Positions 1 to 33,635 of a stretch of DNA of 33,635 nucleotides are shown piece after piece. The stretch's first letter is position 1; each line of letters begins with the position of its first letter. Where the stretch lies: contig VYCT01000024.1 of the NCBI GenBank assembly GCA_009843785.1, positions 3,473 to 37,107 on the forward strand, given 5' to 3'. A program made the position numbers and the translations under genes. The notes beneath the pieces were generated by a model. It saw only the letters and a program-made list of their open reading frames with translations, was not told the origin of the DNA and did no database searches. Origin of the DNA: Candidatus Poribacteria bacterium (GTDB lineage: Bacteria; Poribacteria; WGA-4E; WGA-3G).

Positions 1-960
1 TACAATCGCGGACTCGCAAAAGCCAAACTCGGGCAGTATGCCGATGCCATCGCGGACTTTGATACCGCTATACAACACAAACTTGAAAAGGCAGATGTAT
101 ACTACAATCGCGGACTCTCGAAAACCGCTCTCGATCAGCACGACACCGCGATTTCAGATTACGACACCGCTATACAACTCGAACCAGATTTCATAGAAGC
201 ATACCTCAATCGCGGTATTGCGAAAACTATTCTCGGTCAGCACGCAGACGCCATCGCGGATTTTGACACCGTTATACAACACAAACTTGAGAATGCTGAC
301 ATATACTACATGCGCGGACTCACAAAAGCCAAACTCGGGCATCACATCGAGGCTATCGCGGATTTTGACACCGCTATACAACGCAACCCTGATTTAGCAG
401 AAGCATACCTCAATCGGGGGCTTGCGAAAGCCGTTCTCAATTGGCACACCGGCGCGATTGCGGATTTTGACACAACCATACACCACAAACCGGATGATGC
501 CAAGGCATACGTCAACCGGGGGCTTTCAAACTACTATCTCGGTCATCACACCGATGCCATTGCGGATTACGACACCGCCATACAGCTCAAACCGGATGAT
601 GCAATGGCATACGCAGGGCGGGGTATTGCAAAAGGTGCCCTCGGCCAGCACATCGCTGCTATTGCCGATTTTGACACAACTATACAACTCAGACCGGATT
701 TAGCGGAGGCATACCACAATCGCGGCATTGCGAAAGGCACCCTCGGCGAATTCCACGCCGCAATTGAGGATTTCGATGCCGTGATACAACTTAAACCGGA
801 TTATGCAGACGCATACGTCCGGCGAGGGACCTTGAAAGCACTACGCAATCACATACCGGAGGCGAAGCAGGACCTCCAAACGGCACTGCAGCTTGTGGAA
901 AAGGAGGGACATACAGATTTAAAAACCGTAATTGAAGCTACCCTTCGTACTTTGGAATAG
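1..960 (+). CDS. TPR-repeat protein, 5' end outside window
   Basis: The frame is open from base 1, so the start lies upstream. The visible 319 residues form nine tandem 34-residue tetratricopeptide repeats, each with the signature NRGxAKxxLG...AIADFDTAIQ and usually a PDxAEAY linker. The last repeat degenerates into a capping helix ending TLRTLE. TPR arrays make superhelical scaffolds for protein-protein contacts; no catalytic domain is visible, and any N-terminal signal or enzyme domain would be upstream. Repeats 1 and 3 share the unusual linker HKLE(K/N)AD while 2 and 4 carry a PD-type linker, so the array has grown partly in two-repeat (204-base) units. An ATG at 310 lies inside repeat 4 and is not the true start. 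The next gene converges from the opposite strand. Confidence 0.9.
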   Translation, partial: YNRGLAKAKLGQYADAIADFDTAIQHKLEKADVYYNRGLSKTALDQHDTAISDYDTAIQLEPDFIEAYLNRGIAKTILGQHADAIADFDTVIQHKLENADIYYMRGLTKAKLGHHIEAIADFDTAIQRNPDLAEAYLNRGLAKAVLNWHTGAIADFDTTIHHKPDDAKAYVNRGLSNYYLGHHTDAIADYDTAIQLKPDDAMAYAGRGIAKGALGQHIAAIADFDTTIQLRPDLAEAYHNRGIAKGTLGEFHAAIEDFDAVIQLKPDYADAYVRRGTLKALRNHIPEAKQDLQTALQLVEKEGHTDLKTVIEATLRTLE

Positions 961-977
961 CCAAATGGAACGGATAT

Positions 978-1035
978 GTCGGGTTTCTCTCCGTTCAACC
1001 CGACCTACACACTGGATAGGTGCGTTTCTACGCAC
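978..1035. terminator. Two adjacent hairpins between convergent genes
   Basis: A perfect 8-bp stem GTCGGGTT / AACCCGAC (978-985 with 997-1004, 11-nt loop) is followed by a perfect 6-bp stem GTGCGT-ttct-ACGCAC (1020-1035). They lie between the TPR gene stop (960) and the convergent isomerase, whose stop (1028-1030) falls inside the second hairpin. A bidirectional terminator role is inferred from position. No strong U-tract follows on either strand. The first stem resembles short palindromic repeats scattered in some bacterial genomes, so a REP-like element is an alternative. Confidence 0.5.
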
Positions 1036-1921
1036 TAACGGCGCAGAGATATTCCCGGCTTCGCAGGGCATCACGCAAAGAATGGACAGTCGGTGTGTTT
1101 TCAAGGAGCAGATCGCCGGTATAGTGCCGTGTTTTCAAATGTTCCGCAACCGCACGAAAGTCGACATAACCGTCGCCTACTTCTGAAAGAACGCCGGCTT
1201 CTGTTTTCTGTTTGAAATGCACCGACGTGAGGTCTGTCATCTCAACAGCACGCCAGAATTCGACTGGTGGACGCAGCGTGGTGCCATCAGCGCGGTATGT
1301 GTTCGTCTCATCATACGTGAGTTTCGCACCGCCTGCGACTGCTAACTTCAAAGTTAACGTGGCAGTTTGACGAGCGTTCTCCACTGCGAAGACCATCGGA
1401 TACTCCGGTAGGAGCGCAGCATAGTGTTTGAGGTTAGCGATCGCTGCGGACGCATCAATATCGCCTTCAGTGTCAAGATCAACGAGACGGAGTCTCGGCC
1501 TCTCTGGACAGAGCAGATATGCTAACTTCTTCGCCTTGATTATCTGTTGTGTGTCTGTTTTGTTGTCGGCGGCGCGTGAAAGCCAAGGGTGGGACATGGC
1601 ATAACTCAGGGTGAGTCCGGATGCTTTTTCGGTGAAGACAGCAATTGCCTCAAAAAGTGGGACATGTTGCGTTTGATATGGCTGTTCAGTCCACACAGCA
1701 TCACAGATAGTTCTAAATTCGGTATCGGTATACGCAGGCATTGCGGCTTTGAATTCTTGAATGAGGTGCCCAAATTCGGAGTTACGAAGGTAATCGCCTT
1801 CGCGGACCTCCATATCCTTAAAACCGTTCGCTCCGAATTCCACCATGAGGTCATCAAAGCGCGCACCATTTGCTATCTCTTCAGCCCAGATATTGGTTAC
1901 AATTCCGAGTTTTTCAAACAT
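1028..1921 (-). CDS. Sugar phosphate isomerase/epimerase, xylose isomerase-like TIM barrel
   Basis: A 297-residue protein, the usual length for the AP-endonuclease-2/xylose isomerase-like TIM-barrel family that isomerises or epimerises small sugars and polyols with a divalent metal. Supporting strand-end motifs are AVENAR near residue 180 (candidate metal Glu), TYDETN near 202, VHFKQK near 236, GDGYVDF near 249 and LLLEN near 272. No signal peptide is seen, so it is probably cytoplasmic. The start at 1921 is preceded by AAGGA about ten bases upstream. It is transcribed divergently from tenA with overlapping promoters. Substrate cannot be told from sequence; such genes are typical of myo-inositol or unusual-sugar catabolism. 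Confidence 0.8.
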   Translation of the reverse strand: MFEKLGIVTNIWAEEIANGARFDDLMVEFGANGFKDMEVREGDYLRNSEFGHLIQEFKAAMPAYTDTEFRTICDAVWTEQPYQTQHVPLFEAIAVFTEKASGLTLSYAMSHPWLSRAADNKTDTQQIIKAKKLAYLLCPERPRLRLVDLDTEGDIDASAAIANLKHYAALLPEYPMVFAVENARQTATLTLKLAVAGGAKLTYDETNTYRADGTTLRPPVEFWRAVEMTDLTSVHFKQKTEAGVLSEVGDGYVDFRAVAEHLKTRHYTGDLLLENTPTVHSLRDALRSREYLCAVSA

Positions 1922-1922
1922 T

Positions 1923-1951
1923 TTGACATCCTTGTTCTGTTACGGTATGAT
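1923..1951 (+). promoter_or_regulatory. Sigma70-like promoter of tenA
   Basis: TTGACA (1923-1928), 17-base spacer, TATGAT (1946-1951), predicting transcription start near 1958 and a 40-base leader. The -35 box begins two bases after the ATG of the divergent isomerase, so the two promoters face each other across about 70 bases. Confidence 0.65.
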
Positions 1952-1963
1952 ATACAGCAAAAC

Positions 1964-1992
1964 ATTATAGCATATTTTGGGGAGTTTGATAA
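1964..1992 (-). promoter_or_regulatory. Sigma70-like promoter of the isomerase gene
   Basis: On the minus strand, TTATCA (-35, 1987-1992), a 17-base spacer and a perfect TATAAT (-10, 1964-1969). It directs transcription into the isomerase 43 bases downstream and overlaps the tenA ribosome binding region on the other strand. Confidence 0.6.
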
Positions 1993-1997
1993 TACCT

Positions 1998-2675
1998 ATG
2001 GCACAAAATGGACAATTTACCGATGAACTCAGGCGCGCTGCTGCACCGATTTGGGAAGCGGACCTTAAACATCCGTTCGTCCTCGGTATGGCTGATGGGA
2101 CTCTTCCGAAAGAGAAGTTTAAATTCTACCTGATTCAGGATTATCTGTTCTTACTCGACTATAGCCGCGTGTTCGCATACGGTGTTATCAAGGCACACGA
2201 TGAGGCGACGATGGCGATGTTTTCGCAGCTGGTCAACGAGACGCTGAACACTGAGATGGATTTACATCGTGGATATTGCCAAAAATTTGGTATCACTGCC
2301 GCGGAGATGGAAGCAGCACCGATGGCACCGACAACACATGCATATACGCAACATGTACGCAACGTAGCGGAAACCGGCACTTTGGCGGATCTCGTCGCCG
2401 GTGTTCTGCCGTGTCAGTGGGGCTACGCCGAAATCGGCACAACCCTTGCCCAACAGGGGGGTTCGCCGGAACCGCTCTATCAGGAATGGATTGACATGTA
2501 CGCCTCCCCTGAATTTCTGTCGTTAGGTGAGTGGTTACGCGGACTACTGAACAATCTCGCTGCTGAGTATAGTGCCGCCGAGAGAGAACGGATTAAAAAT
2601 TACTTCTTGACGAGTAGTCGTTATGAATACCTCTTTTGGGAGATGGCTTACACACAAGAAGTCTGGAAAATTTAG
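1998..2675 (+). CDS. tenA: TenA-family aminopyrimidine aminohydrolase (thiaminase II)
   Basis: A 225-residue protein matching the TenA/THI-4 family, all-helical enzymes that salvage thiamin by hydrolysing aminopyrimidine breakdown products, or cleave thiamin. Key residues are in place: Asp48 in IQDYLFL, Cys139 in GVLPCQWGY (the catalytic Cys of the Cys-type TenA branch), Tyr143, and the C-terminal YEYLFWEMAY with Glu210. I chose the ATG at 1998 over an in-frame TTG at 1977: the residues added by TTG are not family-like, and GGGGAG sits 13 bases before the ATG. No TPP riboswitch or other thiamin gene is visible nearby. Coding ends five bases from the convergent FGE-like gene. Confidence 0.9.
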   Translation: MAQNGQFTDELRRAAAPIWEADLKHPFVLGMADGTLPKEKFKFYLIQDYLFLLDYSRVFAYGVIKAHDEATMAMFSQLVNETLNTEMDLHRGYCQKFGITAAEMEAAPMAPTTHAYTQHVRNVAETGTLADLVAGVLPCQWGYAEIGTTLAQQGGSPEPLYQEWIDMYASPEFLSLGEWLRGLLNNLAAEYSAAERERIKNYFLTSSRYEYLFWEMAYTQEVWKI

Positions 2676-2680
2676 CGCAC

Positions 2681-3403
2681 TCAGCACCCAAGTCCCGACG
2701 TTGACTGCGCACAACGAAAGCCATAATCGTAGATTGTGTTTGTCGGTGAAAGCAGTAAGCGATAGGTGACGCAGATACCTTTTTCGGTGGCACTCCAACC
2801 ACCACCGCGTAACGCCCTTACGGGGATCGTTTCAATGTCTGTGAAATTGGCTGTCAACCAACCAATCTCATTTGTTCCTGCGCGCGGATTCTTGCGAGGC
2901 GTGGCGAAGAAAAAATCATCGTCGTAAAGGTCAAGACACCATTCCCAAACGTTGCCAGTTATATCATACAAGCCGTAGCCGTTAGGTGAATACTTACCCA
3001 CAGGGGTAGTATCTCCTACTTTTCTATCATAGTTCGCTTGGGTAGTATCGCTCGTATCACCCCACGGATGGTTCTGATTCGCAAGCCCGCCGCGTGCAGC
3101 GTATTCCCATTCCGCTTCTGTAGGGAGCCGTTTCCCCGCCCACAAAGCGTAAGCCATCGCCGCAAACCAACTGACGTAGACAACAGGGTGATTCGCTTTT
3201 CCTTCCGGATAGGTATTGCCATCCCAATGCTTTAGGTAGTCCCCGTCGTGAAACCTATCTTTAATATGCGATTTTTGCCACTGTCGGTTTTCAACAAGAA
3301 ACTGCTGGTATTCAAGATTGCTCACGGGGTGTGCGTCAATATAAAAAGCGTTGACGCTGCCGATCTCAAGGTTGCCAGCGGGGATTAACACCATGTTTTT
3401 CAT
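2681..3403 (-). CDS. FGE-sulfatase (SUMF1-like) domain protein
   Basis: A 240-residue protein consisting almost wholly of a formylglycine-generating-enzyme fold: RLPTEAEWEYAARGG at 92-106, GNVWEWC at 140-146, RGGGW at 199-203 and the terminal GFRCA at 228-232. Genuine FGE oxidises a sulfatase Cys using two Cys residues just after the RGGS motif. Here the first is replaced (WSATEKGIC, only Cys211 in that stretch), so a non-catalytic or different ligand-binding role is more likely than sulfatase maturation. No sulfatase gene is in the window. The ATG at 3403 is chosen because AAGGA lies nine bases upstream; an in-frame TTG at 3412 would leave no such site. Its ribosome site overlaps the stop of the upstream kinase gene, implying translational coupling. 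Confidence 0.85.
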   Translation of the reverse strand: MKNMVLIPAGNLEIGSVNAFYIDAHPVSNLEYQQFLVENRQWQKSHIKDRFHDGDYLKHWDGNTYPEGKANHPVVYVSWFAAMAYALWAGKRLPTEAEWEYAARGGLANQNHPWGDTSDTTQANYDRKVGDTTPVGKYSPNGYGLYDITGNVWEWCLDLYDDDFFFATPRKNPRAGTNEIGWLTANFTDIETIPVRALRGGGWSATEKGICVTYRLLLSPTNTIYDYGFRCAQSTSGLGC

Positions 3404-3415
3404 CAAAAACAATCC

Positions 3416-5233
3416 TTATAACGGAATAGCAACCTGAAATACGCTACCTTCCCCTAAAGTGCTTTCCAGCCAAATCCGTCCATTGTGGCGGAGCACGATA
3501 TGTTTGGCGATTGCCAGTCCTAATCCTGTGCCTCCCATTTCGCGGGCACGCCCTTTATCCACACGATAGAACCGCTCAAATACACGCGGTTGAGATTCCA
3601 TTGGGATACCAATACCTGTATCTTTTATATGCACGATAACTTCTCCCGAGGTTATATTGGCTCCTTCAAAGGCTTCACTCGTGCGGAGCTCTGCTGAAAC
3701 CGTAATTGTACCGCTATCGGGTGTATATTTAATCGCGTTGTCAATCAGATTTACAAGCACCTGCATGAAAAGGTGGTGATCTACACTAACCTTAGGCAGA
3801 CTTTCAGGCACCTCCCATTTTAAAACCAATTCGGATTCCTCTAATATGGGCTCAAACACGTCTAAAATCGGTTCATAAAAGGTATTGAGGTGGCACGGTG
3901 TACGTTTCAATTCAACATCACCAGACTCAAGCCGGGAGAGTTCGAGCAGATCCGAGACTAACCTTGAGAGCCGGGACGCATGATTCAGGATTTTCACGAC
4001 AAACTGTTCTTGTGTCTTTGTACGTGTGGCATCTTCACTCAGTAAGGTCTCAGCGTAACCCCGGATTGTTGTGAGTGGCGTACGAAGTTCGTGCGAGACA
4101 TTCGCCACAAAGTCCGCGCGAATCCGCTCTAACTGCCGTTCCTTACTCACATCGTGGATAACCACAACGTATTCTTCCGATTCGCCAGTAGCGACCGGCA
4201 CAACCGTGACCTCCGCTTCCGGTTCCGTTAGATTACCGAGACGGATTTCTGCGAACGCAACTGTTTCTGTCTGCTCTGCTGTTTGTAGCAGTGTTTGTAG
4301 TTCAGGAATCCGATTGATTTCGATCAGTGCTTTTCCGATATAAGCATTCGGAAGCGACAACATAGAGATAGCCATCGGGTTGGCATAGGTAATTTCAGAC
4401 GCACCGTTGACGAGGAGCACGCCTTCACCCATATCTGTCAGGATGGTTTCCAAACGCCGGTGTTCTTCAGAAATTCTATCAATCTGTTTCTGTACCCTGT
4501 CTGCCATTAGGTTGAAATTCCGGGAGAGTTGACCGAGTTCATTCTTGGAGTCGATTGGGACACGCGTGTTTATACCGCCAGCAGCAAGGGATTGCGTCAT
4601 CTGCGTTAATTTCTCAATCGGTTTTGTGATGATCCTTGTAGAAAAAATGCTAAACACAATGGTGAGAATTAATCCAGCCACACTCGCAAGCAGAACCATC
4701 CGCCGGAGATTGTCGATTGCTGTATTGACGGCTTTCATCGGCAGCGCGACGCGGCAAATACCAATCCGCGTTTCCGCACCGTTGGGTGAAGTTTGCCGAT
4801 ATATCGGTGTCGCATAGTAACGGAATTCTGTCCGCGTTGTATCGCTGTAGCGGTCGCGAATACCGCTGCCAAATTGGAGGGCATCCTGCACCTCTGGACG
4901 TTTAAGGTGATTGTCCATTGCGCGCAGTGCCTCTCCATCCCGTTCTGTATCACCCCAGACAACACCCGCTAAGTCGATGAAGGTCACTCGAGCCTTGCCG
5001 GTCTTTCCGAGTCTATTGATAAGCGGATCTATCGCAGCGTAGGTAAACTTATCTTTAGCAGGCAGTTTTTCAATGAGGAATTCCCGGGTTAATGCCGCCT
5101 GAATTTCCAATTCGCTGGTGATCCGAGTACTCATCGAATCTTTGAGCATCGCGCCAAGATAGAGATACATCGCAAATAACATCAAAAGCACGATGCCTAT
5201 GTACCTAAGCGTCAGTTGTGTACGGATGTTCAT
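3416..5233 (-). CDS. PhoR/WalK-type membrane sensor histidine kinase
   Basis: A 605-residue kinase with complete architecture: transmembrane helix about 10-30, periplasmic sensor about 31-175, second helix about 178-198, HAMP about 199-250, PAS about 258-365, HisKA with phospho-acceptor His381 in VSHELRTPLT, and HATPase with N-box Asn499, G1 DTGIGIP (538-544) and G2 GGTGLGLAI (567-575). It autophosphorylates on His381 and passes phosphate to a response regulator. The usual partner gene is absent: upstream is a 294-base intergenic gap and then a divergent operon. The only co-transcribed neighbour is the FGE-like gene twelve bases downstream. AAGGA sits ten bases before the start. The ligand is unknown; PhoR-type naming reflects domain order only. 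Confidence 0.93.
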   Translation of the reverse strand: MNIRTQLTLRYIGIVLLMLFAMYLYLGAMLKDSMSTRITSELEIQAALTREFLIEKLPAKDKFTYAAIDPLINRLGKTGKARVTFIDLAGVVWGDTERDGEALRAMDNHLKRPEVQDALQFGSGIRDRYSDTTRTEFRYYATPIYRQTSPNGAETRIGICRVALPMKAVNTAIDNLRRMVLLASVAGLILTIVFSIFSTRIITKPIEKLTQMTQSLAAGGINTRVPIDSKNELGQLSRNFNLMADRVQKQIDRISEEHRRLETILTDMGEGVLLVNGASEITYANPMAISMLSLPNAYIGKALIEINRIPELQTLLQTAEQTETVAFAEIRLGNLTEPEAEVTVVPVATGESEEYVVVIHDVSKERQLERIRADFVANVSHELRTPLTTIRGYAETLLSEDATRTKTQEQFVVKILNHASRLSRLVSDLLELSRLESGDVELKRTPCHLNTFYEPILDVFEPILEESELVLKWEVPESLPKVSVDHHLFMQVLVNLIDNAIKYTPDSGTITVSAELRTSEAFEGANITSGEVIVHIKDTGIGIPMESQPRVFERFYRVDKGRAREMGGTGLGLAIAKHIVLRHNGRIWLESTLGEGSVFQVAIPL

Positions 5234-5408
5234 CTATCAGTTGTCCTTGGATGCTTGATATTGTCTGACTTTTACCCGTTTGAAGTCTGTTACGCGCTGC
5301 GGAGGCATGCCACAAACCTATAATGTTACACCAGTTCAGTTTAACACAATGATAGCACAATTTCGGCGTAACGCTCAAGCCAAAATTAACAAATCCCTTT
5401 TTCGCCTC

Positions 5409-5437
5409 TTGACATCTAAGGCAGATGCTGCTAAACT
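5409..5437 (+). promoter_or_regulatory. Sigma70-like promoter of dapA-like/aroA operon
   Basis: Perfect TTGACA (5409-5414), 17-base spacer, TAAACT (5432-5437, four of six). The predicted leader is about 85 bases and contains the 5457-5483 hairpin. Confidence 0.6.
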
Positions 5438-5456
5438 GAAAACTAACTGAATCGAT

Positions 5457-5483
5457 GGGTTTGTAGGTGCTGCTTGCAAACCC
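5457..5483 (+). repeat. Leader inverted repeat GGGTTTG / CAAACCC
   Basis: Perfect 7-bp stem (5457-5463 with 5477-5483) and 13-nt loop in the transcribed leader of the dapA-like gene. The loop core GTAGGTGC...TTGCAA is also found in the palindromic element at 26368-26398, so this may be a diverged copy of that repeat rather than a gene-specific regulator. Confidence 0.5.
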
Positions 5484-5527
5484 GTACTATAAAGTAAGAT
5501 TGTGATTACGCCTCACAGGAGACACGC

Positions 5528-6427
5528 ATGAATATCCGATTTGAAGGCATTTTTACACCGACAGTAACACCCCTTGACGAAAAAGAGCGCGTTGACGAAC
5601 GCGGGTTTGTCAATCAACTTAACCGACTGATTAGCAACGGTGTTCACGGTATCTACCTACTCGGAAGTTCCGGTGAATTTACGACATTAACAAATACAGA
5701 ACGCGAGCGGGCAATGGACATCGCTCTCAAAGTGGTCGGCGGGCGCCTCCCCGTTATCTGTTGTGTAATGGATACAAGCACGCAACGCGTCATCCAAAAC
5801 ATTGAAATCGCTGAACAGTTTGGCGTTAATGCAGTCGCTGCGACACCGGGGTACTACTATCCCTCCACCGACGACGCGGATCTGATCGAATTCTATCAGA
5901 CGGTCGCCGCGAGTACAGAACTCCCTGTTTTCATCTATAATATCCCGTCCACTGTTAAAACCTTCATTAAGCCCCAGATCGTTGTTGAACTCGCAGAAAC
6001 CTGTGAGAATATCGTCGGCGTTAAGGACAGTACCGGCGATTGGACGAACTCCCTCAATCTCATAGCACTGCTCGGTGAGCGGTCGGATTTCTCGATCTTT
6101 CTCGGTTCGCATGTCGCACTAGGCGCAGCCCTTCTATTTGGCGCAGACGGGGGGGTTGTCTCAATCGCAAACGTCGCCCCGAAGGAATCCGTCGCACTCT
6201 ACAATGCCGCGAAGGCACGGGATATTGATGAAGTCCATCGGTTACAAAAGTGGATGCTCCGGCTCAGTAAGATGTATACCTACGGACAGGGGGTCAGCGG
6301 TATGAAAACGTGTCTCGAAATTCTCGGAGTCTGCAGCGCACGCACCACGAGTCCGCTGCTACCACTCACTGATGCCGAGAAAGCGGAACTCCGGGAATTG
6401 CTAACCGAGTTGGGAGTACGTGAATGA
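5528..6427 (+). CDS. DapA/NanA-family aldolase (dihydrodipicolinate synthase-like)
   Basis: A 299-residue class I aldolase of the DHDPS/N-acetylneuraminate lyase family. The Schiff-base lysine is Lys166 in GVKDSTGD, the catalytic tyrosine Tyr137 in FIYNIP, and the pyruvate-binding loop is GSSGE (46-50), Ser-Ser where classical DapA has Thr-Thr. True DHDPS condenses pyruvate with aspartate semialdehyde for lysine synthesis. The Ser-Ser loop also occurs in other members (keto-deoxy sugar aldolases, hydroxyproline-pathway enzymes), so I give no symbol. AGGAG stands six bases before the ATG. The stop overlaps the aroA start by four bases (ATGA), so the two are translationally coupled. Confidence 0.88.
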   Translation: MNIRFEGIFTPTVTPLDEKERVDERGFVNQLNRLISNGVHGIYLLGSSGEFTTLTNTERERAMDIALKVVGGRLPVICCVMDTSTQRVIQNIEIAEQFGVNAVAATPGYYYPSTDDADLIEFYQTVAASTELPVFIYNIPSTVKTFIKPQIVVELAETCENIVGVKDSTGDWTNSLNLIALLGERSDFSIFLGSHVALGAALLFGADGGVVSIANVAPKESVALYNAAKARDIDEVHRLQKWMLRLSKMYTYGQGVSGMKTCLEILGVCSARTTSPLLPLTDAEKAELRELLTELGVRE

Positions 6428-7695
6428 TTGAGATACAATCAATCCGCAAACCTCTTGATGCCACGATAACGGTCCCCGGTTCTAAGAGTTATACCAACCG
6501 TGCCTTATTGGTTGCTGCAATGGCACGCGGTGTTTCAACACTGACGGGTGCACTCTTTAGCGACGATACGCGTTATATGTCCGCGTCGCTGCGAAAACTC
6601 GGGGTCAAAATTGATGCTGATGAAAAACAAGCAAGGTTTGATGTCCACGGAAACGGCGGCGATATTCCGGTTTCCAGTGCGGACCTCTATATCGGGAACT
6701 CTGGCACCACTTCACGTTCATTGACCGCCTACGTTTCACTCGGACATGGAAAATTCGTCATTGATGGCGATGAACCGATGCGCCACGGTCGTCCTATCGC
6801 TGACTTACTCGACGCACTCAGGCAAATTGGAGTCTCAGCGCGCACCCAATTTGAGAATGGACATCTCCCTGTTATCGTCGAAGCAGACGGACTCGCGGGT
6901 GGAAAAACCCGACTGGATATCACTAAAAGCAGCCAGTTCTTAACAGCACTCCTCCTCATCGCCCCTTATGCAAAAAACGGCATGGAGATTGAGGTCGTCG
7001 GTAAACGCGAAATGCCTTATATTGACATCACACGATCCATCATGGCAGCGTTTGGTGTGCAGGTTATAAGCGAAGACTACAAGTTCTTTCGGATTGAAGG
7101 TGGACAACAGTATCAGCCGCGGGTCTATAACATAGAGCCGGATGCTTCTAATGCCTCTTACTTCTTTGCTGCCGCTGCACTTACCGGTGGACGTGTCACT
7201 GTCCAACACCTAAATTTAGATTCCGCACAAGGGGATCTCCAGTTTTTACATATCTTAGAACAGATGGGCTGTCAGACCACCGTTGCTAACACAGGGATTA
7301 CCGTTACCGGACCGCGCCACCTAAAAGGGATTGATGTTGATATGCGGACGATTTCGGATACCGCCTTGACCCTCGCAGCGATCGCGCCCTTCGCCGATAG
7401 TAAAGTAACCATCCGAAACATTGAGCATACGCGTTGGCAGGAGACTGATCGGATTCATGCGATGGTAACAGAACTCCGAAAATTAGGGGTGCCAGTCGTT
7501 GAACACCAAGATGGACTCGAAATCTCACCGGCACCGATTACCCCTGCAGCAATTGATACCTATGAAGACCACCGCGTGGCGATGGCTTTTTCGCTCGTCG
7601 GTTTAAAGGCGAATGGGATTCGGATTAACGATCCAGAGTGTGTCAGCAAAACGTTCCCTAATTATTTTCAGGTATTTGAACAACTATATCTGTGA
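6424..7695 (+). CDS. aroA: 5-enolpyruvylshikimate-3-phosphate synthase
   Basis: A 423-residue EPSP synthase, sixth enzyme of the shikimate pathway, joining PEP to shikimate-3-phosphate. The family signatures appear in order: PGSKSYTNR (18-26, Lys21 and Arg26 bind ligands), GNSGTTSR (91-98), DEPMRHGRPI, SSQFLTALLL, WQETDRI with the PEP-site Glu-Thr-Asp-Arg, YEDHRVAMAF and KTFPNYF near the end. Both halves of the inverse alpha-beta barrel are present, so the enzyme is full length. The position equivalent to E. coli Pro101 is Ser99, a substitution linked in other EPSP synthases to altered glyphosate binding, while the Gly and Thr matching Gly96 and Thr97 are kept. It is the middle gene of the operon. 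Confidence 0.95.
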   Translation: MIEIQSIRKPLDATITVPGSKSYTNRALLVAAMARGVSTLTGALFSDDTRYMSASLRKLGVKIDADEKQARFDVHGNGGDIPVSSADLYIGNSGTTSRSLTAYVSLGHGKFVIDGDEPMRHGRPIADLLDALRQIGVSARTQFENGHLPVIVEADGLAGGKTRLDITKSSQFLTALLLIAPYAKNGMEIEVVGKREMPYIDITRSIMAAFGVQVISEDYKFFRIEGGQQYQPRVYNIEPDASNASYFFAAAALTGGRVTVQHLNLDSAQGDLQFLHILEQMGCQTTVANTGITVTGPRHLKGIDVDMRTISDTALTLAAIAPFADSKVTIRNIEHTRWQETDRIHAMVTELRKLGVPVVEHQDGLEISPAPITPAAIDTYEDHRVAMAFSLVGLKANGIRINDPECVSKTFPNYFQVFEQLYL

Positions 7696-7715
7696 ATTGT
7701 GGAGGAGAGAATTGC

Positions 7716-10700
7716 ATGCGCTTTTTTGGCATAGCCATTTTGAGCGGAATGCTCTGCCTATTTTACCCGCAAGTAGTGCGCGCTGCCGAGATTAGAGTTG
7801 TTGACAATAGCATCTTCGTCAAAACAGATGCCTATGAAGTCCAGTTTATAGATGGCGTTATCACCCAACTTTCCAACAAACTGACACAGGAAGTCTATAC
7901 ATTGCCGCTCGGCGGCGGCAATAGACCTACAGGCATTAGCGGACGTAGCGGATTGCTAACGAAAAACGGCGAATCTTTCTGGACAGACCGAGCGACGGTA
8001 AAAAAAATAAAAAAAATCGCTCCGCTGAAAGCAGAAATTGTATGTGAGCACGGACAAAACGAGATTCGCCTGTTCATAGCTGTCGATGAAAGCACGAACG
8101 ATCTCCTAATTGAACAAGAAGGGACCTCTGACGCAACTGGGGTCTATGGAATTCAGTGGGGCTGTGGAAATCTGAATACGAAGAATCTGGATCTTATCCT
8201 CCCAGCGCAAGGTGGACAAGTCATTGATGCAGCGTCTCCAACAACCTCTGGGAGTTTCGACTATCCTGAACATTGGGAGGCGCAACTCGCGATTATTCAG
8301 GCGGAACGGGGCGGTTTTTATGTTCGCGGGACGGATGAGACTTTTCAGTTTAAAGCACTCCATTACGAAAAAGATATAGAGAGTTTCGCACTCAATTTTG
8401 AAACCCAAAATCAAGCACCTTTCAACGCACTTACATCCGCGAAATCTGTTACATGGCGGCTGAATACTTATGCTGGTGATTGGCGGGTGCCTGCCCGACA
8501 GTATCGGGACTGGATGGAACAGACCTTCAATCCGAGAAAATTGACAGAGGTGCCTGCATGGGTTTCCGAGATCGGTTTGGTTGTTATCTATCACGGTCAG
8601 GAAATTGCTTTATTAGAGCACTTAGCAGCGCAGATAGATCCGACAAGGACATTGCTGTATTTGACGCAGTGGCGAAAAGACGACTACGATACAAATTATC
8701 CGGATTATACAGCATCCGAAGGTTTTGGCGATTTCCTTGATGCTGCGCGTCAACACGGATTTCGGGTGATGCTCCACACAAATTTCCCCGGTGTCGCCCC
8801 GTACCATCCGCGCTACGCGCAACTCCAGAAATATCAATTTCGGGACCGATGGAGTGGCAACCCAATCGGTTGGTTTTGGGATCGGATTGAAGAACCCGGG
8901 CGACACGCCTTTATTAATCCCGCGAGTTCTGAATTTAGAAAAATCCTCGTCCACCAATTAACAGATGTATCGCAGGAATATCAGGTTGATGCTTTTCATC
9001 TCGATGTCAGCCTTATCGCTAAAAACGACGCAAACGGTTTGATAGAAGGATTGAATTCGGCACAAGGGAACGTCCAACTACACACGGACTTGACGGAAGC
9101 CATGCCGCAGGTCGTTTTCGGCGGTGAAGGACTTCATGAGGTAACCTTCTGCCGTGAAAGTTTCGCACAACGCCTGATATACTCGCTGGATATTAAACCG
9201 CACCCTATCAGCACATTCCTGTTTTCTCCCTATACTTTACGCTACGGTCATCTCGGATTACCAAACCCAGATATTGGTCCCAAACTTTATCAACAATATC
9301 TGCATTTGTATGAAAATTGGGGCGTTTTGCCAACACTTCGTCTCTGGTCAGTAGAACAGTTAGCCGAAGATCAGCACGGAACACAGCAGTTACTCTCGCT
9401 CGCCAGGGCTTGGCAAAAATTCGGTTTCAAACCTGATTTTGAAACGGATTTCGGAACAGGAACGCTTTTTCAATATATAGGAAAAGGCGGTGAAGTCGCA
9501 ACACTTCAAAAAACGGACGGGCGGGTTACCTTCGTTCTGCCGGAGAACCGCATCGGGTATGAAAGAGTCTTTGGGGTGACACAGGTGGAAACCGAGCGAA
9601 GCCTTCCGCATTGGCACGCTTACAATCAGACAACGCTCCTCGGATTAAATCCTAAAAAACCTTATTTCTTGAGTGATGCCCCCCGCGATTTTTCAAAAGC
9701 GCATATTAACGCCTTACCAGAAGGTGTTTCTCTAACAGCATCGCGTGTGACCGAAAATGCTGCCCTCTTTCGTCTTGAAAGAACGAATACGTCTCACGAA
9801 ATCGATGTCCTGTCTCAGTTTCATCTTGTGAGAACGGGTATTGTCCTAAATGGAGAAGAGTTGCCTCGGCAAAGAGGGGCTACCTTCCAACTGGTTGAGA
9901 CTTCTATATCAGGAATTCATAAGACTGCGATTGATGCACATCCACCGTATCAAGGTATCAGCGGGAACGCATTCGGAGAATGGACACTCTCATTACCGGA
10001 TAGTCCCAAGGTCCATTTAGAATTTGCTATCGGATTGCGGGACGGCTCTGCAGGTTCTGATGGCGTAACGTTCATTATTACTGTACAAGGTGAGGAGATT
10101 TTTCACCAACATTATAACGAACAGCAGTGGGAACATTTCAGTCTTGATTTGACATCCTATCGGAACCAACAGATTAGACTCCGATTGACGACAACACCCG
10201 GTCCCAATGGAAATGGCGCGTGGGATTGGGCGGTATGGGGAAACCCTAAAATTGTATCTCAACCCACAGATTCGAGGGCAGAAGTAGGGTTTTTCCTGCC
10301 TAATGAACCGGTAAAGAGTTTTCCTGATACGGTGAAACATCAAGGGGACGGACTGTATTCTTTGGAAACCGAACTACCCGCACAGATACGCTTTTTCTTC
10401 AATACGCCGCAACAGGTGGGAGATGCCTATAATCTAAGAGATGCGCAATGCGTCGCAGGACTCCAGTATGATGGTGTATTCCGACTCGGAAGCGTTTGGG
10501 ATTCAGGGCAACGAACGGCATTAACTGCCAATGGTGTGAGTAAAGAGACGATTTCAGCACATCCACCCCCTAATGGGCAGACTGTCCTACAGTTCTTGTT
10601 GTCCTTACCGCATGCCCAAGCGTTGACCTTCTCCTTTTCGATGGGGTTGCCTGATAGAAGTTGTAGTCTTGATGGACTGTTCTTTAAAGTGTTTCTCAAC

Positions 10701-10883
10701 GGTGAAATGCGATATGAACACTTCGCATTCAACACACCAGGTTGGGTCAACGCAGAAATCTCTCTATCTGAATTCGCGGGTGAAACCGTATTGTTAGAAT
10801 TGGTAACCGATTCCATTGAAAGCGCAACCTGTGACTGGGCGCATTGGGCGGATCTGTTTATCACCGCTAAAGAAAATTTGTAA
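7716..10883 (+). CDS. Large secreted glycoside hydrolase-like protein with duplicated C-terminal beta domains
   Basis: A 1055-residue exported protein with a signal peptide (about 1-23, ending VVRAAE). The N-terminal 250 residues look like a beta-sandwich. About 290-610 resembles a TIM-barrel glycosidase of the alpha-galactosidase/DUF6259 type, with candidate acidic residues Asp430 in FHLDVS and Glu471/Glu475 in GGEGLHE. From about 738 to 850 and again from 945 to the end there are two related beta-sandwich units, both starting (I/S)AHPP, with a GLxD/GLPD strand and ending W(D/A)xAxW. They look like a tandem carbohydrate-binding module. The start is set by GGAGGAG eight bases before the ATG at 7716; a GTG at 7692 would add non-signal residues. 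It lies 20 bases after aroA and is probably co-transcribed. Substrate unknown. Confidence 0.75.
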   Translation: MRFFGIAILSGMLCLFYPQVVRAAEIRVVDNSIFVKTDAYEVQFIDGVITQLSNKLTQEVYTLPLGGGNRPTGISGRSGLLTKNGESFWTDRATVKKIKKIAPLKAEIVCEHGQNEIRLFIAVDESTNDLLIEQEGTSDATGVYGIQWGCGNLNTKNLDLILPAQGGQVIDAASPTTSGSFDYPEHWEAQLAIIQAERGGFYVRGTDETFQFKALHYEKDIESFALNFETQNQAPFNALTSAKSVTWRLNTYAGDWRVPARQYRDWMEQTFNPRKLTEVPAWVSEIGLVVIYHGQEIALLEHLAAQIDPTRTLLYLTQWRKDDYDTNYPDYTASEGFGDFLDAARQHGFRVMLHTNFPGVAPYHPRYAQLQKYQFRDRWSGNPIGWFWDRIEEPGRHAFINPASSEFRKILVHQLTDVSQEYQVDAFHLDVSLIAKNDANGLIEGLNSAQGNVQLHTDLTEAMPQVVFGGEGLHEVTFCRESFAQRLIYSLDIKPHPISTFLFSPYTLRYGHLGLPNPDIGPKLYQQYLHLYENWGVLPTLRLWSVEQLAEDQHGTQQLLSLARAWQKFGFKPDFETDFGTGTLFQYIGKGGEVATLQKTDGRVTFVLPENRIGYERVFGVTQVETERSLPHWHAYNQTTLLGLNPKKPYFLSDAPRDFSKAHINALPEGVSLTASRVTENAALFRLERTNTSHEIDVLSQFHLVRTGIVLNGEELPRQRGATFQLVETSISGIHKTAIDAHPPYQGISGNAFGEWTLSLPDSPKVHLEFAIGLRDGSAGSDGVTFIITVQGEEIFHQHYNEQQWEHFSLDLTSYRNQQIRLRLTTTPGPNGNGAWDWAVWGNPKIVSQPTDSRAEVGFFLPNEPVKSFPDTVKHQGDGLYSLETELPAQIRFFFNTPQQVGDAYNLRDAQCVAGLQYDGVFRLGSVWDSGQRTALTANGVSKETISAHPPPNGQTVLQFLLSLPHAQALTFSFSMGLPDRSCSLDGLFFKVFLNGEMRYEHFAFNTPGWVNAEISLSEFAGETVLLELVTDSIESATCDWAHWADLFITAKENL

Positions 10884-10906
10884 TTTTTGTTTTTTTCTAT
10901 TATACT
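10878..10906 (+). promoter_or_regulatory. Sigma70-like promoter before small-protein gene
   Basis: TTGTAA (10878-10883, overlapping the stop of the preceding gene), 17-base spacer, TATACT (10901-10906). The predicted leader of about 100 bases contains a short GGAGA-tcc-TCTCC hairpin. Confidence 0.45.
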
Positions 10907-11012
10907 ATTTTAACCAGCTTTAAGTGGCACTATCCCGAATTGGAGATCCTCTCCATCTCTGCCATCATCCCACCATGACAGGGGGATAAAGAACTGGACA
11001 CAGGAGACCCTA

Positions 11013-11222
11013 ATGAGTTTGGACATGTACTATTTTGAAAAGAATAAGGAATTTGTCACTAAAATGGCTTCTGGCATGGAAGATGCGATCAAAGAAGCAG
11101 GTTTTGATTTTACTGACTGTTCTGACGACTTCTTAAAGGAGGTAGCGGATGGTGCTGCGAATTCTTTCGCCAGAGCTCTGTTCGAGTACTTGAAGATCAG
11201 GCGAAATCTCCAAAAAGATTAG
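11013..11222 (+). CDS. Small hypothetical protein
   Basis: A 69-residue acidic protein, probably helical, with no family I recognise. It is supported as real by AGGAG eight bases before the ATG, an upstream promoter-like sequence and ordinary codon use over its full length. There is no signal peptide or membrane segment. It is followed 98 bases later by another small gene on the same strand; both sit at the left edge of the accessory-looking block. Confidence 0.6.
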   Translation: MSLDMYYFEKNKEFVTKMASGMEDAIKEAGFDFTDCSDDFLKEVADGAANSFARALFEYLKIRRNLQKD

Positions 11223-11320
11223 CTCCGAACTACCTGTACCGATCACTTTCCAGCAGCATTCCTGACGTTAGTTTAATAACTGGAAATCAAGGTTTATTGA
11301 ATTTTTGAGAGGCAATTGTT

Positions 11321-11575
11321 ATGGATGAACCCAAACCTGAAAGGTCTGAAGACGTTCAACGTGTGTTAGACACTTATAATAATCTTAAAGAAAAAGTAGT
11401 TGACAGAGAACTTGAAAAACTTGAATCGCGTCTCGAAGATCGAATTAAGGAAGTTAAAATCGACATCAATGACAGGATCACACGACTGGAAACGCGCTTG
11501 CAGTGGAGTATGGGGATAGCTGTTGCTATCGCGGCTATTATTATTCCATTAATTGTTAAGTTTTTGTCATCCTAA
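11321..11575 (+). CDS. Small coiled-coil, C-terminally membrane-anchored protein
   Basis: An 84-residue protein in two parts. Residues 1-60 are a highly charged heptad-like coiled coil rich in Glu, Lys and Arg. Residues 63-81 are a hydrophobic helix (GIAVAIAAIIIPLIVKFL), giving a tail-anchored topology with the coiled coil in the cytoplasm. Short proteins of this design include XhlA-like and DUF1640-like families, but nothing here decides function. GAGAGG precedes the ATG by eight bases. No lysis or phage genes are adjacent. Confidence 0.6.
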   Translation: MDEPKPERSEDVQRVLDTYNNLKEKVVDRELEKLESRLEDRIKEVKIDINDRITRLETRLQWSMGIAVAIAAIIIPLIVKFLSS

Positions 11576-11886
11576 AGGTTCCGACCCTATAGCAGCAAGG
11601 TTAATGCACAGGTTTGGATTTGGGCATAAGTTAGAAAAAAACATATTTATGTCCAACATGAGCGTCTTTGCATAGCATGCCGCTGGAATGCATTTACCAT
11701 TGTCTCGCGTCTCTATTCTCACTGCGTCCCACAGATAGACTGTGGTGGTTGCTCCAGCGGAGCAATATGTCTATAGCAGCAAATCATAGCACCCCTGCAC
11801 TCCAGCGGAGTGCTATGTCTGAAAATTATCCAAACTTTAGTAGTCCTATAAGGACAATATTTTTATAGAAATGTAGGGGCACAATT
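11576..11886. other. 311-base gene-free stretch with palindromic repeats
   Basis: No convincing gene: a 66-codon open frame at 11668-11868 runs through the palindromes, lacks a ribosome site and has no family features. The stretch carries three perfect hairpins at 11729-11813 and two copies of CTATAGCAGCAA (near 11588 and 11771), so it is best read as a repeat cluster. Confidence 0.6.
11729..11813. repeat. Cluster of three perfect palindromes
   Basis: CCACAG-ataga-CTGTGG (11729-11745), TTGCTCC-agc-GGAGCAA (11749-11765) and GCACTCC-agc-GGAGTGC (11797-11813). The last two share core CTCC-agc-GGAG and the following ATGTCT, while the outer three base pairs differ with compensation on both arms. 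That pattern points to selection for the hairpin or copying of a small palindromic element. Confidence 0.75.
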
Positions 11887-12150
11887 ATGGAATTAACCAC
11901 CACCGAAGCGAAAAAACGCCACGCCTTCAACTATATTGAATACTTTGAGGCACAACTTTATTATGAATGCGTCGCGTGCTCAACGATTGTGGAACCTGAG
12001 ATGGGGTACTGTCCAGAATGCGTTGAAGAGCTAGATCCAAATAACAGACAACAACTATTTTGCTATGAATGCTGTCAACCAATCATCCACAAAAGCGACT
12101 ATTTCATAAACGAAAACACTTTGTCTTACATTATCCCGTTAATTATTTAG
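11887..12150 (+). CDS. Zinc-ribbon ORF, probable 5' part of a frame-split gene
   Basis: An 87-codon frame with clustered cysteines: YYECVAC near 27-31, CPEC near 42-45 and CYECC near 58-62, the layout of a double zinc ribbon. A weak GGGG precedes the ATG. It overlaps the next frame by 82 bases (12069-12150) and a -1 shift anywhere in the overlap would join the two into one protein of about 520 residues. The second frame continues with ACQC soon after the overlap, which could complete a metal site. The possibilities are a true frameshift mutation, an assembly error, a recoded gene or two overlapping genes. I see no clean X-XXY-YYZ slippery heptamer in the proper phase. Confidence 0.5.
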   Translation: MELTTTEAKKRHAFNYIEYFEAQLYYECVACSTIVEPEMGYCPECVEELDPNNRQQLFCYECCQPIIHKSDYFINENTLSYIIPLII

Positions 12151-13448
12151 CATGCCAATGTCAAGAAAACCTATGGATACCATTCAGAAAAATTCCGAAT
12201 CCTTCCACATTTGATCCTACTACCGGGGTAGTACTGCTCACATTAGAGAATAGAAAGATCTGGACTATTTGTTGTGCCGAACCTTCTCAATACAGCAATA
12301 ACGAAGATATTTACTTTATTAATTGCCAACAACGAGAACACGACCTATTCCTGAAACCCTACATAAGATTCAATATCGGGAAAACAAAATTGTCCACATC
12401 AGAACGCGATGAGTTTACTGATAGATACTATGGAATGTGCAGAGATGTAATATCGTTAGGTATCAAACTCGGCATTTTAAGAGAATTAATCCGTGATGAA
12501 AAACTTGGTAAGCGGATGTGGGTTCAGTTAGAAAATCGGATACAAGAGATATTAGACTTTTCTGGAATATACTTTGCAAATGAGTTATTATCCAGTCTAT
12601 TGGAAAATTGTTTTGCCAGATTGCGGAGACTTTTTAATCCATCTCCTAAACATATAGAGAATACTGTTGAACAATACAAAAATGACTTTCTCAAGACCTC
12701 TTACCCCAAAACACATAAATCCGAACGGAAAAAATATGGAATAAAAAAATTAGGTGGTGATCTCATAAAACTAACGAACAAACAGATATTACACGACGAT
12801 ATTGGTTTTAACAAAGATGTTTCCGTTAAAGACTGTCAATCTCTATTTGATTTCTACGACGACACAGTTTTGAAGACTATAGATACGCTCAACAAAATGC
12901 AGCGATTCGATCTGACCTTTAACTATAGGGATTCTTTAAGTCCTTTAGGTTTAGATAACACTGGCGGGCACATATTACATAATTATCTAAAAATATCAGA
13001 TAACGCCCTAACTTCACATAAACAAAAACAAGCACTTGAGCTGCTACGTTTTGACAACTATATTGACAAAGGTGAATTACTTCCTGATGAACGTAAAATC
13101 TGTGAAAGAAAGAGAGATATCTATGAACAGAACCTCGGATCCTTCTTTGACCACTGGATTGTCTGGGATCACCAGACACCTTTAAATATAATCGCTCCGG
13201 ACAGTCAATATATCGAGATGCTCTATGGCTTCAAGAGTATGCGGCTAACAGAAACCCATGATGGCGATTATATTATTTACATTAAAACCCCAGGTATTGC
13301 CTTGTGCCCTAATTACCGTATAGCATGCTTTGATAATGACCAAAATTTCGCAAGACAGGTATTTAGAGAAATTGATAAGCAAAGATATGAACAAGAAACT
13401 GCGGATTTAAGCAACTTCACATACGACCCCTCGCTAACTATACTATAA
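12069..13448 (+). CDS. Unknown protein, probable 3' part of a frame-split gene
   Basis: A 459-codon frame of unknown function, rich in charged and aromatic residues, with no recognised domain, signal peptide or transmembrane helix. Its first ATG directly follows an in-frame TGA (12066-12068) and has no ribosome site, so its natural N-terminus is likely the zinc-ribbon frame upstream. The DNA is visibly more A+T rich than its surroundings (one 60-base line at 12721 has about 32 percent G+C), suggesting transfer. It converges on a DNA methyltransferase gene 102 bases away. The proximity hints at a defence or restriction context, but nothing in the sequence itself shows a nuclease or other enzyme motif. 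Confidence 0.55.
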   Translation: MLSTNHPQKRLFHKRKHFVLHYPVNYLACQCQENLWIPFRKIPNPSTFDPTTGVVLLTLENRKIWTICCAEPSQYSNNEDIYFINCQQREHDLFLKPYIRFNIGKTKLSTSERDEFTDRYYGMCRDVISLGIKLGILRELIRDEKLGKRMWVQLENRIQEILDFSGIYFANELLSSLLENCFARLRRLFNPSPKHIENTVEQYKNDFLKTSYPKTHKSERKKYGIKKLGGDLIKLTNKQILHDDIGFNKDVSVKDCQSLFDFYDDTVLKTIDTLNKMQRFDLTFNYRDSLSPLGLDNTGGHILHNYLKISDNALTSHKQKQALELLRFDNYIDKGELLPDERKICERKRDIYEQNLGSFFDHWIVWDHQTPLNIIAPDSQYIEMLYGFKSMRLTETHDGDYIIYIKTPGIALCPNYRIACFDNDQNFARQVFREIDKQRYEQETADLSNFTYDPSLTIL

Positions 13449-13550
13449 CCGACGACGGTGCAAGTGGCATTAGATTTAGTGCTTGCAGTGTGAAAGGTGA
13501 AATTCGGATGCGTCTTGTCCGTTAGGATACACCTATCGCACCGCTGGCAC

Positions 13551-15971
13551 CTAAAAATCAAGCACCTCATCAATCTCCGCCATAATCCGCAGTGTCTCCG
13601 CAATGGCAACCAAAATCCCACAATACTGACGCACCTCCGCGTGGCTTAAGGGCGTATTTTTTTTATCCTTCAGCCATTTTTCACACACCTGATACGCCCC
13701 AATCTTATACTTCCACACCGCCTCAGGTATATCCGTGAAATGCTGCGTTGGGTTAATCCAGATGTGTCCATCTACATAGCGGACCCGTGAGGCAACTGCG
13801 TCGCCTTCACCTTCAAACCGATGACGAGGCGGACTTTGCATGCGCTTTAACAGATGCCAATCAATCAATTCCTGTCCTGATGCTGCGAGTTTGCGGAAGT
13901 ATTCAATGTCTTGTGGTAAAGGGATGCGTGGGAAGTCGTACCTCAGGAATTCGTAATACCGTTCACGATAGGTAGGACTATACAAAATCGCATAGATGTA
14001 ACCAAGAATTTCTTCGGGTGAAACGCCTTTGGGTAGATTAAACGGTGCTGTTTGCGGTAAGTCCAACGTCTTCGAGAAAGCGGTGAGAAAAGCAGGTTTA
14101 AAATTGAGCGAACGTTCGGTGGCGAGTTCCAACTCATCTGAATTTGGATATAGGTAAAGTGGAAATACGTGTCCGGATTCGCTTGTTCTGTTTGAAATAT
14201 AACACTTTTCTGTGATTTTGTCGGTTATTAAAGCGTGTTGCCACACAGGACTCTTGACGACGCGACAGACGCAGAGAGCAAGATTTTCAGCACTGAATAG
14301 ATGACGCATAATATCCTGACGCGCCTCCCTATGAAACCCAGCTGACTGTCCCGTGTAATAAGTCCAGCGCGCGTCAAACGGGCGGTAGTGAATCGGTTGG
14401 ACATGTTGTGTAGCATCTGGATGGTTACGAAGGTCGGTTTGGGCAAAGTGAATTCGCCAATCTCGACTATCTCTTGGCAACCTGTACCTTTCTCGTGCCT
14501 CGTCTACAGAAAGCGAAACAAAATCGGCTACCGTTTCGCGAACGTCTTCAGAGTTCCGATGAATTGTCAATCTATCCCGTCCGGTGATAATCGCAACTTG
14601 ACCCACTTGAAAAATATCAGCATGTTTCCATCCCGTTTCATATTCTGTATTATGTTCAATTGCTTGTGGCACAAAAAGGTAGTACGGTGAGGTCGGTTGT
14701 AGTTCGGTCCACTCTGTGGATTGGACATCAGTTTCCGAAAGGAGGTTGTATCTTTCTTCTCGGGATCCCCACATATCAGCGTAATCTACCTTTGCTGGTG
14801 CAGGATTGTCGTGTTGCTTTACGCATAATAGAACAGAGACCCCTTGTATGATGTCAAAAACATTTTCATCTTTCTTTCCATCTGGAACGGTTTCCCTCCT
14901 TCTACTACTGCCATGCAAATTAAGTAGATAAACGGCATTGAAATTGTCCAACAAACTCTTTCGCATTCCGCGAAAGATGGGACCGTCAAGGAAGCTGTTA
15001 TTGACGATGTAACCAATAATACCTTCGCCATTTTTATTGATGCGCCACTGTGCCCACCGAATAAATTTTACATAATCTGCTTGAAGTGCTTTTAAATTCT
15101 TCTCACCGATCGGTTGCTTATCTATCTCTTTATAATCTTCAATCAATTTTCCTATAAAGGTTAACTCTCCGTCGCTGTCGAGGCTTGGATTGGCGGAGTC
15201 ACGAGGATAGGGCGGATTGCCGAGAATAACAAGCAGCGGCTCGTCCCGTTTCACCGAAACCGCTGCATTCGCCTCATCAGAGATGAAATCTGCAAAAGGC
15301 AACCGTTGTGTCCTTTCCACAGGTTCTTCTAACGTATTGGTGAGATAGATGCGGAGGCGTTCGGTCGCTTGCCACCCTTGTGCTTGTAAAAAGAGACTCA
15401 ACTTCAGGTGTGCAATCGTATAGGGGGCAACCAACAGTTCAAACCCGAAAAGCCGTTTGACTAACTGCGTGTTAATATATTGGTTCCAGTCTCCCGTGCC
15501 GTAATGGGTAGTGACATATTTGTGGATGTGGTCAAGCACTGCCAAGAGGAAGCCACCGGTACCTGTCGCTGGATCAAGAATGAGCGTGTTATTGTCAGCT
15601 AGCCCGTCGGGTCTGTTTAGTTCTGTCTTGAGCAGACTGTCAACAGATCGGACGATGTAGGAGATAACTTGTGGCGGTGTATAATAGACTCCTCGGTCAA
15701 CACGCCGCTGTGGGTCATATTCTGCAAGAAACGTCTCGTAGAAATGGATGACTGGATCTTCAAAATGGGTTTGGACGGTAAAGGCCGTGCGGAGCATTTC
15801 TGTGGAGACATTTCGGAGAAGGCTCACGATCTCGTCCAAAATATAGGTGACGTTCGCCTCAAGATTCGGGGAGGCTATCTGATAAAAAAGTTGGCGCAGG
15901 AATGGGTTGGAGCGTGGCAGGGCATTGGTTGCCGTTTCGCGTGAGAAATTTGTTGCGTTTTGGAAACTCAT
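13551..15971 (-). CDS. Type ISP/IIG-like adenine DNA methyltransferase with specificity domain
   Basis: An 806-residue N6-adenine methyltransferase of the gamma class. SAM-binding motif I is DPATGTGG (133-140), the catalytic motif IV is NPPY (252-255), preceded by the family helix with RGVYYTPPQVISYIV. The region after about 440 resembles the C-terminal specificity domain of LlaBIII/LlaGI-type (type ISP) enzymes. The nuclease and helicase domains of full type ISP enzymes are missing. The chain also starts inside a conserved helical segment that relatives usually extend by some 200 residues, so it may be N-terminally truncated, although a stop lies two codons upstream and a promoter precedes it. 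No restriction partner is visible nearby. It most likely acts as an orphan methyltransferase or modification half of a broken system. Confidence 0.8.
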   Translation of the reverse strand: MSFQNATNFSRETATNALPRSNPFLRQLFYQIASPNLEANVTYILDEIVSLLRNVSTEMLRTAFTVQTHFEDPVIHFYETFLAEYDPQRRVDRGVYYTPPQVISYIVRSVDSLLKTELNRPDGLADNNTLILDPATGTGGFLLAVLDHIHKYVTTHYGTGDWNQYINTQLVKRLFGFELLVAPYTIAHLKLSLFLQAQGWQATERLRIYLTNTLEEPVERTQRLPFADFISDEANAAVSVKRDEPLLVILGNPPYPRDSANPSLDSDGELTFIGKLIEDYKEIDKQPIGEKNLKALQADYVKFIRWAQWRINKNGEGIIGYIVNNSFLDGPIFRGMRKSLLDNFNAVYLLNLHGSSRRRETVPDGKKDENVFDIIQGVSVLLCVKQHDNPAPAKVDYADMWGSREERYNLLSETDVQSTEWTELQPTSPYYLFVPQAIEHNTEYETGWKHADIFQVGQVAIITGRDRLTIHRNSEDVRETVADFVSLSVDEARERYRLPRDSRDWRIHFAQTDLRNHPDATQHVQPIHYRPFDARWTYYTGQSAGFHREARQDIMRHLFSAENLALCVCRVVKSPVWQHALITDKITEKCYISNRTSESGHVFPLYLYPNSDELELATERSLNFKPAFLTAFSKTLDLPQTAPFNLPKGVSPEEILGYIYAILYSPTYRERYYEFLRYDFPRIPLPQDIEYFRKLAASGQELIDWHLLKRMQSPPRHRFEGEGDAVASRVRYVDGHIWINPTQHFTDIPEAVWKYKIGAYQVCEKWLKDKKNTPLSHAEVRQYCGILVAIAETLRIMAEIDEVLDF

Positions 15972-16029
15972 ATTTTATTTACCAATCAACCTTGTGTAAG
16001 TTCTGGGATTATTTGGGGAACATACTGGT

Positions 16030-16058
16030 ATGATATACTTCCTAAGATTTGAAGGCAA
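16030..16058 (-). promoter_or_regulatory. Sigma70-like promoter of the methyltransferase gene
   Basis: Minus strand TTGCCT (16053-16058), 17-base spacer, TATCAT (16030-16035). A perfect 12-base palindrome CATACTGGTATG (16021-16032) overlaps the -10 box and start region and could be an operator. Leader of about 50 bases. Confidence 0.5.
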
Positions 16059-16084
16059 GATTTTTTTATAACCAGGGACTTTCT

Positions 16085-16116
16085 AATCTCGTAAATCCTT
16101 TAATCCTGCAAATCCT
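16085..16116. repeat. Short AATCCT tandem-like repeat
   Basis: AATCT at 16085 and AATCCT at 16094, 16102 and 16111, spaced 8-9 bases, followed by TGATTCTGACAAAAT. It lies between the methyltransferase promoter and the flippase stop. This intergenic word pattern resembles dispersed repeats seen in other large bacterial genomes; function unknown. Confidence 0.5.
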
Positions 16117-16141
16117 GATTCTGACAAAATATTTACACACG

Positions 16142-17572
16142 CTAATCAAACCTAAATCCTGTCCGGAATTCACCCAAAACGGCAATGCCGCCACCGTAAA
16201 ACAGCACCGCCAACGGAATCAATACCCAAACCGACAAAATTCCCTTCAACAGTACTAAACCGATGCCCATTACAGCAGACAGAAAGACCGTTTTCAAAAG
16301 CGTCGGTAGTATCGGAAAGGTTTCCCGGAATTTGACGATATTTCTTGAGATATAGCCAATCCCAACGATAAGGACATACGCTTCGCTGATGACCATCGCG
16401 ATCGCCGCACCGACATGGCTGAAACGCGGGATCAGATATAGATTCAGACAGATGTTCAAGAATGCTGTCGTCCCCATGAGTACTGAGAAAGCACGCCGTT
16501 TATCTGTCGCTCGTAATACCGCCAGCACTGCCGTCGTTACAAAGAGAAGTCCACCCGCCCAACTGAGCCATTGAAGTGCCGTTGCGATTTTACCGATTTC
16601 AGCCGATGTGTACGTCGAAAATAAGACCCGCGTAATTTCAGGAGATAGTGTTGAAAGCCCAACAGCGAACGGAAAACCGCACACCACCATCCATCGCAGA
16701 CTGAACGTGTATGCACTTGGAAATCTACCCTTTTCTCGCTCCCAAGCACGAGATAGCACTGGAAACATCGCACCCATCATGAACGCGCCCGGTAGAATCG
16801 TGAAGGCGTTGACAATTGTATATGCCAAACCATACCACGTATTGGCATCTAAGCCTTCTGAACTGAGTTTTGGCAGCATAATCGCATCTATACGAAAATA
16901 GAGCAGATTGAGCAGATTACCGACCGCAAAGGGGAGTGCCTGCTGCATCAGCACCCTCACAATCTCCCGACTCGGTTGAAAGCGGAGTTGCGTAAAACGG
17001 AGTCCGGTGAACCCAACACTCAAGATCAGGTTAATACAACCCGCTGCTAACATAACTTGACAAACAGTCACCAGTCCATATCCAAATAGGATCGCACCAC
17101 CACTGATTAAGAGAAACGTACCACGCTCGGCAATCACGGTGAATGCCTCATATTTCATCTCCTCGTGTGCGCGGAAGACGCAACGGTACAACTGCGCAAT
17201 GGAATTGGTGATCTCTGCCAATCCCAAGAAAACTATCATCTCTACGATTATCGGCGTATAGAAGAAGATACCGCTGATAAGCATGATCACATAAGCGAAG
17301 ATCGACAGAATCCCGCGAACGATAAGCGCGTTACCAAGGTAATGCCGGGTGTGCTGCAGATGTAGTGTCATTTCCCGGATGAGTGGGTTTTGTATACCGA
17401 ATTCTGTCAGAATCGCAATCAGGTTCGTGAGCGCGATTGCAACAAAATAGCCACCTAACTCAGTTTCAGTGAAATAACGTGGCATCAGCCAGACTGTTAT
17501 CACAAGTGAGCCGAGGCGGCCGATAAGGTGCGCGCTAAAGAGACTGGACGTGTTTTTAAAGATACGGTTCAT
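16142..17572 (-). CDS. Polysaccharide flippase, Wzx/MATE-like (MOP superfamily)
   Basis: A 476-residue, highly hydrophobic protein with about 12-14 transmembrane helices across its whole length, as expected for the oligosaccharidyl-lipid flippase family of the MOP superfamily. Early residues SLVITVWLMPRYFTETELG and the later FTILPGAFMMGAMFPVLSR region fit Wzx/RfbX-type exporters that flip lipid-linked sugars to the periplasmic face. No glycosyltransferase genes are adjacent, so the sugar is unknown. It follows the peroxiredoxin-like gene by five bases and has no clear ribosome site, which suggests translational coupling to that gene. If so, readthrough of that gene's internal TGA would affect flippase expression. 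Confidence 0.88.
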   Translation of the reverse strand: MNRIFKNTSSLFSAHLIGRLGSLVITVWLMPRYFTETELGGYFVAIALTNLIAILTEFGIQNPLIREMTLHLQHTRHYLGNALIVRGILSIFAYVIMLISGIFFYTPIIVEMIVFLGLAEITNSIAQLYRCVFRAHEEMKYEAFTVIAERGTFLLISGGAILFGYGLVTVCQVMLAAGCINLILSVGFTGLRFTQLRFQPSREIVRVLMQQALPFAVGNLLNLLYFRIDAIMLPKLSSEGLDANTWYGLAYTIVNAFTILPGAFMMGAMFPVLSRAWEREKGRFPSAYTFSLRWMVVCGFPFAVGLSTLSPEITRVLFSTYTSAEIGKIATALQWLSWAGGLLFVTTAVLAVLRATDKRRAFSVLMGTTAFLNICLNLYLIPRFSHVGAAIAMVISEAYVLIVGIGYISRNIVKFRETFPILPTLLKTVFLSAVMGIGLVLLKGILSVWVLIPLAVLFYGGGIAVLGEFRTGFRFD

Positions 17573-17577
17573 CTGCG

Positions 17578-18441
17578 CTAAAGCTTAGAGAGTTGTTCAA
17601 GAATCAGTGCTCGATCCGGACGGTCGGAATTCCTCTCACCGATATAGAGCCATTTCAGGGTACCCTCTTTATCGATTAAGAACGTCGCAGGTAGGTACAT
17701 ATCCCGGCGGTGGAAGTGATAAGGTTTAACGATGCCGTAAGCCTTATGGACAGAGGAACCCGGATCCGCAAGCAACGGGAGGTCCATTCTGTCGGTGTCC
17801 TTAAATTTCGCTATGACTGAGAGCGGTTCCGGTTTAATCGTTACAACGACGGTATCGTATTTTTCGTCGAATAGTTTTCGGTCGGTCGCAAACTGCGCCG
17901 TATAGTTGGCACAGACCGGTCAGTAAGTCTGAAGCAGCAGACTAACGAGCACATTCTTTTTTTCTTTATAGTCTGAGAGCCTAAACTGTGTTTTTCCATC
18001 TGCTTCAGTGAGGTTAAAATCCGGTGCAGGTGAGCCGATAGATAAAGGCGTGTTCCGCTTGAGTTTGGCGAGTTCTGCTGTCAAATCCTCTATTGTCAGG
18101 CTTTCGGTGTCATCGGTATAGTCCCACCGTACATAGCCCGATTTATCAATGATAGTTACGCCCTTTTTTTCGTTCTTCGGAACTTCTTGCCACACAATTA
18201 TTGTGTCGTATTTTGCGATGAGTTCTTTGGCGACACTCTCGACTGTTGACTTCCAGTTAGCATCGGTATAAGACAGGATGATTAGATTCCTTTTTCCGTG
18301 AAAGTTTTCAGTGTATTCAATAGCTTCGCCGAATTCGGAACCGAACACACGTTCACCGACTTCTAAGGCGTGTGCAGCGACAGTAACACCTATTAAGATC
18401 AATGAAATGAGTAAACATCTACAGAAACGAGAAAATAGCAT
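17578..18441 (-). CDS. Exported peroxiredoxin/thioredoxin-fold protein with in-frame TGA, candidate selenoprotein
   Basis: One 287-codon frame interrupted only by TGA at codon 174 (17920-17922). Residues 1-25 form a signal peptide (ending AAHALE), 28-130 a thioredoxin-like domain without cysteines, and 135 onward an AhpC/TSA domain: IGSPAPDF, then the TGA-Pro-Val-Cys177 motif, LADPGSSVHKAYG and LPATFLIDKEGTLKW. The frame stays open and family-like for 113 codons after the TGA. The TGA occupies the position of Thr/Ser in the usual TPVC or SPVC motif, giving a UxxC redox site if read as selenocysteine. A stem-loop resembling a bacterial SECIS starts 20 nt after it. ATG 18441 has AAGGA about eight bases upstream; an in-frame TTG at 18483 would overlap tsaB. 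A nonsense mutation is the alternative. Confidence 0.72.
17883..17900 (-). promoter_or_regulatory. Candidate bacterial SECIS stem-loop
   Basis: In the transcript: CGG-CGCA, loop GUU, UGCG, a single bulged A, CCG (7 bp in all). It begins 20 nt after the TGA, with the loop at 27-29 nt. Known bacterial SECIS elements are short stems inside the coding region just after UGA, with a G at the first or second loop base and often a bulge, as in E. coli fdhF. The fit is by eye; no folding energy was computed. Confidence 0.5.
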
Positions 18442-18469
18442 CAGATATTTCCTTAAGAAGTATTTTGGG

Positions 18470-19150
18470 TCAATAGAGTCCAACCCTAACGTAGTTCGGC
18501 ACTAAGGTCCAGTAGTCATCAATATCACCGTTGTATAGCCGTTGCGCCCCGAGGTGAGCAATAGTAGCACCGCGTGGGACGTTGAAGATAGCATCGGCAA
18601 AATGGACACGCTTACCGAGTGCTTCACGAACTGCATCTCCGTAGGTTAACAATCCGTCACCAACGAAGTTAATAGTGTGCTCCGGAGATGTATGCGTATC
18701 AAGACGATCAAGGAAAGCATCAAGGGATAGGCAGAGATCCTCACTGAGGCGTTGCCATTCCGTGCTGCCTTCAAAGATAGCACCGTAAACTTCACTCCGT
18801 CGCGCATCGAGAAGTGGGCAGATAATACCGTTTGTTGATCGGAGGTTATAGGCAACAGCCTCCAAAGTTGAAACACCGATAATCGGTTTATTGAGGGCAT
18901 AGCAAAGGGATTTAATCGTCGCAACGCCGATACGGATACCCGTAAACGAACCGGGCCCGATACCGACTGCACATCCGTCTAAATCGTCTGCTGCAATATC
19001 GCTCCACTTCAGGACGGTGTCGATCGCGGGCATGAGTCTCGAGGAGTGTGCTTGCACAATATTGAGGGTATGTTCCGCGGCTAAGTTATCGCCATCTATT
19101 AAGGCGACGCTGCCAATCGGCGTTGAGGTGTCAATACCTAAGATTTTCAT
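18470..19150 (-). CDS. tsaB: tRNA threonylcarbamoyladenosine biosynthesis protein TsaB
   Basis: A 226-residue ASKHA-fold protein of the YeaZ/TsaB family, partner of TsaD in forming t6A37 on ANN-decoding tRNAs. Diagnostic segments are ILGIDTSTP at the N-terminus, AHSSRLMPAID, GIGPGSFTGIRIGV (near 63-76) and LLDARRSEVYGA. It is full length and lacks metal-binding residues, as expected for the non-catalytic partner. Its ATG overlaps the stop of the LamG-like gene by four bases (ATGA), and the peroxiredoxin-like gene follows after 28 bases. The operon is therefore a housekeeping tRNA gene embedded among envelope genes. Confidence 0.93.
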   Translation of the reverse strand: MKILGIDTSTPIGSVALIDGDNLAAEHTLNIVQAHSSRLMPAIDTVLKWSDIAADDLDGCAVGIGPGSFTGIRIGVATIKSLCYALNKPIIGVSTLEAVAYNLRSTNGIICPLLDARRSEVYGAIFEGSTEWQRLSEDLCLSLDAFLDRLDTHTSPEHTINFVGDGLLTYGDAVREALGKRVHFADAIFNVPRGATIAHLGAQRLYNGDIDDYWTLVPNYVRVGLY

Positions 19151-19959
19151 TCAAAGTCAACCAGTAATTCTGAGCCAGAGTCGTTTTTCAGCCTTGCCCA
19201 CGTAGTAGCCAGCTTACCGGACGCTGCCACATCAAGCGTATTTGGGAGCAACTTTTTAATCTCCGCCTGACTGAGAACGGAGGCGTAGATTCGTGAGTCT
19301 TCAATGTGAGCGTCGAGATCACCGGGACCGCCCCCTAAACCACCGTGCCGCTTACCCCAAATTGCCTCGGCATCTTTGTTATCGAAGGTCACGAATTGAC
19401 CAAATGTATAGTCTCCGATTTCGTCACCGTTACGATATATCCTCACACGCGCCGTGCCGCCATCATCTTCGTACGAGATCGCCATCATAATCAGTTCTCC
19501 CGCTTTCTTCTCCTCGAATCCAGGGTCTGGATCTTGGGTTCGGTGAAACCAACCACTTCCCGCCATCCAACGACGGTTTTGACGTTCTCCAAAGACAATC
19601 GCGTCAAATGTCGGATCGGAGAGGCGATCAATGGTTAATATTGAACCTTTCTGTACATCAAGGTCATCCATAATAGCCCACGATACCAACGTCTTTTCTC
19701 CGATATCCGGCCCATCGTATCCACTGGCGATTGCCCATTTACCAAGGTCAACATTTAATTGTCCATCCTTGATTTCAGCATCCATAAGTGTAATGTCGGC
19801 AAAGTTACCCGTAAGATCCTCAAGTTCGACACCTGCTTCAAATGTCCAGTGCCCAACAAGCGTTTCTTCCTTTTCTCCCTGCCCCAGCACTGGTATTGAT
19901 AAACTGAGCAGAAACAGGACAGAGCATACCCAGGTGCCATAGCGTTCCAGGTACTTCAT
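19147..19959 (-). CDS. Exported LamG/concanavalin-like domain protein
   Basis: A 270-residue secreted protein. Residues 1-27 are a signal peptide ending PVLGQ. The rest looks like one LamG/ConA-like beta-sandwich: GHWTFE near 36 (the typical first strand), RIYRNGDEIG near 180, and DLDAHIEDSRIYASVLSQAEIKKL, a classic LamG ending. Such domains bind sugars or other ligands outside the membrane. GGAGGAG lies six bases before the ATG at 19959, preferred over an in-frame upstream ATG at 19974. It is first in the operon with tsaB, the peroxiredoxin-like gene and the flippase. Confidence 0.85.
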   Translation of the reverse strand: MKYLERYGTWVCSVLFLLSLSIPVLGQGEKEETLVGHWTFEAGVELEDLTGNFADITLMDAEIKDGQLNVDLGKWAIASGYDGPDIGEKTLVSWAIMDDLDVQKGSILTIDRLSDPTFDAIVFGERQNRRWMAGSGWFHRTQDPDPGFEEKKAGELIMMAISYEDDGGTARVRIYRNGDEIGDYTFGQFVTFDNKDAEAIWGKRHGGLGGGPGDLDAHIEDSRIYASVLSQAEIKKLLPNTLDVAASGKLATTWARLKNDSGSELLVDFE

Positions 19960-20115
19960 GGTTATCTCCTCCATTGTTACATTGTTAATGTTAATTTGGG
20001 TTGAGATTTTCCAGAAACCGCTGAAAGAAATTCAAGTGTAGTGTTTACGACCGACTCTTGTGCTGGACCACCACGGACTTGAAAACAGAGATCCGCTAAT
20101 CATACATTCAAACTC

Positions 20116-20144
20116 AGTATATCACATCCAGCAAAAAAAGTCAT
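20116..20144 (-). promoter_or_regulatory. Sigma70-like promoter of LamG-tsaB operon
   Basis: Minus strand ATGACT (20139-20144), 17-base spacer, TATACT (20116-20121). Leader of about 150 bases before the ATG at 19959, with no strong hairpin that I noticed. Confidence 0.5.
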
Positions 20145-20198
20145 ATTTTTTGGAATTTCCGCTTTGTGTCGGGGTAATGTGGGTATCGTCCTAATTTC

Positions 20199-21065
20199 TT
20201 AATTCAGACGAGAAAGTAGTTTGTGGAGGTGTTGTATATTTTGCTCGACTGCCGCAGTGTCCGGTGTTTCCCCGGCAAGTTGAAGATAAGTCTCAAAAGC
20301 AGTGATACTCTCGCCATACGCATGATTCTTGTAATATAAATAACCGAGTGTACGGTAATCACCCGTAACCTTGGGCAGCAACCATGTGATGCGTTCAGCC
20401 GCGGTGAGGGCTTTATCGTACTGCTCAAGGAGTGTATAGGCACGGGTCAGATTCCGCAAGATACGTGCTAAAATTTCCTTATTTGTCGCTTCCGCTAACA
20501 TATTCCGTTCTAAGGGGACATCTTCACCGAAGTTCGCTTGGAGTCTTTCGCGGAGGCTATCATCATCCATGAACATCCCATTTTCAAACACGTCAAGCAG
20601 AATGTCTAAATGTTCACGTCGGTATTTAACAAGGAAATGACTGGGGAAATTTACACCAACAAGGGGGAGGCCAGCACGCCTGCCGACTTCAATGTAGACA
20701 ACGCCTAACGTAATTGGGATACCAGTCTTTTTTTCCAGCACAACGTTAAGGAAATTATTCCCTAAAGCGTAGTAGTTATCAATATTTCCAGTGAACCCTT
20801 TTTCTTCAAAGAGATAGCGATTAAGTTCAGCAATATGCTGTTCCGGCAGCGGTGTGCCTCGGATCCGTTCCCGAACGGTGTCTGCCATTTTATCCAATTG
20901 GTAGAGGCATGCTTCAATGTCAAGCTCAGGGTACTCGCTTTGAGCGATAAGAAGCGCACCTGTCGCAAGCTGCATTTCGTCATTATCAAGATTCGCGAAG
21001 GAGAAAAATGGATCGCTTTTCGTGTTTTTCGTCATTTTTCTAAAAAAGGGAAAATTTCCTTGCAT
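20199..21065 (-). CDS. SirB1-type transglutaminase-like protein with C-terminal TPRs
   Basis: A 288-residue protein of the SirB1 (YchA) family. The central segment has the hallmark NNFLNVVLEKKTGIPITLG and VYIEVGRRAGLPLVGV, followed by PSHFLVKY (near 136), a transglutaminase-like fold whose catalytic Cys is not conserved here (Thr-Leu-Gly in its place). About 200-280 forms TPR helices (ALTAAERITWLLP, YGESITAFETYL). The role of the family is poorly known. Two starts are possible, 21065 and 21035; neither has a good ribosome site. A TATACT box at 21081-21076 points to a transcript beginning just before 21065. The gene diverges from the tRNA. Confidence 0.83.
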   Translation of the reverse strand: MQGNFPFFRKMTKNTKSDPFFSFANLDNDEMQLATGALLIAQSEYPELDIEACLYQLDKMADTVRERIRGTPLPEQHIAELNRYLFEEKGFTGNIDNYYALGNNFLNVVLEKKTGIPITLGVVYIEVGRRAGLPLVGVNFPSHFLVKYRREHLDILLDVFENGMFMDDDSLRERLQANFGEDVPLERNMLAEATNKEILARILRNLTRAYTLLEQYDKALTAAERITWLLPKVTGDYRTLGYLYYKNHAYGESITAFETYLQLAGETPDTAAVEQNIQHLHKLLSRLN

Positions 21066-21088
21066 TTCTTGGAAATCTATAGTATAAT
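21060..21088 (+). promoter_or_regulatory. Promoter of tRNA-Ala
   Basis: Perfect TATAAT (21083-21088) 17 bases after a weak TTGCAT (21060-21065). It would start transcription about 11 bases before the tRNA. It overlaps the start region of the divergent SirB1-like gene. Confidence 0.5.
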
Positions 21089-21105
21089 TAAATAATCGTG
21101 AATGT

Positions 21106-21178
<73 letters not shown>

Positions 21179-21184
21179 CTTTTT

Positions 21185-21679
21185 TTATTTTCTCTGCTGC
21201 TGTGTTTCATCCGTTTTCTTGCTGGTTGGCGACTTCGTTATTCTGCGTGGGACACCATTATCCAAGACACCGAACAGCGTCAAGTGGAGTTGCGCTTGCG
21301 TCGGCAAGGTCTGAAGCAATTCTTCCTCGATCTTCTCAATCTGTACCTGTGCTTCTTTGCGTTTTGCCCGAAATTCGTCCAGGGTTTCTTGAATCTTCGC
21401 ATCCTCAACAAGCGAATCTTTCGCGAACCGATTTAAGGTTTTCAAGTCTTTGACTGCCTGAATCTCTTTTTGGCGTTTCAACTCCCATAATGCTTCAAGT
21501 TGGGTTTGATGTGCTGCTGTTACGCCCAGGTCCGCCCAAGTTCTTGCCTGTTCATTTTTATCCTCACTCTTTTGTGCCCACCCGATAACACCGCAAAGCG
21601 CAACACATATAAGGATACCTATGGTTCGATTTAGCCAGATGAGTGAATGTCGCTTCCGTATCTGTTTACCGTTTTGCAT
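21185..21679 (-). CDS. Small exported helical protein, LTxxQ/Spy-like
   Basis: A 164-residue protein with an N-terminal signal or anchor helix (about 18-36, ending IGWAQ) and a charged, alpha-helical remainder. AHQTQLEALWELKRQKEIQ followed by a long helix and a second helix pair resembles the LTxxQ (Spy/CpxP-like) periplasmic chaperone or sensor fold, though without the exact double motif. Assignment is therefore tentative. GGAGGA lies five bases before the ATG, and a strong promoter is present upstream. It ends only seven bases from the convergent tRNA. Confidence 0.7.
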   Translation of the reverse strand: MQNGKQIRKRHSLIWLNRTIGILICVALCGVIGWAQKSEDKNEQARTWADLGVTAAHQTQLEALWELKRQKEIQAVKDLKTLNRFAKDSLVEDAKIQETLDEFRAKRKEAQVQIEKIEEELLQTLPTQAQLHLTLFGVLDNGVPRRITKSPTSKKTDETQQQRK

Positions 21680-21728
21680 GATTTTCCTCCAGCTTTAATA
21701 TGGAACGTGCTGCAAATCTGCCTCTACC

Positions 21729-21757
21729 ATAATAACACGGCAGATAGAGGATGTCAA
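21729..21757 (-). promoter_or_regulatory. Strong sigma70-like promoter of the Spy-like gene
   Basis: Minus strand perfect TTGACA (21752-21757), 17-base spacer, TATTAT (21729-21734). Leader of about 40 bases carrying GGAGGA. The rest of the 306-base gap 21680-21985 holds the helicase promoter and a short run of ACTGAC/CGCTGAC words, and no gene of normal size. Confidence 0.65.
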
Positions 21758-21885
21758 GGCAAAACCCCAAAACCGAGAGATGTTTCGCTTGATTTTCCGA
21801 AACTTTTCTAACCGGTTTTTGAACGCCGCATTATCATAGAAAACTGTCCCACTGACCGCTGACTGCTAAAATAAAAACAATTCCC

Positions 21886-21914
21886 TTGACAAAAAACACC
21901 TTATCTATTAGAAT
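21886..21914 (+). promoter_or_regulatory. Sigma70-like promoter of the helicase gene
   Basis: Perfect TTGACA (21886-21891), 17-base spacer, TAGAAT (21909-21914); a second TATAAT lies at 21919-21924. The leader contains a 22-codon open frame (21928-21996) that overlaps the helicase start in another frame. Whether it is translated is unknown. Confidence 0.6.
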
Positions 21915-21985
21915 TACTTATAATATTATGCCTCAAACGGCTTGGACACTACACGGAGAGGCTCTCGAATGCAAGGAAGGACTGA

Positions 21986-24451
21986 ATGCTCTATAAAGGG
22001 TTAGAATTGGATCGGTTTCAGGAGGAAGCGATCGCGGCAATTAATCGGGATACCTCGGTGATTGTCACCGCTCCTACGGGTGCCGGCAAAACTGTTATCG
22101 CAGAGTACGCCGTCGAAAAGTGCCTGCAGACAAACAGCCGCGTTATCTATACCGCACCGATCAAAGCCCTCAGTAATCAGAAATATCGCGACTTTCATGC
22201 TGAATACGGCGACAAAATTGGCATTGTTACAGGCGATGTAGTACTAAACCCCTATGCCCAAGTACTATTGATGACGACTGAGATTTTCCGAAATACCATC
22301 TTTGATGACATTGAGCGATTACAGGATGTCTCTTACGTCATCTTTGACGAAATCCACTATATTAACGATATTGAGCGCGGCACCGTTTGGGAAGAAAGCC
22401 TCATCTTCGCCCCCCAGCATATTAAATTCGTCTGCCTGAGTGCCACGATTCCCAACATCAACCCCTTCGCAGAGTGGATGCAGAGCGTCCGAGATATTGA
22501 CATTGAGGTCGTCGAAGAATTAGAACGGCCCGTCCCTTTGGAGCATCACCTCTATTTTAAAGATTACGGGATTGGCGGTATAAAGCATATCACCGCCCTT
22601 CGTAACAGAGCAAAGAGCGAGGCACGTAAACGAAAATCCGATCCATCTAAGAATAAACGTGTAAAGGCACTTCCCGCTGATTTCACGGAAACACGGCTCG
22701 TTCCATATCTCCAGCGTGAGAAGCAGCTACCCTGCCTCTATTTCTGTTTTAGCCGAAAGGGGTGTGAAGAAAACGCATCTTCATTGGTATTCGGTGCGCA
22801 GCTGCAGCTGCTCAATAAAAAACAGAAAACAGAGATTCTCAGGCAATTTGACGAACTTTGTGTCCAGTTTGACATCGTTGAGGAAAAGAAAATTACGGAG
22901 TTTCGTAGACTCGTCAGCTGTGGGATCGCCTATCATCATGCCGGTATGTTGCCGACGCTTAAAGAGGTCGTAGAAAGGTTATTTACTTCTGGATTAATTC
23001 AGCTCCTCTTTACCACTGAAACCTTTGCTGTCGGTATTAATATGCCCGCCTGCACTGTCGTCTTTGATAGTCTTGAAAAATTTGACGGTATCGGATTCCG
23101 CTATCTCCAAGCACGGGAGTATCACCAGATGTCCGGACGTGCCGGCAGACGCGGGATTGACACTATCGGCTACGTTTACGCCCAAATTGTACCCACTTAT
23201 GCCGATTCAGGTGAAATTCGAGCCGTCGTCGCTGATAAGATAGAACCCATAGAGAGTCAGTTTAATCTCTCCTACTCCAGTATCCTTAATCTTTATCAAA
23301 AATATGGCGACGATATATACGATGTTTACACGATGAGTTTGAGCAATCATCAAAACCACGTACGCGTGGCGAAACTCAACAAACAGATTGAGGAGAAAAC
23401 AAAGAAACTTCAGACACTACCGGAGCCCGAATGCATCCACGACGGTATTGATGGCAGCGAGCAAATTCAGAAGCATTATCGCCACAAGCGGAGCATCGAA
23501 CAAAAGATTCGGCGTTTGCATGTAGAGAGAGAGCAGGTCAAATCGCAAACCCGGAAGAAGAAGCAGGAAAAAGAACGTGTTAAAAGATTGAACGCTGTTC
23601 AGAAAAAAATTATTCTGCTTCAAAGGGAGGCCGAGCAGAGCCTTTGTGAGGGATGTCAGCACTTGCAAACATGTACAAACAGATATAAAGCGATCCGCAG
23701 AGAAGAACAGCGACTTCAGAAACTTAAAAAGAGAACGACTTATATTGAGAATGATCCCAGGCAGCAGATAGCCGCGCGTCTCAAGGTCCTTGAAGAATTG
23801 GGGTATACCGAAGCGCAGACACTTCTGCCTCGCGGGAGTACCGCCGCACATCTCTACGGATATGAAGTCCAATTGACCCAATTGCTGTTTGGCGGTTTCT
23901 TTGAAAGGCTTACGGAAGACGAAATTAACTGCCTCATGATCGCAATTGTCACTGAACCGCGTAAGGACGTTTACTTTAAGCCGCTCAACGATGAACGCTT
24001 ATTGGAGATACTGTATGCTGTCAATTCTGAAATCGCATTTATTCAGTATTTAGAGAGCAAACATAAGGTGACAGAAATTACGCCGATGTTGGAGCTTCGA
24101 CTTTGTACTGCAATGCTCGCGTGGAGCAGCGGGTGTGAATTTGATCAATTAGAAAAATATGCCCATTTGGATGCCGGCGATTTCGTTCGAACCTTCCGAC
24201 TCGTTATTGATCAGCTCCGTCAGATTCGCCGCATCATGGCTGGACATACCGCTCTCGTTGATAAACTCAGCCGATGCATCGGAAAAATTAACAGAGACGT
24301 TATTGATGCCGAGCGACAGTTACGAATCGGTCAGGAAAATCTCGATGAAATGACACCAGAAGATGTTGTTAACGGCGATGCGTCGCCGTCTGCCACGCAG
24401 GAAAACCCTGATAATGCCGAAGCGAAAGATGCAATACGACTTTCCTCGTAA
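21986..24451 (+). CDS. Ski2/HelY-like superfamily 2 RNA helicase
   Basis: An 821-residue SF2 helicase of the Ski2-like group. Motif I is APTGAGKT (29-36), followed by APIKALSNQKY, MTTEIFRNT, motif II DEIH (121-124), motif III SAT (152-154), HHAGMLP, TTETFAVGINMPA and motif VI QMSGRAGRRGID. After the RecA domains comes a charged coiled coil with the cysteine cluster CEGCQHLQTC, as in bacterial HelY-type proteins, and a C-terminal helical domain of DSHCT type. It probably unwinds structured RNA or RNA-DNA using ATP; bacterial roles are little known. AAGGA precedes the ATG. The C-terminal 30 residues are acidic and low in complexity. Confidence 0.93.
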   Translation: MLYKGLELDRFQEEAIAAINRDTSVIVTAPTGAGKTVIAEYAVEKCLQTNSRVIYTAPIKALSNQKYRDFHAEYGDKIGIVTGDVVLNPYAQVLLMTTEIFRNTIFDDIERLQDVSYVIFDEIHYINDIERGTVWEESLIFAPQHIKFVCLSATIPNINPFAEWMQSVRDIDIEVVEELERPVPLEHHLYFKDYGIGGIKHITALRNRAKSEARKRKSDPSKNKRVKALPADFTETRLVPYLQREKQLPCLYFCFSRKGCEENASSLVFGAQLQLLNKKQKTEILRQFDELCVQFDIVEEKKITEFRRLVSCGIAYHHAGMLPTLKEVVERLFTSGLIQLLFTTETFAVGINMPACTVVFDSLEKFDGIGFRYLQAREYHQMSGRAGRRGIDTIGYVYAQIVPTYADSGEIRAVVADKIEPIESQFNLSYSSILNLYQKYGDDIYDVYTMSLSNHQNHVRVAKLNKQIEEKTKKLQTLPEPECIHDGIDGSEQIQKHYRHKRSIEQKIRRLHVEREQVKSQTRKKKQEKERVKRLNAVQKKIILLQREAEQSLCEGCQHLQTCTNRYKAIRREEQRLQKLKKRTTYIENDPRQQIAARLKVLEELGYTEAQTLLPRGSTAAHLYGYEVQLTQLLFGGFFERLTEDEINCLMIAIVTEPRKDVYFKPLNDERLLEILYAVNSEIAFIQYLESKHKVTEITPMLELRLCTAMLAWSSGCEFDQLEKYAHLDAGDFVRTFRLVIDQLRQIRRIMAGHTALVDKLSRCIGKINRDVIDAERQLRIGQENLDEMTPEDVVNGDASPSATQENPDNAEAKDAIRLSS

Positions 24452-24528
24452 GTTTGCTGTCAGATGACAATGCTTTAAAAACAGAACTTCCGCAAATACC
24501 TTATAGCAAGGTTTCCAATCCCTATGAC

Positions 24529-24563
24529 CGAGACTGACAACTGATAACTGAGTACTGAGTACT
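24529..24563. repeat. Five tandem heptamers (GAnnACT-type)
   Basis: CGAGACT, GACAACT, GATAACT, GAGTACT, GAGTACT stand in direct tandem with a strict 7-base period. Similar heptamers on the opposite orientation occur at 30193-30213 (AGTAATC, AGTTACC, AGTCTTC). The pattern resembles the short tandemly repeated heptamers known from cyanobacterial genomes. The 24452-24704 gap also holds the GNAT promoter. Confidence 0.7.
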
Positions 24564-24576
24564 TTAAAGAAAATAC

Positions 24577-24605
24577 TTGTAGTGCAAGGTAATCTATATT
24601 ACAAT
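24577..24605 (+). promoter_or_regulatory. Possible promoter of the GNAT gene
   Basis: TTGTAG (24577-24582), 17-base spacer, TACAAT (24600-24605). It has a weak -35 box and a good -10 box, about 95 bases before the ATG. Confidence 0.4.
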
Positions 24606-24704
24606 AGTAGGATAACATACTATAGATGCCGGATATGTAGACATACGAACTACCGCACAATGTGTGGAGATGCCGGCAACCTGATAACAATAAAGGAGAA
24701 TCAC

Positions 24705-25244
24705 ATGGCAAATCAAGACTTCAATTTGGCTGGTGCGCTTAAAGTGAGATCGGCTGAGAAAGAAGATGCAGCAAATTTACAATCGTATTGCTTCCCTGAA
24801 AAAACCAAGACGCAGGTTACGAAAGACTTGGATGCCGACTTGGCGGAAGACAGTCAAACACACCGACTGGTCGCAGAGGTCGGCGGCTACCCGATCGGAC
24901 AAATTTCCATAACGCGGGATGCCGTTGACCCTGAAGTCGCAGGAGTCGGAGACCTTGCTGTGTCTGCGCCTTTTCGACCGTTAGGGGTAGCTGACCACCT
25001 GATGAACGCTGCTGAGGCCACAGCAGCAGAAGATGGCGTGAAAACACTCGAAATTGAACTGCCCGCTTCCGAGGCACCTGTCATACAGAGATATAAGGAT
25101 TGGGGGTTCACTGAAAAACCGCTTGTTGTCCTCCAGAAGTCACTTGACTCGGCACCAGAAGATGATGAAGAAACAGCCGAAGATGGAGCCGAAAACGAAG
25201 CTGTTGACGCAGCGGGCGAGCAGCAAGAACTGCTTGATTCTTAA
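24705..25244 (+). CDS. GNAT-family N-acetyltransferase with acidic tail
   Basis: A 179-residue protein. About 15-140 fits the GNAT acetyl-CoA fold: LKVRSAEKEDAANL strand-helix start, GGYPIGQISI, then VGDLAVSAPFRPLGVADHLM, which holds the acetyl-CoA pyrophosphate loop (here RPLGVA in place of the usual RxxGxG/A), and IQRYKDWGF near the end. The last 35 residues are strongly acidic and low in complexity, unusual for the family. The ATG at 24705 is preferred because AAGGAG lies six bases upstream; an open frame reaching back to 24582 has no ribosome site. Substrate unknown. Confidence 0.82.
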   Translation: MANQDFNLAGALKVRSAEKEDAANLQSYCFPEKTKTQVTKDLDADLAEDSQTHRLVAEVGGYPIGQISITRDAVDPEVAGVGDLAVSAPFRPLGVADHLMNAAEATAAEDGVKTLEIELPASEAPVIQRYKDWGFTEKPLVVLQKSLDSAPEDDEETAEDGAENEAVDAAGEQQELLDS

Positions 25245-25276
25245 GAATTACGGTTTAGGCATGCTGCTCTTTTGTA

Positions 25277-25303
25277 GCATAGGAAACCGTTGGTCTCCTG
25301 TGC
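25277..25303. terminator. Hairpin after GNAT gene
   Basis: GCATAGGAAACC (25277-25288) pairs with GGTCTCCTGTGC (25292-25303) around a GTT loop, with one mismatch and one G-U. It starts 33 bases after the GNAT stop, but no U-tract follows, so a palindromic repeat is as likely as a terminator. Confidence 0.45.
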
Positions 25304-25418
25304 CAAAACCCCCAGCCGGAATTGTCGGATAGTTGCCTCTATGAACTTTGAATCCAGTGCAGCTTGAACTGTGTTGAGGATGCAAGTGGCTCTCACGCTG
25401 ACCGCGTAGGAGAATTGA

Positions 25419-26309
25419 ATGAATATCAAAAAAATCTGGCTTGCCTTTCTACTCGTCCTTTTTAGTGTTGGATGTGGCACCCAGAACGAAAATCTCGCGA
25501 AGGGCAAAGAATTGATTAAATCGGATAAACGGCGCAAAGAGGAACGCGCTGTCCGAGAATTTAAACTCGCACTCCAGCAACCGACGGATAACGCTGAAGC
25601 ACATTATCTGCTGGGGTTTTACAACTCTCAGGAATTTTACGAACCTAATACACCGGATTGGGAGGCAGCATCGGTCGCTGAGCGCGGTAAACAGATGTTC
25701 CTTGCCTATCAAGAAGAGAAAGGTAAGTATCTTGAGAGACTCGTTTTTGAGACGCTGCGCGATGATGATCTGGATATCCAAAACGCCGCACTTGACGCTC
25801 TGAAACGCATCTATAAACAAGCGGATCGGAAACGGCTGCTCAGCCAACTCCAAAAAGCAATTAAGTCGAGTGATAATCGCGATAGACACAATGCACATTG
25901 GGTACTTGGGCATCTTGGCAAAGATGACCCCAACACGATTGTCCCTATCTTGGTGAAACTTTTGGAACACGGACGGACCGAAACTCGCTTGAATGCCGTC
26001 AAAGCCCTTGGAGAAGTCGGTAGTGAAGAGGCTATTCCCGCACTCGCTGTGCTCATTGAATCCGGTTCTGCTAAGTGGGAACGCGACCGCGAAGAACCCG
26101 AAGTACGTCAACTCGCTGTGGAAGCCCTCGGAAAAATCGGCGGCACTGCTGTCCCAGAGTTAGTCAAAATTGTCGAAAATAAAGGGTCATCGCTACGCGT
26201 TGATGCGATCCGAGCGTTGGCAGTACTCGGTGACGAAAAAGTTGTCGAACCTCTCTTAGATGCTTTGAAAGAACAGAGCAGTCGAGATGTTGCTATTCCT
26301 CTTAATTGA
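25419..26309 (+). CDS. HEAT-repeat lipoprotein
   Basis: A 296-residue lipoprotein. The signal ends in the lipobox FSVGC (Cys19 would be lipidated). It is followed by a TPR-like segment (AVREFKLALQQPTDNAEAHYLLG) and then HEAT/PBS-lyase-like repeats from about 115, for example RLNAVKALGEVGSEEAIPALAVLI and RQLAVEALGKIGGTAVPELVKIV. Such alpha-solenoids bind partner proteins at the membrane. The chain ends abruptly, without completing the last helix pair, at DVAIPLN; a palindromic repeat follows 58 bases later. AGGAG is six bases before the ATG. The next gene is a second HEAT lipoprotein, and the pair probably shares a role. Confidence 0.85.
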   Translation: MNIKKIWLAFLLVLFSVGCGTQNENLAKGKELIKSDKRRKEERAVREFKLALQQPTDNAEAHYLLGFYNSQEFYEPNTPDWEAASVAERGKQMFLAYQEEKGKYLERLVFETLRDDDLDIQNAALDALKRIYKQADRKRLLSQLQKAIKSSDNRDRHNAHWVLGHLGKDDPNTIVPILVKLLEHGRTETRLNAVKALGEVGSEEAIPALAVLIESGSAKWERDREEPEVRQLAVEALGKIGGTAVPELVKIVENKGSSLRVDAIRALAVLGDEKVVEPLLDALKEQSSRDVAIPLN

Positions 26310-26367
26310 AGCGCAAGTTCCACCAATTTTAGACCTCCGGGGCCCCCACCCGTTACTGGGAAGGGGA

Positions 26368-26398
26368 CCCGGTAGGTGCGGTTTGCAACCGCACCGGG
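26368..26398. repeat. REP-like palindromic element, copy 1
   Basis: Inner perfect stem GTGCGGTT-tgc-AACCGCAC, flanked by CCCG / CGGG. A near-identical copy is at 33588-33617, and a diverged one at 5457-5483. Confidence 0.7.
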
Positions 26399-26486
26399 TT
26401 GGAAAAAGAAGATTCAAAACTTGAGACAATCCGACAATTTATTTAAATCTAAATGATTCTGTGCTTTTAAACGGAAGGATGCCTGT

Positions 26487-27932
26487 ATGCTGGAAAAAAT
26501 AACAAGGTTCGGTAAATCCCGATACTTTATGTTTATCGTGCCACTTTTCGCACTGATAGTAACGCTCGGTTGTGAGAATCAGCATTACGATGAACGTCTG
26601 CAAATGCGATTGCAGCAATTAGATAGCGACCTCAAAGACCGTTGGTCGACGAGTGGTGTCGTTGTTTTAGAAACTACCCCGAATGGGCCCGCAGGTAAGG
26701 CGCAACTTGAAAGCGGCGAACTTATCTCTTATGTGATTGCGGAATATCCTGTCCGAAGTACCGGCGACTTTAACAGCGCACTGAAAAAAGGATTCGATGA
26801 AGACAATAATCTTATTCTTTATTTGAAAGATAAACCGCCGCTCCGCATCGCCCTTCGTAGACGGGGCGATAAAGTCGGATTAAGCGTTGAAGGGAATGGC
26901 ACCGTGCGCGTCAAACAAATTCAGCCCGGTACTCCCGCTGCAAACGCTGATATTCAGGTAGGGGACATTGTTGAAAAAATTGTTGATGAACGCAAAATCT
27001 ATAGCCTTGATGATTATAAGGACATACTCGGTAAACTCGCCAAACAGCAGGTTACTTTCCGAACCTCTGAATTAATAGGTGTGAAAATTGCCGCTGTAAC
27101 CGCACTCGGTGATTTGGGCGATGCGCGGGCAATTGAATCCTTGGTGGATATTTTCAGGAATAATACCGAGCTTTCGCTCCGGAAAGCGTCAATTAGCAGT
27201 TTACAGCGTCTCGTTGAATTGAGCGTCTTAAACGAACTCTTCCAGCAATTCCAGGACGCGAATGTGAACCTACTTCCTGCCGATAACTTTCAGGCACAGC
27301 AATTGGAGTCTGCCGCTATCCTTGGCTTGCTTACAGTGGACCGAACCGAGAACACTGCTACCCTCAAAGCACCATTCGGCACCCAATTCAGGCACAGATC
27401 CGAGGCACTCTATCAGAAAATTAATGAAGGTCAGCTTGCTGAACTCGCACAAGCATACATCCAAATTAAGGTAGAACCGGATCAAGAAATTCGACGTGCC
27501 TGCCTCGCAATACTCGGAATCCTTAAACCCGTTTCTGCGATTGAGGCACTTGTGGAGGTTCTCGAAAATCCAACTGAAATTCCGGGTATCCGTTTCCAAG
27601 CAGGGGTCGCACTCAGACAGATAGGCCAACCTGCCGTTGATGCACTCATTATGGCTTTTGAGAGTCAGGATACCAGCACAAAAGATATTGCGGCTTCCGC
27701 ACTCGGCGGCATCGGCGGAATTAAGGCGCGGGACCGTCTCATCAAAGCTTTGGAAAATACCACTGAACCCGCGATTCAACTCACGCTTGTTGATGCAATT
27801 GCCAAGATCGGCGACGCACCTTCGATGCAAGCACTTGAACGCCAACGTCAGCAATACCAAAATGATGATGACAGTGGTATCCGTATCTTTTTGGACGAGG
27901 TATTCAAAAGCTTGACACAGAAATCAATGTAA
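26487..27932 (+). CDS. PDZ and HEAT-repeat lipoprotein
   Basis: A 481-residue lipoprotein with signal segment about 13-28 and lipobox VTLGC. Two PDZ-like domains follow: about 50-125 (VVVLETTPNGPAGKAQLESGELI) and about 130-190 (VKQIQPGTPAANADIQVGDIVEKI). Next come HEAT repeats from about 195 to the end, for example VKIAAVTALGDLGDARAIESLV and AASALGGIGGIKARDRLIKAL. PDZ domains in such proteins bind exposed C-termini, so a periplasmic quality-control or scaffold function is possible but unproven. No protease domain is present. GGAAGGA lies eight bases before the ATG. Confidence 0.85.
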   Translation: MLEKITRFGKSRYFMFIVPLFALIVTLGCENQHYDERLQMRLQQLDSDLKDRWSTSGVVVLETTPNGPAGKAQLESGELISYVIAEYPVRSTGDFNSALKKGFDEDNNLILYLKDKPPLRIALRRRGDKVGLSVEGNGTVRVKQIQPGTPAANADIQVGDIVEKIVDERKIYSLDDYKDILGKLAKQQVTFRTSELIGVKIAAVTALGDLGDARAIESLVDIFRNNTELSLRKASISSLQRLVELSVLNELFQQFQDANVNLLPADNFQAQQLESAAILGLLTVDRTENTATLKAPFGTQFRHRSEALYQKINEGQLAELAQAYIQIKVEPDQEIRRACLAILGILKPVSAIEALVEVLENPTEIPGIRFQAGVALRQIGQPAVDALIMAFESQDTSTKDIAASALGGIGGIKARDRLIKALENTTEPAIQLTLVDAIAKIGDAPSMQALERQRQQYQNDDDSGIRIFLDEVFKSLTQKSM

Positions 27933-27969
27933 TTCAACAAAGGTTCGCGTAGCGGGTTGTCGGCCACTA

Positions 27970-28806
27970 ATGAAAATAGGACTCATTTCAGACTTACACA
28001 CAGACGTTACGCCTTTGAACAGAGCAATCGTTCCACATCTTATTGAGGCGGTAAAGGCGGCACAACTTGATGTTTTCGTCCTGGCAGGGGATCTTGCCCG
28101 CCATTTAGTTCAACTTTCTGAAACACTGAACGCATTTCAACTCGCAGATTTAGCGTGTGAGAAATTGTTTGTTCCCGGCAACCATGACATCTGGGCAATT
28201 GAAACACCCGATGTCACAAGCGAACAGAAATGTGAGATTATTTCAACGCTCTGTTATGAGTGTGGGTTTCACCCACTCATGGACGCACCTCTCGTCAAAG
28301 GACAAATCGGTTTCTGTGGGACTATCGGTTGGTACGATTATAGTTTCGCACCAGATGGCTATGACTTCTCCGATGCTCAATATGCCGAGAAAGAATTGAT
28401 GGGAGCCGTCTGGAACGATAAACGCTACGCCAAATGGTACGGAACGGACCCTGTTGTTGCTCGGCGTTTTGAGTCAGAACTTAAAGCACAAATAGCCGCC
28501 GTCCAAGGTGATGTCTCACGGATCGTTGTTGTTACGCACCACGTTCCCTTTCAGGAGTGTATCCGTTACCGCGGTGAATTGCCGTGGGATTTCTTTCGCG
28601 CATTCATGGGAAGTAAACACCTTGGGGATATCTGTTTAGGGGAACCGCGTGTCACGCATGTCCTCTTCGGGCATACCCATCAGGCACTTGATATGCAAAT
28701 TCACAATCTTCAAGCTATTTGTGCACCTGTCGGCTATCTCCAAGAAGAACCGACGGTAGGATTGCAGGATTATGCAACGCAACGGTTGGCTTGTTTTGAG
28801 ATATGA
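27970..28806 (+). CDS. Metallophosphoesterase
   Basis: A 278-residue calcineurin-like phosphoesterase with all five metal-site motifs: SDLHTD (7-12), AGDLA (39-43), GNHD (about 70-73), THHVP and FGHTH. It hydrolyses phosphomono- or diester bonds with two metal ions; the substrate cannot be inferred. It is cytoplasmic (no signal peptide) and lies 37 bases after the PDZ-HEAT gene, with no good ribosome site before the ATG. The segment between the GNHD and THHVP motifs, about 110 residues rich in Tyr and Asp, is longer than in minimal members. Confidence 0.9.
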   Translation: MKIGLISDLHTDVTPLNRAIVPHLIEAVKAAQLDVFVLAGDLARHLVQLSETLNAFQLADLACEKLFVPGNHDIWAIETPDVTSEQKCEIISTLCYECGFHPLMDAPLVKGQIGFCGTIGWYDYSFAPDGYDFSDAQYAEKELMGAVWNDKRYAKWYGTDPVVARRFESELKAQIAAVQGDVSRIVVVTHHVPFQECIRYRGELPWDFFRAFMGSKHLGDICLGEPRVTHVLFGHTHQALDMQIHNLQAICAPVGYLQEEPTVGLQDYATQRLACFEI

Positions 28807-28835
28807 TTCAATTCTGACGATAGAAAGGATGTCTT

Positions 28836-29195
28836 ATGGAAATAACCTTAACTAATAGCAACGACGCAGGTGCCCTCGACTTCGATTGGGGCGCGATTAA
28901 ATGGCTCTGCAACGAGCAGATTGACCCGGAAGCCGAGATGACTTTCGGAGTCGTCTACATTAACGCTGGCGAAGGGAATCCTACCCACTACCATCCGAAC
29001 TGTGAGGAACTCATCTATGTACTCTCCGGTGAGTGCGACCACAAGTTGGGAGATGAAGTTATTCCGCTTAGGCCTGGTATGATGTTGCGTATTCCGCGTA
29101 ATGTCAGACATAACGCTGTCAACACCGGTTGGCAACCCGTGACGATGATCATCTGTTATTCGGACGCTGACCGACAAACCGTCTTTGAAGAGTAA
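28836..29195 (+). CDS. Small cupin-domain protein
   Basis: A 119-residue single cupin. Metal-binding motif 1 is THYHPNCEELIYVLSGE (His, His, Glu about 50-57), and motif 2 is PRNVRHNAVN with a His near 89. The fold suits metal-dependent isomerases, dioxygenases or sugar-binding proteins; the substrate is unknown. AAGGA precedes the ATG by about eight bases. It starts 29 bases after the metallophosphoesterase stop and probably shares its transcript. Confidence 0.88.
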   Translation: MEITLTNSNDAGALDFDWGAIKWLCNEQIDPEAEMTFGVVYINAGEGNPTHYHPNCEELIYVLSGECDHKLGDEVIPLRPGMMLRIPRNVRHNAVNTGWQPVTMIICYSDADRQTVFEE

Positions 29196-29264
29196 AAAGC
29201 CGGTTTGTAGAACGGATGTTTAATCCCGATCCTACGCAAGGAATAATCAAGGTATAATTAAAGA

Positions 29265-29288
29265 ATGCTCAAAGCGCGTAGCTCGTAA
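29265..29288 (+). CDS. Possible 7-residue leader ORF, copy 1
   Basis: ATG CTC AAA GCG CGT AGC TCG TAA encodes MLKARSS. It lies just after the TATAAT box, so it might be translated nearly leaderless. Its match to copy 2 is seen; translation is speculative. Confidence 0.3.
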   Translation: MLKARSS

Positions 29289-29364
29289 TGAAATGGAGAG
29301 CGGATTAGAGAAAAGAACGTCAAAGTTCCAACCCACTCTGTCTAACCGCAAGGAAAATTAAAAT

Positions 29365-29388
29365 ATGTCCAAAGCATGTAGCTCGTAA
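29365..29388 (+). CDS. Possible 7-residue leader ORF, copy 2
   Basis: ATG TCC AAA GCA TGT AGC TCG TAA encodes MSKACSS, exactly 100 bases after copy 1, and AAGGA stands about ten bases before it. The trpF-like protein starts MPKES, so all three starts share a pattern. No Trp codon is present, so classical attenuation is not indicated. Confidence 0.35.
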   Translation: MSKACSS

Positions 29389-29497
29389 TGAAGCAGATCG
29401 CTTATGGGCGAGTACGCCGCAAAATGGAGAACGGGTTTAAGAAAAAAACGTCAAAGTTCCAGTCCACTCCGTTTAACCGCAAGGAAGAATAAAAAAA

Positions 29498-30187
29498 ATG
29501 CCTAAAGAATCAGATTGCAGTGTCAAAATTTGTGGCATTACGTCTAACCATGACGCTCAACTTGCAGCTGACGCAGGCGCGGACTACATCGGTGTATTGG
29601 TCGATGTCGCTGTGTCCGAACGAACACGCTCCGCAGCCGAAGCCTCTGAAATCGCAAAAGCGAGTTCAATCCCGCCAGTCATTCTACTCTATAACCGAAC
29701 AACATCCGATATCCAAGAGATCCTATCACAGGTTCAACCCTTTGCAGTGCAGCTCCTCGGCCAGGAACCCCCACAACAGGTTGAAGCACTTAAAAATACT
29801 GTGACCTGTCAACTCTGGAAGTCGGTCTATCTGCCGGCGGGTAAACCTGAGAATGTAGATATGCCTGCTGTCCGTGCTGAGATGCAAGCCTACCAGGATG
29901 CCGGCGCGGATTTTCTCCTATTTGATAGTGTTGATATGAGCCTTGAGAAACCACGATACGGCGGCACAGGCAAAACCTGTGATTGGAATATCGCCGCTGA
30001 ACTCATCGCTGAGAGTCCACTACCGGTCTTCTTTGCAGGTGGGATCCGTCCAGAGAACGTCAAAGCCGCGATTGAGACAATCCGCCCGCACGGTATCGAC
30101 CTCTGTTCCGGGGTCGAAGCATCGAAAGGGGTCAAAGACCCGAAAAAATTGGTACAACTGATGGAACAGGTCGAACAAGCTAATTAA
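29498..30187 (+). CDS. trpF: Phosphoribosylanthranilate isomerase-like protein
   Basis: A 229-residue TIM-barrel protein matching TrpF: KICGIT (the Cys is the general acid), GADYIGVL, a QLLG in place of the usual QLHG, LLFDS (the Asp is the general base), GGTGKTCDWN, FFAGGIRPENVKAAI and GIDLCSGVEASKGVKD. TrpF converts phosphoribosylanthranilate to CdRP in tryptophan synthesis. The phosphate-loop region differs from the usual SPR motif (VSERTR), so it is a divergent member, and other trp genes are not adjacent. AAGGAAG lies 12 bases upstream, after the duplicated leader. Confidence 0.82.
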   Translation: MPKESDCSVKICGITSNHDAQLAADAGADYIGVLVDVAVSERTRSAAEASEIAKASSIPPVILLYNRTTSDIQEILSQVQPFAVQLLGQEPPQQVEALKNTVTCQLWKSVYLPAGKPENVDMPAVRAEMQAYQDAGADFLLFDSVDMSLEKPRYGGTGKTCDWNIAAELIAESPLPVFFAGGIRPENVKAAIETIRPHGIDLCSGVEASKGVKDPKKLVQLMEQVEQAN

Positions 30188-30192
30188 AAAAT

Positions 30193-30213
30193 AGTAATCA
30201 GTTACCAGTCTTC
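30193..30213. repeat. Three heptamers AGTnnnC
   Basis: AGTAATC, AGTTACC and AGTCTTC stand in tandem directly after the trpF-like stop. The same word family, on the other strand, forms the array at 24529-24563. A further ACTGATAACCAGTA lies at 30307-30320. Confidence 0.5.
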
Positions 30214-30257
30214 GATTAAAGCGAACTCTGGTTTAACAGCCACCTCTTAACCTTAAC

Positions 30258-30300
30258 CATCAACTCGTCTCCGTTATAAGTCCTAAAGCAGGAGTTGATG
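30258..30300. repeat. Inverted repeat CATCAACTC / GAGTTGATG
   Basis: Perfect 9-bp arms (30258-30266, 30292-30300) with a 25-base loop, between trpF and the barrel gene. No T-run follows, so it is not a typical intrinsic terminator. Confidence 0.45.
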
Positions 30301-30334
30301 CTTAAAACTGATAACCAGTAAAAAGGAGATTTTT

Positions 30335-31087
30335 ATGAACGATCATATTGTCTGCCGTGTGCAGCCTTCTACCAATCTTTTGCGGCTAGCTGCTATCGTA
30401 ATACTTATATGTGGGATGTCTATTGTCAGTTTTTCTACGGCTTTCGCTGATGCCCACGAGGCTGAGGAGGCAATGGAAGAACAACCGATGGAAGAAAAAC
30501 CGAAAATTACAGGATGGTTCCAGATCGATGTTGATAGCCTCGGCACCTATTTTTTAGTGGGTGCGAGTCATCCACTCAGCGGTGGCATTTCATTTGATTC
30601 CAATATCTATGTTAATGATCATTTGGGCGAGTTTGATATGGGCATCTCATTCCCTGTTATCGCAAATGACAGCATGGCACTGCTGCTAACACCGATGCTC
30701 GGCGTTGGGTTCAATTATACCAGTCCAGACGGACCCTATGCCTTATACCCGCAAATCTTTGCGATCTTACCCGCCGGTAAAATCTTCGGTTTCCACTGGA
30801 CAATCAGTACAATTTCTTCCATATTTGATGACCAAAGTATTAACGAACTCTACAACCGGACTTACATTACCTATGCCTTAAACGATACCGTCGCTATTGG
30901 TCCACAGTTTGAATCCGTCCTCGGTCTCGGCGAGAAGGGTGCACTATGGGCTCTCAATCTCGGTGGACGAGTGAACATCGGTTACGGTGAGAACAACACC
31001 CTCGGCTTATATGTCGGGTATGAGACGAAAAAAGGCGAAGATGAAACCGGTCTTACCGGTAGAATGAATTTCACGCGTAGGTGGTAG
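30335..31087 (+). CDS. Outer-membrane beta-barrel protein
   Basis: A 250-residue exported protein. The signal peptide is about 15-40 (ending AFADA), then an acidic stretch (EAEEAMEEQPMEEKPK), then alternating amphipathic strands with many Gly and aromatic residues (YFLVGASHPLSGGISF, LGLYVGYETKK) and a C-terminal Trp, the typical recognition end for barrel insertion. No known enzyme motif is present, so it may be a small porin or structural barrel. AAGGAG is seven bases before the ATG. A strong terminator-like hairpin follows. Confidence 0.78.
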   Translation: MNDHIVCRVQPSTNLLRLAAIVILICGMSIVSFSTAFADAHEAEEAMEEQPMEEKPKITGWFQIDVDSLGTYFLVGASHPLSGGISFDSNIYVNDHLGEFDMGISFPVIANDSMALLLTPMLGVGFNYTSPDGPYALYPQIFAILPAGKIFGFHWTISTISSIFDDQSINELYNRTYITYALNDTVAIGPQFESVLGLGEKGALWALNLGGRVNIGYGENNTLGLYVGYETKKGEDETGLTGRMNFTRRW

Positions 31088-31107
31088 GCATATTTTCCTA
31101 TCAATCC

Positions 31108-31143
31108 GTAGGCGCGCTTCAAACAAATAAGAAGCGCGCCTAC
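31108..31143. terminator. 13-bp hairpin after the barrel gene
   Basis: Perfect stem GTAGGCGCGCTTC / GAAGCGCGCCTAC with loop AAACAAATAA, followed by ATGTTTTATTTCTT. It is a good intrinsic terminator for the barrel gene and lies just upstream of the next gene. Confidence 0.7.
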
Positions 31144-31169
31144 ATGTTTTATTTCTTATAACGCATTGA

Positions 31170-33383
31170 GTGAAGAAAATGATAGATTTATCAAAGCCTA
31201 TTGTGGCGTACGTGATCCTAACCCTCGCTTTCTCGGTGCGTACCGCTAATGCCCAAGAACCCTTACCATTAACCTATTTGACAGAGGCTATCCAAATTGA
31301 TGGATTGAGCGATGAACCCGGATGGCAGAAGATTGAACCCCTCCCTATGATCATGTACAAACCCACCTATAAAGGTAAACCCACCGAGAGCACTGAGATC
31401 CGAATCGCTTATGATAAGGATTATCTTTACTGTTCAGCGCGATGTTATGATACTGACCCTTCCGGGATTCGTGTCAACTCGCTCTATCGGGATAGGTCGA
31501 GCAAGGATGATAAATTTGGAATCATTCTTGATACCTTCAATGATAAAAAAACTGCCCTGTCATTTTGGACAACACCAGCCGGTGTTCGCGGCGATGAAGC
31601 TGTCTTTAATGATGGCAAATCTGATAACAAGAACTGGGATACCTATTGGGACGTCGCCACGGTTCAGAATGAAAAGGGTTGGTTCGTTGAAATGCGCATC
31701 CCGTTTTCCAGTCTGAGTTTTCAGGATGAAGCAGGGCGCGTGACTATGGGATTAATCGCTTATCGAAATATTGCCCGAAAAAACGAGCGAGTTGTCTTTC
31801 CTGATCTGTCGCCGGAGCGCGGGATTGATACCCCCTCGCGCGCACATCCTATCCTTCTAAACCAAGTTTACAGTCAAAATCCAATTTACTTTACGCCTTA
31901 CGCTATCGGTGGACTCGAACAAACACCCACGTTAAACGATACCAAGACCGCCTATCAGCTCGAAAATGAATTGGCGAGAAATGTTGGACTTGATATTAAA
32001 TATAATGTCACCAGTAACCTCACCTTGGATACCACCCTAAATCCTGACTTTGCCCAAGCAGAAGCTGATGATCAGCAGGTTAATTTAAGCCGATTTTCGC
32101 TATTCTTCCCAGAGAAACGGCAATTTTTTCAAGAACGTTCCGGGATTTTTTCCTTCAATTTCATTGATCGGGCTCGACTTTTTCATAGCCGTCGGATCGG
32201 CATTCAGGATGATGAACAAATCCCTATCATTGCTGGCGCGAGACTCGTTGGACGTATTGGCGATTGGGACCTCGGTTTCCTTGACATGCAAACCGCACGT
32301 AAGGAAGACATCCCCAGTGAAAACTTCGGGGCACTACGACTGCGTCGGCAAGTTCTTAATCCATATTCCTATGCTGGTCTTATGCTAACAAACCGTATTG
32401 ACGAGGAAGGCAATTATAATTTCGCGTACGGACTTGACGGTATTTTTCGGGTTTTTGAAAAAGAATATTTGACCCTTAAGTGGGGACAAACTTTTGAGGA
32501 TCAAGCTGCTCAAAAGCAGGCATCCAATTTTTTGGATACAGCGATGTTTCTCGCAGAACTCACCCGGCGCACCGATGTTGGATTCGATTATGAACTCGTC
32601 GCAGCGCGGAGAGGCAAAGATTTTTCGCCCGGACTTGGGTATACAAAACGAAAGAATTTCACGCAACTGCAGTGGGGAGCTCGTTATGATTGGCTACTGA
32701 AAAAAGGGACTCCAATTCGACAGGTGAGTCCCTTACAATTTAAAGGGTTCGTTGTGCTCCGTAATGAAGATAGTTCTGTGGAATCCGCGCAACTTGACTA
32801 TGATATCGATCTCGAGTGGAAGTCTGGAGCAGCAGCGACACTGGACTTTCAAATGGATTATGAGGATCTCACCGAAGATGAGGATTTTCCGAAAGACACT
32901 GTGGTTCCAGCAGGCAGTTACACCACCTTTGAAGCCAAGGGTGGATTTGATATGCCCAATAGAAGATTGTTCCGTACGGATTTCGATTGGGCTTTCGGCG
33001 GTTTTTATGATGGATGGCGACTCGAATGCGGCGTTAAACCCACCTGGAATGTCTCCCGACACTTAGAAATGATCAGTGAGTATGAAGTCAATGTCGTCCG
33101 TTTTCCCGAACGCAATCAGGGGTTTAATGCACATGTCGTCCGGCTTCGCACCCGCGCAGCGCTGAACACACACATCTCTCTGAATGCATTTGTGCAATAC
33201 AATACTGCTAATGATCGGTTCTCAACAAATATTCGGTTTCGATATAATTTCCGTGAGGGGAATGATCTATGGTTGGTCTACAATGAAAATCTCAACACGG
33301 ACAGAGAAGATAAAGTACCAAGAAAATTGGTGACGAGGGGACGCACAGTGTTACTAAAGTATACGAATACGTTCGGCATATAA
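31170..33383 (+). CDS. CBM9-like/DUF5916 outer-membrane protein
   Basis: A 737-residue exported protein. A signal peptide (ending TANAQ) is followed by a CBM9-like beta-sandwich (IQIDGLSDEPGW at about 42-53, EIRIAYDKDYLYCSARCYD) and a long C-terminal region typical of DUF5916: NPDFAQAEADDQQVNLSRF and FFPEKRQFFQER, then many amphipathic strands of a large barrel. This family is membrane-associated and often sits near TonB-type systems; its function is not known. The start is either GTG 31170 or ATG 31179; the first gives a normal Lys-rich signal N-terminus, and neither has a strong ribosome site. It looks full length. Confidence 0.88.
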   Translation: MKKMIDLSKPIVAYVILTLAFSVRTANAQEPLPLTYLTEAIQIDGLSDEPGWQKIEPLPMIMYKPTYKGKPTESTEIRIAYDKDYLYCSARCYDTDPSGIRVNSLYRDRSSKDDKFGIILDTFNDKKTALSFWTTPAGVRGDEAVFNDGKSDNKNWDTYWDVATVQNEKGWFVEMRIPFSSLSFQDEAGRVTMGLIAYRNIARKNERVVFPDLSPERGIDTPSRAHPILLNQVYSQNPIYFTPYAIGGLEQTPTLNDTKTAYQLENELARNVGLDIKYNVTSNLTLDTTLNPDFAQAEADDQQVNLSRFSLFFPEKRQFFQERSGIFSFNFIDRARLFHSRRIGIQDDEQIPIIAGARLVGRIGDWDLGFLDMQTARKEDIPSENFGALRLRRQVLNPYSYAGLMLTNRIDEEGNYNFAYGLDGIFRVFEKEYLTLKWGQTFEDQAAQKQASNFLDTAMFLAELTRRTDVGFDYELVAARRGKDFSPGLGYTKRKNFTQLQWGARYDWLLKKGTPIRQVSPLQFKGFVVLRNEDSSVESAQLDYDIDLEWKSGAAATLDFQMDYEDLTEDEDFPKDTVVPAGSYTTFEAKGGFDMPNRRLFRTDFDWAFGGFYDGWRLECGVKPTWNVSRHLEMISEYEVNVVRFPERNQGFNAHVVRLRTRAALNTHISLNAFVQYNTANDRFSTNIRFRYNFREGNDLWLVYNENLNTDREDKVPRKLVTRGRTVLLKYTNTFGI

Positions 33384-33635
33384 TGCGAGCCCCAGAGTCG
33401 AGGCATTTATCGCAGAAATGTGTCTATCTGTTTTATGCAGGTGAGATGACGAAAATCTAAGTAATTCACGGCATAATAGTTCCAGCGCACTACCAAACAA
33501 CGTAAATCCCTAACCGACTGAAAAAATCACATTGCGAAAAGTTTAATGATTCCAAAACCCTCTTGCCTCCCGTCTCGGTTCCCAGGTCCGGTAGGTTCGG
33601 TTTCCCAACCGCACCGGCTCCTACGCGGAAACCTT
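33384..33635. other. 3' gene-free end of window
   Basis: 252 bases with no convincing open frame. They contain the REP-like element at 33588-33617; otherwise nothing recognisable. Confidence 0.6.
33588..33617. repeat. REP-like palindromic element, copy 2
   Basis: CCGGTAGG-T-TCGGTT plus AACCGCACCGG, nearly identical to 26368-26398 apart from the loop and one stem base, where GTGCGGTT becomes GTTCGGTT. It is preceded by a similar GGTTCCCAGG context. Confidence 0.7.

Follow-up and report, generated by a model that had tools for sequence, protein, structure and literature searches.

A single TGA interrupts a long open frame on the minus strand of the window (the whole stretch of 33,635 nt analysed here), and the question is whether it breaks a gene or encodes selenocysteine (Sec). 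The frame runs from 18441 to 17578 and comprises 173 codons, the TGA, 113 further codons and a TAG stop (MLFSRFC...LLLQTY-TGA-PVCANYTAQF...LEQLSKL-TAG). The first-pass annotation had described one minus frame split solely by a TGA at codon 174 (17920..17922) and followed by Pro-Val-Cys. This description was right in its coordinates, and the residues U174-P-V-C177 form a UxxC motif. It had also proposed that the TGA is read as Sec. We estimate a probability of about 95% that the gene (17578..18441, minus strand) encodes a functional selenoprotein of 287 aa in which UGA-174 is read as Sec. Sequence analysis established that the genome has the decoding machinery, that the TGA is conserved and the gene under selection, that the protein contains a duplicated domain and has a redoxin fold, and that the RNA past the TGA is constrained.

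Gene structure and protein architecture

The sequence AAGGA (18450..18454, minus strand), located 8 nt upstream of the ATG, is a probable ribosome-binding site, and the codon alignment showed that the orthologues also start near this ATG. The chance of a 113-codon run without TAA or TAG is approximately 0.002 at the base composition of the window. The arrangement of a lone TGA flanked on both sides by open stretches of at least 80 codons recurs at only two other places in the window: the TGA at 27913 belongs to a stretch preceding a normal gene that starts at an ATG of its own, and the TGA at 26108 lies antisense to a HEAT-repeat-like gene. By inspection, the upstream neighbour is a tsaB-like gene (18470..19150, minus strand), conserved within the family, and the downstream neighbour, also conserved, is a gene for a polysaccharide-flippase/MATE-like membrane protein (16142..17572, minus strand).

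The hydrophobic N-terminus, residues 1-26 (18364..18441, minus strand), ends in AHA before LEVG and was predicted by inspection to be a signal peptide. Residues 27-131 (18049..18363, minus strand) were assigned by domain comparison and secondary structure to a degenerate redoxin domain copy without an active site, and residues 132-287 (17581..18048, minus strand) were assigned by sequence and fold to an active AhpC-TSA/redoxin domain carrying the UxxC motif. The AhpC-TSA match (PF00578) covers residues 135-264 and spans the TGA with an E-value of 7e-23; its 81.3 bits are above the Pfam cut-off of 26.

The frame had been read as two halves of one AhpC/TSA protein. It is one 287-residue reading frame, and its first half is additionally a degenerate duplicate of the second by sequence comparison, which had gone unremarked. 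The N-domain of one orthologue (L058) matched the C-domain profile over its whole length with an E-value of 7.7e-23, and hhalign gave 97.9% when the profile of all N-domains was compared with that of all C-domains. The L058 N-domain is nearly complete and has QTQQIDTT in place of the QTYUPVCANYT of the active copy; the centre of the N-domain has been lost in the other orthologues, that of the window included. The only redox-active chalcogen residues in the predicted mature protein are U174 and Cys177 (17911..17913, minus strand), the UxxC partner and the sole conserved Cys of the mature protein. The structure model, built from eight sequences and of moderate quality (mean pLDDT 66), showed a redoxin fold with matches to Bcp4, Bcp and other Prx (target TM 0.6-0.7) and placed U174 directly ahead of helix 175-186.

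Probable activity of the UxxC site

The protein was called peroxiredoxin-like in the first-pass annotation, which is accurate at the family level and less so for the site. The PxxxTxxC(U) motif is absent from LQTYUPVC, Leu occupying the position of its Pro and Sec that of its Thr, and TY-U-P-V-C is nearer to the CPxC sites of thiol-disulfide redoxins, resembling T-W-C-P-P-C of ResA/TlpA. In TlpA/ResA proteins, TYUPVC resembles the TWCPPC site and LPATFLIDKEG the cis-Pro loop. ResA (NF002854) was also the top NCBIfam match, although its 46.3 bits are below the curated cut-off of 170. The predicted signal peptide is a further likeness to these extracytoplasmic oxidoreductases, from which the window protein differs in having Sec for the first Cys and an extra N-terminal domain.

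The product would be an exported two-domain redoxin whose second domain, of thioredoxin fold, carries the Thr-Tyr-Sec-Pro-Val-Cys site where an active-site helix starts. Most likely, Sec174 would act as the nucleophile in extracytoplasmic, TlpA/ResA-like thiol-disulfide exchange, and Cys177 would resolve it via a selenenylsulfide. The N-terminal domain, a duplicated redoxin from which the redox site and some of the core have been lost, probably has a structural or binding role. We infer Sec incorporation and export, and the substrate and redox direction are guesses. Thiol-disulfide exchange is modestly favoured as the main activity.

The Sec174/Cys177 couple may also reduce peroxides. The site could even be chiefly a Prx/GPx-like peroxidase, in which Sec reduces hydroperoxides and Cys177 resolves, and the protein would still be a selenoprotein. 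AhpC-TSA is the best domain match, BCP-type peroxiredoxins are the best structural matches, and Cys177 falls in the alignment column of the peroxidatic Cys in PrxQ/BCP. The site argues the other way, by its missing PxxxTxxC and its likeness to ResA/TlpA. We regard a chiefly peroxidatic role as rather unlikely, and TlpA/ResA-like exchange, judged from these motifs, as likelier than classical peroxidase activity. Sec-containing peroxiredoxins of the BCP/PrxQ type (TxxU) share the fold superfamily with the window protein; its Sec, however, stands at the Thr place of TxxC and not at that of the peroxidatic Cys, and PxxxTxxU is missing.

Prx-like thiol:disulfide oxidoreductase selenoproteins with UxxC are a listed family, known since approximately 2005 (PMC1088965, PMC9312934, PMC13188914); one example (PF00578, UxxC/UxxU) is WP_010940744.1 (PMC9312934, PMC13188914). 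The window protein shares with them the AhpC-TSA domain, the Sec of the UxxC motif, the in-frame TGA and a downstream SECIS-like hairpin. Unlike them, it is a predicted exported two-domain protein with a degenerate duplicated half, and its full orthologues so far come from Poribacteria only, with no Cys orthologue. The two-domain architecture was not found in the sources consulted. The window protein is a new member of this known class and probably represents a new two-domain subfamily found only in Poribacteria.

Conservation of the TGA and capacity to decode it

The survey of 85 genomes of the phylum showed that 19, this one included, carry a full orthologue. Each of the 19 has exactly one in-frame TGA, which the codon-level alignment places at the same position in all of them; this conservation is what decides against a chance open frame. 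Sense codons at the Sec position and decay elsewhere in the gene, named beforehand as signs against the Sec reading, were not seen in these relatives (sense codon in 0/19). The orthologues showed identities of 65–71% in the same genus and 53–60% in other genera and families (one 65% over a partial match). Within the domain, dN/dS was 0.110 before the TGA and 0.106 after it (approximately 0.11 on both sides), and purifying selection is thus as strong past the TGA as ahead of it; saturation of dS in many pairs makes these figures rough.

No Cys-containing orthologue was found among the 19 full orthologues from the 85 Poribacteria genomes, and Sec/Cys exchange is therefore seen only in distant homologues. 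Two of these, L064 (CPYC) and, from this genome, L015 (CPVA), have Cys where the window protein has Sec, and six have TGA there (L011, L013, L014 and L061-L063). Among the confidently aligned relatives, this column holds Cys, Ser or TGA and never Trp.

From +7 to +13 past the TGA, the codons are nearly frozen synonymously, with ACG in 18/19 orthologues and [GT]CG, CAG and GCG each in 19/19. Their mean synonymous difference was 0.16, compared with approximately 0.5 elsewhere in the domain, and a permutation test gave no random column set as low (0/20,000). The near-invariant block holds a SECIS-like hairpin, GGCGCA-GUU-UGCGAC (17885..17899, minus strand), with the loop G 27 nt past the UGA. Many relatives have GUCGCA-GUU-UGCGAC with the same 3-nt loop starting with G; the clade of the window has a G-A mismatch at the second position, and in L058 the outer G-C pair is changed on both sides to A-U. 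The published mark of bacterial SECIS elements is a small apical loop with a guanosine shortly past the UGA (PMC1088965), and the constrained stretch and hairpin fit such an element on sequence grounds.

RNAalifold (60-nt alignment) preferred another, weak stem in the same stretch (-3.3 kcal/mol), and the single-sequence fold of the window gave a longer hairpin (z -2.5) that is not kept in most relatives. We chose the GUU-loop hairpin over these, since it lies on the codons that vary least at synonymous sites and has the shape and spacing usual for SECIS elements. Given the RNAalifold alternative and the G-A mismatch, the exact pairing is a hypothesis; the synonymous constraint overlapping the hairpin is established. 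UGA-174 would be decoded as Sec by SelB/tRNA-Sec, directed by this hairpin at 21-35 nt past the UGA.

A redoxin gene split by a recent nonsense mutation would likewise show one in-frame stop, and a related species does carry a decayed copy. In genome G084, the start and the last 49 codons remain (82% identity) between tsaB and the flippase gene, and the middle with the active site is missing (remnant L060, at 1400-1900). Record OY282374 (L038) has the same 82% match at the gene end, in a remnant with the active-site region deleted. Real decay therefore looks different from the window gene: the active-site region was lost by deletion, with frame damage in addition. The gene is dispensable, yet where it has been lost the result is unlike a clean, conserved TGA. 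A pseudogene is contradicted by the retention of this TGA across several families (19 species), by the strong purifying selection on the codons past it and by the extra synonymous constraint, and we rejected it as highly improbable.

The genome (Candidatus Poribacteria, 6.17 Mb assembly, 97% complete) was searched for selA, selB, selC and selD, the check that had been suggested, and all are present. The tRNA-Sec (anticodon UCA) scored 78 bits and adjoins selB on the same contig, selA scored 601 bits, and selD scored 361 bits and itself contains an in-frame TGA, located in KCAGUASK at the UxxK motif where SelD proteins are known to carry Sec. Together, these four genes indicate that Sec decoding exists in this genome. 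The tRNA-Sec was found in 19/19 orthologue-bearing genomes, but it is also carried by 73/85 genomes of the phylum, so that this co-occurrence is weak evidence. The tRNA-Sec model also matched weakly (31-42 bits) in tight clusters at G000:C278 (4281-5677), C177 (601-1402) and C284 (23567-24181), which are probably dense tRNA arrays.

Taken by itself, the frame shows just an in-frame TGA, which could also be reassigned genome-wide to Trp or Gly, or simply be read through by a near-cognate tRNA. TGA is the ordinary stop of 7/25 main genes of the window, and there is therefore no wholesale change of the code. Together with the content of the aligned column and the complete Sec machinery, this led us to reject reassignment, and we consider the probability of either reading minimal. 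Metagenome-assembled genomes may contain errors, but a sense codon (TGC, TGT or TGG) misread at 17920-17922, which the first-pass annotation had listed as a way to be wrong, was rejected as having a negligible chance, since the identical TGA recurs in independent assemblies and projects from many species, the single-contig genomes G082 and G023 among them.

Other predicted selenoproteins of Poribacteria

Further in-frame TGAs were observed in this genome. A frame from position 1036 of G000:C159 (L010) encodes a tandem PrxQ/BCP-type protein with one in-frame TGA per domain (FTGGU-TAELC and FGRGU-TAQVC). By its sequence it is probably a double selenoprotein, and many genomes of the phylum contain TGA-bearing homologues. 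Three redoxins have TGA at the redox site: L011 (G000:C332, WUPNS), L013 (C209, TUGFC) and L014 (C229, WUPFC). The window protein resembles these UxxC/UxxS paralogues in having TGA at the same column, and differs from them in its N-terminal region and by a domain identity of 25–28%. With selD, L010, L011, L013, L014 and the window gene, this genome has at least six predicted selenoproteins. Longer class-level relatives (L061-L063) with open frames of 462-539 aa carry LADWU-GYC or LADWU-PVC and may be other Sec-containing redoxin architectures of the phylum.

We give roughly even odds to the broader view that the window gene belongs to a Poribacteria-specific family of exported two-domain redoxins that is Sec-obligate (no Cys form found), in which one of two tandemly duplicated redox domains is dead and the other uses selenium. 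If this is true, the family would be part of a larger, undescribed Poribacteria selenoproteome located partly outside the cytoplasm. The redoxin duplication recorded in this family gave one copy without a redox site and another that would still work through selenium. The phylum would use Sec in several redoxins, some of them predicted to be exported, and gene callers would take their genes for broken ones.

Many Poribacteria live as symbionts of sponges. An enrichment of SelA and SelB in sponge symbionts has been reported (PMC5649159), and the window gene and its paralogues may be concrete proteins that these factors would serve. Our literature search found no paper linking Poribacteria with selenoproteins.

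Elsewhere in the window, a large gene resembling DNA methylases (NPPY motif) was noted together with adjacent unassigned ORFs at 13551-15971 and 11321-13448; this region is possibly a mobile or defence island.
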